This document shows, in pieces, positions 1-64,000 of a stretch of 64,000 nucleotides of DNA. The notes beneath the pieces were generated by a model that made no database searches, was not told the DNA's origin, and worked only from the letters and a program-made list of their open reading frames with translations. The DNA is taken from the NCBI GenBank assembly GCA_944324455.1, contig CALUWJ010000004.1, positions 1 to 64,000 on the forward strand, given 5' to 3'. Positions within the stretch are counted from its first letter, which is position 1, and each line of letters starts with the position of its first letter. The position numbers and the translations under genes were made by a program. This DNA is from Candidatus Gastranaerophilales bacterium. Its GTDB lineage: Bacteria; Cyanobacteriota; Vampirovibrionia; Gastranaerophilales; Gastranaerophilaceae.

Positions 1-81
1 TTGGAAACACCCTTGGGGTGCGTAGAAATCTTTGATTTCACAGGAGCATAGTTCGATTTTACGGACATTATCTCCAATAAT

Positions 82-110
82 AAAAAAGACTACTTTATGT
101 AGTCTTTTTT
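82..110. terminator. Bidirectional intrinsic terminator
   Basis: A perfect 12-bp stem (82-93 with 99-110) closes a 5-nt loop, with an A-tract on the left and a T-tract on the right; the flanking AATAAT/ATTATT bases extend the pairing. It can stop transcription from either side. The + frame ending with TAG at 49-51 could be the last 16 codons of a gene that begins outside the window, but this is too short to identify. Confidence 0.75.
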
Positions 111-132
111 ATTATTCAGATTTTAGGAATTG

Positions 133-220
133 AACTCGCACAAGCCCAGTGGCTTGTAGCGAGTTTGAGCGCGAGTGAGCTGAGGGCAAAAACTCAAAGC
201 GTTGAGCTTTGAGTATGCCC
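133..220. repeat. Two tandem hairpins of unknown role
   Basis: Hairpin 1: 133-146 pairs with 151-165 (14 bp, one bulged A at 158, loop 147-150). Hairpin 2: 192-200 pairs with 206-214 (9 bp, loop 201-205), with an outer GGGC/GCCC clamp at 184-187 and 217-220. The stretch is clearly GC-richer than the coding genes. No credible protein is encoded. It could be a structured RNA, tRNA-derived debris or a palindromic repeat family. Confidence 0.5.
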
Positions 221-265
221 GTTAAACGCGAACGAGCAAGACGCTCTCGCCATCTCCATACTTTT

Positions 266-412
266 GAAGAATGAGCCGTACAAGTGAAGTGTGCGCAGAT
301 TTTCGTAAAATTCAAGCCACTTTTGTGGCGTAGAATTTAGAAAAGCCAGAAGAGGCGGTGGCCTTGAAACGCAATAAAAAAACCACTCTGCTTGAGTGGT
401 TTTAATGGTGGG
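266..412 (-). repeat. Direct repeat copy A (tRNA-Val 3' end, terminator and downstream)
   Basis: Bases 266-404 are identical to 1284-1422, and the match continues to 412/1430 with one mismatch at 405. Read on the minus strand, the repeat starts with the last bases of tRNA-Val (CCCACCA), then the tRNA terminator hairpin, then about 110 bp of non-coding sequence. In this copy the tRNA body is missing. No gene is seen between 112 and 550. Confidence 0.85.
375..404 (-). terminator. Terminator in repeat copy A
   Basis: A 10-bp stem (379-388 with 394-403) with a 5-nt loop is followed on the minus strand by a T-tract (A-run 376-382 on +). It is the same terminator that follows the intact tRNA-Val in copy B, here orphaned. 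Confidence 0.7.
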
Positions 413-550
413 GGTAAAGCGGCGAAGTTCGAACTTTTTGAGGTACATAAAAGAGTTGATAGAAGAACTCAAAAAATCAGACACTGTCTTACTTTTAGAA
501 CGCTATATACTTTTTAAACAAACGTATATCGCATAAGAAAATAAAATAAA

Positions 551-1104
551 CTGTCATGCTGAACTTTGCAAAGCAAATTATAACTTGTTGTCATCCTGAA
601 CTTGTTTCAGGGTCTTACCAAATAGATGTTATGACTATAAACTGGTAAGATTCTGAAATAAATTCAGAATGACAATATTTATTTCCAATCCAGAGATAAA
701 TCTTTAAATTCCGGATTTATTTCCTTAATCAAGTTTATCTTCCACTCCCTATGCCAACGCTTTAATTGCTTTTCACGATTTAGGGCAGTGTCAACAGAGT
801 CAGTTAATTCATAATATACCAATCTGTCAACATTATATTTTTTCGTAAAACCATCAACTACTTTATTTTTATGCTCCCAAACTCTTTTTTGCAAATTACC
901 TGTAACTCCTATATAAAAAGAGGTTTGAGAATAATTAGTCATTATATAGACAGCATAAGTTTTGCTCATAGACTAATTATAACACGCCAAGCCGGTAAGA
1001 TCCCGAAACAAGTTCGGGATGACAGTTATATTGCTGTCACCCTGAATTTATTTCAGGGTCTTAAAAATTTTGGTTCGCTTTGTCAAACGAGTTCAGCATG
1101 ACAG
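551..1104. mobile_element. Candidate GIY-YIG mini-element in nested inverted repeats
   Basis: Outer arms: 551-565 is the exact reverse complement of 1090-1104 (15 bp). Inside lie two inverted pairs of a related palindrome of about 30 bp: 590-619 with 643-672, and 994-1023 with 1036-1063. Each unit also has its own small stem (CCTGAA/TTCAGG type). The only gene inside is the GIY-YIG ORF at 679-969. The symmetry suggests a REP-like or self-mobilising unit; mobility is inferred, and no target duplication was established. Confidence 0.5.
679..969 (-). CDS. Single-domain GIY-YIG nuclease
   Basis: A 96-aa protein of the small GIY-YIG nuclease family. The start reads YAVYIMTN and is followed by FYIGVTGNLQKRVWEH, which supplies the paired Tyr residues, the Gly and the catalytic-type Arg; ALNREKQLKRW supplies the conserved Glu region. 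Length and layout match the stand-alone UPF0213/YhbQ-like proteins, whose cellular role is poorly defined. The ATG at 969 is the only good start. The gene sits alone between palindromic repeats, with no operon partner. The domain call is secure; a role in moving the surrounding repeats is only a hypothesis. Confidence 0.88.
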   Translation of the reverse strand: MSKTYAVYIMTNYSQTSFYIGVTGNLQKRVWEHKNKVVDGFTKKYNVDRLVYYELTDSVDTALNREKQLKRWHREWKINLIKEINPEFKDLSLDWK

Positions 1105-1224
1105 AATAGAGAAAGAGACTCGAACTTCTAAAACTGACAATACAAAAGAGTTTTAGCGATTTTTAAAAAATTCTTTCAAAATGTTCGAAATCTGCAAACG
1201 CAGACCACAAGCGAAAAGTCACTA

Positions 1225-1267
1225 AAAAAGAGCCTTTTCGGCTCTTTTTAATAATGGTGGGCGTTGA
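1225..1267 (-). terminator. tRNA 3'-end remnant followed by a terminator
   Basis: On the minus strand 1267-1255 reads TCAACGCCCACCA, the same 3' end as tRNA-Val (1436-1424), but the tRNA body is absent. It is followed by a different terminator: stem 1225-1234 with 1240-1249, loop 1235-1239, then a T-tract. Apart from this and the repeats, 1105-1283 shows no gene. Confidence 0.6.
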
Positions 1268-1283
1268 CGCTTCAATTGTAGGC

Positions 1284-1430
1284 GAAGAATGAGCCGTACA
1301 AGTGAAGTGTGCGCAGATTTTCGTAAAATTCAAGCCACTTTTGTGGCGTAGAATTTAGAAAAGCCAGAAGAGGCGGTGGCCTTGAAACGCAATAAAAAAA
1401 CCACTCTGCTTGAGTGGTTTTAGTGGTGGG
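1284..1430 (-). repeat. Direct repeat copy B (downstream of intact tRNA-Val)
   Basis: Second copy of the 147-bp repeat seen at 266-412, offset exactly 1018 bp. Here it follows the intact tRNA-Val on the minus strand and includes that tRNA's last seven bases and its terminator. Apparent ORFs crossing both copies share the same C-terminal peptide only because of this duplication. Confidence 0.85.
1393..1422 (-). terminator. tRNA-Val terminator
   Basis: A 10-bp stem (1397-1406 with 1412-1421) and 5-nt loop followed by a minus-strand T-tract, two bases downstream of the encoded CCA of tRNA-Val. Confidence 0.75.
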
Positions 1431-1499
1431 CGTTGAGAGGCTCGAACTCCCGACATCCTCCTTGTAAGGGAGGCGCTCTACCAACTGAGCTAAACGCCC
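1424..1499 (-). tRNA. tRNA-Val (anticodon TAC)
   Basis: Read from 1499 to 1424 it is a full cloverleaf. The 7-bp acceptor GGGCGTT pairs with AACGCCC, the D stem is GCTC/GAGC, the anticodon stem CCTCC/GGAGG closes loop CTTACAA (anticodon TAC), the T stem is GGGAG/CTCTC-like with TTCGAGC, and the discriminator A is followed by an encoded CCA. A promoter-like box pair lies just upstream and a terminator just downstream, so it looks like a single-gene transcription unit. Confidence 0.95.
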
Positions 1500-1509
1500 T
1501 TTCGTAATT

Positions 1510-1540
1510 ATTATATTAATATATCAATAATAATTGTCAA
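1510..1540 (-). promoter_or_regulatory. Sigma70-type promoter for tRNA-Val
   Basis: On the minus strand a perfect TTGACA lies at 1540-1535. A TAATAT (1518-1513, 16-nt spacer) overlaps a TATAAT (1515-1510, 19-nt spacer). The tRNA begins 10-13 nt further on. This is the best -35/-10 pair I noticed in the window. Confidence 0.6.
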
Positions 1541-1549
1541 GTATAATTT

Positions 1550-3358
1550 TTAAATGTTAACCGCTTGATTTTTAAATTGCATGTTGTATAAGCTCTTATA
1601 TTTTCCATCCGGAATATTTATAAGTTCTTCGTGTGTACCTTCTTCAACAATAACACCATTATCAACAACAAGAATTTTATCGGCATTAAAAATAGTTGAT
1701 AATCTGTGTGCTATAACAAAAACGGTTCTATCTTTCATTAAATTATCAAGTGCTTTTTGAACAATTTTTTCTGATTTATTATCAAGAGCTGATGTTGCTT
1801 CATCTAAAACAACAATAGGGGCATTTTTTATCATAGCTCTTGCAATTGCAACTCTTTGGCGTTGTCCTCCGGATAATGATGTTCCGTTTTCACCGATTTT
1901 ACTATCAAGCCCATCTTCCAGTGTTGCAATAAACTCATCTAAATGTGATGCTTTAATTACAAAATCAATTTCTTCTTGAGCTGCGTCTTTTTTGCCTAAA
2001 AGAATATTATCTCTTATTGTGCCCGAAAATAAGAAATTATCTTGAAAAACTTGTGATATTGAGTTTCTTAAAGAGTCTAGTTTAAAATCTCTTATATCAA
2101 TTCCGTCAAAAAGAATATTTCCTTTTGTAACATCGTAAAATCTGGGTAGTAAATTAACTATTGTTGATTTACCGCCTCCTGAATTACCTACTATGGCTAT
2201 TGTTTGACCATGATTGACTTTAAAAGAAATATTATGCAAAACTTCTTTTTCATCATTATAAGAAAAAGAAACATTTTTAAATTCTACAACCGAAGGTGCA
2301 TTTTTAAGCTCTTTTTGTCCTTTGTCTTCAATTCTTGATTGGAAGTCAAATAGTTCAAAAACTCTGCTTATAGCAACAAAAATACCTTGCATGTTTGTTA
2401 AATCTTGTCCTAGGGTTTTAATTGGTTTATATAAAAGCAATAATGAAGTAATAAAGCTTGCAAAACTTCCTGTTGTTAATCTTCCGTTAATAATTAATTG
2501 ATTTCCGACAAGCATTACAAAAGCTATACCAATACTTGCAATAATATACATAATCGGAGAAAGCCAGCCTGTTCTTTTTGTTAAAGACATTTGAAGCGTA
2601 AATGTTTCTCTGATTAAAGATTTAACTTTGTTATATTCGTCATTTTGCAAGTTGTAACCTGAAATAACTTTATTACCTTTATATGTTTCATTAAATGCTG
2701 TTGTAATGTTGCCCCCTACAACTGTACTTTTATTTGAAACTTCTTTAATTTTCTTTCTTAAGAAAGTCATAGGTAAAAAAGCACAAACTAAAACAATAAC
2801 GCCAACAACCGCTAATTCCCATGAATTATAGAGCAATACAAAAATTAATCCTAAAGCACTTGTAAATGAGGTTATAATTGTTTTAATGCTGTTAATTAAT
2901 TGTTTGCTTGCTGCATCAGGGTCAGATAAAAATCTTGAAATAACAAGCCCTGAAGAATTTTCATCATAAAATTTTGAATCAAGGTAAACTAATTTTTTAA
3001 ATAAATCTACTTTTATTGAGTTTGCGATTGTAATACTTATCCAATCTGATAAATAAGTATTCAAATATCTCAAAATACCTTGTGCGCCCGCAAAAACAAC
3101 AATCCCCGGAGGAATAATAACAGATAAAACATCTCTTGTTAGTGTATAGTTGAAATATGTTAAAGTGTCTCCATTAACTACAACATCAATGTATGGTTTT
3201 AAAACAAAGGCTGTTGCGCCGTCTAAAAGCCCTAATGGAATTGCTAAAATGAATGTTAAAATTATTCTGAACATTAAAGGTTTAATATATGGAAACATTC
3301 TATTCAGTAAATATTTATAATCAAAAGCGTTTGTGGTTTTAATTTCATTTAATTTCAT
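1550..3358 (-). CDS. ABC exporter, MsbA-like half transporter
   Basis: A 602-aa fusion of a six-helix type IV ABC exporter domain (about 20-320) and an ATPase domain (about 355-595). Visible motifs: Walker A GNSGGGKST near 391-399, Q-loop, signature LSGGQRQR near 495, Walker B VVLDEATSALD near 517 and the H-loop IAHRLST near 550. Half transporters of this layout dimerise in the inner membrane and flip lipid-linked or hydrophobic substrates. In a diderm this is most like MsbA (lipid A core), but the substrate cannot be read from sequence. It is monocistronic, ending close to the tRNA-Val promoter and diverging from the purine operon. Confidence 0.9.
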   Translation of the reverse strand: MKLNEIKTTNAFDYKYLLNRMFPYIKPLMFRIILTFILAIPLGLLDGATAFVLKPYIDVVVNGDTLTYFNYTLTRDVLSVIIPPGIVVFAGAQGILRYLNTYLSDWISITIANSIKVDLFKKLVYLDSKFYDENSSGLVISRFLSDPDAASKQLINSIKTIITSFTSALGLIFVLLYNSWELAVVGVIVLVCAFLPMTFLRKKIKEVSNKSTVVGGNITTAFNETYKGNKVISGYNLQNDEYNKVKSLIRETFTLQMSLTKRTGWLSPIMYIIASIGIAFVMLVGNQLIINGRLTTGSFASFITSLLLLYKPIKTLGQDLTNMQGIFVAISRVFELFDFQSRIEDKGQKELKNAPSVVEFKNVSFSYNDEKEVLHNISFKVNHGQTIAIVGNSGGGKSTIVNLLPRFYDVTKGNILFDGIDIRDFKLDSLRNSISQVFQDNFLFSGTIRDNILLGKKDAAQEEIDFVIKASHLDEFIATLEDGLDSKIGENGTSLSGGQRQRVAIARAMIKNAPIVVLDEATSALDNKSEKIVQKALDNLMKDRTVFVIAHRLSTIFNADKILVVDNGVIVEEGTHEELINIPDGKYKSLYNMQFKNQAVNI

Positions 3359-3453
3359 ATATAAACTTCCAAAAATAATTCTACTTTAAATATTATTGCA
3401 TAAATATAGAATTTTACTTTATGTGCTTTACATTTTGTGATATTACATAGGTT

Positions 3454-3714
3454 ATGAAAACATTTATTTATAGAATAATTACTAAACTAAAAGCTGAAAT
3501 CAAAAACCCTCAAGGAGAAGTTGTTGAAAATATTGTTAAAAGGCTTTCTATTTCATCTGATTTAAAAGTTAATACAGGTAAATTTTATGAAATTAAAATT
3601 TTCGATGATAATTTAGAAAATGCAAATAAAAAAATTGAAAAAATTTCAAAAGAAATTCTAACTAATCCTTTAATTGAAACTTTTGAAATAATCAGCATCG
3701 AGGAATATAGATGA
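3454..3714 (+). CDS. purS: Phosphoribosylformylglycinamidine synthase subunit PurS
   Basis: An 86-aa protein matching the small PurS subunit in length and pattern: a beta strand start (FIYRIITKLK), a KNPQGEVVENIVKRL helix and a C-terminal TNPLIETFEI strand. PurS bridges PurL and PurQ in the FGAM synthase complex (step 4 of purine synthesis) of bacteria with the split enzyme. It is the first gene of the pur operon. Its stop overlaps the purQ start by 4 nt (ATGA), typical of translational coupling. I see no purine riboswitch in the 95-bp upstream gap. Confidence 0.9.
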   Translation: MKTFIYRIITKLKAEIKNPQGEVVENIVKRLSISSDLKVNTGKFYEIKIFDDNLENANKKIEKISKEILTNPLIETFEIISIEEYR

Positions 3715-4325
3715 AAGCTTGTGTTATAAATTTTTTAGGGTCAAATTGTGTTGATGAAACTGCGCAATCCCTTTTAAAAGCGGGGTTTTTTGTTGATATT
3801 ATTAACCAAAATGAAACTAATCTTGAAAGATATAATTTAATAGTGCTCTCCGGAGGGTTTAGCTGGGGGGATTATGTTTCTTGCGGAAGAATAGCAAAAT
3901 TCAGCCCTGTAATTAGTGCGATTAAAGAAAAAATAAAACAAAAAAACTCTTTTATTTTAGGAATTTGTAACGGTTTTCAGATACTTTGCGAGGCAAATAT
4001 TTTATTAGGCGCATTATTAGAAAATGAAAATCAAAAATTTATTTCAAGGGATGTTGATTTAATATTTAAAAATAAAACTTTTAAACTCCCGATTGCTCAT
4101 CATCAAGGCAGGTATTATATTGATGATATCGATAAATTAAAAGATTGCGATTTAATAAAATATCAAAATAATCCAAATGGTTCTTATTACGATATAGCAG
4201 GACTTTATGACAAAAAAAATAAAGTAATGGGTTTAATGCCTCATCCTGAGAGAAATTATATTACACCTTTTAAAGGTGAAGATGGTAAAATAATTTTTGA
4301 TTTTATAAAAGAAGAATTAAAATGA
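3711..4325 (+). CDS. purQ: Phosphoribosylformylglycinamidine synthase glutaminase PurQ
   Basis: A 204-aa class I glutamine amidotransferase. The nucleophile elbow GICNGFQIL carries the catalytic Cys, and the C-terminal PHPERN supplies the catalytic His/Glu. It hydrolyses glutamine and passes ammonia to PurL. Length is slightly shorter than the usual 220-230 aa. It overlaps purS upstream and purL downstream by 4 nt each, so the three subunits are probably made in step. Confidence 0.93.
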   Translation: MKACVINFLGSNCVDETAQSLLKAGFFVDIINQNETNLERYNLIVLSGGFSWGDYVSCGRIAKFSPVISAIKEKIKQKNSFILGICNGFQILCEANILLGALLENENQKFISRDVDLIFKNKTFKLPIAHHQGRYYIDDIDKLKDCDLIKYQNNPNGSYYDIAGLYDKKNKVMGLMPHPERNYITPFKGEDGKIIFDFIKEELK

Positions 4326-6304
4326 AATTATATCAAAAGCTAAATATATCTGATTTTTTATATCAAAAAATTGTTGAAAAATTAAAAAGAGAACCAAATG
4401 ATTTTGAAACATATCTTTTTTCTGCAATGCATTCAGAGCATTGCGGGTATATGCATTCAAAAAAATATATAAATGATTTTTATAAAGAAAATAATTATGA
4501 AAATGAAAACTCAGGCTGTATAAGATTAAAAGACCATTGTATATTTTTCAAAATAGAATCTCATAATCACCCATGCGCAATAGAACCTTATCAAGGTTCT
4601 ATGACAGGAATAGGAGGGATTGTAAGAGATATTTTATCGCTTGGTGCTAAACCTATTGCTCTATCTAATTCATTAAAATTCGGCTCATTAAGTGAATTGA
4701 AAACTAAATATTATATTGATGAAATTACAAGAGGAATATCTGATTATGGTAATTCAATCGGAGTTGCCACCATAACAGGTGAAACAATTTTTGATAAAAA
4801 ATTTAATAATCTTCCCATTGTCAATGTTTTAGCCTTAGGAATAATTGAAGAAAAAGATATTAAATTATCAAGCGCAAAATCTGATAATTTAATTATTCTT
4901 TTGGGTTCTAAAACAGGCGTTGACGGTTTAAACGGTGCTAGTTTTGCATCCGGCGTTTTAGATGAAAATTCATCAAGGCAAAGTGTTCAAATTGGTGATC
5001 CTTATACTAAAAAAAGATTAATTGACGCTGTAATTGAAATAAATAAATTAAAAGAAATAACAGCTTGCCAAGATTTAGGAGCAAGCGGAATATTATCTTC
5101 TACATCAGAAATGGCATATAAAGGAAATTGTGCTGTTGAATTATATTTAGAAAAAGTGCATACACAAATTGAGTCTATAAAACCTGAAGAAATTATGTTG
5201 TCTGAAAGCCAAGAAAGAATGGCTTTCACGATTGAAAATAGCACAGAAGCAATAGAAAAATTTGATAAGATTGCAAAAAAATATGAGCTGGATTATTCAA
5301 TCATAGGAAAAACAAAAAAAGGCAATACTTATGAGGTTTATTATAATGATAAGCTATTGTGCAATCTTGATTTAGGGGTTTTGTGTGAACCATATTTATT
5401 TGATTTAGAGAAAAAAGAGCCTAAAAAACTTGAAATATTCAATAAAAAAAGTAATCTTGAACAGTTTTTATCTATGATTAGTGATGATAATTTTTCATCT
5501 AAAGAATTTATTTATTCTCAATTTGACCAAGAAGTCCAAGGAAGAACATCTTTTTCGCAAAAAGAAAATTCAATTGGTATTTTATATTTAAAAGAAACAG
5601 AGTCTTTTATTGCTTTATTAAATCAAACTGTTCTTGATATAAACTCTAAAAAAGCAGTATATAGCGCTTTTATGTCTTCATATAGAAAACTTGTTTCTTT
5701 TGGGTTTGATTTTAGGGGGATAACAAATTGTCTTAATTTTGCAAATCCTGAAAATAAAGAAGTTCAAAGCGATTTTAGGGTTGCTGTTGATGAATTAAAA
5801 AGACTTTCTTTTTTGTATAAAATTCCTATAGTATCAGGAAATGTTTCTTTTTTTAATGAAATAAATGATGAAAAAATTCCTCCAGCTGTAACTTTAGGAT
5901 GCGTTGGGGTGTGTGAGAATAAAAATAGAATAATAAAATCAAAAATAAATAAAAACGATAAAATATATATTTTAAAAAATAAAGATGAAATTAAATCAAA
6001 AGAAATAATATTTAATTTATTGGAAAATAAAAAGGTTAAAAAAGTTATCTCCATCGGGCGCTTTGGTTTAGTTGGGAGTTTATTAAAAGAAACATTGTTT
6101 TATGATTTAGGTTTTAAAATAAATTATCAAAATTATTTTGAACAATATCAAAAAGATTATGTTTTAATAACGGATAAAGTGCTTGAAAATGCTGTTTTAA
6201 TCGGAGAAGTTATTGATGATAAAATAATTTTTGATGATATTTCATTTGAAAAAGAAAAAATAAAAGATATCTATTTTAATAAACTAACTGAAAAGATGAA
6301 ATAA
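4322..6304 (+). CDS. purL: Phosphoribosylformylglycinamidine synthase subunit PurL
   Basis: A 660-aa synthetase subunit (ATP-dependent conversion of FGAR to FGAM). Landmarks are MHSEHCGYMHSKK near 35-48, ESHNHPCAIEPYQGSMTGIG near 80 and GITNCLNFANPE in the second half, corresponding to the duplicated AIRS-like folds. It is short for a stand-alone PurL (usually 720-750), with the C-terminal quarter trimmed. It overlaps purQ by 4 nt and purF by 1 nt (TAATG). Confidence 0.93.
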   Translation: MKLYQKLNISDFLYQKIVEKLKREPNDFETYLFSAMHSEHCGYMHSKKYINDFYKENNYENENSGCIRLKDHCIFFKIESHNHPCAIEPYQGSMTGIGGIVRDILSLGAKPIALSNSLKFGSLSELKTKYYIDEITRGISDYGNSIGVATITGETIFDKKFNNLPIVNVLALGIIEEKDIKLSSAKSDNLIILLGSKTGVDGLNGASFASGVLDENSSRQSVQIGDPYTKKRLIDAVIEINKLKEITACQDLGASGILSSTSEMAYKGNCAVELYLEKVHTQIESIKPEEIMLSESQERMAFTIENSTEAIEKFDKIAKKYELDYSIIGKTKKGNTYEVYYNDKLLCNLDLGVLCEPYLFDLEKKEPKKLEIFNKKSNLEQFLSMISDDNFSSKEFIYSQFDQEVQGRTSFSQKENSIGILYLKETESFIALLNQTVLDINSKKAVYSAFMSSYRKLVSFGFDFRGITNCLNFANPENKEVQSDFRVAVDELKRLSFLYKIPIVSGNVSFFNEINDEKIPPAVTLGCVGVCENKNRIIKSKINKNDKIYILKNKDEIKSKEIIFNLLENKKVKKVISIGRFGLVGSLLKETLFYDLGFKINYQNYFEQYQKDYVLITDKVLENAVLIGEVIDDKIIFDDISFEKEKIKDIYFNKLTEKMK

Positions 6305-7611
6305 TGTGTGGAATTGTAGGTTATATCTCAAAAAATAATACTGACGTCATTAAAAAAACAATTGCTTCTTTATTAAAACTTCAACACAGAGGGCAAGACG
6401 GAGCAGGTATTTGCTTTCTTGAAAACAATAAATTAAAAGTTATTAAAAATAAGGGCTATATTAAAGAGGCATTAGCTGAAATTAATTATAAATCATCTTT
6501 TGCAATAGCGCATACAAGATATTCAACCATGGGTGATTTAAAAAAAGAAAATCTTCAGCCGATTTTATATAAAAATACAGCATTATGCCACAATGGAACG
6601 ATATATAATATTGATTATTTTAGAGAAATTTTATTAAAAAAAGGCTATTTTTTTGAGGGAAATTCCGATAGCGAAGTAGTTTTAAAATGGCTTTTTTATA
6701 AGTTAAAAAAAGAATCTCAATTTTGGTCAAAAGAAGAAATAAATGAAATTTTATCAACCGATTTTAAAGATAGCGCATATTGCATTTTGATTTTATCTGG
6801 AAATAAAATTTTTGCTTTTAAAGATATAAATTCATATCGCCCTTTAGTTTTTATTGAAACAAATGAAGATTATATTATAGCAAGCGAAGATTGTGTTTTA
6901 GATAAACCTTTTATAAAAAAGTTTGAATTGAAACCAAAATCAGCTATTGAAATATCTAAAATCGGCTATAAAATAACTGAAGAAAAAGTTGAAAAAACTA
7001 AACAATGCGTTTTTGAAGCGGTTTATTTTTCAAATCCAAAGTCAAATGTTTTTAATATTAATGCTAAAAATGAAAGAATAAAATTAGGAAAATTGTTAGC
7101 TAAAGACGATTTTATAAAAGCTGATTATATTGTTCCTATTATGAATAGCGGTTATTGGGGAGCTGTCGGATATAGTATAGAAAGTAAGATTGAATTAAAA
7201 CTTTTAATTAAAAACAGGAAAAATATTTTAAGGACATTTATTGAAAACAAGGAAAAAAGAGAAGAACTTTCAAGAAAAAAATATATTATAGATGAAAAAA
7301 TAAAGGATAAAAAAATTATCCTTGTTGATGATTCAATAGTTCGAGGAATAACCTCAAAAAACATTATTGAACTTATAAAACAAAAAAAACCAAAAGAAAT
7401 TCATCTTCGCTTAACTTCTCCTATGATAATAAATTCTTGCTTTTGGGGAGTTGATATTCCAAACAAAAATGAACTTCTTGCATATAATTTAAAATCGGCT
7501 GATAATATAAGACAAGAGCTTGGAGTAGATTCTGTTGGATTTATTTCAAATTCCGATTTTGAAAAGATATTTGATAAAAATATCTGGTGTCATAAGTGTT
7601 TTTTAAATTAA
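6304..7611 (+). CDS. purF: Amidophosphoribosyltransferase PurF
   Basis: A 435-aa enzyme making phosphoribosylamine from PRPP and glutamine, the first committed purine step. Cys2 directly follows Met1, giving the Ntn glutaminase nucleophile without a propeptide; AHTRYSTMG and HNGTIYN are glutaminase-site motifs. The PRPP loop is VDDSIVRG at 341-348, followed by SCFWGVDIP. It is shorter than typical PurF (470-500 aa). The usual KNRYVGRTFI segment is altered here to IKNRKNILRTFI. It abuts purL and purM. Confidence 0.92.
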   Translation: MCGIVGYISKNNTDVIKKTIASLLKLQHRGQDGAGICFLENNKLKVIKNKGYIKEALAEINYKSSFAIAHTRYSTMGDLKKENLQPILYKNTALCHNGTIYNIDYFREILLKKGYFFEGNSDSEVVLKWLFYKLKKESQFWSKEEINEILSTDFKDSAYCILILSGNKIFAFKDINSYRPLVFIETNEDYIIASEDCVLDKPFIKKFELKPKSAIEISKIGYKITEEKVEKTKQCVFEAVYFSNPKSNVFNINAKNERIKLGKLLAKDDFIKADYIVPIMNSGYWGAVGYSIESKIELKLLIKNRKNILRTFIENKEKREELSRKKYIIDEKIKDKKIILVDDSIVRGITSKNIIELIKQKKPKEIHLRLTSPMIINSCFWGVDIPNKNELLAYNLKSADNIRQELGVDSVGFISNSDFEKIFDKNIWCHKCFLN

Positions 7612-7612
7612 T

Positions 7613-8539
7613 ATGTATAACTATAAAAAAACAGGCGTAGATATTGAAAAAGCTGATGAAATTATTAAAAATATTTCATCAAAATTTAACATGGATAATT
7701 TAGAAAATTTTGCAGGGGTTTATTGTAATAACGAGCTTTTTAAGGGCTATAATTTAATTTCTTGCACAGATGGTATAGGGTCTAAAATTATTCCTTTAAT
7801 TGAAAAAAATGACCCATATACAATAGCTTCTGATTTATGCGCTATGAATTTAAATGATTTAGCAACATTAGGGGCAAAAGCCTTATTTTTCTTGGATTAT
7901 ATTGCTGTTAATAAATTAAAGGGTGATATAGTTCAAAAAACAATTGAAAACTTGAAAATTATTTTATCAAAATATAACTGCACTCTTTTGGGCGGTGAAA
8001 TATCAGAATTGCCTGATTTAATAAAAGAAAATTATTTTGATATTGCAGGGTTTTTGGTTGGATACTATAAAAAAGAAGATTTTTTAGATAAAAATAATAC
8101 AAAAAAAGATGATGTAATTATAGCACTGCCTTCAAATGGTGTTCATTCAAACGGTTTTAGCTTAATTAGGAAACTTTATCAAGATAAAAAAATATCGAAA
8201 GAATTATTTAATTCGACTCTAAAACCCACAAAAATTTATTATGATACAGCGCTAAAAATTAATGAAAAAAAATTAGCTAAATCTATGGCAAATATTACAG
8301 GGGGCGGAATTTTTAATAACCTAAAAAGAGCAATAAAAAGTAATCTGGAATTAAAACTTGATTTAGAAGCTGTTAAAAAACAAGAAATTTTTGAAATAAT
8401 TAAAAAATATGTTGATATAAATGAATGTTATAGAGTTTTTAATATGGGGGTTGGTTTTTGTATTATTACTGATAAAAATAATATTGATAAAATTAAAGAA
8501 ATTGCACCGGAGAGCTTTGTTTTAGGGGAATTAAAATGA
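7613..8539 (+). CDS. purM: Phosphoribosylformylglycinamidine cyclo-ligase PurM
   Basis: A 308-aa AIR synthetase closing the imidazole ring (step 5). Diagnostic stretches are CTDGIGSKIIPL, SDLCAMNLNDLATLGAKALFFLDY and the C-terminal FNMGVGF, with LPSNGVHSNGF between. It is about 30 residues shorter than most PurM. The stop overlaps the start of the purN-purD fusion by 4 nt, continuing the coupled layout of the operon. Confidence 0.92.
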   Translation: MYNYKKTGVDIEKADEIIKNISSKFNMDNLENFAGVYCNNELFKGYNLISCTDGIGSKIIPLIEKNDPYTIASDLCAMNLNDLATLGAKALFFLDYIAVNKLKGDIVQKTIENLKIILSKYNCTLLGGEISELPDLIKENYFDIAGFLVGYYKKEDFLDKNNTKKDDVIIALPSNGVHSNGFSLIRKLYQDKKISKELFNSTLKPTKIYYDTALKINEKKLAKSMANITGGGIFNNLKRAIKSNLELKLDLEAVKKQEIFEIIKKYVDINECYRVFNMGVGFCIITDKNNIDKIKEIAPESFVLGELK

Positions 8540-10257
8540 AAAATATATTAATTATGTCTTCTAAAAACGGCTCAAATTTTGAAGCAATAATAAAATATTT
8601 TAAAAATCGAAATGATATTAATTTTAAGCTTTTGACTGATAACAAGGATGCTTATGTTATAAAAAGAGCTAAAAAGTTGGGGATAGATTATATTTGTGTT
8701 TTAAAGGATGAAATTAAGGATTTCTTTTTAAAAAATAAGTTTGACCTTGTTGTTATGGCAGGTTTTTTTAAAATTTTAGATAAAGAAACCATTGAAACAA
8801 ATACATTTATTAACATTCATCCCTCGCTTTTACCTAAATATAAAGGCCTAAATGCAATTGAATATGCTTATATAAATAATGATTTAAAAACAGGAATAAC
8901 CATTCATTACGCTAATGAATTTGTGGATGAAGGGGAGATTATTTTTCAAAAAGAACTTGAAATTAATCCAAATTGGAGTTTAAGAAAGCTTGAAAAAGAA
9001 ATTCATAAACTCGAGCATTATTATTACCCCAGAATTATTGAAAAACTTTTAGGATTAAATGTTTTAGTTGTGGGTGGAGGTGCAAGAGAGCATGTCATAG
9101 CGCAAAAAATATCAAAATCAAAACTTTTAAATACGCTATATTTGGCTGATTGTAATGATGGTTTTTCTTCTTTGGGAAATAAAATTGAATATACTGATTA
9201 TATTAATTTAGCTTTACAAGCACAAAAAAGAAATATAAGCCTTGTTGTAATCGGTTCAGAGGAATATTTAGCAAATGGGCTTGTTGATGTTTTAAATAAA
9301 TATAAAATAAAAACAATCGGCCCTGATAAAAACTTTGCAAGATTAGAGTCATCTAAGCTTTTTGCAAAAAAATTAATGGAAAAATATAATATTAAAACTG
9401 CTCCTTATAAAAAAATTACATCTAAAAATAAAATTGATAAATATCTTTCATATTTTAAAAGTCCGATTATAAAAGCAGACGGGCTTGCAAAAGGCAAGGG
9501 TGTATATTTAAGTGATGATATTAATTCAATTAAAAAAGAATTATTATATTACTTAAACGGCAAATTTGATAAATCATCAAAAACAACATTAATTGAAGAA
9601 AGATTATTTGGTGATGAAATATCTTTGTTTTCATTTTGGGATGGAGAGAATTTATTGCATTTTCCATTGTGTCGTGATTTTAAGCAAAATGAAAAAAATG
9701 AAAACACAGGAGGATTGGCTTCAATTTGTCCTATTGAGATTGATTTTGAAACAAATAAAAAATTAGATATATATAAAAATAAGCTTTTTGAGCTCTTAAA
9801 AAAAGAAAAAATAAAAACACCTTTTGTTGTTTATTCGGGTTTAATAATAACAAAAGATGATGTTTATGTTCTTGAATATAATGTTCGGCTTGGAGATCCT
9901 GAAAGTCAATCATTATTAAACTACATTCAAAATGATTGGCTTGAAATATTTTATATGTGTTCAATTAGGGCATTGAGCTCTATTAAATTAATTGAAAACA
10001 ATAAACAAATTACAACCATAGTTATGACTTCTAGAGGTTATCCTAACGAAATAAAAAAAGGAGTTGAAATTAAAAATATAAATTCCCTTAACAATAAGAC
10101 TGAAATTTATTTTTCAAATATAATTAAATTTGATGGAAAAATATTATCTGACGGGGGCAGGGTTTTATCAGTTACATCTGATAATAGGAGTGATATTTAT
10201 AGAGTTCTTAATGATATAGAATTTAGCGAAAAAGAGTTTAAAATATTGGATGTTTAA
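8536..10257 (+). CDS. Bifunctional PurN-PurD fusion (GAR transformylase + GAR synthetase)
   Basis: One uninterrupted 573-aa frame joins two purine enzymes. Residues 1-172 are PurN: MSSKNGSNFEAI at the start, the catalytic block NIHPSLLPKYKG with Asn93 and His95, and FVDEGEI with Asp131. Residues 175-573 are PurD: NVLVVGGGAREH opens the ATP-grasp fold, followed by ADGLAKGKGV and EYNVRLGDPESQ. The linker is only a few residues long. Together they would make GAR and formylate it (steps 2 and 3). PurD is normally a separate gene, so this fusion is unusual. It is last in the pur operon. Confidence 0.93.
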   Translation: MKNILIMSSKNGSNFEAIIKYFKNRNDINFKLLTDNKDAYVIKRAKKLGIDYICVLKDEIKDFFLKNKFDLVVMAGFFKILDKETIETNTFINIHPSLLPKYKGLNAIEYAYINNDLKTGITIHYANEFVDEGEIIFQKELEINPNWSLRKLEKEIHKLEHYYYPRIIEKLLGLNVLVVGGGAREHVIAQKISKSKLLNTLYLADCNDGFSSLGNKIEYTDYINLALQAQKRNISLVVIGSEEYLANGLVDVLNKYKIKTIGPDKNFARLESSKLFAKKLMEKYNIKTAPYKKITSKNKIDKYLSYFKSPIIKADGLAKGKGVYLSDDINSIKKELLYYLNGKFDKSSKTTLIEERLFGDEISLFSFWDGENLLHFPLCRDFKQNEKNENTGGLASICPIEIDFETNKKLDIYKNKLFELLKKEKIKTPFVVYSGLIITKDDVYVLEYNVRLGDPESQSLLNYIQNDWLEIFYMCSIRALSSIKLIENNKQITTIVMTSRGYPNEIKKGVEIKNINSLNNKTEIYFSNIIKFDGKILSDGGRVLSVTSDNRSDIYRVLNDIEFSEKEFKILDV

Positions 10258-10274
10258 TTGAAAACAGGTTTATT

Positions 10275-10661
10275 ATGGATGAAAGCATAGTAAATGAATA
10301 CTATCAAATTATCAAAAACAAAATTTCTCAATCCAGATTTCAATCCGCAATGAGAAATATTGAAAAATTGCTTTATAATTTTCCTAATAATCCTTACGGT
10401 TATTATTATAGGGGTGTTTGCGAGTTTGCGCTTGAAAGATATGAAAAATCAGTAAAGAGTTATTTAATGGCAATAAAATTAAATCCGATACTAGATAAAG
10501 CTTATTTTAATCTTGGGATTTCATACTATTGTTTAAATCGTTACGATGATGCTTTAATAAATATCGGAAAAGCATTGATTCTTTTTTCAAAGAAAAAAGA
10601 ATTAGATAATAAAAAAAGATGTATTGACGCCCTTAAAATTATAGAAAATGAAAGAAGATAA
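10275..10661 (+). CDS. Small TPR-repeat protein
   Basis: A 128-aa protein with two to three TPR-like helix pairs (about 30-105), e.g. YYYRGVCEFALERYEKSVKSY and AYFNLGISYYCLNRYDDALI (consensus small/aromatic spacing). It has no signal peptide, so it is probably a cytoplasmic adaptor. It starts 17 bp after purD and runs almost directly into the histidine kinase gene (2-nt gap), suggesting cotranscription. Partner unknown. Confidence 0.75.
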   Translation: MDESIVNEYYQIIKNKISQSRFQSAMRNIEKLLYNFPNNPYGYYYRGVCEFALERYEKSVKSYLMAIKLNPILDKAYFNLGISYYCLNRYDDALINIGKALILFSKKKELDNKKRCIDALKIIENERR

Positions 10662-10663
10662 AA

Positions 10664-11647
10664 TTGGAATTAAAATTAATTTTTATAGCTTTAAATTTTT
10701 TACTTTGTGTGCTTATAATAATTACTGCTTTTGTTTTGGTGATTAAATATGCAAAATTAACTCTAAAATATAACAGATTGTTTAAATACCTTGAAAATTA
10801 TTTAAAAATAATTACAACAGCCAGATATGGAAATTTAAACATAGCTTGTGATGATGGAGTTGATGCACTTACCATACAACTTTCAAAATATACAAATTCT
10901 TTAATTGAAAGCATTAAAGATAGAGATATAATGATAAATGAATATATTGAAAAAGAAAAAGAAAGCCAAAATTTAAAACAAGATTTTATCTCTGGTTTAA
11001 CGCATGATTTAAAAGTCCCTATAATAGCTCAAGATAATACTTGTGATTTATTTTTAGAGGGTAAATTTGGGATTATTTCAGATGTTCAAAAAGACGCAAT
11101 AAAAAATCTTAAAATTTCCAATAATGATTTAAAAAATTTGATTATAAATTTATTGGATGTTCAAAAATTAGATACAAAAGAATTGGTTTTAAATTATGAA
11201 ATAATTAATTTAAATGAAACAATAAAAGAGGTGCTTGAACAAAATAAAAGCATTTTAACTATTCAAAATAAAGAAATATTTTTTAATTCAAATTGTGAAA
11301 ATGTATTATATAAAGCTGATAAATTTCTTTTAAAAAGAGCTTTGAATAATTTAATTTCTAATGCAATTTTTTATGGTAAAAATTCTAAAAATATTTATAT
11401 TTCTTTATATAAAAACAATGATTTTATTGAAATAACAGTTAGTGATGAGGGAGATGGAATAAAAGAAGATAATATTAATGATATTTTTAAAAAATATTAT
11501 ACTTCAGCTAAAAAATACTCAAATGTTGGAATTGGTTTAGGATTATATATTGTAAATAAAATTATATTAGCACATAACGGTACAATTAAAGCAAAGAATA
11601 ATAAACCTAAGGGGGCAAGTTTTATAATTAATTTGCCTATAAAATAA
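10664..11647 (+). CDS. Membrane-anchored sensor histidine kinase
   Basis: A 327-aa kinase starting at TTG; the nearby ATG at 10648 is in another frame. One hydrophobic segment (about 3-27) anchors it. The H-box reads THDLKVPI near 114-121 instead of the commoner SHELRTPL. The ATPase domain has the N box LKRALNNLISNAI, G1 SDEGDGI and G2 GIGLGLYIV. No periplasmic sensor domain is present, so sensing would be intramembrane or cytoplasmic. No response regulator is adjacent; it pairs positionally with the TPR protein. Confidence 0.85.
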   Translation: MELKLIFIALNFLLCVLIIITAFVLVIKYAKLTLKYNRLFKYLENYLKIITTARYGNLNIACDDGVDALTIQLSKYTNSLIESIKDRDIMINEYIEKEKESQNLKQDFISGLTHDLKVPIIAQDNTCDLFLEGKFGIISDVQKDAIKNLKISNNDLKNLIINLLDVQKLDTKELVLNYEIINLNETIKEVLEQNKSILTIQNKEIFFNSNCENVLYKADKFLLKRALNNLISNAIFYGKNSKNIYISLYKNNDFIEITVSDEGDGIKEDNINDIFKKYYTSAKKYSNVGIGLGLYIVNKIILAHNGTIKAKNNKPKGASFIINLPIK

Positions 11648-11707
11648 TTTTGATTTTTTTAAAAAATATTGTAAAATAAAATATCAAAAACTTTTAGGGA
11701 GGATAAA

Positions 11708-13390
11708 ATGCCAAAACATTCCAGCGATAATGTTCTATCTTTTCTTGAAAATCAAACAAACAAATATAATGATAGAATTGCTCTTGGAATGAGAAACCAA
11801 TACGGTTGGTCTGAGTTTACTTATGGAGGATTAAGTACTTTAAGTAAAAATATTGCCTCTTATTTAATAAATGTTTTAAAAGTTAAAAGACAAGAACACG
11901 TTGCAATAATTTCAGAATCAAAGATTGAATTTGGAGCTGCTTTTTTTGCTTCAATTATAGCCGGAACAACTTTTATTCCTTTGGATATTAAATTAACAAA
12001 ATATGAAATAATTTCAATTTTATCAAATTGTAATCCAAGTGTTGTTTTTGTTTCAAATAAATATTTAAAATTGATTAATGAAATAAAAGATGAAATAAGT
12101 TCAATAAAAAATATAATTTTATTGGATGAAACTCATAATGACAGTGAATATATAAGTATATATGATATACCATCAGATAAAAATGTTAAATTTCGCCACA
12201 GAAGCCTAAATTCAAACGCTTTAATAATCTATACATCAGGCACAACAGGAAATCCTAAAGGGGTTCAGACAACATTTAAGAATTTATTTTCTCAAATTAA
12301 AGATTTAAAAATTGAGTTTAATAAACTCTTTAAAGAAAGTGAAAAAGTTAATACACTTTCAATTCTACCTATGAATCATTTATTTGAATTAACGGTTGGT
12401 TTTGCAACATTTTTGAATATGGGTTATTCAATTTATTATACAAAATCCCTAAGACCAAATGATGTTTTATCTGTTATGAAAGATAAAAAAATTCGTTTTA
12501 TGTGTACTGTTCCATCATTTTTTAGGATGTTGAAAATTCAATTTGAGTCAAATTTATCAAAACAATCTAAGTTTAAGCAATCTGTTTTTAATTTTAATTT
12601 TCATATTTTAGCCAAGTTTTTGCCTTTTGAATGTGTAAAAAAACAACTTTTTAAAGATATTCATAATCAATTTGGAAATAATTTCTTTGGTTTTATTTCA
12701 GGCGGAGCGCCTATGGATTTAGAAATGGGTAAATATTTTAATAGAATCGGCATTAATGTTTTTCAGGGTTATGGTTTATCTGAAGCAAGCCCTATTGTAA
12801 CTGTTAATTTTGATAAAAAAATTAATATGAAATCAGTCGGTAAATTTTTGAAAGGTTTTGAAGCTAAAATCGACAAAGAAACAAAAGAGCTTCTTGTTAG
12901 AGGAAGTTCCGTTATGAAAGGTTATTATAAACAAGATGAATTAACAAATGAAGTAATAGATAAAGACGGTTGGCTTCATACAGGTGATATTGCAAAAATA
13001 AATAAAAAAGGTCAACTTTTTATTACGGGCAGAATAAAAAATATGATTGTTTTAGCAGGCGGTAAAAAAGTTTTTCCTGAAGAAGTTGAAAAAATAATTG
13101 AAGAAAGTGTTTTTGTAAAAGAAGCTTGTGTATTATCATCAATTAGAAATACTGGTGAAAAAAAAGGAACAGAGGAAGTTTGCGCTGTAGTTTGTCCAAA
13201 AGATGAATTATATAATCAATATAATGAAAAAGATGTTGAGAATATGGTTTTAGCTGACATTAAAAAACAAATGCTGAAATTAAGCCAATATAAAAGACCA
13301 ACAAATATTATTATTCAAAATGGTGAGCTTCCTAAAACAGCAACAAAAAAAATCAAAAGGCTTGATGTTAAAAAGCTTGTCGGGGCTTAA
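11708..13390 (+). CDS. AMP-binding acyl-CoA/acyl-ACP synthetase
   Basis: A 560-aa adenylate-forming enzyme. Motifs in order are the P-loop-like YTSGTTGNPKGV near 175-187, GYGLSEASPI near 355, GWLHTGDIAKI near 420, GRIKNMIVLAGGKKVFPEEVE, and a C-terminal Lys-containing TATKKIKR. The family activates carboxylic acids, here probably long-chain fatty acids, for phospholipid or lipid recycling. A strong AGGGAGG ribosome site precedes the ATG. The stop overlaps the xer gene start (TAATG). FadD-like and Aas-like functions cannot be separated by eye. Confidence 0.85.
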   Translation: MPKHSSDNVLSFLENQTNKYNDRIALGMRNQYGWSEFTYGGLSTLSKNIASYLINVLKVKRQEHVAIISESKIEFGAAFFASIIAGTTFIPLDIKLTKYEIISILSNCNPSVVFVSNKYLKLINEIKDEISSIKNIILLDETHNDSEYISIYDIPSDKNVKFRHRSLNSNALIIYTSGTTGNPKGVQTTFKNLFSQIKDLKIEFNKLFKESEKVNTLSILPMNHLFELTVGFATFLNMGYSIYYTKSLRPNDVLSVMKDKKIRFMCTVPSFFRMLKIQFESNLSKQSKFKQSVFNFNFHILAKFLPFECVKKQLFKDIHNQFGNNFFGFISGGAPMDLEMGKYFNRIGINVFQGYGLSEASPIVTVNFDKKINMKSVGKFLKGFEAKIDKETKELLVRGSSVMKGYYKQDELTNEVIDKDGWLHTGDIAKINKKGQLFITGRIKNMIVLAGGKKVFPEEVEKIIEESVFVKEACVLSSIRNTGEKKGTEEVCAVVCPKDELYNQYNEKDVENMVLADIKKQMLKLSQYKRPTNIIIQNGELPKTATKKIKRLDVKKLVGA

Positions 13391-14277
13391 TGGAAGAAGC
13401 AAAAGAAACAATAGAACAGTTAATATGTGATTATATTAATTATCTTGAAATTGAAAAAGGATTATCAAAAAATACGATAGTTGCTTATAGTTCTGATATT
13501 ACAGACTTTTTTGATTTTTTAGATGGTGAATATAAAAATGATTTTAGTCTATCTAAGGTTAAAAGAAGGGATTTTTCATCTTTTACAAAATTTTTAGCAA
13601 AAAAAGATTTAAACCCATCATCTATAACAAGAAAAATAGCTTCGATTAAAGGTTTTTTTAGGTTTTTATGTTACAGGAGAAATATTAAAAAAAATCCTTC
13701 AATTTCAATATCTTCTCCAAAAATTCCTAAAAGACTCCCTAGAGTTTTGACAAAAAGCGAAATAGATACAATTTTAAATCATAAACTTGATATAGAAAGT
13801 CTTGCAATAATTGAGCTTTTATATTCTGCAGGGATAAGGGTTTCTGAACTTATTAATTTGAAATTAAACAATATAGATTTAGCTCAACATGTTATAAAAG
13901 TTTTTGGAAAAGGTTCAAAAGAGCGTATTGTTCCGATAAATAAAAGATGTATTGAAATATTGAAAAAATATCTTAAAAAAAGAGAACTAAAAGCTCTTAA
14001 ATTTGATTGCGAGCCGTATTTATTTTTGGCTGATAACGGAAAACAAATTTCAAGGCAAAAAGTATATAGAATAATTAAAGAGCAAGGGGAATTTATACAT
14101 AAAAAAATTTCTCCGCATACAATTCGCCACAGCTTTGCGACACATTTATTGGAAAATGGAGCCGATTTAAGAGTTGTACAGGAATTATTAGGTCATTCAA
14201 GCATTGTAACTACACAATTATACACTCACATCAGCAAAAAAACTTTAAGAGAAATTTATTTCAACATAAATAATTGA
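13390..14277 (+). CDS. Tyrosine recombinase XerC/XerD-like
   Basis: A 295-aa recombinase with an N-terminal SAM-like core-binding domain (about 10-100) and a C-terminal catalytic domain. The full catalytic set is visible: Arg150 in YSAGIRVSEL, Lys174 in GKGSKER, His243 and Arg246 in SPHTIRHSFATH, His269 in LLGHSS and Tyr278 in TTQLYTH. This is the standard length and motif set of chromosome-dimer resolvases acting at dif. It sits in a housekeeping run rather than beside an integrated element, which favours Xer over a phage integrase. Confidence 0.88.
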   Translation: MEEAKETIEQLICDYINYLEIEKGLSKNTIVAYSSDITDFFDFLDGEYKNDFSLSKVKRRDFSSFTKFLAKKDLNPSSITRKIASIKGFFRFLCYRRNIKKNPSISISSPKIPKRLPRVLTKSEIDTILNHKLDIESLAIIELLYSAGIRVSELINLKLNNIDLAQHVIKVFGKGSKERIVPINKRCIEILKKYLKKRELKALKFDCEPYLFLADNGKQISRQKVYRIIKEQGEFIHKKISPHTIRHSFATHLLENGADLRVVQELLGHSSIVTTQLYTHISKKTLREIYFNINN

Positions 14278-14294
14278 AGTGATAAAATAAAGAT

Positions 14295-15653
14295 ATGGAA
14301 AAAAGTATAGATTGGCAAAAAGAAGATTTAAACTACATTTGGCACCCATGCTCGCAAATGAAAGATTATGAGCAATTACCTCCTATTGTGATTGAAAAAG
14401 GCGAGGGAATTAATCTTTATGATATTGATGGAAAATGCTATAAAGATGTTGTTTCATCTTGGTGGTGCAATTTATTGGGGCATTGCAATCCCGATATTTC
14501 AAATGCTATAAAAAAACAGGTTGATATTTTAGAGCATGTTATTTTTGCTAATTTTTCTCATAAAGGGATAATTAAGCTTTCAATGGAATTAGCTAAAATT
14601 TTACCTAAAGGATTAAAAAAGTTTAATTATTCTGATAACGGTTCAAGTGCTGTTGAAATGGCAATGAAGATGAGTTTTCAATATTTTCAACAGACAGGAA
14701 AGCCTAAAAAAATTAAATTTATGGCGTTAACTGACGGCTACCATGGTGAAACAATAGGGGCGTTGTCTGTTGGGGCTTGTGATTTATATTCTAAAATATA
14801 TAAGCCTATTTTAATGGATGTAATTCATATTCAAGCGCCTGATTGTTATCACTGCCCTTTTAATAAAAATAGAGATAATTGTTCTTGTGAGTGTGCTAAA
14901 TTTGCTAAAGAAGCTTTTGAAAAACATGCGAATGAAACTTGTGCAATTTTAGTTGAACCGTTATTGCAAGGGTCTGCAGGCATGAGAATATATCCTAGTT
15001 TATATCTTAAAAAATTAAGAGAACTTTGTGATAAATATGATGTGCATTTAATAGCTGATGAAATTGCAACAGGATTTTATAGAACAGGCAAAATGTTTGC
15101 TTGTAACCATGCAGATATTTCACCCGATATTATGTGTTTATCAAAAGGCTTGACGGGTGGTTATATGCCTTTTGCAGCTGTTGTTACAACTGATGAAATT
15201 TATAACGCTTTTTATGATGATTATCTAAAACATAAAGCTTTTATGCATTCTCATACATATTCAGGCAACCCTCTGGGTGCAAGTTGTGCTTTAGCTGTAT
15301 TAGATATATTTAAAAAAGGAGAAATCCAAGAACAATTAAAGGATACTACTCCATATTTTAATAATTTAATTAAAGAAAACTTTTTAAATCTTGATAATGT
15401 GGGTGAAGTTCGCTCTATTGGTTTAATTAATGCTATTGAGCTTGTAAAAGATAAAAAAGAAAAATTACATTTTAATTCTAAATTAAGGCTTGGTTATCAA
15501 ATATATAAAAAGGCTCTTAAAAAAGGTGTTTTATTAAGGCCTTTAGGGGACGTTATATATTTTAATCCGCCTTTGATAACTCAAAAACAAGATATGGATT
15601 TTGTTGTTAAAGTTGCAAAAGAATGTACTATTGAAGCTCTAAAAGAAATTTAA
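14295..15653 (+). CDS. bioA: Adenosylmethionine-8-amino-7-oxononanoate aminotransferase BioA
   Basis: A 452-aa class III PLP aminotransferase making 7,8-diaminononanoate for biotin. Seen: SSWWCNLLGHCNPDI near 55, LIADEIATGFYRTGKM near 252, and the PLP lysine Lys284 in LSKGLTGGYMP. A Cys-rich insert (CYHCP...CSCEC near 193-212) resembles inserts seen in some BioA proteins. No other biotin gene is in the window. Its last 4 bases overlap the convergent dGTPase gene. Confidence 0.9.
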   Translation: MEKSIDWQKEDLNYIWHPCSQMKDYEQLPPIVIEKGEGINLYDIDGKCYKDVVSSWWCNLLGHCNPDISNAIKKQVDILEHVIFANFSHKGIIKLSMELAKILPKGLKKFNYSDNGSSAVEMAMKMSFQYFQQTGKPKKIKFMALTDGYHGETIGALSVGACDLYSKIYKPILMDVIHIQAPDCYHCPFNKNRDNCSCECAKFAKEAFEKHANETCAILVEPLLQGSAGMRIYPSLYLKKLRELCDKYDVHLIADEIATGFYRTGKMFACNHADISPDIMCLSKGLTGGYMPFAAVVTTDEIYNAFYDDYLKHKAFMHSHTYSGNPLGASCALAVLDIFKKGEIQEQLKDTTPYFNNLIKENFLNLDNVGEVRSIGLINAIELVKDKKEKLHFNSKLRLGYQIYKKALKKGVLLRPLGDVIYFNPPLITQKQDMDFVVKVAKECTIEALKEI

Positions 15654-16894
15654 AATTCAATTAATTCTTTATAAGCTTTAATTGCATAATTGTCGCTCAT
15701 GCCTGAAATATAGTCTATTATTGCTTGTTTATAATTCATTAAATTTTCTATATCATAAATAATAATATTTCTATATTTTCTTACTTTATGGCTTTTTTCA
15801 TCAATATTTGAATATTTAATAAGCCAATCGGTAAAATCAGTTGTTAGTGTGGGATAGAATTTTGAATATTTTGAAAGTTTTTTAATGGTGTTAAATCCGT
15901 CATAATAATCCATTAGAAAATCAAATATTGTTTCTAAAATAAGCTTTGCGTATTTCATAAAAGGTTTAAAGCGCTTATTTGAATAGATTTTTTGATAGTT
16001 GAATTTTTTTATTTTGTTCATCATATCAAAATAATCTTTTGAAAAAGTTAATCCGCAATCAGGGTTTGAATTTAAACACAGGTTCGTTATAAATTCGTGG
16101 ATTAGAGAAGAAGTATTTACATCTTTAAATTTGATTTTCTTTTTCATTACTTCTTGAGCAATTTGTTTCATTGTGAGCATGTCTTCTTTGTCGAAAAATT
16201 TGTAGTTATATGCATCTTGAATGTCTCTACCTAAATATGCAATTTTATCTGAAACTTTTACAACACAGCCTTCATAAGTGTAGGGCATTTGTTTGCCTTT
16301 TTCAATTAAATTAAGGTCAATATATTCATCTCTTGGTTTAATAAAGTTTTCATTTACTTCTCCGCAATGGCAAACTATTCCATCTCTTGTTGCATAAGTT
16401 AAATTAAGATTTTCTTTAAAACCGCAATAATTAGGAAGTGTGTCAATATAATCTATAAATCTTAGTGAATTTTTTTCATGCCAGAATTTTTTTTCAAAAC
16501 CCTCTTTTTCCATTATTTTTGCAATAATTGTTTCGCCATGGTGTCCAAAAGGGCTGTGACCAAGGTCATGACCTAATGCAATTGCTTCAACAAGAGAAAC
16601 ATTCAGCCCTAGTGCTTTTGCTATTGTTTTTGAAATGCTTGCAACATGGTTTACATGTTCAATTCTTGTACAAACGTGGTCATTATTTGTTGCAAAAAAG
16701 ACTTGTGTTTTATGCTTTAATCTTCTGTAAGCATTAGAATGCAATATTCTTGTACAGTCTCTATCAAAATCAGAACGTATATCATAGGGTTTATGAGACA
16801 AAGGCGCTTGCCTTGTAACAGAATGTATCCATTTGGGGTTGTTTTCGTTTGTAGCAAAATCGCTAAATATATAAAGCGTCTCTTTTTCTTTCAT
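15650..16894 (-). CDS. dgt: dGTP triphosphohydrolase-like HD protein
   Basis: A 414-aa HD-domain phosphohydrolase of the deoxyguanosinetriphosphatase family, which cuts dNTP to the deoxynucleoside and triphosphate. The N-terminal block DFDRDCTRILHSNAYRRLKH, then the metal-binding set RIEHVNHVA and ALGHDLGHSPFGHHGE, are all intact. The ATG at 16894 follows an AGG-containing leader. It converges on bioA with a 4-nt overlap. Confidence 0.88.
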   Translation of the reverse strand: MKEKETLYIFSDFATNENNPKWIHSVTRQAPLSHKPYDIRSDFDRDCTRILHSNAYRRLKHKTQVFFATNNDHVCTRIEHVNHVASISKTIAKALGLNVSLVEAIALGHDLGHSPFGHHGETIIAKIMEKEGFEKKFWHEKNSLRFIDYIDTLPNYCGFKENLNLTYATRDGIVCHCGEVNENFIKPRDEYIDLNLIEKGKQMPYTYEGCVVKVSDKIAYLGRDIQDAYNYKFFDKEDMLTMKQIAQEVMKKKIKFKDVNTSSLIHEFITNLCLNSNPDCGLTFSKDYFDMMNKIKKFNYQKIYSNKRFKPFMKYAKLILETIFDFLMDYYDGFNTIKKLSKYSKFYPTLTTDFTDWLIKYSNIDEKSHKVRKYRNIIIYDIENLMNYKQAIIDYISGMSDNYAIKAYKELIEF

Positions 16895-16984
16895 AACCTT
16901 CCTTTTTGGACTAATTTTAGATAGACAACTTTAGATTATACGTAATTCTATTGATTTTTAAATCATATATGTATTTTATTTTAA

Positions 16985-16990
16985 TATAAT
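16985..16990 (+). promoter_or_regulatory. -10 box (TATAAT) close to the phosphoesterase start
   Basis: A perfect TATAAT ends 14 nt before the ATG at 17005. No clear -35 or ribosome site is visible, so the leader would be only about 8 nt. Confidence 0.4.
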
Positions 16991-17004
16991 GTTAGAATTA
17001 TTGT

Positions 17005-17826
17005 ATGTCTAAGCAAGTATTAGTATTATTAGCGATTTTATCATATATTTTATTCAGGGCATTTTTTATAGAGCCAAATTCTTTGGTTGTAACAAACTAT
17101 AAAATTGAAAATAGGGATTTATCCGGAATAAGAGTTGCTTTTTTAAGTGATTTGCATTTAAAAAAAAGAGATTACAACAGGCTTAATAAAATTGCAATTA
17201 TGACAAATAAACAAAGCCCTGATGTTATTATTCTTGGGGGAGATTTTTTAAATGAGCAAAATTATAAAAAAGCCATGAACCCTACTTTAATTGCTCAAAA
17301 ATTATCAATGTTGAATATTCCTGTTTATGGTGTATTGGGTCAGCAGGATTGGATGACGGATGGTGAAAAAATATCTGAAGCGCTAAGTGCAGGCGGAGTT
17401 ACAATTCTTGAAAATTCAAGCAGAAGAACTGTAATTAAAGGGCGATATGTTGATATAATCGGGCTTGCTGATATTACTGCAAGGGGCATGGATATTGAAA
17501 GAGCATTTTATCGAACAATGCGTCCAAGAATATTAATAACACATAATCCTGATGTTTATTATGATATTATGGAGGATGTGGATTTGATTTTAGCGGGGCA
17601 CACCCATGGCGGACAATTTATTTTGCCTTTTACGCCGCCTTTATTTGTGCCATCTAAGTTTGGTGTTGAATTTGCAAGTGGATTAATAAATACAAGAAGT
17701 AATAAAATGATAATTTCAAAAGGTATAGGTACAAGTGTTTTACCTCTCAGATTAAATTGTAAACCTGAAATTGTTATTGTTGATTTTGTTCCTGTTGGTT
17801 CAATAATTGATAACAGAAGAAAATAA
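17005..17826 (+). CDS. Membrane-anchored calcineurin-like phosphoesterase (YkuE type)
   Basis: A 273-aa metallophosphoesterase with an N-terminal membrane anchor (about 3-22). Metal-site motifs: FLSDLHL, ILGGDFL, ITHNPD and LAGHTHGGQ. The block that is usually GNHE/D reads GQQDW here, so the conserved Asn and His are both replaced by Gln. This family hydrolyses UDP-sugar lipids, phosphodiesters or similar; substrate not predictable. The substitution could lower activity or change metal use. Confidence 0.85.
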   Translation: MSKQVLVLLAILSYILFRAFFIEPNSLVVTNYKIENRDLSGIRVAFLSDLHLKKRDYNRLNKIAIMTNKQSPDVIILGGDFLNEQNYKKAMNPTLIAQKLSMLNIPVYGVLGQQDWMTDGEKISEALSAGGVTILENSSRRTVIKGRYVDIIGLADITARGMDIERAFYRTMRPRILITHNPDVYYDIMEDVDLILAGHTHGGQFILPFTPPLFVPSKFGVEFASGLINTRSNKMIISKGIGTSVLPLRLNCKPEIVIVDFVPVGSIIDNRRK

Positions 17827-17892
17827 TTTTTTAAACTGGCTTTTTTGATATAGATTATATTATAATTAAACAGTAATTTATTGGTTGAAAAA

Positions 17893-18342
17893 ATGTATAT
17901 TATTTGGACAATATTTGGTATTTTATTTTTAGTTTGGGATTTAAAAAAAACTAATCCTTATAAATTGGTGTGTGCTTCATCTTGTATGTTTTGCGCAATA
18001 TATGCTTATAAAATGCCTCAGGATTTAATATTTCAGCCGATTGTATTTTTAGGACTTTTTTTGGTATTTATGATATTAATAAAAACTATATTTAAAAAAG
18101 AACTAAAAGAAAATTTAAAAGAAAAAAAATTAAAAGAATACATAGGTAAAACTGCAATAGTTAAAAAAGATATAGGTAAAACTTTATCTATTGACGGGTT
18201 AGGACAAATAAAATTCAATAATGAATTATGGAGTGCAAAAAGCGTTGATGATAAAGAAATAAAAGCAGGTGCAAGCGTTGAAATTGTTTCAAAAGAAAAT
18301 AAAATTATGAATGTTAAGGTAATAAACAATGCAAAAAATTAA
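17893..18342 (+). CDS. NfeD-like membrane protein
   Basis: A 149-aa protein with two to three membrane helices (about 2-70) and a C-terminal OB-fold-like domain (about 85-145; KEYIGKTAIVKKDIGKTLSID, then GASVEIVSKEN). This is the short NfeD layout. The ATG at 17893 is preferred to a TTG 12 nt upstream because the protein then begins directly with the first helix. NfeD proteins usually partner SPFH/flotillin proteins in membrane quality control, but none is adjacent. The stop overlaps the response regulator start by 14 nt. Confidence 0.75.
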   Translation: MYIIWTIFGILFLVWDLKKTNPYKLVCASSCMFCAIYAYKMPQDLIFQPIVFLGLFLVFMILIKTIFKKELKENLKEKKLKEYIGKTAIVKKDIGKTLSIDGLGQIKFNNELWSAKSVDDKEIKAGASVEIVSKENKIMNVKVINNAKN

Positions 18343-19045
18343 TAAAAGACTTTTAATTGTGGATGATGATAAGCAAATTAGAGAGCTTTTGGCTTTTGAT
18401 ATTGCGCAAAGCGGTTATATAGTTGATACTGCTCTGGATGGACAAGAGGGACTTCAAAAAGCCCTTGAAAATAACTATGATTTAATTTTATTAGACGTTA
18501 TGATGCCAAAAATGAACGGTTATGATGTTTGCAAAAATATCAGAATTGCAAAACCGGATATTCCGATTTTATTGTTAACTGCCAAAGGAACAATTGAAGA
18601 TAAAACTCAAGGGTTTGATTGCGGTGCTGATGATTATTTAATTAAACCTTTTGAAATTCAAGAGGTGTTATTGAGAATTAGAGCATTATTAAGACGTGGT
18701 GAAAATAATCAAAAACAAAATACAAAAGAAGTTCTAAGAGCAGGTGATATTGAAATTTTACCTGATAGCTTAGAAGCTTTAATTTTAGATAAAAAAGTGA
18801 AATTAACACCAACCGAGTTTGAAATTTTATATTGCATGATGCAGCATATAAATTCCCCTGTTACTTTAGCTACATTATTAGATGAAGTTTGGGGATATGG
18901 AAGCGATGAAGATGTCAGAATGGTGAGAGTTCATGTGGGCGGTTTAAGGCAAAAAATTGAACAAAATACAAGAAATCCAAAATATCTTCACACGGTTGTA
19001 AATGTAGGTTATAAATTAACTCCTTTTGGTTCTTTTGAGGAATAA
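18329..19045 (+). CDS. OmpR/RpaB-like response regulator
   Basis: A 238-aa two-component regulator with a receiver domain (about 6-118) and a winged-helix DNA-binding domain (about 135-235). Acceptor Asp56 lies in ILLDVMMPKMNGYDV, acidic pocket VDDD at 11-14 and Lys106 in DDYLIKPFE. The effector ends RMVRVHVGGLRQKIE...VGYKL, the OmpR/PhoB type resembling cyanobacterial RpaB. It is followed 1 nt later by a histidine kinase, its likely partner. Confidence 0.9.
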   Translation: MQKINKRLLIVDDDKQIRELLAFDIAQSGYIVDTALDGQEGLQKALENNYDLILLDVMMPKMNGYDVCKNIRIAKPDIPILLLTAKGTIEDKTQGFDCGADDYLIKPFEIQEVLLRIRALLRRGENNQKQNTKEVLRAGDIEILPDSLEALILDKKVKLTPTEFEILYCMMQHINSPVTLATLLDEVWGYGSDEDVRMVRVHVGGLRQKIEQNTRNPKYLHTVVNVGYKLTPFGSFEE

Positions 19046-19046
19046 A

Positions 19047-20687
19047 ATGAAACCTTTAAAAATTGTCGAACAAATTATAATAGTATTAGTTTTGGCGGTT
19101 TTAATTCCGATAATTACAATCGGGATTATTATCTCTAATGTTTCACAGCAAAGCGTGCGCTCAGAGCTTGCAAATAATGCTTCTTTAATGGCGCATTTTG
19201 TTGGTGATGCTATTGAAGAATATATTTATTTAAGTCAAGCTCAATTAAATCAAATGGCATCAGGGTTTAATTATATTCCTGATTCAATGTCTAAAGTTCA
19301 ATATTTTAACGAAATTGAAGCTAAAACAAAATTATTTAAAAATCTTGATATTATTGATAAAAATAAAATTCCAAATCAAAAATATGATGTTGAAAATGGT
19401 TTATTAACATTAATTTCTCCTATTGATATAGAAAAGAAATATTATTTAACCGCACAAATCAATATAGATATTTTTAATTCTCTTTTAGGAAAAGAAAATA
19501 TCAAAGGAAGAAATATTTTTATCTTTGATTATAAAACTAAAGAACTAATTGTAACTAATGCTAATGATTACCATGCAGATAATATTTTGACCGGTTTTAA
19601 TATTGATACTGTTGAAGATGTTGGGTTTTTTGGCAAAAAAAATACGCCAAAAGTGTTTTATAAAATAGATAATCCTACTTGGGTTGTTGTTGTTGATACT
19701 ACTCAAAAAGTTACAGCTAAAACAATCAATAAAGCTCGTTATAGAATTATAGCCTCTCTTAGTATTGCAGCGCTATCAATTATAATCATAGTAAGTTTAT
19801 ATACATATTATCTTTATATAAATATAAGACAACTGTTTAAAGGTATAACGGCTATTTCAAAAGGTAATTATGATAAAAAAATTCATTTAATTAAAAGTTT
19901 ATTTACTCCTTATGAAACAATTTTTATTGCAAAAGAATTTAATTATATGGCAAATAAAATTAAGGTTTCATATAAAGATTTAAAAGAAAAAAATAAAGAA
20001 TTGCAAAAGTTGAATGAATTTAGAGAAAATCTTGTAAATGCTACAAGCCATGAGTTTAGAACACCTCTAACAAGTATAATAGGTTATACCTCAAGACTTT
20101 TAAGACATGATATTAAAGTTGACGAGCAAACAAGAATTAAATCCTTGCAGATTATAAAACAGCAAGCTCAAAGATTATCGGGCATGGTTGAAGATTTGCT
20201 TGTTATTCCCGAATTAGAAAGTTATAGTTTAAAATTTAATATACAAGAAGTGGATTTAGCCGATTCAATTTCAAGGGCATTGGAATATTTAAATAATCAA
20301 GAAATTGAATTTAGGGTTGATATAGCAAGAGATTTAAATTATGTTTATGCTGATGATTATAGATTAGAGCAAATTATAATCAACCTTGTAGATAATGCTA
20401 TGAAATATTCTCTTGACAAAGCTCCCGTTAAAATCAAGGCATATAATCAAGAAATGACCCCTATTGTTGAAATAACCAATAAATGTGAAAAAATTTCACC
20501 TGAAATTAAAGAAAAATTATTTGAAAAATTCATAAGAGTGGATTCAAATTTAACAAGAACAACAAGGGGCACAGGGCTTGGTTTATATATCGTTAAAGGA
20601 TTAGCGCAAGCCATGAAAATCGATATTAATCTTGATGTTGATGATGAATTTAAGATTACTTTAAAATTTAATGATTATGTTAGATGA
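19047..20687 (+). CDS. Sensor histidine kinase
   Basis: A 546-aa transmembrane kinase. The ATG at 19047 follows a GAGG ribosome site inside the preceding gene and is better than an upstream TTG. TM1 is about 6-31, then an extracytoplasmic sensor domain of roughly 200 residues, TM2 about 234-258, HAMP-like linker, phospho-acceptor His335 in NATSHEFRTPLTS, and an ATPase domain ending in RGTGLGLYIVKGL. It is placed directly after the response regulator and its end overlaps tadA by 17 nt. Confidence 0.9.
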   Translation: MKPLKIVEQIIIVLVLAVLIPIITIGIIISNVSQQSVRSELANNASLMAHFVGDAIEEYIYLSQAQLNQMASGFNYIPDSMSKVQYFNEIEAKTKLFKNLDIIDKNKIPNQKYDVENGLLTLISPIDIEKKYYLTAQINIDIFNSLLGKENIKGRNIFIFDYKTKELIVTNANDYHADNILTGFNIDTVEDVGFFGKKNTPKVFYKIDNPTWVVVVDTTQKVTAKTINKARYRIIASLSIAALSIIIIVSLYTYYLYINIRQLFKGITAISKGNYDKKIHLIKSLFTPYETIFIAKEFNYMANKIKVSYKDLKEKNKELQKLNEFRENLVNATSHEFRTPLTSIIGYTSRLLRHDIKVDEQTRIKSLQIIKQQAQRLSGMVEDLLVIPELESYSLKFNIQEVDLADSISRALEYLNNQEIEFRVDIARDLNYVYADDYRLEQIIINLVDNAMKYSLDKAPVKIKAYNQEMTPIVEITNKCEKISPEIKEKLFEKFIRVDSNLTRTTRGTGLGLYIVKGLAQAMKIDINLDVDDEFKITLKFNDYVR

Positions 20688-21108
20688 TTTTATTATTGAA
20701 GCAATAAAAGAAGCGAAAAAAGTAAAAACAGATATTCCTGTGTGTGCAATTATAGTAAAAGATAATAAAATAATTGCAAAGGAAACAAATAAAAAAGAAT
20801 TGTTGAATAAAACAACCTATCATGCTGAAATTCTTGCTATCAATAAAGCAAATGAAGTTTTAAATTCTTGGCGATTAGCTGATTGCGAGATGTATGTTAC
20901 ATTGGAGCCTTGTCCAATGTGTATGTGGGCAATTTTAAACTCAAGAATTAAAAGGCTTTATTTTGGCTCTTATGATATAAAATATGGTGCAGCGCAAAGC
21001 GTTGTTAAATTGCCTCAAATTGCCAATTCGAAAATTGAGATTTATGGCGGAATTAAAGAAAAAGAATGTAATGAAATTTTAAAAAAATATTTTGGTGAAT
21101 TAAGATGA
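20671..21108 (+). CDS. tadA: Nucleoside/tRNA adenosine deaminase (TadA-like)
   Basis: A 145-aa zinc deaminase. His51 and Glu53 lie in YHAEILAI, and the zinc Cys81 and Cys84 in TLEPCPMCMWAIL. By length and the NSWRLADCEMYVTLEP stretch this is TadA, which makes inosine at the wobble base of tRNA-Arg(ACG); free guanine or cytosine deaminases are less likely alternatives. ATG codons at 20671 and 20677 are both possible starts. The stop overlaps the next gene by 4 nt. Confidence 0.85.
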   Translation: MIMLDDFIIEAIKEAKKVKTDIPVCAIIVKDNKIIAKETNKKELLNKTTYHAEILAINKANEVLNSWRLADCEMYVTLEPCPMCMWAILNSRIKRLYFGSYDIKYGAAQSVVKLPQIANSKIEIYGGIKEKECNEILKKYFGELR

Positions 21109-21836
21109 AAGAAATGCTTGATAAATTGGTTAGAAAATATGAAACCAAGGATTTTATTAAAAATGACCCTATAAAATTTCCCCATAGATATAAAAATAAA
21201 AATGATATTGAAATAGCTGCTTTCATTTCTTCTTTGTTTGCTTTTGGTAAAAGAGAATTGTTTATAAAAAAGCTTGAATATCTTTTTTCTTTATTTGATA
21301 GTCCTTATGAATTAATTTTAAATTATAAAAAAGCTTCAATAGATGATTTTATTTATAGATTTATAAAAAGTGTTGATTTATTAGAGCTTTTGAGGCTTTT
21401 AAATAAACTATATGTAATAGATAAGTCATCTTTAGAAGAATTATTTTATGAAAAGAAAGATAGATTTAAAAGAGTGGTTGATTATTTTTATTCTAATTCA
21501 AATTGTCCTGATAACTTGGGTTTTTGTTTTTTGTTTGCAAAGCCCGAAAATAAATCAGCACTAAAAAGAATAAACATGTTCTTAAGATGGATGGTAAGAG
21601 ATGGCGAGGTTGATTTGGGTTTGTGGAAGGGGATTAAAAAAGACGAGCTTTTAATTCCTCTTGATACCCATGTGGCTCGGATTTCAAGAGAATTTGGATT
21701 ATTAAAAAGAAAACAAAATGATTTTAGAGCAGTTATTGAATTGAGTGAAAAATTAAAAGAATTTGATGAAAAAGACCCTGCAAAATATGATTTTGCGCTT
21801 TTTGGTTTAGGAATAGAGCGAAGTTTAAAGAGTTAA
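21105..21836 (+). CDS. TIGR02757 (DUF2400) family protein
   Basis: A 243-aa protein recognisable by EIAAFISSLFAFGKRELF near 40, FLRWMVRDGEVDLGLWKG near 163, PLDTHVARISREFGL near 188 and KYDFALFGLGIE at the end. The family is widespread; its fold is thought related to HhH DNA glycosylases, but the biochemical role is not established. It overlaps tadA by 4 nt and converges on yraN with a 12-nt overlap. Confidence 0.85.
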   Translation: MKEMLDKLVRKYETKDFIKNDPIKFPHRYKNKNDIEIAAFISSLFAFGKRELFIKKLEYLFSLFDSPYELILNYKKASIDDFIYRFIKSVDLLELLRLLNKLYVIDKSSLEELFYEKKDRFKRVVDYFYSNSNCPDNLGFCFLFAKPENKSALKRINMFLRWMVRDGEVDLGLWKGIKKDELLIPLDTHVARISREFGLLKRKQNDFRAVIELSEKLKEFDEKDPAKYDFALFGLGIERSLKS

Positions 21837-22184
21837 ATTTTCTATATAGGTTATGTTTGGCTCATTTTCTTTATTTAAAACAATTCCGATAGCGTCAATT
21901 TGATATTTTTTTGTTTTTTTAGATACATTTTGTATGTAGTATAGCGCGCATTTATAGATTGATTTTAATTTATTTTGATTAATGGCTTCTAATGGTTCAC
22001 CAAAGAAATTTTGTGTTCTTGTTTTTACCTCAATAAAATGTATAGTATCAGCTTTTTTTGCTATAATATCAATTTCAGCTAAGCGTGAATAGCGGTAATT
22101 TAGCTCTAAAATTTCAAATCCTTTTTTTATTAAGAAATTTTTTGCTAATTGCTCGCCATATTTGCCAATCGTTTTATTTGTCAT
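21825..22184 (-). CDS. YraN/UPF0102 nuclease-like protein
   Basis: A 119-aa member of UPF0102, related to restriction-type and Holliday-junction nucleases. GKYGEQLAKNFLIKKGFEIL opens it; EIDIIAKK and FIEVKTRTQNFFG supply the Asp/Glu-Lys core. The ATG at 22184 is chosen over an upstream TTG because the family starts with this helix. It is divergent from gatA and convergent with the DUF2400 gene. Confidence 0.85.
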   Translation of the reverse strand: MTNKTIGKYGEQLAKNFLIKKGFEILELNYRYSRLAEIDIIAKKADTIHFIEVKTRTQNFFGEPLEAINQNKLKSIYKCALYYIQNVSKKTKKYQIDAIGIVLNKENEPNITYIENLTL

Positions 22185-22228
22185 AAAATAATTGTAAGAC
22201 AAATATTTTTATAATGGAGTAAATTTTA

Positions 22229-23689
22229 ATGGAATTACTTAAAAAGACAGCAGTTGAACAACATAAAGCACTTATTAATAAAGAAGTAAGCGCTCTTGAA
22301 TTAACAAAAGCTTCAATTGAAAGAATTGAAAAATTGGATGAAAAATTGGGCGCATTTAATTCTACAACTTTTGATGAAGCAATTGAAACAGCTAAAAAAG
22401 TTGATGAAAAAATTGCAAGAAATGAAGAAATTCCATTTTTAGCGGGTATTCCAACAGCCTTAAAAGATAATATGAATATGACAGGTTCAAAAACTACCTG
22501 CTCATCAAAAATTTTAGAAAATTTTGTATCACCTTATGATGCAACAATAACAACAAAATTAAAAGAAAATCTTGTTCCTATTTTAGGAAAAGCAAATCTT
22601 GATGAATTTGCCATGGGTTCAAGTAATGAAAATTCAGCATTTAAAATTGTTAGAAATCCATATAATTTTAATAAAGTCCCCGGAGGTTCTTCAGGCGGTT
22701 CTGCTGCAAGCGTTAGTTCTAGTGAAGTAACTTTATCTTTGGGTTCTGATACAGGCGGTTCAATTCGTTTACCTGCTTCATTTTGTGGTATTACAGGTTT
22801 TAAACCGACTTATGGCAGAGTATCTCGTTATGGGTTAGTTGCTTTTGCTTCTTCACTGGATCAAATTGGTCCTTTTGGAAGAAGTATTGAAGATGTTACA
22901 CACCTATATGAAGCAATTGCAGGTTATGATGTTAAAGATTCAACATCTCTAAAATTGGAAGTTGGAAATATTTCAGCTAATCTTAAAAAAGATATTAAAG
23001 GTTTAAAAGTTGGCGTTATTAAGGAATTAATGGCTGATGGTATCGCTGATGATGTTAAAGCAAGCATAGAAAATGCTATTAAAACTTATGAAAAATTAGG
23101 AGCTGAAATAAAAGAAATTTCACTTCCATTATTAAAACACTCAATTGGTGTTTATTATATCGTTGCAACAGCAGAAGCAAGTTCTAACTTAGCACGCTTT
23201 GACGGCGTTAGATATGGTTATAGAGCACAAAATTGCGAAAATCTTTTAGATATGTATTGTAAAACAAGAGCGCAAGGCTTTGGTCCTGAAGTAAAAAGAA
23301 GAATAATGCTTGGAACTTATGCATTGTCAAGCGGTTATTATGATGCATATTATAAAAAAGCGCAACAATTAAGAAGATTAATTGCAAATGACTTTAATAA
23401 AGCATTTGAAAGTGTTGATATTTTAGTATCTCCAACTTGCCCAACAACTGCTTTTGATCTAAATTCAAAGGCAAATAATCCTCTTGAAATGTATTTAACA
23501 GATATTGCTACAATTTCATCTAACTTGGTGGGCGCTCCTGCGCTATCTATGCCTTGCGGGTTTGATAAAGAAAATATGCCGATTGGTTTACAAATTATAG
23601 CAAAAAATCTTGATGAAATGACTCTGTTACAAAGTGCATACGCACTAGAACAAGAGCTTGGCGTATATAATCAAAGACCTAATATATAA
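22229..23689 (+). CDS. gatA: Glu-tRNA(Gln) amidotransferase subunit A
   Basis: A 486-aa amidase-signature enzyme. The catalytic triad is visible: Lys79 in PTALKDNMN, cis-Ser154 in GGSSGGSAAS and nucleophile Ser178 in SDTGGSIRLPAS. GatA supplies ammonia for transamidation of misacylated Glu-tRNA(Gln), so this organism probably lacks or bypasses GlnRS. gatB and gatC are not in the window. Confidence 0.95.
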   Translation: MELLKKTAVEQHKALINKEVSALELTKASIERIEKLDEKLGAFNSTTFDEAIETAKKVDEKIARNEEIPFLAGIPTALKDNMNMTGSKTTCSSKILENFVSPYDATITTKLKENLVPILGKANLDEFAMGSSNENSAFKIVRNPYNFNKVPGGSSGGSAASVSSSEVTLSLGSDTGGSIRLPASFCGITGFKPTYGRVSRYGLVAFASSLDQIGPFGRSIEDVTHLYEAIAGYDVKDSTSLKLEVGNISANLKKDIKGLKVGVIKELMADGIADDVKASIENAIKTYEKLGAEIKEISLPLLKHSIGVYYIVATAEASSNLARFDGVRYGYRAQNCENLLDMYCKTRAQGFGPEVKRRIMLGTYALSSGYYDAYYKKAQQLRRLIANDFNKAFESVDILVSPTCPTTAFDLNSKANNPLEMYLTDIATISSNLVGAPALSMPCGFDKENMPIGLQIIAKNLDEMTLLQSAYALEQELGVYNQRPNI

Positions 23690-23710
23690 AAATAAAATTT
23701 AAATAATATT

Positions 23711-23768
23711 AAAAATTCTTCAAAAATTTTGTAAAATTTAAGCAATTTTTTTGGAGAATTTTTTTTTA
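23711..23768 (+). terminator. Probable gatA terminator
   Basis: An 11-bp stem with one G-T pair (23711-23721 with 23753-23763) encloses a 31-nt loop and is followed by a run of T. It lies between gatA and the next gene, which has its own strong ribosome site. Confidence 0.45.
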
Positions 23769-23793
23769 TTAAATATATAGGGGGAATTGTATT

Positions 23794-24723
23794 ATGACAC
23801 ACACGAATAATTTGTTTAGAATTGAAACAAAACAAAAGGCTGCTTTATTTAGAAAAATGATTACTTTTTCAATATTAGCACTTCTTTTTATGAGTTTTGT
23901 TTATATGATATATTGGGTTGGAGTAATGTCTGATGATACAATCATAGATTACACAGGACATCTTTTTACTCCGCTTGCAAGTTTTCTTTTTCCTTATGAT
24001 GATACTCTTTATATTTATCGAAATACAAGTATGGTTTTATTTTCTTTAATTTTTCCCATGATGTTAATGTATTATTTGATAGATAAAACAGAATCAAAAC
24101 TATTAAAAGAAAATAGAGAATTTATTGAAAGACAGGAAAAAAATAAACTAAAATTAGAAGAAAAAAATCGATTAAGAGAATTTGATATTATTAAGACGTA
24201 TTCAATTTGTCTTTCATTAAATTATAAAAATTCAAACATTAAGCCTGAAACTAAAAAATGTTTAAATAATGCAGTTTTTCAAAAATTGAAAGCAGCGCTA
24301 AATTCGCTAAATAAAAATATAAGAATTTCTATAAATGATGTAATGGTAATTGCTTCAGAAAATTTTGAAGATTACGATAGGGTTTATGGGGTATTATTGA
24401 AAACATTAGCAAAAATTCAAAAAATATTAAATGAAAAGCATAATTTTAATTTAATTCCAAGTATTACCACAGACGCTTATCAAAATAATGATTTAATGAA
24501 TTTATCTGATATTCAAAAAAGACATTATGAAATTCAAAATTTCAAAATGGAAAATAGAGCCCTAACAAGCGCATTATTTAGAAAAAAATATCAACATTTA
24601 AAACATAATAAATTTGCAGGTATCCCGATTGGTGAATATATATCATCAGATAAAAATTCAAATGAAACCTATGAATTAAATGTTGTATTTAAGGATTTAT
24701 CAAAAATATTAGCAAGTCTTTAG
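23794..24723 (+). CDS. Membrane protein of unknown function
   Basis: A 309-aa protein I do not recognise. TM1 is about 22-43 and TM2 about 83-101, followed by a charged coiled-coil stretch (about 104-135, LLKENREFIERQEKNKLKLE) and a mixed cytoplasmic domain (about 140-309). The segment SENFEDYDRVYGVLLKTL vaguely recalls nucleotide-cyclase folds, but no metal or substrate motifs are present. A GGGGGA ribosome site precedes the ATG. It ends inside a perfect hairpin shared with the convergent small gene. Confidence 0.6.
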   Translation: MTHTNNLFRIETKQKAALFRKMITFSILALLFMSFVYMIYWVGVMSDDTIIDYTGHLFTPLASFLFPYDDTLYIYRNTSMVLFSLIFPMMLMYYLIDKTESKLLKENREFIERQEKNKLKLEEKNRLREFDIIKTYSICLSLNYKNSNIKPETKKCLNNAVFQKLKAALNSLNKNIRISINDVMVIASENFEDYDRVYGVLLKTLAKIQKILNEKHNFNLIPSITTDAYQNNDLMNLSDIQKRHYEIQNFKMENRALTSALFRKKYQHLKHNKFAGIPIGEYISSDKNSNETYELNVVFKDLSKILASL

Positions 24724-24741
24724 TTAAGACTTGCTAATATT
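24705..24741. terminator. Perfect 16-bp hairpin over two convergent stop codons
   Basis: 24705-24720 pairs perfectly with 24726-24741 around the 5-nt loop 24721-24725. The TAG of the left gene (24721-24723) and the TAA of the right gene (24726-24724) touch inside or at the edge of the loop, so both C-terminal coding ends form the stem. Probable bidirectional terminator, although the T-tract is weak. Confidence 0.6.
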
Positions 24742-24882
24742 ATTATTTGAAATGTAATCACTTAATTTTCTTGCAATTTCTTTGCATTTTTCGCTGTCAG
24801 TCAGCATTATTTTCATATCTTGCAGTTTTTTATCATATGATGACGGCTTTTTTTGATAGTTATCAAAACTATTTTTATCCAT
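24724..24882 (-). CDS. Small 52-aa cytoplasmic protein, unknown
   Basis: A short frame starting at ATG 24882, preceded by an AGAGGTG ribosome site, encoding a charged, helix-prone 52-residue protein (begins MDKNSFDNYQKKPSS, later EKCKEIARKLSDYI). It starts 15 bp after the stop of the TPR gene on the same strand, so it is probably the last gene of that operon. No family recognised. The ribosome site, spacing and shared terminator make it likely to be real despite its size. Confidence 0.6.
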   Translation of the reverse strand: MDKNSFDNYQKKPSSYDKKLQDMKIMLTDSEKCKEIARKLSDYISNNNISKS

Positions 24883-24897
24883 AATACACCTCTAAGG

Positions 24898-26052
24898 TTA
24901 ATTTTTATCTTTAGAGAAAAACTCCATTATTTTATCAATTAAACCCTTGTAGTTTTCTTGTTTTTCTTCTATTACTTTACCATATTCTTCGGCTTTTTGA
25001 AAATTTCCTTCAGAATAATAAAACTCGGCTAATATTTCTTTAGCTTGTTCATCTTTATCGATATCATAAACTTTTTGCCAAAATTCAATAGCAACAAAGC
25101 GTTCTTTATTTAATTGATATAATTTTGCAAGTTCAATTAGGGTTGTTTTATCTTTTGGGTTTTTGTTGTATGCACTTGTAAATTCAACAATTGCTTCATC
25201 GTTTTTTCCTTGAAGTTTATAGCAAAAACCCCAGTTGAAATGAGCTTTAAATTCATCATTTAATTCTTCATAAATTAAAGCTTTCATTTGAAAAGATAGT
25301 GCATCAGCAGAAATTGTTTTATCATATTCTTCAATTTCTTTTAGGGCATTATCAAATTGTTTTGTATTATAAAAATATTGTGCTTTTAAAATATGATAAT
25401 TTCTTTTTTGAATTTTATCTAAATTTTCATAGTTAACTTTGTTTAATAATTCAATAGCATTTTCATTTTGTTCATCTTGAAGAAGAATTTTAATTTTTAA
25501 AAATTCATCATCAACAACTTCAAGAGCGGATTTTAGGTCATTTGCTTTGAAATATAGCTGAGCTAACATATTTTTCATATTTTTGTCATCTTTAAAAATA
25601 GCAAGCCCTTTTCTTGCAATAGATATAGCACTTTCAATGCTATCTTCTTTCATATATAAATCAACAAGTTCAAAATATACATCAAGTTCATCTTCTTTTA
25701 GTTCCAAAATTCTTAAAAATTCATCAATGGATTTTAAATTTTTCTTATCAACTCGATATAGTCTTGCTAATTTTCTTCTTGCTTCAATATTGTCAACATT
25801 AAGCTCTATTGCCTTTTTTGTGTCATTTATTGCGTATTCAAGCTTATTTTGAGCTATATTAACATTTGCTCTGGCGAGATAATAATTGAATTTATCTTCA
25901 AGTTCAAGATATATATCCATAACGCAAGAAAGTGCAACTTCATCAATCGGATTTAGTTTTATGATTTCATTGTATATTTCAAGCGCTTTTTCAAAATTTC
26001 TTTGTTCGTATTCATTTGCCGCATTTTGGTGCAATAATTCTAAATTTGCCAT
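24898..26052 (-). CDS. TPR-repeat protein
   Basis: A 384-aa protein made almost wholly of tandem TPR units (at least eight, about 5-350), e.g. YEQRNFEKALEIYNEIIKLN near 13 and ISIARKGLAIFKDD near 140. It has no signal peptide or enzymatic domain, so it is a probable scaffold. It follows the phosphoesterase gene on the same strand and precedes the 52-aa gene. Confidence 0.8.
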   Translation of the reverse strand: MANLELLHQNAANEYEQRNFEKALEIYNEIIKLNPIDEVALSCVMDIYLELEDKFNYYLARANVNIAQNKLEYAINDTKKAIELNVDNIEARRKLARLYRVDKKNLKSIDEFLRILELKEDELDVYFELVDLYMKEDSIESAISIARKGLAIFKDDKNMKNMLAQLYFKANDLKSALEVVDDEFLKIKILLQDEQNENAIELLNKVNYENLDKIQKRNYHILKAQYFYNTKQFDNALKEIEEYDKTISADALSFQMKALIYEELNDEFKAHFNWGFCYKLQGKNDEAIVEFTSAYNKNPKDKTTLIELAKLYQLNKERFVAIEFWQKVYDIDKDEQAKEILAEFYYSEGNFQKAEEYGKVIEEKQENYKGLIDKIMEFFSKDKN

Positions 26053-26099
26053 TTTTTATCCTTTTTTATTTTATTTTATCATAAATGGTTAGCTTGATT

Positions 26100-26834
26100 T
26101 TATGCAATATACATTTTAGCTAAATCTTCGCAATGTTTAAATCCTCGAGCTAAAATGTGTCTTGAAACAAGCTCGTTATCGTATTTTATTATTCTGTGTT
26201 CAACAAAAAATTTTCCTTCTTTATCAATAGTTAATTGAAGATAAACAGGCATTTTATCTTGCGTCATTGAACGCCCTACAGAACCCGCGTTTATAACTGT
26301 TTTATTATTATTCAAGCTATATCCGCAAGGTAGATGTGTATGTCCGCATAAAATTAAATCGGCAGAAGATGAGTCAACCATTTTTTCAACTTCTTCTTGA
26401 GGTAATTTAGGATAAATATTTTCGCTTTGATTTCTTGGAGACCCATGGACAAGCTCTATTTTTAGGTTGTTTAATTCAATTGATTTTTTCTCGGGTAAAT
26501 TTTTTACAAAATCAATGTATTTTTTATCGGTTATTTTAACATCTTCTTCTAAAGAATAACCCATACAGCTAAAAGCTTCTTTTGTTTTTGCTATTAGTTC
26601 AGGAGTACAATTTGCAACCATTTTATCGGTGTTGCCTTGAATAATTTCAAAATTTTCATTATATTTTTCTTTTAATTCAAAGATTTTTTGACAAACATAA
26701 TTAGGATTATATCCTGCTAAAATAATATCTCCAAGGCAAAATATTTTATCTGGGTTAAATTTTTCAATATCATTTAAAACATTATCAAAAGCTAATGCAT
26801 TAGCATGGATATCTGATATAACAGCTATTTTCAT
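26100..26834 (-). CDS. Calcineurin-like phosphoesterase (YfcE/MJ0936 type)
   Basis: A 244-aa soluble metallophosphoesterase with all usual blocks: AVISDIHANALA, FCLGDIILAGYNP, IQGNTDKMV, VHGSPR and LCGHTHLPCG. Family members are phosphodiesterases or protein phosphatases with broad in vitro activity. In contrast to the phosphoesterase at 17005 the metal site is complete. It is 9 bp downstream of the glycosyltransferase gene on the same strand. Confidence 0.87.
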   Translation of the reverse strand: MKIAVISDIHANALAFDNVLNDIEKFNPDKIFCLGDIILAGYNPNYVCQKIFELKEKYNENFEIIQGNTDKMVANCTPELIAKTKEAFSCMGYSLEEDVKITDKKYIDFVKNLPEKKSIELNNLKIELVHGSPRNQSENIYPKLPQEEVEKMVDSSSADLILCGHTHLPCGYSLNNNKTVINAGSVGRSMTQDKMPVYLQLTIDKEGKFFVEHRIIKYDNELVSRHILARGFKHCEDLAKMYIA

Positions 26835-26843
26835 ATATTCTCC

Positions 26844-28952
26844 TTATTTATATATTATTTTTCCATTTTTAATTGTATTTGTTTTATATACCGACATATT
26901 AGGGTTCATTAAAGACATAAATTCAATATCAGCTGACATATTATGCAGATAAACTACGCCATATTTACCTTTAATATAATCTTTTTTTGAAATCTTTTTT
27001 AAATATTTCATAGAATTTGTATCAACATAATGCCAGATTATTTTGTTGTTATCTTTTAAATTTGGAAAATAATCAAGATAATCTTCTCTATCATTTGTAA
27101 TTGCGTGGATTTCATAGTTTGATGGATAATTTTTTATGTCATTCTGAATAAATTTCATAAAATCATCTAATCTATACATCTCTCTTAATGGCATAGGATG
27201 TGTCATAGATAAGCAAATTGCAAATAAAATTATTGAATAAATCCCTTGCAGCATTCTATAAATCTTGTTTTCTTTAATAAAATGAAAAATAGAACTTATT
27301 GAAACAATTTCCAATAAAAATAAAAGCCCATAGCCTGCTAAAAGTATTCTTTTGTGTAAAATTGGTTTAATATAAATTGAAATTATTGATGAAATAATTA
27401 AAATAAAAGCAATTGAATAAATTAAATATATAAATAAATTTTCTTTGTTTATGTCTTTTTTAAGATTGATTTTATTCAGCCATTTATCAGGTAAAAATGA
27501 CATAATAAGTGTTATAAATAAAACTATACATAAAATTAAAAATACGTATTTATTTATAAAATATTCATTTATTGTATATAAAAAAGTGTTTTTGGATAAT
27601 TCATCTATCCAAGAGTTAAAGCCTTGATTAAATGAGGTTTTGTAGATATTTAATAAATAAGGCAAAAATGATAAACCGATTAAAATATTAGCTATCAAGA
27701 ATTTTAAAAGTTCTTTTTTTTCTTTTAAAAGGCTAAATATTCCCCATAAAAAATTGCCTAAAATGAAGATTGTAAGTATATAGTGGGTATTTATTACCAT
27801 GATTGATAATATTGAAAATATAATAAGGTTTTTGGTTTTTAAATCTTTTAAATATTTAAATAAAAAATAAATTACAGCTAAACTTAAAAACATTGCCATA
27901 GAATAACATCTTGCTTCTTGAGCATGATATATAAAAATTGTATTAATAGAAGCAAAAAAAGCACCAAATATTGCTGTTTTTGTGTTTTTAGGGTCGTTAT
28001 CTTTTAATAATAAAAATGTGGTTGGAATAATTAATATGCTAAAAATTAAAGGTAAAATTCTTAAAACTAAGTCAGATGAATTAAAAATTTTAGAAATAAT
28101 ATATTCAAAAATAAAGAACATTGGAGGATTTCCGGGGTCATTAAATGTTGAGATAAAATTTTTAATTGCAGTGGTTTTAGTGTAAATTTCATCAAGCCAC
28201 AAGGGATATTCTAAAAACCCAACAAGCCTTAAAAATATTCCTAAAATAATTATTGCACTAAGAGCATAATAAGGTGTGTTTTTAGGCAGTTTAAAATTAA
28301 AAATTTCTTTTTTGAAGTTATAAATTAAATAAGCAACAAGTAGCCAAAAATATGGAATAATAAAAATTTGCCAATTATAAAATAAAGCTAAAAATAAATT
28401 ATGAATATGAGATAAATAACCTTTGTAATTGCCTTTAAAATTTAATTGATAAGCGTTATAATTTTCTTTTTCACCATCTGTTTCCATTGTAAAATGTTTC
28501 TTTTTTAGTTTCAAAAGGTCATTTTTATTGTAAAATTCGGTTTTTTGCCCTGTATATAAGCTTAAATTAACAACGCTGTTTTCAAAATCTTTAATGTCAT
28601 CAGGATAAGCTATATAGAGATTTTTTATTTTTGAATCAGAAAAACCAACGATTTCATTATTGAATTTAATGCTGTAAATATTTGAAATGCCGTTGTTTTC
28701 AAAATTTAAACAGTAATCATTAAAACAGGCAAAAATATTTTTATTGTATTTCTTGTTTAGTTCAAGATTAATTGTAATAGGGTTTAGAGGGGTATTAAAT
28801 CCTTTAATTTGGAATTTATACGGATATTTTAAAAATATTGAAAGTATTGAATATAAGCTAAAAATAATTAAAATCCAAAATGCGGTTTTGATTATTTTAT
28901 TTTTTCTTTTTTCAATTATTGAATTATCCACAAATACCTCTTTCGATATCAA
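26844..28952 (-). CDS. GT39/PMT-like membrane glycosyltransferase
   Basis: A 702-aa polytopic protein: one N-terminal helix (about 20-42), an extracytoplasmic domain (about 45-190), then about ten helices. RLVGFLEYPLWLDEIYT near 243-260 contains the Asp-Glu pair typical of GT-C enzymes of the ArnT/PMT group, followed by GNPPMFFIFEYI and HAQEARCYSM. Such enzymes move sugars from polyprenyl phosphates to lipids or proteins on the outer face of the inner membrane. The acceptor is unknown. Confidence 0.75.
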   Translation of the reverse strand: MISKEVFVDNSIIEKRKNKIIKTAFWILIIFSLYSILSIFLKYPYKFQIKGFNTPLNPITINLELNKKYNKNIFACFNDYCLNFENNGISNIYSIKFNNEIVGFSDSKIKNLYIAYPDDIKDFENSVVNLSLYTGQKTEFYNKNDLLKLKKKHFTMETDGEKENYNAYQLNFKGNYKGYLSHIHNLFLALFYNWQIFIIPYFWLLVAYLIYNFKKEIFNFKLPKNTPYYALSAIIILGIFLRLVGFLEYPLWLDEIYTKTTAIKNFISTFNDPGNPPMFFIFEYIISKIFNSSDLVLRILPLIFSILIIPTTFLLLKDNDPKNTKTAIFGAFFASINTIFIYHAQEARCYSMAMFLSLAVIYFLFKYLKDLKTKNLIIFSILSIMVINTHYILTIFILGNFLWGIFSLLKEKKELLKFLIANILIGLSFLPYLLNIYKTSFNQGFNSWIDELSKNTFLYTINEYFINKYVFLILCIVLFITLIMSFLPDKWLNKINLKKDINKENLFIYLIYSIAFILIISSIISIYIKPILHKRILLAGYGLLFLLEIVSISSIFHFIKENKIYRMLQGIYSIILFAICLSMTHPMPLREMYRLDDFMKFIQNDIKNYPSNYEIHAITNDREDYLDYFPNLKDNNKIIWHYVDTNSMKYLKKISKKDYIKGKYGVVYLHNMSADIEFMSLMNPNMSVYKTNTIKNGKIIYK

Positions 28953-28960
28953 ATTTATGT

Positions 28961-28966
28961 TATAAT
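28961..28966 (+). promoter_or_regulatory. -10 box upstream of ispG
   Basis: A perfect TATAAT in the 51-bp divergent gap, 37 nt before the ispG ATG. No clear -35 is visible. Confidence 0.35.
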
Positions 28967-29003
28967 TCTAGCATATTTTTAAATTAAGGATGCTTTGTAA
29001 ATT

Positions 29004-30056
29004 ATGGAAAAAATACAAATAAAAATTGGAGATGTAAAAATTGGAGCAGGTGCACCTATTTCAATTCAATCTATGACAAACACCAAAACTGATGACACAT
29101 ATAAAACCCTAAAACAAATCGAAGCTTTAGCTAATGAGGGGTGTGAAATAATAAGGCTTGCTGTTTTAAATAAAAATTGCGCTTATGCTCTAAAAGAAAT
29201 TGTTAAAAATTCACCCATTCCAGCAGTTGCTGATATTCATTTTGATTATCGTTTAGCACTAATCGCTATGGATATGGGAATAAATGCTCTTAGAATTAAC
29301 CCTGGTAATATCGGCAATATTGAGCATACAAAAAGAGTTGTTGAAATGGCAAAAAAAACCAATACCCCGATTAGAATAGGAGTTAACGCGGGTTCATTAG
29401 AAAAAGACTTATATGAAGATAAAACCCTTAGTCTTGTAGATAAAATGATTATTTCAGCTAAAAGGCATATAAAAATTCTTGAAGATTTAGATTTTCATTT
29501 AATAAAAGTTTCTCTAAAATCCTCTGATGTTATGACTACAATAAAAGCTTATGAAAAAATATATAATGAAATTCCATATCCTTTGCATATAGGTTTAACT
29601 GAAGCAGGCACTTTAAGAGGCGGAATTGTTAAATCTTCAATTGCAATAGGAGCACTGTTATCTCAAAATATAGGTGATACAATAAGAGTCTCCCTAACAG
29701 AAGACCCTATTGAAGAAGTTAAACTTGCAAAAGAAATTTTAAAAACACTAGGATTAAAAAAAGGCGGAGTTAATTTTATTTCTTGTCCTACATGCGGAAG
29801 AACACAGATTGATTTAATCGGATTAGCTAAAAAAGTGGAAGAAAGATTTTCAAATATTCAAGCGCCGATTACAATAGCAACTATGGGTTGTCCTGTTAAC
29901 GGTCCAAAAGAGGCAGCGGGGGCTGATTATGGAATTGCAGGTGCAATAGGTGAAGGATACATATTTAAAAAAGGACAGATGATTAAAAAAGTTCCTCAAG
30001 AGGAATTATTAAATGAGCTTGAAAAAATAATCTATTCGGACTTAAAAATATCTTAA
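29004..30056 (+). CDS. ispG: 4-hydroxy-3-methylbut-2-enyl diphosphate synthase IspG
   Basis: A 350-aa 4Fe-4S enzyme of the MEP isoprenoid pathway, converting MEcPP to HMBPP. The TIM barrel begins GAPISIQSMTNTKT. Cluster cysteines are Cys261 and Cys264 (SCPTCGRTQ) and Cys296 (MGCPVNGPKEA). The length is the short bacterial type without the plant insert. It shows that isoprenoids come from the MEP rather than the mevalonate route. Confidence 0.95.
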   Translation: MEKIQIKIGDVKIGAGAPISIQSMTNTKTDDTYKTLKQIEALANEGCEIIRLAVLNKNCAYALKEIVKNSPIPAVADIHFDYRLALIAMDMGINALRINPGNIGNIEHTKRVVEMAKKTNTPIRIGVNAGSLEKDLYEDKTLSLVDKMIISAKRHIKILEDLDFHLIKVSLKSSDVMTTIKAYEKIYNEIPYPLHIGLTEAGTLRGGIVKSSIAIGALLSQNIGDTIRVSLTEDPIEEVKLAKEILKTLGLKKGGVNFISCPTCGRTQIDLIGLAKKVEERFSNIQAPITIATMGCPVNGPKEAAGADYGIAGAIGEGYIFKKGQMIKKVPQEELLNELEKIIYSDLKIS

Positions 30057-30127
30057 TACTTTGTAAAAAAGAAAACATGTTATATAATATAATTAAATAT
30101 GGTTAATGTTTGGTAAAGGATATATTA

Positions 30128-30502
30128 ATGAAAAAATTATTAGTATTATTTGGAGTTATGGCATTATTACCTATGGCTTCTTTTGCTTATTATTATGAAA
30201 ATGAAACCGCTGATATTGATGTTTTAAAAGCACAAGGTTATAGTGATAGCGCTTTAATGATAGTTGATTTAACTAATGATATAAACAAAGGCCAAAATGG
30301 AACTTATACACGCCGTTATCAACAGAAATCTCCAAAAGGTAAATTGGGTAATGCTTACACATATTTAAAAAGATATGTTGATCCATTCCAAGATGATGGT
30401 AAATTTGGTGAACATCAAATTAATTTCACAAATACTTGGATGGATGATACCACTCATTATTCTTCAGCTCTTGAAGAAAAATCAAGTGTAGAAAATTTAT
30501 AA
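30128..30502 (+). CDS. Small secreted protein, unknown
   Basis: A 124-aa protein with a clear Sec signal peptide (MKKLLVLFGVMALLPMASFA, cleavage near 20) and a Tyr-rich mature part containing LKRYVDPFQDDGKFGEHQIN. The ATG at 30128 with AAAGGA upstream is preferred to an earlier TTG. No family recognised; probably periplasmic or surface-associated. Its stop overlaps the convergent NuoN-like gene by 6 nt. Confidence 0.65.
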   Translation: MKKLLVLFGVMALLPMASFAYYYENETADIDVLKAQGYSDSALMIVDLTNDINKGQNGTYTRRYQQKSPKGKLGNAYTYLKRYVDPFQDDGKFGEHQINFTNTWMDDTTHYSSALEEKSSVENL

Positions 30503-31903
30503 AAATATTTTTACTACCAAAAATAATATTGAAAAAACAGGAACAACGTAATTAATCGTTGTTCTTTTTTTGAACTTATTTTTTAACAGCATTTTGTCAA
30601 AATGATAAATATTTTGTATTACTTTTAGAGAACTTAATAAAATCATCATAAAAGCAAAGACTATCAATATAACAGCAGTGTATGCAGATATGTCAAAGAG
30701 ATAAATGTTTTTAACTATTTGTAGAAAAGATTTTGAAATATCGCTATATACAACAGATGACATCATAAGTATGAGTATAGATAAAATCAAAGCATAAAAT
30801 CTGTTGTTAAAAAATATGCAAGAAATAGAATTAAGATTTATTTTATTTACACCAAAATTAATTTTTAAAATTGCTAATAGCGAATATATGCCTAAAAATA
30901 AAATAGCGCAATTGAAAGCGGTTTTTATGTTGAAAATATTAGAGCCAAAAAGAATTATATTTAAAATTATGAGATTATTAAAAATACAATTTGTATTTGC
31001 AAAAAGTTTTATAAGATTTTTTTGTTTTAAGGTAAATATTGAAAATGTTATTATGGAAAAACCTATAAATATGCTTATGGGAATTTGTATTATATCAGAG
31101 TTTATATTAAGAAATAGTGATATTTTATCAAAAGCGCAAATTCCAATATAGGGTAAATACATAAATAAAAGCGCGTTATAAGAGAGATTTGTTTTGTAAT
31201 TTTTATCCAGTTGATAATTATAAAAAGGAAATAAACCGATTTTTAATAAAATTGATAAAATTAAGCATACTTTAATAATATTTGATTGCAGATTATTTTC
31301 AATTAATAATGTAAGAATATAAAACGAATAAAATAAAAAGCTTGAACATAATGATAAGAATATAAAATCTTTAGAATAAACTTGATATTTTCTTATTCTC
31401 ATATTTGAAGCAAATTTATAGATTAAAAATACACTTAAATCTAAAAATATAAAAATTAATAAAAAACTCATGCTTGAAGTAAGAAAACTTCCCATCAAAG
31501 ATAATAATAAAAGTATAGTGTTTAATATCGGAGTTTTGAACTTTATTTTTCGGTTTAATTGATAGTGTGTAAATAAAAATAATAGTAATAATAAGTTTAG
31601 CGATATTTTAATTAAAATTGAGGTTTTATCTATTATAAAAAGACCATTTAAAAAAGAAACGCTGAAATCTTGATTATAGAAAAAATTTTTAAAATATATT
31701 GAACCAGATATAATTAAATTTAAAATTAAAGCTCCGTTTGTAATAAAGTCGGATAATCTTTTTGTATTTAATTTTCTTTTGAAAAATAAAAAGAAAAACA
31801 TATTTAAAATAATACCGATTATACAAACAATCTCGGCTGAAAAAAATGAAATAAATTCATTTAGCATAATTTGATTATTAAAGTTTAAAATAATATTTTC
31901 CAT
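30497..31903 (-). CDS. NuoN-like antiporter-type membrane protein (degenerate)
   Basis: A 468-aa, Phe/Ile/Leu-rich polytopic protein with about 13 helices. LLKIGLFPFYNYQLDKNYK near 223 resembles the NuoN block usually reading FKIAAVPFHxWxPDVYEG, so one channel Lys is kept, but the following Pro/Asp/Tyr and Gly-Ala-Pro-Thr residues are gone. Third in a minus-strand L-M-N order cluster, 3 nt after the NuoM-like gene. Function as a real proton-pumping subunit is doubtful. Homology by eye only. Confidence 0.5.
   Translation of the reverse strand: MENIILNFNNQIMLNEFISFFSAEIVCIIGIILNMFFFLFFKRKLNTKRLSDFITNGALILNLIISGSIYFKNFFYNQDFSVSFLNGLFIIDKTSILIKISLNLLLLLFLFTHYQLNRKIKFKTPILNTILLLLSLMGSFLTSSMSFLLIFIFLDLSVFLIYKFASNMRIRKYQVYSKDFIFLSLCSSFLFYSFYILTLLIENNLQSNIIKVCLILSILLKIGLFPFYNYQLDKNYKTNLSYNALLFMYLPYIGICAFDKISLFLNINSDIIQIPISIFIGFSIITFSIFTLKQKNLIKLFANTNCIFNNLIILNIILFGSNIFNIKTAFNCAILFLGIYSLLAILKINFGVNKINLNSISCIFFNNRFYALILSILILMMSSVVYSDISKSFLQIVKNIYLFDISAYTAVILIVFAFMMILLSSLKVIQNIYHFDKMLLKNKFKKRTTINYVVPVFSILFLVVKIFL
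30541..30571 (+). terminator. Terminator of the secreted-protein gene inside the convergent CDS
   Basis: An 8-bp perfect stem (30541-30548 with 30557-30564), 8-nt loop, then eight T. It lies 39 bp after the plus-strand stop but within the 3' coding part of the opposite NuoN-like gene. Confidence 0.75.
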
Positions 31904-31906
31904 TTA

Positions 31907-33364
31907 TTAACTTCCAAAACTAAAACTATTTACCATTAAATCATATATATATTGATAACCTAGAGTCATAATTATTGTTAAAAATATAAGAATATAAAAA
32001 CAAAATAAGTTGCTTTTTATTGTGAAAAATTTAAAATCAGGTTTTTCAATCGGTTCAATTATAATTTTGTTGGCAAAATTTAACATAGCTAAATTTATCA
32101 TAAATAAACCAACTAAAAGAATATAGCCGGATAAATTTAAAATAATTCCTTCGTAATCAAATGAAAATATAGAAGATAAAACAATAAAAGTGGTGCTAAA
32201 CATTAATAAAAACGGTGTTCTTATTAAATTTAGAATTGAAAATAAAAATATTAACAATAGAGATTTTTGTGTAATTTTTTTAAAATCTTCAATTAAATCT
32301 GTTTTAAATTTATTTATAAGCACGGTTATTATAAAACCTAAAAGCAGATATGAAATAATTAAAGATAAAATATAGTAAATAAATTGGCTTATACCATCTG
32401 AATTAAATATAAATAAAACAAATAATCCGATAATAATGTTTGGAATTATTGAATTTTTAAAGAAATTAATTACAGAGTTTGCTCTAAAAGATAGAATAAT
32501 ATAATACATGAAATTAAAAATTAAATAAAAAGCAATGTATTCTTGATAATGATAGATTAAATAATCAAATGAGGGATAAATTTTAAATAATAAAACTAAC
32601 CCTATTAAAGCGCAAGATATTGTGTTGATTATAGAAATATAGTTATTAGAAATTGTTAAATGTTTAATTGAATTATTAAATGGAATAAAATTAAAAAATC
32701 TGAAAATTAAAATCAAAAACCCAATAAAAGCAAGGGTAGCAGAAAAATCGCTGATATGATATAAATTGTCTATAATATTAGAATAGCTTAGATTTATGTT
32801 ATTTATTAAAAAATATCTTATAAAATCATATCCCATTAAAAAAATTGCCAAAAGAAAAATAAAACAATCTTCAATGAGCTTGAATTTTAATATGTTGGTT
32901 TTTTTGGTTGGGTTTATAAAAATATTTTGCATAAAATAGAAAATTAATAGAATTAAAAAAATAGAACTTAAAGAAATAAATATGTTATCTGTTAAAATAA
33001 ACCCTTGAATTATTCCTAAAAGCAAAATTAAGGTTGAATAAAAAGCTCTGTGCGATTTTGATATGATGTTTTTTGAAAATATTGAAAACAACATAAAAAT
33101 AAGCGCTGTAAATAATAAAATTAATGATGAAGTGTTGTTTAGCGAAAAATTTAAATTAAACAGTGAAAAATCAGTTTTATTAATAAGAAATAAAACACAA
33201 GAAATTACAATAAAATTAAAAACTAAAAAAGTATTTGAAATGTTTCTTATATGTATCGGGTTTTTGACAAAAAAACCGATACCTAAAATTCCTGAAAGAA
33301 TAAAAGGTAAAAACATTGAAAGATTTAGTATAATATTTTTTATATTTTCAATAATTTCAAGCAT
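31907..33364 (-). CDS. NuoM-like antiporter-type membrane protein (degenerate)
   Basis: A 485-aa polytopic protein. The ATG at 33364 follows GGAG and is preferred to an upstream TTG. The stretch LAFIGFLILIFRFFNFIPF near 220 occupies the place of the NuoM block that normally ends KVPLFPFHxWLPDAH; the channel Lys and the His/Trp/Leu/Pro block are lost. LNLIRTPFLLMFSTTFIVL near 390 matches the GLPxxxGFxGE helix in position. It overlaps the NuoL-like gene by 8 nt. Confidence 0.5.
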   Translation of the reverse strand: MLEIIENIKNIILNLSMFLPFILSGILGIGFFVKNPIHIRNISNTFLVFNFIVISCVLFLINKTDFSLFNLNFSLNNTSSLILLFTALIFMLFSIFSKNIISKSHRAFYSTLILLLGIIQGFILTDNIFISLSSIFLILLIFYFMQNIFINPTKKTNILKFKLIEDCFIFLLAIFLMGYDFIRYFLINNINLSYSNIIDNLYHISDFSATLAFIGFLILIFRFFNFIPFNNSIKHLTISNNYISIINTISCALIGLVLLFKIYPSFDYLIYHYQEYIAFYLIFNFMYYIILSFRANSVINFFKNSIIPNIIIGLFVLFIFNSDGISQFIYYILSLIISYLLLGFIITVLINKFKTDLIEDFKKITQKSLLLIFLFSILNLIRTPFLLMFSTTFIVLSSIFSFDYEGIILNLSGYILLVGLFMINLAMLNFANKIIIEPIEKPDFKFFTIKSNLFCFYILIFLTIIMTLGYQYIYDLMVNSFSFGS

Positions 33365-34772
33365 TGTTTTCTCCAAAAAGCACAACAAATATTGTAAGAA
33401 TAACAACAAGTGCTATTATGATAAAAATATTTTTGAATGTTTTAAGGCCTTTATTTCTTATGTTTTTTAGAACAAATAAAGAAAGGATATAATCGAATAG
33501 TTTTAAAATAAACAGCGTAAAATTTTTTGTTATTTTATTATCAATAAAATTTAATATATCAGAAGTGATTGTAGGAATTTTTTCAAAAAATATTATATGC
33601 AATTTTTCCAATAAAAATCCTTTTTGTTTTATGAAAAAATGTTTCTTAAGATTAGTTTTATCTTTATATAATAAAAACGCCAATAAAAATAGAATTAAAA
33701 TATTTAAAATTGCATAAGAAATTAATGTTTTTGTTTTATCGCAAAATAAATAGTTATAAATGAATATTACATTTATTGCTGATATGAAATATCCAAAAAA
33801 TATTTTAATGTTTTTTTCGTAAAGAAGAAATATCAATGAAGTTATAACACTCAAAATTAAAAGAATTTTAAGATAGAATATTGATTTTGGTAAAAATTCA
33901 AAAATCGGCATTGTTTTATATAAAAGTACAAATCCAAATATGCTGTTTAAACAAGTTGCAACAGATAAATATAAAATATTTGATGAATTAACCATAAAAC
34001 TATAAAAGCAGCTGAATGGTATAACAAACATTCTTGTGCTTATTGCGCCAACAAAACAAGATGCACATAAAATAAATTCAATCGGGTTTGCTATTCCATA
34101 TGTGTAGCTGAATAATTCATTTAACTCTGAATAGATTAATGAAGTTGATTGAATATACCCTTGAGATAGTATTGCGTATTTAAATAAAATTAAAATAGAA
34201 GTTAAAAATAAAATATCTCCAATTAAAAATATTCGATAAAATCTTGTTGTGTTATAGTTTGCAACATCTTTAAACAAATCAAAATTTGCAAAAATATAAA
34301 CTAAAATCCCCTGAATTATCCAAAATATTAAACTTTGAATTAAAGAATAGCTTGAAATAAATATGTAAGTATTAAAGCTTAAAAGTAAAAGAAAAATATA
34401 ATATCCTTGTTTTTTAAAGATAAATTCCTTTTTTTTATTAAAATAAATTATTGAAAATATTGAAATTAAAAAATAGACTAAAGCGCAATAAATTAAAAAG
34501 TCGATATTGATTTTATCGATTAATATTCCAAAATTAAGATTTAGTTCCCCGATTGAAATAATATTTTGATTAAAGTTTATAATTGTATCATTTGAATAAA
34601 ACATTTTTAAATAAACAAATGACAATAAGGATATTAAATTAGAAATGCTTGTGCTCCAGTTTAGAATTTTTTTATCTATGTATTGCAGATTTAATTTTGT
34701 TGCAATTAAAAATAATGCCAACAAAAAAGGAAGAAAAATCGCACTGTTACAAATTAAAAAACTAATATCCAT
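33357..34772 (-). CDS. NuoL-like antiporter-type membrane protein (degenerate)
   Basis: A 471-aa polytopic protein and first gene of the three. GILIDKINIDFLIYCALVYF near 85 looks like the NuoL opening helix (FxLDxLSxxM...). The region SCFVGAISTRMFVIPFSCF near 240 stands where NuoL has GKSAQFPxHxWLPDAM and HAATMVxAG; the Lys and His of the proton path are absent. The C-terminal long helix-like tail (about 380-470) is present. It is shorter than true NuoL (about 610). Confidence 0.55.
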   Translation of the reverse strand: MDISFLICNSAIFLPFLLALFLIATKLNLQYIDKKILNWSTSISNLISLLSFVYLKMFYSNDTIINFNQNIISIGELNLNFGILIDKINIDFLIYCALVYFLISIFSIIYFNKKKEFIFKKQGYYIFLLLLSFNTYIFISSYSLIQSLIFWIIQGILVYIFANFDLFKDVANYNTTRFYRIFLIGDILFLTSILILFKYAILSQGYIQSTSLIYSELNELFSYTYGIANPIEFILCASCFVGAISTRMFVIPFSCFYSFMVNSSNILYLSVATCLNSIFGFVLLYKTMPIFEFLPKSIFYLKILLILSVITSLIFLLYEKNIKIFFGYFISAINVIFIYNYLFCDKTKTLISYAILNILILFLLAFLLYKDKTNLKKHFFIKQKGFLLEKLHIIFFEKIPTITSDILNFIDNKITKNFTLFILKLFDYILSLFVLKNIRNKGLKTFKNIFIIIALVVILTIFVVLFGENNA

Positions 34773-34879
34773 AGCTTTATCTTATATATTTTTTAACTTT
34801 TTAGCAATACAATATTTTATTTAGAATGCTTTTGGAATAAAATTAAAGTAATTAAACTTTAAAGGAGAATTGATAAATC

Positions 34880-36589
34880 ATGAAAATGTCAAAACTTTTT
34901 GTTCAAACACTAAGAGAATTTCCAAATGACGCAGAAGCAATTTCGCATAAATTATTAGTTAGAGCAGGTTACATCAAAAAACTTGCAAACGGTATTTATA
35001 CTTATATGCCTTTGGCTCAAAGAGTTTTGACAAAAATATCAAATATTGTTAGAGAAGAAATGAATGCTTCTGGGGCGCAAGAATTATTAATGCCTTTTGT
35101 TCAGCCTGCTGAAGTGTGGCAAAAATCAGGCAGATGGCAAAAATACGGTAAAGAACTTTTAAGATGTAAAGACAGACACGACAATGAAATGTGTCTTGCT
35201 CCAACCCATGAAGAAGTTATAACCAGCGTTGTGGGTGAAGTTGTTAATTCATATAAACAATTGCCTTTAAATGTTTATCAAATTCAAACAAAATTTAGAG
35301 ATGAAATCCGTCCTCGTTTTGGTTTATTGAGAGGCAGAGAATTTATAATGAAAGATGCGTATTCTTTCCATACTTCTCAAGAAGATTTAGAGCGTGAGTA
35401 TGAAGTTATGGGTAAAACTTATACATCTATTTTTAATCGTTGCGGACTTGAAACAAAAGCTGTTCAATCAGATTCAGGTGCAATAGGCGGTGCGGTTTCT
35501 CATGAATACATGGTTTTAGTTGATACAATGGTGGGTGAAAACGATGTATTTTATTGCAAAAATTGTTCATACAGTGCAAATTCTAACCATGCAATTTCAA
35601 AATTGCCGATTGAAATAACTGATGGCGGTTTTGAAAAAGAAGAAATTGTTGATACACCAAACATTAAAACAATTGAAGACTTGGCAAAATTTTTAAACAT
35701 TGATTCTAATTGTATTTTAAAAGCTGTAGCTTATATTGCAGACTCAAGGCCAGTAATAGCTATGATTAGAGGGGATAAAGAAGTTGAAGAAACAAAATTA
35801 ATGAATGCACTAAATGCACTTGAAATTCGTCCTATGGAAAATGAAGAAGTAAGAGAACTTTTAGGAATGGAACCCGGTTTTATTTCTTATAGAAATGTTG
35901 ATAAATCTAAAGTTAGGGTTATTTTTGATAATACCGCAAAAGGAATGAAAAATTTTGTGCTTGGTGCAAATGTTAAAGATAAACACATTGTAGGTGCTAA
36001 CTTAGAAGATGGAATTGAATTTTGTGATATTTCACTTGTAAAAGAAGGTGAATTGTGTCCTGAATGTAATAAGCCATTATATATTACAAGAGGAATAGAA
36101 GTTGGAAATATATTCCAGCTTGGAACAAAATATTCTGAACCAATGGGAGCTTGCTACACTGATGAAAAAGGACAATTGAAGCCATATATTATGGGTTGTT
36201 ATGGTATTGGTGTTTCAAGAACAATGGCGGCTGCTGTTGAAAAATACCATGATGATTTTGGTATTGTTTGGCCGATTGAAATAGCGCCATATCATGTTGA
36301 TATTGTTCCTGTAAATATTGATGATGAAACTCAATCAAAGACTGCTTATGAAATTTATGAAAAATTAATTAAAGCAGGGATTGAAGCAGTTATTGATGAT
36401 AGAGCAGATAGGGCAGGTGTAAAATTTAAAGACGCAGATTTAATTGGTTTCCCAATTAGAATAACAGTAGGAAAAACTATCCAAGAAGGACTTGTTGAAT
36501 ACAAAACAAGAAAAGATGGTGTTATGATTAAATTAACACCTGATGAAGCAGTTGAAAATGTTATAAAATATGTCAAAAAATCCTCTTAA
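34880..36589 (+). CDS. proS: Prolyl-tRNA synthetase
   Basis: A 569-aa class II aminoacyl-tRNA synthetase of the bacterial ProS type. Seen: RAGYIKKLANGIYTYMPLA near 28, LMPFVQPAEVWQKSGRW (motif 1 side), FRDEIRPRFGLLRGREF (motif 2), an inserted editing domain (about 230-400), GCYGIGVSRTMAA (motif 3) and the anticodon-binding C-terminus. A strong AAGGAG site precedes the ATG. It overlaps the next gene by 20 nt. Confidence 0.95.
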   Translation: MKMSKLFVQTLREFPNDAEAISHKLLVRAGYIKKLANGIYTYMPLAQRVLTKISNIVREEMNASGAQELLMPFVQPAEVWQKSGRWQKYGKELLRCKDRHDNEMCLAPTHEEVITSVVGEVVNSYKQLPLNVYQIQTKFRDEIRPRFGLLRGREFIMKDAYSFHTSQEDLEREYEVMGKTYTSIFNRCGLETKAVQSDSGAIGGAVSHEYMVLVDTMVGENDVFYCKNCSYSANSNHAISKLPIEITDGGFEKEEIVDTPNIKTIEDLAKFLNIDSNCILKAVAYIADSRPVIAMIRGDKEVEETKLMNALNALEIRPMENEEVRELLGMEPGFISYRNVDKSKVRVIFDNTAKGMKNFVLGANVKDKHIVGANLEDGIEFCDISLVKEGELCPECNKPLYITRGIEVGNIFQLGTKYSEPMGACYTDEKGQLKPYIMGCYGIGVSRTMAAAVEKYHDDFGIVWPIEIAPYHVDIVPVNIDDETQSKTAYEIYEKLIKAGIEAVIDDRADRAGVKFKDADLIGFPIRITVGKTIQEGLVEYKTRKDGVMIKLTPDEAVENVIKYVKKSS

Positions 36590-37307
36590 ATTAAAAATTG
36601 CATATCTTTGCCCTGATATTTTGCAAGGTTTTTGCGATAGGGCTAATATTGATGTTTTTATCCAAAGAGCAAAGGAAAGAAATATTGAAATTTCTTTGAA
36701 TGAAATTTATGCAAATGATAGAGTGCAAGCTTCAAAATATGATTTTTATTATATTGGAGGTTCAAATACTCAAGCACTTGAGGATGCCCTGAAGTTTTTG
36801 AAAAGAAATGAAGAAGAATTGAAAATTGCTGCTTATTCTAATGTGCCTATGCTTGCTATTAATTGCGGTTATCAGTTGTTTGGAAATTCTTATCAATTAC
36901 ACAATCAAGCAAAAGTTGAGGGAATAAAGATTTTTGATATAGAAACATATACGGGTAAAAATCTGCACTATGGTTCTTTAATTGGAGTATGTCCATTTTT
37001 GAGAAATAAAACAATTGTCGGTTTTGAAAACCATGGTATGGTTACAATTTTAAAATCTGGAGCTGCTCCTTTTTTGATTTTACAAAAAGGAAAAGGAAAT
37101 AATGGAAAAGATAAAACAGAGGGGGCAAGATTTAATAATGTAATAGGCAGTTATTTAACAAGCCCTATTTTAGCTCAAAATCCGCATTTGTGCGATTTTT
37201 TCATTGCTGTTGCCCTAAGAATTAAATATAAATGCAAAATTCCTCTAACTTCACTTTGTGATGATATTGAGTGGTATTCACATAACTTTATTTTAGAAGC
37301 AAAATAG
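36570..37307 (+). CDS. GatD-like class I glutamine amidotransferase with altered nucleophile site
   Basis: A 245-aa protein resembling GatD, which with MurT amidates lipid II glutamate. Matching blocks: YIGGSNTQAL near 61, FENHGMVTI near 152 and GARFNNVIGSYLTSPIL near 188. However the nucleophile elbow, CGGYQ in the family, reads NCGYQ: the catalytic Cys position holds Asn98 and a Cys follows at 99. No murT gene is in the window. It overlaps proS by 20 nt. Family call fairly sure, activity uncertain. Confidence 0.75.
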   Translation: MSKNPLKLKIAYLCPDILQGFCDRANIDVFIQRAKERNIEISLNEIYANDRVQASKYDFYYIGGSNTQALEDALKFLKRNEEELKIAAYSNVPMLAINCGYQLFGNSYQLHNQAKVEGIKIFDIETYTGKNLHYGSLIGVCPFLRNKTIVGFENHGMVTILKSGAAPFLILQKGKGNNGKDKTEGARFNNVIGSYLTSPILAQNPHLCDFFIAVALRIKYKCKIPLTSLCDDIEWYSHNFILEAK

Positions 37308-37325
37308 TTTTTAAAATTTTATGTC

Positions 37326-37331
37326 TATAAT
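37326..37331 (+). promoter_or_regulatory. -10 box close to the coaX start
   Basis: A perfect TATAAT ends 11 nt before the coaX ATG. No ribosome site or -35 is evident; a near-leaderless transcript is implied. Confidence 0.4.
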
Positions 37332-37342
37332 AAAATTAATTT

Positions 37343-38107
37343 ATGCTTTTAGTAATCGATATTGGAAATACAAATACATCTTTAGGGGTTTATGAAAATA
37401 ATAACCTCATTGAAACATTCAGACTTTCATCTGATGTTAAAAAAACTGATGATGAATATGGGATTAGTTTATTAACTATTTTAAATCATAATAATCTGAC
37501 TTCTAAAATAAAGGGGGCAATTGTTTCATCTGTTGTTCCGCAATTGTGTGAAATTTATAAAAATGCAATTAAAAAATATTTAAAAATTGAAGCAATCAGT
37601 TTATCTTATAAATCCAAAATGCCTATTAAATTAGCACTAAATAATAATAAAGAAATCGGTGCAGATAGAATTGCAAATGCGGCAGCTGCAGCTATAAAAT
37701 ATAAATTACCTGCAATAGTTATTGATTTTGGTACTGCAACAACTTTTGATATAGTCGATAAAAATGCTTCTTTTATTGGGGGCATTATTGCTCCGGGGCT
37801 TAAAATTCAAGCTAATTCACTATCACAATTTACTTCAAAATTGCCAAAATTAAAAATTGAAGCACCTGATAAAGCAATAGGTAAAAGCACAATTTCAGCT
37901 ATGCTTTCAGGGATTGTTTTAGGGCATAAATGTTTAATTGAGGGTATGATTAAAAATTGTGAAAAAGAATTAAACCAAAAAGCAACAATAATTGCAACAG
38001 GCGGTTATTCATCTGTTTTATTTAATAATATGGATGGTATTTTTGATTATGTTGATAAAGATTTAACACTGTTTGGTTTAAAAGAATTGTATAGTTTAAA
38101 TAAATAA
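37343..38107 (+). CDS. coaX: Type III pantothenate kinase
   Basis: A 254-aa ASKHA-fold kinase performing the first step of CoA synthesis. Motifs: phosphate-1 VIDIGNTNTSLG at the start, GADRIANAAAA near 108, adenosine-side IDFGTATTFD near 128 and GGIIAPGLKIQ near 147. Type III enzymes are insensitive to CoA feedback and need a monovalent cation (family knowledge). It is followed 9 bp later by dut. Confidence 0.93.
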   Translation: MLLVIDIGNTNTSLGVYENNNLIETFRLSSDVKKTDDEYGISLLTILNHNNLTSKIKGAIVSSVVPQLCEIYKNAIKKYLKIEAISLSYKSKMPIKLALNNNKEIGADRIANAAAAAIKYKLPAIVIDFGTATTFDIVDKNASFIGGIIAPGLKIQANSLSQFTSKLPKLKIEAPDKAIGKSTISAMLSGIVLGHKCLIEGMIKNCEKELNQKATIIATGGYSSVLFNNMDGIFDYVDKDLTLFGLKELYSLNK

Positions 38108-38116
38108 GAGGGAAAA

Positions 38117-38575
38117 ATGACTAAAATTATGGAAAAATTAACCTTAAAAATAAAAAGATTATCTAATTTTGTTTCAATGCCTGAATATAAAACACAAGGT
38201 GCATCTGCAATGGATTTAGTTGCAGCAATTGATGAAGATATTATAATTCCATCAGGTGAAATCAGAATGATTCCAACGGGAATTGCAATTGAATTACCTC
38301 ATAACACTGAAGCTCAAGTGCGTTCTCGTTCGGGTTTAGCTATTAAAAAAGGAATTGCCGTTGTAAATGGTATCGGCACAATTGATGAAGATTATAGAGG
38401 TGAAATTTGTGTTGGTTTAATTAATCATTCTAAGGTTGATTTTACCGTTCAAAGAGGCGATAGAATTGCGCAAATGGCAATAATGGAAGTTTTAAAACCT
38501 GAGATTGTTGTAGCTGATGATTTATCCGATACTCAAAGAGCAGAAGGCGGTTTTGGTTCAACCGGTGTTAAATAA
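38117..38575 (+). CDS. dut: dUTP diphosphatase
   Basis: A 152-aa trimeric dUTPase. All five motifs are visible: QGASAMDLVA, VRSRSGLAI, GTIDEDYRGE, RGDRIAQM and RAEGGFGSTG. It removes dUTP and supplies dUMP for thymidylate synthesis. A GAGGGA ribosome site precedes the ATG at 38117; a second Met at residue 5 is less likely as start. Confidence 0.95.
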   Translation: MTKIMEKLTLKIKRLSNFVSMPEYKTQGASAMDLVAAIDEDIIIPSGEIRMIPTGIAIELPHNTEAQVRSRSGLAIKKGIAVVNGIGTIDEDYRGEICVGLINHSKVDFTVQRGDRIAQMAIMEVLKPEIVVADDLSDTQRAEGGFGSTGVK

Positions 38576-38600
38576 TAATATTGTGGAATTTAATTAACAG

Positions 38601-40931
38601 ATGTATGGATTTAATTTTCAACTGGATGATTTTCAACAAGAAGCCATTAAACATATTGAAAATGGCAAGAGTGTTGTAGTTTGCGCTCCAACAGGTGCAG
38701 GTAAAACTTGCATTGCTCAAAGTGCCATACATCTAGCTTTAGAAAAAGGGGAGAGAATTTTTTATACAACTCCTCTAAAAGCGCTTTCTAATCAAAAATA
38801 TAATGATTTTTCAAAAATATACGGTAGTGATTTAGTTGGCCTTTTAACAGGCGACACCACAATAAATAGAGATGCTCAAATTGTTGTTATGACAACTGAA
38901 GTATTTAGAAACATGCTTTATGGTACAACTTTTGGCTCTTTAAAAGATAATTTATCTAATGTTAAATATGTTGTATTAGATGAAGTTCATTATATGAATG
39001 ATGAATCAAGAGGAACAGTCTGGGAAGAAAGTATTATATATTGCCCCACAAATATTCAAATTATAGCGCTATCAGCAACCGTTAAAAATTCAAAACAACT
39101 AACAGATTGGATTAATACTGTTCATTCCAAAACAGAACTTGTTTATACAGATTTTAGGCCTGTACCTTTAAGATTTTTTTATTATGATTCATCTAAACCT
39201 CATACAATTTTGCCTTTGTTAACACCAAATGGTGATTTAAATAAAAAAATTAAACCTGAAAGTAAATTTAAATATTTCAATAAAAAAGAAAAAGTTAAAA
39301 ATCCTACTTTAAGCGTTGTTGAAGTATTGAATGAAAAAAATATGCTTCCTGCTATTTATTTTACTTTTTCAAGAAAAAAATGTGATGAAAATGCTAAAAA
39401 ATGTTTGAAATTAGAGCTTTTATCAAAAGATGAAATGATTGAGCTTAATAAAATTCTTGATGAATATTTAAAAGAATATCCATATTTAGAAAATAATCCG
39501 CAATTAGATTTAATTAAATCGGGTATTGCAGCGCACCATGCAGGGCTTTTACCTGCTTGGAAAGCTTTAGTTGAAAAATTATTTCAAAAAGGATTGATAA
39601 AAGTTGTCTTTGCAACTGAAACACTGGCAGCTGGAATAAATATGCCCGCTAGAACTACAATTATAAGCTCAATCTCAAAAAGAACAGATTCAGGGCATAG
39701 AATGTTAACAGCTAATGAATTTCTTCAAATGTCAGGTAGAGCAGGCCGTCGAGGCATGGATGAAATTGGTTATGTTGTAGTTATAGGAACTCCTTTTCAA
39801 ACCCCTGATGAAGTTGCAGCGCTTGTAAAATCTGATGCTAACCCATTAGAAAGCAAATTTTCGCCCAGTTATTCAATGGTGTTGAATTTGTTGCAACGGT
39901 TTTCTATTGACGAAGCAAAAGAACTTATTTTTAAAACATTCGGTTATTTTTCATCAACTGATAGGTTAACTCCTCTTTTATCAAAAAAAGAAAAAAGGCA
40001 GCAAGATATTATAGATATCCATGATTTTAATTGTAGATGGCATCATAATGACAATGATTTTGAAGAATATAATAAATTGAAAAATCAATATGTTCAAACA
40101 AGAACAATATATAAGACCCTAAAAAGACAAGCAAAAGGAAAATATAAAAACCCTGAAAATGCGCCTGAAGTCATTGAATTTAGAGAAAAATCAAAAAATC
40201 TTTTAAGAAAAATTGAAAAATTTGGCTGCAATGCTTGTAAAATATATAAAAAGCATAAAAAATGCATTGAATTAACCCAAAGATATGAAAAAGAAATTAA
40301 AAAATTAGATAAAGAAATTGAATTTCAAAAAGATGTCTATTGGCAAAAATTCTTAGCTCATAAAAATATTCTTGAACATACGAATAATTTAAAAGATAAT
40401 TATCCGACTGAACAAGGTAAAATCACAATGGCATTGAGATGTGAGAATGAATTATATTTATCTGAAATAATTTTATCAGGATTGTTGGATAATTTATCGT
40501 GCACTGAACTGTCGTCTGTAATTTGCGCTATTATCAGTGAAGATATAAGAAAAAATGATGAGATGATTGCAAAACCTTGTTCAAAAGAGGTTAGAAAAGT
40601 TTTAAATAAAATAAAAGATATAAGAAGAAAAATTTTTCTTCTTGAAAGAGATAACAATATTGAAAATCCAATGTATTTAAATCAACATTTTTGCTGGTTT
40701 ATTGAATATTGGATAGGTGCAAATTTAAATCCTGAAAATAACCCTATGGATACTTGGGAAAATATGTTTTCTGAAACTGATTTTTCTCAAGGAGATGTTG
40801 TAAGAACATTTAAAAGAACAATTGATGTTTTAAGACAATTGACAATTTTGGATAATATATCTGAAAACCTTAAACAAACTGCTCGTGAGTCCATTAAATT
40901 GATTAATGTTGAACCTATTAATGTTGATTAA
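38601..40931 (+). CDS. Ski2-like DEAD/DEAH-box RNA helicase
   Basis: A 776-aa superfamily 2 helicase. Motif I APTGAGKTC near 30, Ia TTPLKALSNQK, II LDEVHYMNDESRG near 122, III SATVKN, and VI QMSGRAGRRGMDEIG near 375. A long coiled-coil-rich C-terminal half (about 470-776) follows. Such Ski2/Mtr4-like helicases are common in cyanobacteria and probably act in RNA turnover. The C-terminal half contains clustered Cys/His (CNACKIYKKHKKC near 536) of unknown meaning. It overlaps yqeK by 4 nt convergently. Confidence 0.88.
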   Translation: MYGFNFQLDDFQQEAIKHIENGKSVVVCAPTGAGKTCIAQSAIHLALEKGERIFYTTPLKALSNQKYNDFSKIYGSDLVGLLTGDTTINRDAQIVVMTTEVFRNMLYGTTFGSLKDNLSNVKYVVLDEVHYMNDESRGTVWEESIIYCPTNIQIIALSATVKNSKQLTDWINTVHSKTELVYTDFRPVPLRFFYYDSSKPHTILPLLTPNGDLNKKIKPESKFKYFNKKEKVKNPTLSVVEVLNEKNMLPAIYFTFSRKKCDENAKKCLKLELLSKDEMIELNKILDEYLKEYPYLENNPQLDLIKSGIAAHHAGLLPAWKALVEKLFQKGLIKVVFATETLAAGINMPARTTIISSISKRTDSGHRMLTANEFLQMSGRAGRRGMDEIGYVVVIGTPFQTPDEVAALVKSDANPLESKFSPSYSMVLNLLQRFSIDEAKELIFKTFGYFSSTDRLTPLLSKKEKRQQDIIDIHDFNCRWHHNDNDFEEYNKLKNQYVQTRTIYKTLKRQAKGKYKNPENAPEVIEFREKSKNLLRKIEKFGCNACKIYKKHKKCIELTQRYEKEIKKLDKEIEFQKDVYWQKFLAHKNILEHTNNLKDNYPTEQGKITMALRCENELYLSEIILSGLLDNLSCTELSSVICAIISEDIRKNDEMIAKPCSKEVRKVLNKIKDIRRKIFLLERDNNIENPMYLNQHFCWFIEYWIGANLNPENNPMDTWENMFSETDFSQGDVVRTFKRTIDVLRQLTILDNISENLKQTARESIKLINVEPINVD

Positions 40932-41554
40932 TCTTCTTCTAATAAATCGCCGACTTTTTCAATCAATTCATTGTAAACATCAATTGTTGTAGGGCAAATA
41001 TAGAGTTTTCTTTTAACAAGGCTTTTGATTGTTTCTGTGAAACATTTTAATATTGCTAAATCAAGCCCTATAACACCTTTATTTTTTTCTATTATTTTCC
41101 AGATTTTTTTTGAATATTTTTCATCTCTTGTGTTGGGTTCAATTTTATCTGCTAAAAAAATTATTTTATCGAACAATGTCATATTAATTGAGCCTATTGT
41201 GTGATTTCTTACAGCATTAATAATTTCATTATCATTTATTTCAAAAATTTCTTTTACAAAATAAGCTCCAACTATTGCATGGTATGTTTTTGGGTTTTTT
41301 AGCTCAGAATTTAAAAAGCCTGTTTTTATTTCATTTTTAATGATTTCCATAAGTTTAAAATCATCTTGATTTTTAGCACAATCATGCACCAATCCTGCTA
41401 AATATGCTTTATTTTCATCTTGGTTATATATTTTAGCTAATTTTTGAGCGCATAGTGCAGCGCCTAGAGAATGTTTATATCTTTTTTCAGATAGATTTTC
41501 CGATAGCCAATTTAGAATATAATCTGTTGTTTTCAATGTAGTTTTTAACCTCAT
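40928..41554 (-). CDS. yqeK: YqeK-like HD phosphohydrolase
   Basis: A 208-aa HD-domain protein. RYKHSLGAALCAQKLA near 25 and LVHDCAKN near 52 carry the metal ligands; AVRNHTIGS near 115 and DKIIFLADKIEPNTRD near 125 complete the site. YqeK hydrolyses Ap4A symmetrically in characterised members. It usually sits beside nadD, as here. The ATG at 41554 makes a 68-nt overlap with nadD; a TTG at 41536 would shorten this. Confidence 0.85.
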   Translation of the reverse strand: MRLKTTLKTTDYILNWLSENLSEKRYKHSLGAALCAQKLAKIYNQDENKAYLAGLVHDCAKNQDDFKLMEIIKNEIKTGFLNSELKNPKTYHAIVGAYFVKEIFEINDNEIINAVRNHTIGSINMTLFDKIIFLADKIEPNTRDEKYSKKIWKIIEKNKGVIGLDLAILKCFTETIKSLVKRKLYICPTTIDVYNELIEKVGDLLEED

Positions 41555-42098
41555 AAGTAACTAAACCTGTAATATCTTGATTTTCTTTAATGTATTTTCT
41601 TATCATGTTTGATGAAACATCAAGAAAATCAATATTTAAAATTTCAAAACTATAACCTTTGTTTTCTAAATATTCAAAAGCCTTTGAGCTTAAAACCTGT
41701 CCATTTTGAAACTTTCTTGGAATAACTATAAAATGAATTTTTTCTCTTAAGATTTCAGGCTCTTTCCAATTTTCAATTTGAAAAAATTGATCATAACCTA
41801 TTATGAAATTAACTTTTTTGTTGTCGTTTTCTTCAAATAATTTTTCAATTGTTCGATATGTATAGCTTGGGACTTTTAATTTATATTCAATATCAGATGT
41901 ATTTTTTTCCCCAATGGCTAATTGAACCATTTTTAATCTATGGGTATATGATTCTAATTCTGATGTTTTTTTGTGCGGCGGCATATATGATGGCACAAAA
42001 ATAACAGATTCAAAGCCAAGTTTTTCTCTAACCTGTCTTGCAATTTCAATATGTCCTTTGTGTATTGGATTAAAAGTGCCAAAAAAATAACATTTCAT
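41487..42098 (-). CDS. nadD: Nicotinate-nucleotide adenylyltransferase
   Basis: A 203-aa nucleotidyltransferase of NAD synthesis (NaMN to NaAD). GTFNPIHKGHIEIA at the start contains the HxGH ATP site, VPSYMPPHK near 36 the substrate loop, and DVSSNMIRKYI near 160 is the ISSTxIR equivalent. It is divergent from rqcH and its end is buried in yqeK by 68 nt. Confidence 0.92.
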   Translation of the reverse strand: MKCYFFGTFNPIHKGHIEIARQVREKLGFESVIFVPSYMPPHKKTSELESYTHRLKMVQLAIGEKNTSDIEYKLKVPSYTYRTIEKLFEENDNKKVNFIIGYDQFFQIENWKEPEILREKIHFIVIPRKFQNGQVLSSKAFEYLENKGYSFEILNIDFLDVSSNMIRKYIKENQDITGLVTYEVKNYIENNRLYSKLAIGKSI

Positions 42099-42131
42099 AT
42101 TAATTATTATTATATTACAATAAAATTAATT

Positions 42132-43709
42132 ATGTATAACTTTGATTCTTTAACATTAAAATATTTTTATGAAGAAAATAAAGATTTTATTTTAGGCTCT
42201 GTTGTTCAAAAAATACAATTGCCTTCAAGATATGAAATTATTTTAAATATTAGAAATATAGCTCAATCTAAAAATAAAAAATTATACATTAATATTAATC
42301 CAAAATATCCTCATATTTGTTTTATAGATGAAAATACAAGTAAAAAAAGAGATATAAAAATCCCATCTAAACCGCCAATGTTTTGTATGCAATTAAGAAA
42401 ATATTTAAACGGTTCTAAAATAAAGGATTTTAAGCTTGTTGAATATGAAAGAATAATTGAGCTTTATTTTGATTATTTTGATGAAATCGGTTCATTAACA
42501 AAAATGTGCCTAGCGTTAGAATTTATGGGAAAACATTCTAATATTATTTTATATAACTCTCAAAATAAAATAATAGTTGGTTCTATTCATAATATTTCAC
42601 AAGATAAAAGTTCAATTAGAGAAATTTATGGCGGAATAAAATATATTTATCCTCCACAAAAACAAAAGCTTGACATTTTAAATATAAGTTATTCATCATT
42701 TTATGAAATAGCTAAAAATAAAGATATTAAAGAAATAAGTGAGAATTTTTATTATTTTAATCAAGCTTTATTAAAAGAAATTTTTAATAAATTTTCTGAT
42801 TTAGATGAAATTTTTAAATTTTTTCAATCACTTCAAAATCTTGAAAATAAAGAGTTTATTTGCTCATTTTGGCAAGGTGGTAAAAATATCAATGAAGCAA
42901 TTGATAATTATTTTTCAAACATTATGTTTGATGAGATTTTAAATTCTAAAAAATCTAAATTAAAAAAATATTTATCAAATGATATTAAAAAATTAAATAA
43001 AATAACTCAAATAAAACCTGATAACTCAAAAGCTCTTAGATATAAAGAAAATGCCGATTTAATTATGGCTTTTATGTATTCAATGAAAGACGGTCAAAAA
43101 GAGCTTAAAATAGAAGATAAAATAATTGAGCTTGATGAAACAAAATCAATAAATGAAAATGCGCAAAAATATTACGCTTTATATAAAAAAGCAAAAACAA
43201 GTTTTGAATACAATTTTTCAAGATATCAAGAAGCAAAAGAAAAATTGGATTATTATGAAAGTATTTTATTTAATATTGAAAACTCAAATTCTTTTGAAGA
43301 ATTAAATGATATTAAAAATGAATTAATCGATTTAGGTTTAATTCAAGATAAAAAAGAAAATGAAACATCAAAGATTGAAAAAATTGATTTTAGAGGTTAT
43401 GAAATTTATATTGGTAAAAACAATAAACAAAATGATTATTTAATTTCTAAAATTGCCTCAAGAGAGGATTTATGGTTCCATGGGCTTAATTTTCCATCGG
43501 CTCATATTATTTTAAAAGTCCCAAATAATAAAAAAGAACCAAATAAAGAGGTGTTGGAGTTTTGTGCTAAATTAACAAAGGAAAATTCAAAAGCTAAAAA
43601 TTCAGGTAAAACTCCTATTATTATGACAAAAAGGAAAAATCTCAAAAAACCGCCTAATACATATCTAGGCTATGTTACATATAAAAACGAAACAGAAATT
43701 ATAATCTAG
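42132..43709 (+). CDS. rqcH: RqcH/NFACT-family ribosome quality-control protein
   Basis: A 525-aa NFACT protein (formerly called fibronectin-binding). The ATG at 42132 (MYNFDSLTLKYF) is chosen because the family begins here; an in-frame upstream ATG would place 27 odd residues inside the nadD start. NFACT-N is about 1-175, coiled coil about 280-420, and the NFACT-R domain carries DLWFHGLNFPSAHIIL near 445. RqcH adds alanine tails to stalled nascent chains on 50S subunits in characterised bacteria. Confidence 0.88.
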   Translation: MYNFDSLTLKYFYEENKDFILGSVVQKIQLPSRYEIILNIRNIAQSKNKKLYININPKYPHICFIDENTSKKRDIKIPSKPPMFCMQLRKYLNGSKIKDFKLVEYERIIELYFDYFDEIGSLTKMCLALEFMGKHSNIILYNSQNKIIVGSIHNISQDKSSIREIYGGIKYIYPPQKQKLDILNISYSSFYEIAKNKDIKEISENFYYFNQALLKEIFNKFSDLDEIFKFFQSLQNLENKEFICSFWQGGKNINEAIDNYFSNIMFDEILNSKKSKLKKYLSNDIKKLNKITQIKPDNSKALRYKENADLIMAFMYSMKDGQKELKIEDKIIELDETKSINENAQKYYALYKKAKTSFEYNFSRYQEAKEKLDYYESILFNIENSNSFEELNDIKNELIDLGLIQDKKENETSKIEKIDFRGYEIYIGKNNKQNDYLISKIASREDLWFHGLNFPSAHIILKVPNNKKEPNKEVLEFCAKLTKENSKAKNSGKTPIIMTKRKNLKKPPNTYLGYVTYKNETEIII

Positions 43710-43764
43710 TTGATTTTTTTGTAATATAATAAAGTTAAGTTAATAAGTTAATAAGGATATAAAA

Positions 43765-46230
43765 ATGCAGGTTTCATACGAATGGTTAAATGAATATGTT
43801 GAATTAGCAGGAATTACTCCTGAAGAAATTGCTCATAATTTAACAATGTCAGGTCTTGAGGTTGAAGAAATTGAATATAAAAAACCTGCTTTTACAAATA
43901 TTGTCAGTGCAAAAATTATAAAAATTGAAAATCATCCAAACGCAGATAAACTTCATCTTGTTACGCTTGATATAGGTGGAGTTGAAAAAAGAGTTGTTTG
44001 CGGAGCGCAAAATATTGAAATAGGTCAAATTATTCCTTATGCTTCTGTTGGCTCTAAAGTTTTAAACAGAAAAACAGGCGAACAATTTGAGCTTACTCCG
44101 GCTGTTATCAGAGGGGTTGAATCGCAAGGTATGTTATGTTCTCAAGATGAACTTGGTCTATCAGGTTTACAAGATGAGGACGGTATCTTAATTTTAAACA
44201 GATTATATGATAATGTTGAACTTAATCAGCCATTAGAAAAATTAATGAATTTATCTGATGAAGTTATTTTCCATACAGCACCAACAGCCAATCGAGGCGA
44301 TCAGATGAGCGTTGTTGGAATTGCAAGAGAATTAAGTGCATTATTCAATCGTCCTATGAAATTTAAAAAACCTCAAATTGAAGTTAATAATACAACTGAT
44401 TTTCAGGTAGAGATAAAAGATGATGAAGTTTGCAAATTTTATAGCGTTGCAATTTTAAAAAATCTTGTAACAAAACCATCTCCTGATTTTATTCAAAGAA
44501 GAATAACAGCAGCAGGCATGCGCCCAATTAACAACATAGTTGATATTACAAACTATGTTATGCTTGAATTTGGCACACCTCAACATGCTTTTGATTTTGA
44601 TAAATTGAATAATTATCTTTGTGTCAGATATGCAAAAGAAAATGAATCAATAATAACCATTGATGAAGTAGAAAGAAAATTAACTCCAAATCAAAGCGTT
44701 GTTATTGCAACAAAAGAAAACCCTGTATGTATAGGCGGTGTTTTTGGCGGGTTAAATTCTGAAATCGATTCTAATTCAAAAAACATAGCTCTTGAAGCTG
44801 CTTATTTTACTCCGCATACTAACCGTAAATCAGCTCGTTCTGTGGGATATCGCTCTGAAGCTTCATCAAGATATGAAAAAGGGATTGATATCGAAATGGT
44901 TACATTGGGCTTATATCGCTCTATTGAACTACTTCAAAAGTATGCAAATGCGCAATTAGAAGGAATTGCAAAAGCGGGTTGCGATAAATCACAAGATATT
45001 GAAATAACTTTAAGGAATTCTGAAGTTAAAAGAATTTTAGGGGTTGAAATTCCGCAAGAGCGCTCAATTCAAATTTTACAAAATCTTGGATTTGAATTGT
45101 TGGGAAAAAATGAACTTGCTGCAAAATTTAAAACCCCAAGTTATAGAATTGGCGATGTTGAAAGAGAAATCGACTTAATTGAAGAAATTTCAAGAATAGA
45201 CGGTTTTGATAAAATTTCGCCTGAACTTCCAAACATTAACCAAGGAGCAGATATAAGTTTTGATACGAAAACAATCAAAACAGTTAATGAATTAATGCTT
45301 TCTTATGGTTTTGATGAAATTATTACAAGCTCTCTAATCGGCAAAAATTTATGCAACACATATAATCAACCTCTTGATGATGAAGTTGCAATAAGGGTTA
45401 AAAATCCTCATAGTGAAGATTTTTCAACTTTAAGACAAAATTTATATCCTAATATGCTTGAAGTTGTTAAAAATAACTTTGACAATGGACAAAAGAATTT
45501 TAGACTATATGAAATTGGTAAAACATATATTCAAAAAACAACTCCAACACAAGATGATTCTGGTGTTTTAGAAACAAGAAAGCTTATAGGCTGTATTTTT
45601 GGAAATATAAATAATAGTTTAATTGTTAAAAAACAAGATGATTTTTACACACTAAAGGGTGTCTTGGAAAGTTTATTTGATAAATTAGGTTTATCAAAAA
45701 GAATAATATATAGTGCATTTTCTGATAATGATGCTAAAAATTATGAATTTATTCATCCGGCACAAGGCGCTATGATTTCTATTTTAGGTAAAAATAAAGA
45801 ACCGATAGGCTACATTGGTAAATTGCATCCGATTTTATCCGATAAATTAAAATTCAATCAAGCACTTTATATTTTTGAGATTAATCTTGAAGAAGTTATT
45901 TCTGCCATTAATCCGTCAACGGTAAAATATAAAAAATTACCTATATATGGCGCAGTTCAAAGAGATATTGCATTTAGTGCTCCAAAAGAAATAACTGTTG
46001 AAGAACTATATAAAGCAATTAAAAAATCAGCTGATAAAAATATATTTAAAGGTGCCAAAGTTTTTGATATCTATGAGGGTGAAAACATTGAAAAAGGCAA
46101 AAAATCTCTTGCTTTTAGAATAACCCTGCAAGACGATAATAAAACTTTAACCGATGATATAATTCAAGCAGAAATGACTAAAATCAGGGCTAATCTTGAA
46201 AAAAATATTGTTGGTTTATCTTTAAGATAA
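43765..46230 (+). CDS. pheT: Phenylalanyl-tRNA synthetase beta subunit
   Basis: An 821-aa PheT. Domains in order: N-terminal B1, tRNA-binding OB domain (about 40-150, HPNADKLHLVTLDIG and VVCGAQNI), B3/B4 editing (about 210-395), B5 (about 405-475), catalytic-like core (about 490-690) and a C-terminal FDX-ACB anticodon domain (about 725-821, YGAVQRDIAFSAP). Length is standard. pheS is not adjacent. Confidence 0.95.
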   Translation: MQVSYEWLNEYVELAGITPEEIAHNLTMSGLEVEEIEYKKPAFTNIVSAKIIKIENHPNADKLHLVTLDIGGVEKRVVCGAQNIEIGQIIPYASVGSKVLNRKTGEQFELTPAVIRGVESQGMLCSQDELGLSGLQDEDGILILNRLYDNVELNQPLEKLMNLSDEVIFHTAPTANRGDQMSVVGIARELSALFNRPMKFKKPQIEVNNTTDFQVEIKDDEVCKFYSVAILKNLVTKPSPDFIQRRITAAGMRPINNIVDITNYVMLEFGTPQHAFDFDKLNNYLCVRYAKENESIITIDEVERKLTPNQSVVIATKENPVCIGGVFGGLNSEIDSNSKNIALEAAYFTPHTNRKSARSVGYRSEASSRYEKGIDIEMVTLGLYRSIELLQKYANAQLEGIAKAGCDKSQDIEITLRNSEVKRILGVEIPQERSIQILQNLGFELLGKNELAAKFKTPSYRIGDVEREIDLIEEISRIDGFDKISPELPNINQGADISFDTKTIKTVNELMLSYGFDEIITSSLIGKNLCNTYNQPLDDEVAIRVKNPHSEDFSTLRQNLYPNMLEVVKNNFDNGQKNFRLYEIGKTYIQKTTPTQDDSGVLETRKLIGCIFGNINNSLIVKKQDDFYTLKGVLESLFDKLGLSKRIIYSAFSDNDAKNYEFIHPAQGAMISILGKNKEPIGYIGKLHPILSDKLKFNQALYIFEINLEEVISAINPSTVKYKKLPIYGAVQRDIAFSAPKEITVEELYKAIKKSADKNIFKGAKVFDIYEGENIEKGKKSLAFRITLQDDNKTLTDDIIQAEMTKIRANLEKNIVGLSLR

Positions 46231-46240
46231 AAGAGGCTTT

Positions 46241-47248
46241 ATGATACTTATAACAGGAGCAGCGGGTTATATCGGAAGTCATTGTGCTTTGAATTTTATC
46301 GAAAATAATCTTGATGATATAGTAATTTTTGATAATTTATCAACAGGGCATATTGAAACAGTTGAGCAGCTGCAAAAAGTCGCCCCCAAAATAAAATTTA
46401 TTAAAGGCGATTTAAGAAATAAAAATGAAATTGAAAATCTATTTAAAAAATTCAAAATAGATTTTGTAATTCATTTTGCAGCGTTGTCGCAAGTGGGTGA
46501 AAGTGTTGTTAATCCTGTTTTATATTATTCAAACAATGTTATTGGAACTATTAATCTATTAAATTCAATGGTTGAAAATAATGTTTTAAAAATTGTTTTT
46601 TCATCTACTGCAGCAACTTATGGTGAGCCAAAATATACTCCGATTGATGAAAATCATCCTCAAAACCCTATAAATCCTTATGGAAGCAGTAAATTGATGA
46701 TAGAAAAAATTATGGATGATTATGATAAAGCTTATAATTTAAAATCAATAAGATTAAGATATTTTAATGTTATAGGTGCTGATGAAAAAGCAAGAATAGG
46801 CGAATGGCATAATCCTGAAACACATCTTGTTCCAAACATTTTAAAATCAGCATTTAAAAAAGGTGATGAATTTAAAATTTTTGGTGATGATTATGATACA
46901 AAAGATGGCACTTGCATAAGAGATTATGTTGATGTAGTTGATTTAGCAAATGCCCATCGATTAGCTTATGAATATTTAAATAAAAACAATAAAACTGATG
47001 TTTTTAATTTAGGCACTCAAGAAGGGCAAAGTGTTAAAGAAATTTTTAATATTTCTCAAGAAGTTTTGAATAAAAAAATTGATTATAAAATTGTTCAAAA
47101 AAGAGAGGGTGATCCAAAAATTTTGCTTGCAAATTCATCTAAGGCCAAAGAAATTTTAAAATGGCAGCCTCAAAAAACTACCTTTGACAGCATTAAAAAT
47201 GCTTTTGAATGGGAAAAAATATTAAACAGTAAAAAAGCCTCAAATTAA
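46241..47248 (+). CDS. galE: UDP-glucose 4-epimerase
   Basis: A 335-aa extended SDR. The NAD motif GAAGYIGSH is at 6-14, the Ser side SSTAATYGE near 125, and the catalytic Tyr-Lys pair lies in NPYGSSKLMIEK near 149. It interconverts UDP-glucose and UDP-galactose for envelope polysaccharide. It is 10 bp downstream of pheT. Its last codons form part of a terminator hairpin. Confidence 0.9.
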   Translation: MILITGAAGYIGSHCALNFIENNLDDIVIFDNLSTGHIETVEQLQKVAPKIKFIKGDLRNKNEIENLFKKFKIDFVIHFAALSQVGESVVNPVLYYSNNVIGTINLLNSMVENNVLKIVFSSTAATYGEPKYTPIDENHPQNPINPYGSSKLMIEKIMDDYDKAYNLKSIRLRYFNVIGADEKARIGEWHNPETHLVPNILKSAFKKGDEFKIFGDDYDTKDGTCIRDYVDVVDLANAHRLAYEYLNKNNKTDVFNLGTQEGQSVKEIFNISQEVLNKKIDYKIVQKREGDPKILLANSSKAKEILKWQPQKTTFDSIKNAFEWEKILNSKKASN

Positions 47249-47258
47249 TGAGGCTTTT
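47233..47258 (+). terminator. galE terminator overlapping its last codons
   Basis: A 10-bp perfect stem (47233-47242 with 47249-47258) whose 6-nt loop (47243-47248) contains the galE TAA. The A-run on the left also allows use from the minus strand. Confidence 0.65.
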
Positions 47259-47261
47259 AAA

Positions 47262-47543
47262 TTATTTTTCTTCTGTGTTTGTTTGAATTCTGTCTTGATA
47301 GAAGTTTGTTTTTGGTTTTGGTTCTTCAAGAGATTTTAGGGCTGCTTCATAATCTAATTTTGCTGCTGCAGCTGCTTGCATTTTTCTTTGTTGTTCTTTT
47401 TTTAGTGCTGCTTCTCTTTTTTGACCTCTTAGAGTACCGTCATGGACAATATTTCTTCCTGTTGAATCATAAACAGTTCTTGCCATTGTTAAACCACTAA
47501 AAGCAAACATTAATAATAGTGATGAAATTAATATTTTTTTCAT
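47262..47543 (-). CDS. Small secreted charged protein, unknown
   Basis: A 93-aa protein with a signal peptide (MKKILISSLLLMFAFSGLTMA, cleavage near 21) and a Lys/Glu/Ala-rich helical mature region (KREAALKKEQQRKMQAAAAA). The ATG at 47543 follows a perfect GGAGG and is better than a GTG 12 nt upstream. It is probably periplasmic. No family recognised. Confidence 0.65.
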   Translation of the reverse strand: MKKILISSLLLMFAFSGLTMARTVYDSTGRNIVHDGTLRGQKREAALKKEQQRKMQAAAAAKLDYEAALKSLEEPKPKTNFYQDRIQTNTEEK

Positions 47544-47635
47544 ATTTTCCTCCACCTTTCACACAGATATTATAATACATGTTAAACCTAAAGATAAAAA
47601 TAATTTACTTATTTTTTTAATTAAATTAATCAAAC

Positions 47636-48304
47636 TTAATAATTGGTTTTTAATTTTTTTCTTAGTTCTTTATAATTTGGGCAATATTTTTCAACTTCTT
47701 TCCAGAAATTTTTTGAATGATTTTTAACCTTTGTATGACATAATTCATGAATTAAAACATAATCAATAACATCAAAATCATATTTCATAAGGTTAATATT
47801 TAAACTTATATTATTTTGATATGAACAGCTCCCAAAGCGTGTTCTTTGATTTCTTAGGGATGTTTTATTATATTTAAAATTAAATTTTTTGGCTAAAAAT
47901 TCTAATCTTTGAACAAGATAATTTTTTGCTTCAATTTTTAGAGCTTCAAGATAAGCTTTTGATAGTTCTTTTTGGATTTGATTAGATGAAAAATCCTCGC
48001 TTTTAGGATAATGAAAATGAATTATTCTATCTTTTTTAATTGTTTTTAGTTCATCAGATGGAATAATTTTTAAAGTATCAAATTTTGTTTTAAAATCTTG
48101 AGGGATGATTTTTTTATTTAGATTAAAGTTTTTAATTTTTTCAAAATTAGATATTAAAAATTCTCTTGCTGTTTTATATGGGCAGATATAGGGCATTGTA
48201 ACCAAAATAAAATCATCTTTTTTTAAAGAGATTTTAATTGATTTAGAAAAAACGTGTTTTTTATATTTTATTTGAAAATTCTCAATTGTTTCTGTTTTAT
48301 TCAT
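47636..48304 (-). CDS. YgjP/SprT-like zinc metallopeptidase (DUF45/M48-like)
   Basis: A 222-aa protein with the zinc motif HELCH near 178 in VLIHELCHTKVKNHS and the partner FWKEVEKYCPNYKELRKKL at the end; RFGSCS near 152 is also typical of the YgjP-like family. No signal peptide. Enzymatic role in vivo is unknown. It overlaps the R3H ATPase gene by 8 nt on the same strand, so the two are cotranscribed. Confidence 0.83.
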   Translation of the reverse strand: MNKTETIENFQIKYKKHVFSKSIKISLKKDDFILVTMPYICPYKTAREFLISNFEKIKNFNLNKKIIPQDFKTKFDTLKIIPSDELKTIKKDRIIHFHYPKSEDFSSNQIQKELSKAYLEALKIEAKNYLVQRLEFLAKKFNFKYNKTSLRNQRTRFGSCSYQNNISLNINLMKYDFDVIDYVLIHELCHTKVKNHSKNFWKEVEKYCPNYKELRKKLKTNY

Positions 48305-49892
48305 CTTTAAAGATTTTTAGGTGTCTTAAATTTCCTTCTCCGATGCTGATAGAGCGATAGCCATGGGCTTCAACAAGCTCGTGTTGAAGTTTTCTTATTT
48401 GTTTATCTTGCGGTTCAAGCTCAATTACTTCAGCGCCTTCCGATAATTTTGCAATGGCTGCATTTGTTTCATCTAAAGCCAGTTCGGCTGTGTCTTTATA
48501 GTTTGTTAAAGAATGAACTTCTTGATTTTCTTGAGTTAAATTAAGTGCTTCTTTTAAAACTCTTTGAATTTGACTCATGGAGTTTGTTCTAACAAAAAAT
48601 ACGGGTAAATGATATTCATTTGCAGTTGCAAGAATTTTTGTTCCGCCTTTTGCAAAGTTTTTGTGTGCTATTACAAAATCAGCTTCTTCAACATTTCTGA
48701 CGATTTGCGCGTCTATATCCAGTCTTTCAATTAATTTATCGACAATAGAGCGAGAAACGGCGTAAATATAGATTTTTTTATGTTTTTTATTTTCTTGAAT
48801 GTATTTTTGTCTGTTAAAATTAAAGCTTAGCGAGGATTGAGAATTGTTTTGTGCTTTATTATCTAATTCTTCAACTTTTTTTAATATGTTTATTTCAGGT
48901 TTTTTTTCTTTGTAGTTTTCATCTACTTTTCTTATTTCAGGTGTAATCGGCCAGCCTCTTAAAATATAATCAACGGCCGTTGCAGAGTCTTTATAAATAG
49001 CTAGAGTATTTCTATCTATAATTTCAATTACAATATCAAAAGTGGGTTGCTTTTGTCTTTCTAATACTGTTTTTTGGCAGCCTCTGTGTTTTGCTTCGTC
49101 ATCTCCTAAAGTAACTGTATCAATTCCGCCAATTAAATCAGATAATGTCGGGTTTTTGATTAAGTTATCGAGAGTATTACCATGGGCGGTTGCAATAAGC
49201 ATAACACCACGTTCTGCTATTGTTCTTGCGGCTTGAGCTTCTTGTTCTGTTCCGATTTCATCAACCACAATAACTTCAGGAGTATGATTTTCAACGGCTT
49301 CAATCATGATGTCTTTTTGAAATTCTGGTTGTGAAACTTGCATTCTTCTTGCTTTTCCGATGGCAGGGTGTGCAACATCGCCATCGCCTGCTATTTCATT
49401 AGATGTATCAACTACAACAACACGTTTAGCTAATTCATCTGCCATTAAACGAGTGATTTCTCTTAATTTTGTAGTTTTTCCAACTCCGGGGCGACCCAAA
49501 AATAAAATTGATTTATTTTGAATAACAAAGTCTTTAATACATTCGATTGTGCCTGTGATAACTCTGCCTATTCTGCAGGTTAAACCTACAATTTTTCCTT
49601 GTCTGTTTCTTATAGCGCTAATTCTATGGAGTGTTCCTGCAATTCCAGAGCGATTATCAGAAGTAAACTCGGGAAGCTGTTTTGTGATGTAATCTAGGTC
49701 TTCTCTTGTAACTGTGTCAGAGCCTAGGGAGATTATTTTTCCGTTTCCAAGGCGGATTTCAGGTATTCTTCCGATATCTAATACAATTTCTATGGCATCA
49801 TCCAAAAGCCCCTGTTGAATATTTCTTTTGATTTTTAGGGGTAATATTTCTATTAATTTTTCAATGTCGTTTTGAAATTGGACTTCGCTCAT
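48297..49892 (-). CDS. AAA ATPase with R3H domain (Ycf45/SpoIIIAA-like)
   Basis: A 531-aa protein with a ring ATPase core (about 115-270) related to SpoIIIAA and chloroplast Ycf45. Walker A GRPGVGKTT is at 133-141, Walker B EVIVVDEIGTEQEAQA near 206, and GVMLIATAHGNTLDNL near 229. The C-terminal part carries an R3H-type nucleic-acid-binding segment (about 460-531, ELVEAHGYRSISIGEG). This architecture is widespread in cyanobacteria; its exact task is not established. Confidence 0.87.
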   Translation of the reverse strand: MSEVQFQNDIEKLIEILPLKIKRNIQQGLLDDAIEIVLDIGRIPEIRLGNGKIISLGSDTVTREDLDYITKQLPEFTSDNRSGIAGTLHRISAIRNRQGKIVGLTCRIGRVITGTIECIKDFVIQNKSILFLGRPGVGKTTKLREITRLMADELAKRVVVVDTSNEIAGDGDVAHPAIGKARRMQVSQPEFQKDIMIEAVENHTPEVIVVDEIGTEQEAQAARTIAERGVMLIATAHGNTLDNLIKNPTLSDLIGGIDTVTLGDDEAKHRGCQKTVLERQKQPTFDIVIEIIDRNTLAIYKDSATAVDYILRGWPITPEIRKVDENYKEKKPEINILKKVEELDNKAQNNSQSSLSFNFNRQKYIQENKKHKKIYIYAVSRSIVDKLIERLDIDAQIVRNVEEADFVIAHKNFAKGGTKILATANEYHLPVFFVRTNSMSQIQRVLKEALNLTQENQEVHSLTNYKDTAELALDETNAAIAKLSEGAEVIELEPQDKQIRKLQHELVEAHGYRSISIGEGNLRHLKIFKDE

Positions 49893-50010
49893 TTTCCTTT
49901 TGACCTTTTTACCTATCTATTAATATAATGCCCGATTTAAATTTTCAATCATCATTATTTCTATATTTTTTTGTAACAGTTTGAAATAATGTATTTATAA
50001 CACTTTCAAA

Positions 50011-51102
50011 TTAATTGTTAAATCTAAATACCATTATATCTCCGTCTTGAACAACATAGTCTTTTCCTTCAAGACGAGCAACGCCTTTTTCCCTTGCAGC
50101 TGCCCAAGAGCCTGCTGAAATAAAGTCGTCATAAGAAACAACTTCGGCTTTAATAAAACCTTTTTCAAAGTCGGTATGGATAACTCCTGCTGCTTTTGGA
50201 GCTTTTGTGCCTTTTGTTATTGTCCAAGCACGAACTTCTTTTTCGCCTGCTGTTATATATGTTCTTAAATTTAAAATATCATAAGCAGATTTAATCATTT
50301 GTTCTATGCCGGAGTTTTTAATTCCCAGTTCATTTAGGTAATTTTTCGCTTCTTGTTCACCAAGATCAACCAATTCTTCTTCTAAATTAGCGCAAATTAA
50401 AACCATTTGAGCATTTTTTCCAATATGTTCTTTAACTTTTTTGGTGTAATCGTTTCCTTTTAATAAATCAACTTCTGAAACATTAGCGCAATAAATAACA
50501 GGTTTTGACATTAATAAATGGCAAAAATGGAGAGCTTTTTTCTCATCTTCACTAAAGTCAGAGGAATCTATAAATTGACCTTTTTCAAGAAATGGCATAC
50601 ATTTTTGTATAACACTATCTTGAATTTTAGCTTCTTTATCGCCTGATTTAACTTGTTTTGAAATTCTTTTTGAAATATTTTCTAACGTAGCTATATCAGC
50701 TAAAGCAAGTTCCATGTTAATTGTTTCAATATCATCAACAGGGTCAACTTTTCCATTAACATGGATTGTATTTACATCATCAAAACATCTTACAACCTGA
50801 ACAATGGCATCTACTTCTCTGATGTTGTGCAAGAATTGATTTCCAAGACCTTCACCTTTAGAAGCACCTTTTACAAGTCCTGCAATATCAACAAATTCAA
50901 TTGCTGTCGGAATGACAGTTTCAGTGTGTACAAGGTCTTTTAATTTATATAATCTTTCATCAGGAACATTAACAACTCCAACATTAGGCTCAATTGTGCA
51001 AAATGGGTAATTTGCACTTTGGGCGTTTTTTGAATTGGTTAGCGCATTAAATAAAGTTGATTTACCAACGTTTGGGAGTCCTACTATTCCTACTTTTAAC
51101 AT
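50011..51102 (-). CDS. ychF: Obg-family GTPase/ATPase YchF
   Basis: A 363-aa YchF (OLA1 family). Motifs: VGLPNVGKSTLFN (G1), VDIAGLVKGASKGEGLGNQFL region (G3; family DIAGLV), and ANVSEVDL in place of NKxD, which explains the ATP preference of the family. A coiled-coil arm and a C-terminal TGS domain (about 280-363) follow. It binds ribosomes and takes part in stress responses. Confidence 0.95.
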   Translation of the reverse strand: MLKVGIVGLPNVGKSTLFNALTNSKNAQSANYPFCTIEPNVGVVNVPDERLYKLKDLVHTETVIPTAIEFVDIAGLVKGASKGEGLGNQFLHNIREVDAIVQVVRCFDDVNTIHVNGKVDPVDDIETINMELALADIATLENISKRISKQVKSGDKEAKIQDSVIQKCMPFLEKGQFIDSSDFSEDEKKALHFCHLLMSKPVIYCANVSEVDLLKGNDYTKKVKEHIGKNAQMVLICANLEEELVDLGEQEAKNYLNELGIKNSGIEQMIKSAYDILNLRTYITAGEKEVRAWTITKGTKAPKAAGVIHTDFEKGFIKAEVVSYDDFISAGSWAAAREKGVARLEGKDYVVQDGDIMVFRFNN

Positions 51103-51153
51103 TTTATTTTCCTTTTATCTTTCTTTTATCCTGTTTTAGCTTAATTTTAGCAC

Positions 51154-51194
51154 AAAAAAACAGCTCTTAAAATTAATTAAGAGCTGTTTTTAGG
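51154..51194 (-). terminator. Terminator of the phosphofructokinase gene
   Basis: A 14-bp perfect stem (51157-51170 with 51177-51190), 6-nt loop and a minus-strand T-tract, starting 13 bp after the stop at 51203. Confidence 0.8.
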
Positions 51195-51202
51195 ATTTGA
51201 TT

Positions 51203-52882
51203 TTATACGTTAACAAGCTGTTTTTCTTGTTCTAGTTGTAGTGTGATTGTTGTATTATCACATACATTTGATGGACCAAAGTATTGAATTGCTCCAGGGA
51301 AAATGTAGCAATCTTCTTTTGCCCATTTATCTCTGTTGTCTTTTAAGGCTTTAAAAGGAGCACCATCTAAATCAACAAGAGCTTTTTTAATTACAGGTTT
51401 CATTTCGCCATGGCGACGTTCCATATTCATCATCATAGTTAGAGGAACACCCCCTGCAACCCATTCTGAAGCAGGTTTTGTTGTGTTTTTAATTGATGAT
51501 AAGTATCCTGTTAAGCCTGATTGAACAAGTGCAAATGCGTTATAGCCAAGTGAATAGCAATAATCAGCATCAAAGTTTGATGGCATTGCGCATCTTCCTT
51601 CATAACCGAAGAAATGAGCTTGGTCAGCGAATTTGCCTTTATATGAACCTTGTTTTTTCATTTCTTCAAGTTTTTCTCTAACCATTTCAATTAACAGTTT
51701 TTCTGTTTCGATTTTTGAAACTTGAACATTGCCATGCGGGTCTCTATCCATTAATAATTGAGCTTTAATTTGAGATGGAAGAGAATTGAATAAATTAGCG
51801 CTTTCCATATCAAGTTTAGATACGATAATTTCATATTTTTTATCTTGAGAAGCGGATTTATAGCTTTCATCTTTTTCTAAGGTTGCAAGTAAATCATTTA
51901 GAGATGCAATCATAACTTTCATTTCAGGAATAAATTCAATTAAACCCTCAGGAATTAATGCTGTACCAAAGTTTTTACCTGCATTACCTCTTTGAGCAAT
52001 AATTGTAGCCATGTATGAAACAATTTCATTTAGTGATTGTTTTTTAGCTTCAACTTCTTCACCGATTAAAGTGATGTTTGGTTGGGTTTGTAGAGCAACT
52101 TCAAGACAAACGTGAGAAGCGCTTCTACCCATTAATTTAATGAAGTGCCAATATTTTTTAGCGGAATTAGCATCTCTTTGGATGTTTCCGATTAATTCAG
52201 CATAAGTTTTTGTTGCTGTATCAAAACCAAATGAAATTTCAATTTGTTCATTTTTTAAGTCACCGTCTATTGTTTTAGGGCATCCGATTACGCTTATTCC
52301 TGTGTTGTTTTCAGCCATCCATTCAGCTAAAAGGCAAGCGTTTGTATTTGAATCATCTCCGCCTATGATAACAATAGCGCCAATGTTTAGTTTTTTGCAA
52401 ACTTCTAGGGCTTTTTTAAATTGGTCTTGCGTTTCTAATTTTGTTCTGCCTGACCCAATGATATCAAAACCGCCTGTATTTCTGTATGCATCAATGATTT
52501 CATCAGTTATTTCAATATATTTACCGTCAACAATACCTGATGGACCGCCTAAGAAACCATATAGTTTATTTTCTTTATTTGCTGTTTTTAATGCGTCAAA
52601 TAAACCGGCTATAACATTGTGTCCTCCGGGAGCTTGTCCGCCTGATAGGATTACGCCAAGGTTTTTTGGTTCATCTGATAAGTCTTTTCCTTGTGTAGCG
52701 AATTTTGCAATAGGTTTAGAATATACATGCGGAAAAAGATTTTTAATATCTTCTTTGTTTCCCATTGCTTCTGTTTCAGAGCCAAGTGTAAGTTTAATAT
52801 TTTTAATGCCGTTTGCTAAAGCACCTGCTAATTTAGGTTTATAAGCAAGTCTTTCTTTTTGTAGAGGTGAAATATCTCTCAT
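51203..52882 (-). CDS. pfp: Diphosphate-fructose-6-phosphate 1-phosphotransferase
   Basis: A 559-aa long-clade [19 protein letters not shown] near 76 and [15 protein letters not shown] near 174 carry the Asp that excludes ATP and favours PPi; [10 protein letters not shown] near 203 provides the catalytic Asp and Lys. The enzyme works reversibly in glycolysis and saves ATP, fitting a fermentative organism. AGGAG precedes the ATG at 52882. Confidence 0.9.
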
Positions 52883-52954
52883 AACTAATCTCCTATATGT
52901 TTATGATTTGATTATTGCACAAAAATTTGTTTTTATAAACTATGATTTTAATGT

Positions 52955-52960
52955 TATAAT
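52955..52960 (+). promoter_or_regulatory. -10 box close to the porin-like gene start
   Basis: TATAAT inside ATGTTATAAT, ending 13 nt before the ATG. The same ATGTTATAAT occurs upstream of ispG (28957-28966). Confidence 0.4.
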
Positions 52961-52973
52961 TATTTCCTAAAAT

Positions 52974-54167
52974 ATGATAAGCAAATTAAAAATATTTTTA
53001 ATAACCCTGTTAATTTCTTTTAGTCCGTGTTGTGCTTTGGTTGATGATTTTGATGATAAAAAGGACTTATCTAAAACTAAGCCAAACGAAAATAAAGAAA
53101 CTTTTTTTGATAAAATAATAACTCTTGATGAAACAATAGACGGCGATTCAATTAAAGGTGTTGTATATGATGATGACCCTTTTGAAAAAGATTTTAAACT
53201 TTTTGCTGAAAAAACTTTTGCTGATAAAAAAACAATTAATTTTAGAGATACTTTTGTTGATGAAATATCAGGAGAATTGAGATTTCAGGGTGTTTGGGGA
53301 TTGGATAGGTTAGGCGATAACATAAGCTCAACATATCCGTTTGATATTAACGGTGTAATTGAATCTAAATTTTTGAAAAACAAATATCGCTTTTTTACAG
53401 AATACGCATTTGCTCGTGATACAAGTGATATGGATAATGAATTTTTTGGAAAATTTTCAAATCTTTATATAGAAAAAAAATTTAGTGATAACCATAAAAT
53501 GAGAGTCGGTACATCTCGCTCGCCTATTGGTTTAGAAGGCTCTATGAGTTCTTTTTCTTTGCCGTTTGTTAATAGAGCGCAAATTTCAAGAAATTTTGGA
53601 GACGCTATTTCAACAGGTGTTTCTTTTATTGGTAAAAAAAATGGTTTTGAATATAATGCGGGTGGTTATACAAGTACAAGATTTTCTCAAGGTTTTAAAG
53701 ACGGGGCAGAATTTATAGGAAGAATTGGTTATGCTCCATTTCATAAACAAGATAATCCTCTAAAGCATTTAAAAATATATACAGGAGCAGATATAGGGCA
53801 TAGAGGAGAAAATTATGGAGTATATTCAACAGCGCTAACTTATGAATATAAAAAATTTCTTATGAATTTTGAATACGCTTATGCAGATGGTTCAAATGGA
53901 GATTATTATAATCCAAATTCTCAACAGGGCTTTTTTACGACTCTAGGATGGAATTTTACTCCTAAATTACAAGCTTTATTTAGATATGATTATTTTGACC
54001 CAAATACAAATATCGGTTCAGATTCAATAAGTGAATATAGTGTTGGATTAAATTATTTTATTTTTGAACAGAGATTAAAATTTGCAATAAATTATGTATT
54101 TTCTGATAATAAATACAATAATTCAAACAGTAATGCAATTTATTTTCTGACCCAATTTTTCATATAA
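52974..54167 (+). CDS. Outer-membrane beta-barrel (porin-like) protein
   Basis: A 397-aa secreted protein: signal peptide (about 1-22, ending SPCCA), an acidic linker (23-85), then alternating hydrophobic/aromatic strands (about 90-397) such as YRFFTEYAFARD and FEYAYADGS, ending in Phe-Ile after FLTQ. This pattern and the terminal aromatic-rich strand are typical of outer-membrane barrels. It supports a diderm envelope. Substrate unknown. Confidence 0.7.
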   Translation: MISKLKIFLITLLISFSPCCALVDDFDDKKDLSKTKPNENKETFFDKIITLDETIDGDSIKGVVYDDDPFEKDFKLFAEKTFADKKTINFRDTFVDEISGELRFQGVWGLDRLGDNISSTYPFDINGVIESKFLKNKYRFFTEYAFARDTSDMDNEFFGKFSNLYIEKKFSDNHKMRVGTSRSPIGLEGSMSSFSLPFVNRAQISRNFGDAISTGVSFIGKKNGFEYNAGGYTSTRFSQGFKDGAEFIGRIGYAPFHKQDNPLKHLKIYTGADIGHRGENYGVYSTALTYEYKKFLMNFEYAYADGSNGDYYNPNSQQGFFTTLGWNFTPKLQALFRYDYFDPNTNIGSDSISEYSVGLNYFIFEQRLKFAINYVFSDNKYNNSNSNAIYFLTQFFI

Positions 54168-54208
54168 TGAAATTGATTTTATTTATTATCTGACCTAGAA
54201 TATCTGTT

Positions 54209-55063
54209 ATGAAAAGTGCAACAAAATATGTTTGTCCATTATGTAAATCTGAAAATATTGAGCTAAAAGATTATAAAATCAGAGATAATAAAAATGATTT
54301 GAGGATTTTAAAATGCAAAAAGTGTTCTATGGTGTTTTTATCCAGCTTTGAGCATATTAATCAGAATTTTTATAAAAAAGGATTAATGCACTCATATAGT
54401 TTTAATCCGCAAAATTGGCTAAATAATTCAAAAGAAGATGATTTAAGAAGATTTAATTTATTAAAAAATGAAGCAAAAAATAAAAAGGTTTTGGATTTTG
54501 GGTGCGGTGCAGGCGGTTTTTTATTGCTTATGAAAAATGTTTGCTCTATAAAAGGCGTTGAATCACAAGAGTCTTTAGAGGATTTTTATAAATCAAATAA
54601 TTTAGATGTTTTTTCTTCCATAGATGAAATAAAAGAAAAATTCGATATAATTACGATGTTTCATGTGTTGGAGCATTTAAAAGAGCCTGAAAAAATAATA
54701 GAAAAACTGTTGAATTTATTAAATGAAAAAGGTGAAATCATAATCGAAGTTCCAAATGAGGATGATATACTTTTGAGTTTATATAAATGCAAACCATTTG
54801 CTGATTTTACTCATTGGAGTTGCCATTTATTTTGTTATAATAAAAAAACTTTAAAAAAATTCTTTTCAAAAATGAACGTAAAGATAAATTATATTAAATC
54901 TATTCAAAGATATGGCTTAGCAAATCATTTATATTGGCTAATTAAAGGTCAAAAAGGCGGACATTTAAGGTGGAAATATTTAAATAATTATGATTTTATT
55001 TATAAAAAAATACCGCCCTTATTAAATAAAAGCGATACTCTAATTATAAGTATTTCAAAATAG
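54209..55063 (+). CDS. SAM-dependent methyltransferase with zinc ribbon
   Basis: A 284-aa protein. An N-terminal zinc ribbon has CPLC and CKKC (about 8-45). The Rossmann methyltransferase core follows: VLDFGCGAGGFLLLM near 95 (SAM loop), ITMFHVLEHLKEPEKII near 150 and EIIIEVPNE near 178. This combination is common in methyltransferases near polysaccharide or methionine-related genes; the substrate cannot be told. It starts 41 bp after the porin gene. Confidence 0.8.
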   Translation: MKSATKYVCPLCKSENIELKDYKIRDNKNDLRILKCKKCSMVFLSSFEHINQNFYKKGLMHSYSFNPQNWLNNSKEDDLRRFNLLKNEAKNKKVLDFGCGAGGFLLLMKNVCSIKGVESQESLEDFYKSNNLDVFSSIDEIKEKFDIITMFHVLEHLKEPEKIIEKLLNLLNEKGEIIIEVPNEDDILLSLYKCKPFADFTHWSCHLFCYNKKTLKKFFSKMNVKINYIKSIQRYGLANHLYWLIKGQKGGHLRWKYLNNYDFIYKKIPPLLNKSDTLIISISK

Positions 55064-55068
55064 ATTGT

Positions 55069-55623
55069 TTACACTATTTTTCGATTGAATTTATTTTGAG
55101 CTTTTTCCATTCCTTCATTCATCCAGCAATCAACCAGTTTTACGGCTTCTTTTGCCATTATTGATATTTTATTTAATTCTTCAGTTGTAAAATTTGATAA
55201 AACAAAAGAATCTATTGTGTCGTTTTCTTTAACGGGTCCAACTCCTACTTTTAACCTATCAAAAATATCTGTTCCAATTCTGTTGATTATTGATTTAATT
55301 CCGTTGTGTCCGCCAAAAGAGCCGTTGCTTTTTAGTCTGAAAACTCCAAAATCAATGGTTGCATCATCATATATTACTAAAATATCCTTATTTGATAGCT
55401 TATAAAAATTCATCATTTCTATTATGGCATTGCCTGATAAATTCATATATGTTTTAGGTAAAAGGTAGAGTATGTCGCCTTTTTTTGCAAAAAACGAATT
55501 AAATTTATCTCCTAAAGTAATATTATGGTTTTTTAAAATTTCATCCATTATTAAAAAGCCTGTATTGTGGCGTGTTGTTTTGTATTTTAATTCAGGATTT
55601 CCAAGTCCGATTAGAGCTTTCAT
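55069..55623 (-). CDS. pth: Peptidyl-tRNA hydrolase
   Basis: A 184-aa Pth. GLGNPELKYKTTRHNTGF at the start contains the catalytic His; TYMNLSG near 60 and IYDDATIDFGVFRLK near 84 are the other signature blocks, and GGHNGIKSI near 104 the tRNA side. It recycles peptidyl-tRNA released from stalled ribosomes. It converges on the methyltransferase gene. Confidence 0.94.
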   Translation of the reverse strand: MKALIGLGNPELKYKTTRHNTGFLIMDEILKNHNITLGDKFNSFFAKKGDILYLLPKTYMNLSGNAIIEMMNFYKLSNKDILVIYDDATIDFGVFRLKSNGSFGGHNGIKSIINRIGTDIFDRLKVGVGPVKENDTIDSFVLSNFTTEELNKISIMAKEAVKLVDCWMNEGMEKAQNKFNRKIV

Positions 55624-55754
55624 TTTTATTTTTTTCTTTCTTTTTTTAAGGCTGATTTGAATTAATCTTTTTTATTTATCTTTTTTGGTAATTAAAAAAT
55701 AAACAAAAAAGGTTATTTGTAAAATAGCATACAAGACAAGGTAAAATCAACCAA

Positions 55755-56336
55755 ATGAAAAATATAAAAATTGATGATAAGAACATTCAAGAGCAAAAGA
55801 AAAGCTCTAAATTGGTTTATGATTTTTTAGAAAAAACAAAACTTCACAAAAAAGAATTTGCACAAATGATAGGTGTTACGCTTTCTTATGTTTATAATTT
55901 GATAGATGAAAATGTGCCTTTTTCAACTCGTTCTATCACTTTAGAAAGAATTGCAACAGTTATGGATATTAATCCTGAAGAATTTATTGAATATCAAATT
56001 CCATCTGATGTAGTTCAATATAGCGAAAACCTTTTAATGCTTAAGGACTTAATTAAATTCAATAAAATGACAACTTTGGATTTTTTAAAGATGTTCGAAA
56101 GAAGAAAAAGGTTAGAACTTGTTGATATTTTAAGGGGTGCAAAGCCTATACAGATTGATTATCAGGAGTTAAAAAATATAGCAGATGTTTTAAATATGTC
56201 AAAAGATGAACTATTTGCGCTATGGAAAGCAAGAATGATTGAATATCTTGAAGAAGGCGGATTTAATCTGGTTAAAAACAGGGATTTAATTGATTCAATG
56301 TTTAAATGCGCTTATGATTATGTAAAAATAAAGTAA
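55755..56336 (+). CDS. Helix-turn-helix protein, unknown regulator
   Basis: A 193-aa protein with an XRE-like HTH near 35-75 (KKEFAQMIGVTLSYVYNLIDE) and a second, similar unit near 105-155 (IDYQELKNIADVLNMSKDELFALW). The two halves look like a duplicated HTH. No signal peptide or enzymatic domain. Probably a DNA-binding regulator; targets unknown. It precedes a LysM protein on the same strand with a 91-bp gap. Confidence 0.7.
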   Translation: MKNIKIDDKNIQEQKKSSKLVYDFLEKTKLHKKEFAQMIGVTLSYVYNLIDENVPFSTRSITLERIATVMDINPEEFIEYQIPSDVVQYSENLLMLKDLIKFNKMTTLDFLKMFERRKRLELVDILRGAKPIQIDYQELKNIADVLNMSKDELFALWKARMIEYLEEGGFNLVKNRDLIDSMFKCAYDYVKIK

Positions 56337-56427
56337 TAAAACTTTACACAAAGCTGTTCTTGCTTGACTTTGTGAAATTCTCTTTATAACATGTTTTCGA
56401 ATACTAGTAGAATTGATAAGGTAAAGC

Positions 56428-56991
56428 ATGAAAGGTTCAACATTACATAGATCAAGCTTAACTCGTGAAAAAATGGGAGTTTTAGCTAGTTTATCTCAAG
56501 CGGATAGAAAAGTAAATGCTAAAAATCAACTAAATCAATATTATAGAAATGCAAAGGCTAAAGAACTCGATATTCTTTGGGGCGGCGTTCAAAAAGGAAT
56601 ACAAAAAGTTCATAATGCCACTAAAACTGGCACTCAAAAATCCCCGATGGCATATCTTGTAACAGGTTTTGTTGCAGGTGTGTTATTTATGTGTTGTGTT
56701 ACATTTATTGTTTCTATATTTTCTATGGCGCCTAAAACTGAGCCCATAGAAGATGCTAAAACAAACGTGGCAATAATTGGTACTGATACTGCTAATGAAA
56801 TAGCTTCTGAGCCTGTTGCAACAACAGAAAAATATGTTATTAAAAAAGGTGACACTTTAAACGGTATCGCATATAGATTTTATGGCAAATACGATGAAGA
56901 AAAAATATTAGAAATTCAAAGAATTAATAATATTACAAATCCTCAAGCGATTAGAATAGGTCAAGAATTGCAAATACCTGTTTCAAGATAA
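56428..56991 (+). CDS. LysM-domain membrane protein
   Basis: A 187-aa single-pass protein: basic cytoplasmic part (1-73), one membrane helix (about 75-100), a short linker and a C-terminal LysM domain (about 133-186: YVIKKGDTLNGIAYRFYGK ... IGQELQIP). LysM binds peptidoglycan GlcNAc, so the protein probably ties the inner membrane to the wall. The large cytoplasmic N-terminus is unusual. It is followed by a strong terminator. Confidence 0.85.
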   Translation: MKGSTLHRSSLTREKMGVLASLSQADRKVNAKNQLNQYYRNAKAKELDILWGGVQKGIQKVHNATKTGTQKSPMAYLVTGFVAGVLFMCCVTFIVSIFSMAPKTEPIEDAKTNVAIIGTDTANEIASEPVATTEKYVIKKGDTLNGIAYRFYGKYDEEKILEIQRINNITNPQAIRIGQELQIPVSR

Positions 56992-57009
56992 ATTTAATTA
57001 TAAAATATG

Positions 57010-57048
57010 AAAATCTGTCTTATAGTATTATAAGGCAGATTTTTTATT
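57010..57048 (+). terminator. Terminator of the LysM gene
   Basis: A 15-bp stem with one G-T pair (57010-57024 with 57029-57043), 4-nt loop and a T-tract. Confidence 0.75.
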
Positions 57049-57133
57049 ATACTTTTGAGTAAATAAAAATAGTAGCTTATAATATTGTTTATGTTTTTTA
57101 AATCATTTATAACCTTAAAGATGAGAGGTTGAA

Positions 57134-57931
57134 ATGAGAAAAATAATTTTTGCACTATCTGTGTTGATGTTTTTTAATAGTTATTCTTTTGCGGATGTAA
57201 TTTCTGGCAAAATTGACCATGACGAATTAAATATTAAAAACAAGATTATAGATTCAAAAACAAAGCAAGGTTTAAGTAATGCTAAAATAACCATTCCGGA
57301 ATTGCACTATACAACTTATTCTGATAAAGATGGAGCCTTTCAATTAAATGCAGATGTAAGTGATAAAACGGTTCTTTTTGTAGAAAAAGAGGGATATAAG
57401 GTTTTTTCTTTGACTGTTGATAATAATGTGTTAAAAAATCCTCTAAAATTAGGTATTGAACAATCAAGTCCGTTTGATTTTCAAATCAGCGATGGCGTTA
57501 TTCATCTTGGGGATAATTTGTATTCTGATAATTCTGCTAATTCAAATGAATTTCAATTTAGCGCAAGCGGTTCTTATTTTGCAAAAAAATTCAAAAGACC
57601 TGCATCAAACGGTCAAGATGTTATTTTAAGAATAGGTACAATTATAGGTCTTGATACTAAAAGAGCTAAGATGGCAGGACAAAACAGAATTGCAAAAGTT
57701 TATTCATCCCCAATGGAGGTTTTAGTTAACGGGCATAAAATTTCAACGATTGAATTAAACGGGGATAATATGGAAATTTTAATTCCTTCAAGTGTATTAA
57801 AAGATAATAATGAATTAATCATTCAAACAGGTAGAAATTTATTCCAAAAAGAATATGTTGACTATGATGACTGCGAATTAGCCAATATTAGAATTGAAGT
57901 AAAAGAGAAAAGTTTTTATGCAAGACATTAG
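57134..57931 (+). CDS. Secreted protein with carboxypeptidase-regulatory-like domain
   Basis: A 265-aa exported protein: signal peptide (MRKIIFALSVLMFFNSYSFA, cleavage near 20), then a beta-sandwich like CarboxypepD_reg (about 35-95: IIDSKTKQGLSNAKITI, YSDKDGAFQL, EGYKVFSL) and a C-terminal domain with strand-rich VLVNGHKISTIELNG. A GAGGTTG ribosome site precedes the ATG. Probable envelope or surface role; no enzymatic motif. Confidence 0.65.
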   Translation: MRKIIFALSVLMFFNSYSFADVISGKIDHDELNIKNKIIDSKTKQGLSNAKITIPELHYTTYSDKDGAFQLNADVSDKTVLFVEKEGYKVFSLTVDNNVLKNPLKLGIEQSSPFDFQISDGVIHLGDNLYSDNSANSNEFQFSASGSYFAKKFKRPASNGQDVILRIGTIIGLDTKRAKMAGQNRIAKVYSSPMEVLVNGHKISTIELNGDNMEILIPSSVLKDNNELIIQTGRNLFQKEYVDYDDCELANIRIEVKEKSFYARH

Positions 57932-57939
57932 TTTTATAG

Positions 57940-57945
57940 TATAAT
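57940..57945 (+). promoter_or_regulatory. -10 box placing the start at the hisC ATG (leaderless)
   Basis: A perfect TATAAT ends 6 nt before the ATG at 57952, so normal initiation 7 nt downstream would begin on the A of the start codon. There is no ribosome site. Confidence 0.45.
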
Positions 57946-57951
57946 CTTTGT

Positions 57952-59715
57952 ATGATTAAAACAAGAAAAACTATTGAAAATATTGCGCCTTATGAAACAG
58001 ATAAATATAAACAAGATTGGCAATTAAAACTTGATTCTAATGAAAATATATATGGGTGTTCGAATAATATTATAAGCTCTATTAGAAATTTTAATCCTAA
58101 AGATATATCCTTATATCCTTGTTATGGTCAAGTTATAGATAAAATTGCTTCAAGATATGAAATTAATTATGATAATGTTTTAATCGCCAACGGGTGTGAT
58201 GAAGCTCTTAATGTAATCATTAATGCCTATATTAATGAAGATGATGAATTTCTTTTATATAATCCTTCTTTTTCTATGCCTGCACTATATTCAAAAATTG
58301 CAGGCGCAAAGGTTAAATATATAAGCTATCAGGAAAAATATGTATTTAATATAGAAGATGTAAAAAATAATATTTCAGATAAAACAAAAATATTTTATTT
58401 AGCTACTCCAAATAATCCGACAGGCGAAACTACAAAAGCGGCAGTTATTGAAACATTAATAAAAGAAAATCAAAATGTTTTATTTTTAATAGATTGCACT
58501 TATGTAAATTTTGCTCTAAACGTTGCTTTTGAAGATTATATTGATTTAGCTAAAAAGTATGATAATGTTATTGTTGTAAAATCTTTATCAAAAGATTTTG
58601 CTCTTGCGGGTTTAAGGTTTGGTTTTGCAATAGCAAACAATGAAATTATAAAAAATCTTAAAAAGGTTTTATCTCCATATAATGTTAATGTTATTGCACT
58701 GAATTGCGCAATAAGTGTTTTAAATGATGAAAGAAAATTTGATGAAATAAAAGAAGCAAATATTAAAGCAAGAGAACTTTTGTATGATGGTTTGAAAGAA
58801 CTTGGTTTCAATCCTTATCCTTCTGAAGCAAATTTTATATTATGCGATTTTGGCTCATATAGCGATTTTTATTATACTAAATTAAGAAAAAATGGTGTAA
58901 TAGTAAGAAATTATCCTAAAAATTCACCGATACATAATTGCCTTAGAATAACTGTTCCAACGATAGGCGGTGTTAAATATATTCTTGAATTACTGCATAA
59001 AAAAGATATGCTCATTTTTGATATGGATGGAGTTATTTTTGATGTTAGAAATTCATATACAAGTGCAATAATGGAAACATTTAAACATTTTTCTTCAAAA
59101 GAAATTTCTTTTGAAGAAGTTGCAAAAGTTAAAGCAAAAAGCGGAATGAATTGCGATTGGGACGCTACAAAATATTTATTAGATAGCCATGGAATAAATA
59201 TTGATATTGAAGATATAATTAATGTATTTCAAAATTTATTTTATAATCCAAATGATAATTCTAAAACATATTTAATTGACAAAGAAGAATTGTTGATAGA
59301 AAAAGAAATTTTTGAAAAATTATCTTTAAAATATGACATGGTTATATTTTCAGGAAGATTGAAAGAAGAAGTATTATATTCACTAAAAAAATATGATATA
59401 GATAAATATTTTTATTATTATGTAACAAGTGATGATTTACCGAAAAATATGCTAAAACCTCATCCGAGAGGAGTTTTAGAAATTTTGGAGCATTGCCCGT
59501 ATAAATCAATAAAATATTTAGGTGATAGCATAGATGATGTAATATCCGGACATGGGGCTAATGTTGAGATGATTGGAGTAGTTTCAAAAAGTTCTGATTA
59601 TAATTTAATGGTGAATAATTTTAGGCATCTTGGGGTGAAAAATATTATTCAAGATATAAAAAATATTGTTGATTTTTTAGATGAAATAGAGAAAAATAAT
59701 GCAAAGACAAATTGA
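57952..59715 (+). CDS. HisC aminotransferase fused to a HAD phosphatase
   Basis: A 587-aa two-domain protein. Residues 1-348 are a histidinol-phosphate aminotransferase: ANGCDEALNVI near 79, TPNNPTGE near 152, DCTYVNF near 181 and PLP Lys214 in SLSKDFALAGLR. Residues 352-587 are a HAD hydrolase: DMDGVIFD with Asp357 and Asp359, FSGRLKEE (motif II), KPHPRG (motif III Lys) and YLGDSIDDV (motif IV). The next gene is hisB, so the HAD part may be the missing histidinol-phosphate phosphatase; that is an inference. It overlaps hisB by 17 nt. Confidence 0.88.
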   Translation: MIKTRKTIENIAPYETDKYKQDWQLKLDSNENIYGCSNNIISSIRNFNPKDISLYPCYGQVIDKIASRYEINYDNVLIANGCDEALNVIINAYINEDDEFLLYNPSFSMPALYSKIAGAKVKYISYQEKYVFNIEDVKNNISDKTKIFYLATPNNPTGETTKAAVIETLIKENQNVLFLIDCTYVNFALNVAFEDYIDLAKKYDNVIVVKSLSKDFALAGLRFGFAIANNEIIKNLKKVLSPYNVNVIALNCAISVLNDERKFDEIKEANIKARELLYDGLKELGFNPYPSEANFILCDFGSYSDFYYTKLRKNGVIVRNYPKNSPIHNCLRITVPTIGGVKYILELLHKKDMLIFDMDGVIFDVRNSYTSAIMETFKHFSSKEISFEEVAKVKAKSGMNCDWDATKYLLDSHGINIDIEDIINVFQNLFYNPNDNSKTYLIDKEELLIEKEIFEKLSLKYDMVIFSGRLKEEVLYSLKKYDIDKYFYYYVTSDDLPKNMLKPHPRGVLEILEHCPYKSIKYLGDSIDDVISGHGANVEMIGVVSKSSDYNLMVNNFRHLGVKNIIQDIKNIVDFLDEIEKNNAKTN

Positions 59716-60277
59716 GAAAACAAGAACAACAAAAGAAACAAATATTAAATTAAAAATTAATCTTGATGGCAATGGGATTTATTCAATTAATACGCCTTGC
59801 AGATTTTTTAACCATATGCTTGAACAATTAAGCGCACATAGTAATATGGATATCAATCTTGAAGCTGATGCGCTTGATGGTAATTTTCATCATTTAATTG
59901 AAGATTGTGCTATTGTATTGGGAAATGCAATAAAAGAAGCTTTGGCTGATAAAAAGGGCATAAAAAGATATTCAAGCATTATTTTACCTATGGATGATGC
60001 TTTGGTTTTATGTGCTCTTGATGTATCTCAAAGGCCTTATTTTAAATTATTTGCAGATATTAAAGACGAAAAAACCGATGATTTTGAAACAGTGTTGTTT
60101 TATCATTTTTTTAATACTTTTGCTTATAATTTAGGTTTGTGTTTGCATATAAAAATATTGGATGGATATGATACTCATCATATAATTGAAGCTTCATTTA
60201 AAGCAGTAGCAAGGTGTTTAGCTGAGGCTTTTAAAATAGAAGGAGATAAAATTCCATCCACAAAAGGGGTATTGTAA
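59699..60277 (+). CDS. hisB: Imidazoleglycerol-phosphate dehydratase
   Basis: A 192-aa monofunctional HisB. The metal-binding repeats are visible: FFNHMLEQLSAHS near 38, HHLIEDCAIVLG near 64, and the mirrored YHFFNTFAYN near 132 and THHIIEASFKAVAR near 161. It produces imidazole-acetol phosphate, the substrate of the HisC domain encoded just upstream. The start overlaps that gene by 17 nt. Confidence 0.93.
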   Translation: MQRQIEKTRTTKETNIKLKINLDGNGIYSINTPCRFFNHMLEQLSAHSNMDINLEADALDGNFHHLIEDCAIVLGNAIKEALADKKGIKRYSSIILPMDDALVLCALDVSQRPYFKLFADIKDEKTDDFETVLFYHFFNTFAYNLGLCLHIKILDGYDTHHIIEASFKAVARCLAEAFKIEGDKIPSTKGVL

Positions 60278-60300
60278 AGCTGAAAGATATATGTTTATAT

Positions 60301-60332
60301 AAATTGTTCATTAAAAATGAACAATTTTTTTT
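60301..60332 (+). terminator. Terminator of the his genes
   Basis: A 12-bp stem (60301-60312 with 60316-60327), 3-nt loop and eight T. Confidence 0.75.
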
Positions 60333-60405
60333 GTTTGTCGTTATATACAACGTAACACACTAAAAACCACACAATAAACCGTTAGTTATGTAAGGAGTCT
60401 TAACT

Positions 60406-60711
60406 ATGAATCAAGAAAATGAAAAGAACACTGAATGTTTTTGTAAAAATGAATCATTTAGGAAGTTTTTAATTGTTGCATTTGGTACATTTGTAGGTGC
60501 TTTTTGTGCGTTGAGCTTGTTTAGCGCACTTAACAAGCCTCCGATGCCGCCAATGCCTCCTATGATGTATGCTCCTCAAATGTATGGACAAATGCACCAT
60601 GGGCACCATTGCGATTGTATGAAACATAAAAAAATGATGAAAAAATTTATGAAACATCATCAAGATTTCAAAAAACCAATTGAGAAAAAAATTCCTGATA
60701 CTGAAGACTAA
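60406..60711 (+). CDS. Met/His-rich single-pass membrane protein
   Basis: A 101-aa protein. A short Cys-containing N-terminus (ECFC at 10-13), a membrane helix (about 21-44, LIVAFGTFVGAFCALSLFSA), a Pro-Met stretch (PPMPPMPPMM), then HHGHHCDCMKHKKMMKKFMKHH. The density of Met, His and Cys outside the membrane suggests binding of Cu, Ni or Zn. No homologous family recognised. A strong AAGGAG site precedes it; its terminator has been split by an IS. Confidence 0.65.
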   Translation: MNQENEKNTECFCKNESFRKFLIVAFGTFVGAFCALSLFSALNKPPMPPMPPMMYAPQMYGQMHHGHHCDCMKHKKMMKKFMKHHQDFKKPIEKKIPDTED

Positions 60712-60728
60712 TTCTAAAACCCAAAGTT

Positions 60729-60738
60729 AAAAAGACCG
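60729..60738 (+). terminator. Left arm of a terminator split by the IS
   Basis: AAAAAGACCG is the exact reverse complement of 62143-62152, which is followed by more T. Without the IS and one copy of its AAA target duplication, the two arms form a 10-bp stem with a CAAAA loop and T-tract, right after the Met/His-rich gene. Confidence 0.75.
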
Positions 60739-60784
60739 CAAAATGAACTGAACCCTAAAAACTAGACAAAGAAAAAAAAGAGGT

Positions 60785-61654
60785 TCACGAAACATTTAAT
60801 AAATGGTTCCTGTATTCAACAGGAGCCATTTTTAATTTGCTCCATTGATACCTTTTATTGTTGTAATAATACATATATTCATCAACTTTTTCAACAAGTT
60901 CTTCGAAAGTTTTACAATTTTTGTAATCTACTTCATCCTTAAAATGTCCGAAGAAGCTTTCCATAGGTGCATTATCAATACAATTTCCTTTTCTTGACAT
61001 TGATTGTATTACATTATTTTCTTTTAGCAAATTTCTGTACTTGGGATGAGTATAATGAACACCTTGGTCTGAATGTAATAAAACATTCTTTAAATCAATT
61101 TTGTTTTTTAGAATTTCAATGGTATCTAAAACAATTGGCATTGTTAAATTCCTTGCAGCTTTGTATGCAACAATCTCACCAGTTGAAATATCTTTTACCG
61201 CAGATAAATATGCTTTCTCGCTTCTGCCGTAATACAAATACGTAATATCCGTACAAAGGGTTGTAAATGGTAGTTTGTCCTTAAATTCTCTATTTAAAAC
61301 ATTTTCACAAATTGAATGTTCTTGTGTTTTCTTCAAGATTTCTTTGTATGGATTTTTTCTTCTCACTTTTGTCTTCATTCCATATTTGTTCATTAACCGT
61401 ATGATTTTCTTTGTGTTCATTATTACTCCGTAATTGTTTTCTAAATCCATTCTTATTGTTCTGTATCCTGCCAACTTTTTGCGTTTGTTGAATACTGTTT
61501 CTATTAAAGTTTTATCCGGAAATTCTTTTGCCAATCTTATTACTTTTGCCTTTTGCCAATAATAGAAACTACTGCGATTTACTTTTAAGCAGGAACAAAG
61601 TTCTGAAATAGTATAATGGCTGGAAAGTAATTCAATAAATTCAAATTTTTGCAC
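60785..61654 (-). CDS. IS3-family transposase OrfB
   Basis: A 289-aa DDE transposase part. An N-terminal HTH_21-like region (about 45-95, KLAGYRTIRMDLENNYG) precedes the catalytic core with Asp136 (LCTDITYLYYG), Asp196 (LHSDQGVHY) and Glu232 (APMESFFGHFKDE), the D-D(35)E spacing of IS3. The listed start is a GTG; the protein is probably made mainly as OrfAB by -1 frameshifting, since the frame extends upstream into orfA. Confidence 0.92.
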   Translation of the reverse strand: MQKFEFIELLSSHYTISELCSCLKVNRSSFYYWQKAKVIRLAKEFPDKTLIETVFNKRKKLAGYRTIRMDLENNYGVIMNTKKIIRLMNKYGMKTKVRRKNPYKEILKKTQEHSICENVLNREFKDKLPFTTLCTDITYLYYGRSEKAYLSAVKDISTGEIVAYKAARNLTMPIVLDTIEILKNKIDLKNVLLHSDQGVHYTHPKYRNLLKENNVIQSMSRKGNCIDNAPMESFFGHFKDEVDYKNCKTFEELVEKVDEYMYYYNNKRYQWSKLKMAPVEYRNHLLNVS

Positions 61655-61662
61655 TAAATCTT

Positions 61663-62067
61663 TTACTCCCAGCCGCGGAGCTTTTTTAGGAAATGTACCT
61701 GTTGTTCTAATATTTCATTTTTTTGTTTCAATTGCTCAATTTGTTCTTCTAATGTTAGAGGTATTTTTCGTGGTCTGCCGGAGCTCCTGACTCCTCGGTT
61801 CTCTTCTAAGAGAGCATTTACTCCAAATTTATCATGTATTCTTCGCCAACGTTGTAAACATCTTTCAGGCTGTTCTCGACCTAATATATTTACATTGATA
61901 TCAGCTTCTACAAATATTTGCATTGGTGTTTTCCCTGACAAGTATTCCCCTACTGCAAATACTTTAAACTCTTTTGAATATGTCGCTGATGAATTTGCTA
62001 CTTTTTCTATTGCTGTTGACTTCAGTAATTCTAATTTTTCCTGAACTGTATAAGGTTTTCTTTTCAT
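61663..62067 (-). CDS. IS3-family OrfA (DNA-binding)
   Basis: A 134-aa protein with helix-turn-helix regions (about 25-60, YSKEFKVFAVGEYLSGKTP; about 65-90, RCLQRWRRIHDKFG) and a C-terminal leucine-zipper-like coiled coil (about 105-128, LEEQIEQLKQKNEILEQQ). AGGAGG precedes the ATG at 62067. A slippery heptamer lies 15-21 nt before its stop codon. Confidence 0.9.
   Translation of the reverse strand: MKRKPYTVQEKLELLKSTAIEKVANSSATYSKEFKVFAVGEYLSGKTPMQIFVEADINVNILGREQPERCLQRWRRIHDKFGVNALLEENRGVRSSGRPRKIPLTLEEQIEQLKQKNEILEQQVHFLKKLRGWE
61681..61687 (-). promoter_or_regulatory. Programmed -1 frameshift site A_AAA_AAG
   Basis: On the minus strand the orfA codons CTA AAA AAG contain the canonical heptamer in the right phase. 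A slip leads into GCT CCG CGG ..., open through to orfB. Downstream CTCC ... GGAG can form a small stimulatory hairpin. Confidence 0.8.
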
Positions 62068-62142
62068 TTTTGCCTCCTTATATATTAAAACCCTAAAACC
62101 GACTTTTTTTTCTTTGTCTAGTTTTAGGGTTTCAGTTCAAAA

Positions 62143-62153
62143 CGGTCTTTTTT
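62143..62153 (+). terminator. Right arm and T-tract of the IS-split terminator
   Basis: CGGTCTTTTTT pairs with 60729-60738 across the IS; see the left arm. Confidence 0.75.
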
Positions 62154-62227
62154 CTTTTAAAAATATCTTGATATTTAATTTTTTTTATGAGAGAATTAAT
62201 ATACTTGATAACTGAATTATATTTTAT

Positions 62228-62301
62228 GGCAAGGTAGCTCAGCTGGCTAGAGCGTACGGCTCATACCCGTGAGGTCGAGAGTTCGAGTCTCTCCCTTGCT
62301 A
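62228..62301 (+). tRNA. tRNA-Met (anticodon CAT)
   Basis: Full cloverleaf: acceptor GGCAAGG with CCTTGCT (first pair G-T), D stem GCTC/GAGC, anticodon loop CTCATAC, T stem GAGAG/CTCTC with TTCGAGT, discriminator A. CCA is not encoded, unlike the tRNA-Val in this window. A lysidine-modified tRNA-Ile(CAT) cannot be excluded by eye. Confidence 0.9.
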
Positions 62302-62309
62302 ATAAATAG

Positions 62310-62333
62310 AGGCTTAGAAATAAGCCTTTTTTT
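62310..62333 (+). terminator. tRNA-Met terminator
   Basis: A 7-bp stem (62310-62316 with 62321-62327), GAAA loop and a run of seven T, 8 bp after the tRNA. Confidence 0.75.
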
Positions 62334-62701
62334 ATTGCCAATCTCGGTGTAATTGTATTTTAACGGGACATTTTACTTGAACGAATAAAAGGATTATTCG
62401 GCAAGGTTGGCTTTGTGTTTGAATTATGACGGTCGGAAGTAATCGTTTTATGTGTTATGAAACCGGACGAAAAGTCTCTTTTGGGTATCACAAATGTCCT
62501 CAAAATTCAAAAAATTTTATCTGAAAAACAAATCGTAATCGCTGTTTGTCCTAATTTTACTAAATTGTACGGATAAAACGATTATTGGACTTTTGAAGTA
62601 AATAATGTCCGATTTGGCTTTAATAAGAGTAATTTGTGTTGGTATGTTACAAAAGTAGGAAAACAAGAACACTTTTCCGACTTCAGAGTTAATCTGTGTG
62701 T
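62334..62701. other. Gene-free stretch with repeated TGTCC motifs, possible transposon end
   Basis: No intact gene. TGTCC occurs at 62495, 62547 and 62606 and inverted at 62366-62370, each followed by AT-rich sequence. ATAAAACGATTA (62574-62585) recurs inverted as TAATCGTTTTAT (62440-62451) and approximately as ATAAAAGGATTA. Clusters of such sites at about 50-130 bp spacing recall MuA/TnsB binding arrays. One plus frame also reads through in-frame stops here. Confidence 0.35.
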
Positions 62702-63122
62702 ATGGATGAATTATTTATAGATTTATATAACAGCGGAATGTATCTGCCACAAATATATAAATTTGTAGGTTCAATTTCAATAGGCACACTTCATCGATGG
62801 ATTTGGGCATATGAAGATAGTGAAGATTATAGAGTGCTTTTACCTAATTACAAATATACAAAACAGGGTGAATATAATACAATTTTAACTCAAGAAATGA
62901 AAGATATATTTATTAAATTTCTTCTTCATCCAAATAAATTCTCTGTTACAAAAGCAATCAAATTAACTCAACATATACTAGAAAAGAAAGGAATTGAAAA
63001 TATTCCTCATATTATTAATTGTCTGTTTGGCACAAATTTATTACTGTATTTCATCAAAAGATCCTGAGGCAATCTTAATATTTGACAAAGCTGAAAAATA
63101 TTATTCTAAAATTATAAATTAA
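62702..63122 (+). pseudogene. Broken Mu/TnsB-type transposase
   Basis: From ATG 62702 about 100 residues resemble the N-terminal DNA-binding part of MuA/TnsB/TniA-type transposases: GSISIGTLHRWIWAYED near 22, LLPNYK, LTQEMKDIFIKFLLHPNKFSV near 63. After GIENIPH the frame ends prematurely (63067), while another frame stays open to TAA 63120-63122 (KDPEAILIFDKAEKYYSK). The rve catalytic core is missing. I read it as an internally deleted, frameshifted remnant; the family call is by pattern only. Confidence 0.45.
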
Positions 63123-63224
63123 TTTATTTTTCCTGTTGATAATTTATGTATCTTCTGGTAAGTTAGAATGTTAAAATTTTAAAAAGTAGTTTCCCTGTTT
63201 TCGAATTTGAAATATAATTATTCT

Positions 63225-63707
63225 ATGAAAAAAATTATTTTATTAATAGCTGTAATCGTTTTATGCACTGTACCTTTTTGTTTTTCTCAAGTTCGAAATT
63301 CAATTAAAGAAAAAGTAGAAAATATTTCACATCCAAATATTCCTAAAAAAATTGATGATGAATTCAATAGTTGTTTAGAAAAAGAAGATATTACATATCA
63401 TCAAATGCTTCAATGTACAATTGAAGGAAAAAATAAATATAACATTGAAATTGAAAAAATGGTAAAAAAATTAAAAAAAGTATTATCGGATGAACAATAT
63501 AGCAAATTAATTAAATCTCAACAAAAATGGCAAGAATTTTATGAGCAAGATAACTCATTTTTAGATAGTACTTTTGGCGATAATTATCCGCCATATATGC
63601 CGATAACCATTTCTGAAAATTATAAATTATTGAATGCAAAATATAGATTAGAACAATTGTATGAAATACTTTATTCAACTGAATTGTATAAGCAAAATGC
63701 TAATTAA
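63225..63707 (+). CDS. LprI/DUF1311-like secreted protein
   Basis: A 160-aa exported protein: signal peptide (MKKIILLIAVIVLCTVPFCFS, cleavage near 21), then a helical DUF1311-type domain with CLEKEDITYHQMLQC near 50 and SDEQYSKLIKSQQKWQEFYEQ near 88, including the family Gln/Trp. LprI in mycobacteria inhibits lysozyme. The ATG at 63225 begins the signal peptide; an earlier TTG is less likely. It converges, with a 4-nt overlap, on a muramidase gene. Confidence 0.7.
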   Translation: MKKIILLIAVIVLCTVPFCFSQVRNSIKEKVENISHPNIPKKIDDEFNSCLEKEDITYHQMLQCTIEGKNKYNIEIEKMVKKLKKVLSDEQYSKLIKSQQKWQEFYEQDNSFLDSTFGDNYPPYMPITISENYKLLNAKYRLEQLYEILYSTELYKQNAN

Positions 63708-64000
63708 TTATTTTCTTTCATCTTTTTTATTCTGTTAATTCTATCTATCCATCCATTATAAAAAACTTTTTGATTAGGTCTTTCTACAATTCTATTGTCA
63801 TAATATTTTTTTCTTAAGGCATAATACTTATCAAAATCTCCTTCGGATTTTTCCAAAAATTGTTTTGCTCTACCTACCCCATGATTAATAGCTGAATCAT
63901 AATGCAAATATGCAAGATTTTTATCTTTTATTTTATCCGCGCCAGATGCTTTGTAATATTCCTTGTAATAAATTTCATCTGCCTCATCAAAAGTTATATC
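63704..64000 (-). CDS. GH108-like N-acetylmuramidase, partial (C-terminus)
   Basis: The frame is open to the window edge, so only the last 98 residues are visible. TFDEADEIYYKEYYKASGAD, YLHYDSAINHGVGRAKQFL and the ending RKKYYDNRIVERPN...FYNGWIDRINRI match the C-terminal half of GH108 plus the PG_binding_3 region (secretion activator/endolysin type). The catalytic Glu would lie upstream outside the window. Such genes are often phage-derived. Confidence 0.75.
   Translation of the reverse strand, partial: DITFDEADEIYYKEYYKASGADKIKDKNLAYLHYDSAINHGVGRAKQFLEKSEGDFDKYYALRKKYYDNRIVERPNQKVFYNGWIDRINRIKKMKENN

Follow-up and report, generated by a model that had tools for sequence, protein, structure and literature searches.

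NuoL-like proteins are reused outside complex I in the DAB complexes, which consist of DabA and the NuoL-like DabB. As far as gut Melainabacteria are concerned, an 11-subunit complex I has been reported (Di Rienzi et al. 2013, PMC3787301), and a Hyf/Ehr-like complex without the usual Ni-Fe cysteine pairs has been described in them as well (Di Rienzi et al., PMC3787301). The full complex I of these bacteria is, thus, already known; in the literature searched, no report was found of a headless complex I (i.e., one devoid of the redox arm, subunits B, C, D, and I) or of a three-subunit one, which is weak evidence, since most subscription journals lay outside the search.

The locus described here contains only homologs of nuoL, nuoM, and nuoN (hereafter, the trio) and is located on contig C4 of a genome of 1.76 Mb that is 99.4% complete, in a window (the whole stretch of DNA analyzed) of 64,000 nucleotides. 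None of the complex I subunits that handle redox and quinone (B, C, D, H, and I) is encoded at the trio locus. The preliminary description of this DNA had stated that the window contains no other nuo gene; this is correct for the window, but the genome also harbors, on contig C11, a Hyf/Ehr-like operon that encodes antiporter-like subunits.

The L-M-N locus and the identity of its products

The three genes are embedded in a conserved slot delimited by ispG and proS (Table 1). L and M overlap by 8 nucleotides, with an ATG inside ...AATGCTTGA, whereas M and N are separated by 3 nucleotides, so that the overlapping ends previously claimed for the cluster exist in the first pair but not in the second; this arrangement makes the co-translation of L, M, and N likely. 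The 3' end of the small slot gene overlaps the N gene by 6 nucleotides. A scan for promoters and terminators at the trio locus gave no signal above shuffled sequences.

Table 1. Features of the L-M-N slot; positions are those of the window.
Feature	Position	Strand	Basis or remark
ispG	29004..30056	+	left edge of conserved slot
Small exported-looking protein	30110..30502	+	slot gene, convergent with N
N-like subunit (NuoN-derived, 468 aa)	31903-30497	minus	ORF, family profile, synteny
N K221	31241..31243	-	invariant Lys (25/25), corresponds to NuoN TM7 Lys
M-like subunit (NuoM-derived, 485 aa)	33364-31907	minus	ORF, family profile, predicted fold
M R222	32699..32701	-	invariant basic, 25/25 (R17/K8), TM7 break; AF2 helix break 224-230
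L-like subunit (NuoL-derived, 471 aa)	34772-33357	minus	ORF, profile match, predicted fold
Predicted lateral (clamp) helix of L, codons 387-437, 51 residues	33462..33614	-	AF2 H387-437, then H443-466
L R247	34032..34034	-	invariant basic, 25/25 (R19/K6), TM7 break; AF2 helix break 249-252
proS	34880..36589	+	right edge of conserved slot

When single sequences were used, only L matched a relevant family (NCBIfam NuoL, E 9.7e-9); M and N had no relevant match in the family searches, and for N both the family and the PDB searches were empty, hence the use of family profiles, i.e., alignments of 25 relatives searched against PDB chains. The L profile retrieved NdhF/NuoL (E 9.5e-11), the M profile NdhD/NuoM (E 1.5e-15), and the N profile NdhD-type chains (7.9e-5) and NdhB (NuoN; 1.2e-4), which places all three proteins in the NuoL/M/N superfamily by profile similarity. 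The trio proteins fall below the gathering cut-off of Pfam PF00361, which only two genes of the genome, both on C11, surpass.

The AlphaFold2 model of M (pLDDT 87, pTM 0.89) has the 14-helix antiporter fold with both broken helices, TM7 and TM12, and its best PDB matches in Foldseek are NdhD, NuoM, and MrpD (TM about 0.8). The model of L (pLDDT 79) matches NuoL, and its C-terminus consists of the 51-residue helix and one TM, arranged like the lateral helix of NuoL. N is identified by its profile matches and by synteny, together with its TM7 motif, LLKIGxFP. It can be firmly concluded from the profiles of L, M, and N, the folds of L and M, and synteny that the trio proteins are homologs of NuoL, NuoM, and NuoN, in agreement with the identity and the gene order that had been proposed.

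Reduction of complex I in the ispG-proS slot and in the family

The slot layout (ispG-[130-aa gene]-X-proS) was compared among relatives, which are MAGs, many of them labeled Candidatus Gastranaerophilales. The trio is carried by 25 of the 28 genomes of the genus (g1), always with L, M, and N together, and 24 congeners have it in the same slot, where its conservation is about 30-70% vs. 80-95% for most of the neighboring genes. In the sister genus g37 (G063, L137), the same slot is occupied by the full 11-gene nuo operon, A-B-C-D-H-I-J-K-L-M-N; in another sister genus, g36 (G062, G091, G119, G155; L130, L131, L141), it contains J-K-L-M-N, with borderline profile detection of J or K; in g1, it contains L-M-N; and in the congener G024, it is empty. 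In the tree constructed on L+M+N, the g1 trio joins g36, and then g37, with support of 100/100 throughout. On the basis of this slot series and of the grouping in the tree, the trio is firmly interpreted as an 11-subunit complex I reduced in place.

Other features of the slot can be mentioned. The small exported-looking protein stays beside ispG whether the slot is full, headless, reduced to the trio, or empty. On the other side of ispG, a large membrane protein, possibly glycosyltransferase-like (window 26844-28952), is relocated or replaced by divergent proteins (about 30-50% identity) in several congeners. In G022, the ORFs adjacent to ispG gave no match to the trio up to the contig end; two membrane-type ORFs are located there beside ispG, at the expected trio site (L150:8578-9865), where the contig ends.

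The reduction is not restricted to this slot. A NuoD of the complex I type, assigned by length and score, is encoded by 32 of the 146 family genomes sampled, so that the previous view of Gastranaerophilales as fermenters without a respiratory chain is incomplete: complex I as such is not missing from the lineage (see also PMC3787301). About 25 of the 146 have NuoK without such a NuoD. Operons A-H-J-K-L-M-N, without B, C, D, and I, were found in g17, g9, and g19 (L102, L132, L133, L128, L135; the g19 cases are G106 and G130, the latter at a contig edge), and J-K-L-M-N operons in g6, g20, g33, g23, and g36. J of the J-K-L-M-N operons was detected by profile in some members only, a right-sized ORF sitting there in the others. 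MAG incompleteness may inflate single headless cases (G049 is 85% complete), but it hardly explains those operons that lack B, C, D, and I inside long contigs. The L+M+N tree implies at least four changes between the full and the headless state, its starred branches forcing four; this corresponds to four or more losses of the redox arm in the family, the membrane arm being kept each time.

Further losses concern NuoL. The model suggests that the L-like protein lacks TM12-15 and retains only TM1-11, the lateral helix, and the last TM. The second half of NuoL (TM9-15) was not detected by profile in 25/25 trio members, in g6/g20/g33, or in the headless g19, whereas an HMM of the lateral-helix tail recognized it in 8/8 J-K-L-M-N, 5/6 A-H-J-K-L-M-N, and 3/4 g36 proteins. 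In the trio, the HMM recognized it in 2/25 members, at the matching C-terminal position (iE 2.5e-6 and 6.1e-5; controls 0); for the remaining members, the lateral helix is assigned from the AF2 model and the alignment. Since TM9-11 appear to be kept in the trio model, the breakpoints of NuoL would differ between lineages. The second half of NuoL was lost and the lateral-helix clamp kept, convergently, in three lineages; the persistence of the clamp where parts of the channel have gone suggests that L, M, and N still assemble. At seven loci (L095, L138, L145, L100, L140, L129, L142), NuoL is 385-387 aa long, its first half running straight into the lateral helix, and the TM12 Glu of NuoM is Lys in 7/7.

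Selection, proton-path residues, and possible partners

The trio might be a slowly decaying, functionless relic, whose constraint would only reflect the counter-selection of membrane proteins that are misfolded or orphan, for as long as the locus has not been deleted. The trio has diverged far more rapidly than its slot neighbors, and its stem branch is long (2.49 changes per column as drawn in the L+M+N tree). Moreover, it is absent from G022 and G024, and is thus dispensable, and the truncations found in G012 (N shorter by the last TM) and G002 (M without TM1-2) fit decay in some lineages. However, purifying selection acts on the trio, if a few times less strongly than on housekeeping genes: the dN/dS values of 12 trio pairs, approximate because the Nei-Gojobori method ignores codon bias and dS is high in many pairs, are 0.08-0.23 for L, 0.12-0.45 for M, and 0.12-0.31 for N (mostly 0.1-0.25; 0.11-0.16 in the closest pair, L042-L046), vs. 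0.02-0.09 for ispG and proS. In the headless g33, the value for M is 0.023, with dS 1.67. The preliminary description had argued from the maintained frames against simple decay, and, indeed, these are intact in nearly all 25 species, even among those sharing only about 30-40% identity; apart from the two local truncations, neither the dN/dS near 1 nor the broken frames of pseudogenes were observed. In addition, the membrane segments contain invariant polar and basic residues, and genomes of about 1.8 Mb are expected to delete useless DNA. A relic is, on this evidence, unlikely, even if it is the most serious of the alternatives.

As regards the proton path, full complexes conserve the TM5 Glu, TM7 Lys, TM8 Lys/His, and TM12 Lys/Glu. 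In the 25 trio members, the TM5 Glu is gone from L and M (in N, an Asp or Glu occupies this site in 23/25), as are the TM8 charges and almost all of the TM12 charges, in accordance with the replacement of most proton-path residues noticed earlier. The additional claim that only N keeps a Lys must be corrected, because a basic residue at the TM7 break is invariant in L, M, and N (Table 1) and is the only element of the charge set of a working complex I that the three proteins have in common. N K221 presumably corresponds to K217 of Escherichia coli NuoN, while M R222 precedes the canonical Lys column by one position, where a shift in the alignment is possible. Other residues are newly conserved in the trio, e.g., D165, S258, N262, S264, and E319 of L.

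The same trend is observed in the four headless lineages, which mostly keep the TM7 basic residue. All four have lost the TM8 His of L; the same holds for the TM12 Glu of M, with the exception of one g19 genome, which has Asp, and of 2/25 trio members, which have Glu. The TM8 Lys of M is lost in all headless genomes but one of g17, and that of N in three of the four lineages. In g37 (L137, L147), the TM8 Lys of both M and N is already replaced, and the complex is complete in L137; charge erosion can, therefore, precede the loss of the redox arm.

These residues also bear on the possibility that the trio is a Mrp-like secondary cation/proton antiporter driven by an ion gradient, an analogy that might be suggested by the homology of L/M/N with MrpA/MrpD, by the fit of the M model to MrpD, nearly as good as that to NuoM, and by the need of fermenters for pH and Na+ homeostasis. 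Nevertheless, the charges that Mrp-type subunits use in TM5 (Glu), TM8 (Lys/His), and TM12 are mostly missing, no MrpB/C/E/F/G-like gene is present at the trio locus, and no NuoK/MrpC-like gene was found in the g1 genomes sampled, making this explanation improbable.

Even more doubtful is a role of the trio as an accessory module in the membrane part of the Ehr/Hyf-like complex of C11 or of another oxidoreductase. The genome search recommended earlier did recover this operon (L003:335-7581; HyfB-C-E-F-G-I), whose large subunit has CGDS and CGF at the expected Ni-Fe cysteine pairs (as judged by eye) and whose HyfI is fused to a ferredoxin domain. Apart from the Hyf/Ehr large subunit, no NuoD-type protein was found in the genus. 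Most trio genomes possess a Hyf/Ehr operon, too; however, the trio is present without a detected Hyf/Ehr in G026 (99% complete) and G005, the opposite is true of G024, and the operon already has its own HyfB and HyfF. This co-occurrence indicates that the trio does not need the Ehr-type complex of the genome. Finally, an unrelated polytopic family merely resembling NuoL/M/N, which the failure of M and N as single sequences to match a relevant family might have suggested, is refuted by the corresponding PDB chains that the profiles retrieved, the folds of L and M, and the synteny with full nuo operons.

A putative redox-independent assembly and its known counterparts

The explanation that we favor, and consider probable, is that the trio, a remnant of complex I at its original locus, is kept as a free-standing, redox-independent L-M-N membrane assembly. 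An 11-subunit complex I of the NDH-1 type gave rise to it in the ispG...proS slot; B, C, D, and I, which form the redox and quinone arm, would have been lost together with A and H, and J and K later. The remaining L, M, and N, encoded by overlapping or abutting genes of one operon, would form a hetero-oligomer held together by the lateral helix of NuoL. Redox-driven proton pumping by such an assembly would be impossible, and the trio would have a role selectable in the absence of electron transfer; it probably performs a job that needs none. The most likely role might be a passive or gradient-driven permeation of ions or small solutes around the TM7 break, a guess from the fold and the TM7 residues. 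The repurposed complex previously proposed is, thus, plausible and better supported than before, by the synteny series, purifying selection, and newly conserved residues, its new function being putative. A broader and more tentative proposal is that in Gastranaerophilales, complex I repeatedly became a redox-independent, headless module, whose end state might be a complex of three subunits that has acquired a new function in transport or in the membrane, and in which NuoL is reduced to about half a channel and a clamp.

The family represents a natural experiment on complex I, with at least four losses of the redox arm and a membrane arm kept under selection. Its lineages keep the TM7 basic residue and the lateral helix and drop the TM8 Lys/His (L, M), the TM12 Glu of M, and, in three cases, the second half of NuoL; comparing what is kept with what is dropped helps to separate the residues needed for redox pumping from those with a structural or other role, a question that the field has yet to settle. 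Furthermore, nuoL/M/N hits in gut genomes are an unsafe basis for inferring complex I activity.

Among the known systems, the trio shares with the 11-subunit complex I/NDH-1 of gut Melainabacteria the bacterial group, the slot (in g37), the L-M-N order, and its ancestry; it differs in that it lacks A, B, C, D, H, I, J, and K, most of the charge path, and the second half of NuoL. The Mrp (CPA3) antiporter subunits MrpA and MrpD resemble the trio in the antiporter-like fold and in the lack of a redox arm, but the trio has a NuoN-type subunit, has mostly lost the catalytic charges, and is devoid of MrpB, C, E, F, G and of a NuoK-like partner. Ehr/group 4 hydrogenase-like complexes are likewise endowed with antiporter-like subunits in fermenters; unlike the trio, which is also found without Ehr, they have their own HyfB/HyfF and redox subunits. 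Lastly, the trio differs from the DAB complexes in that a DabA-like neighbor is absent from its locus and in that it comprises three antiporter-like subunits rather than one.
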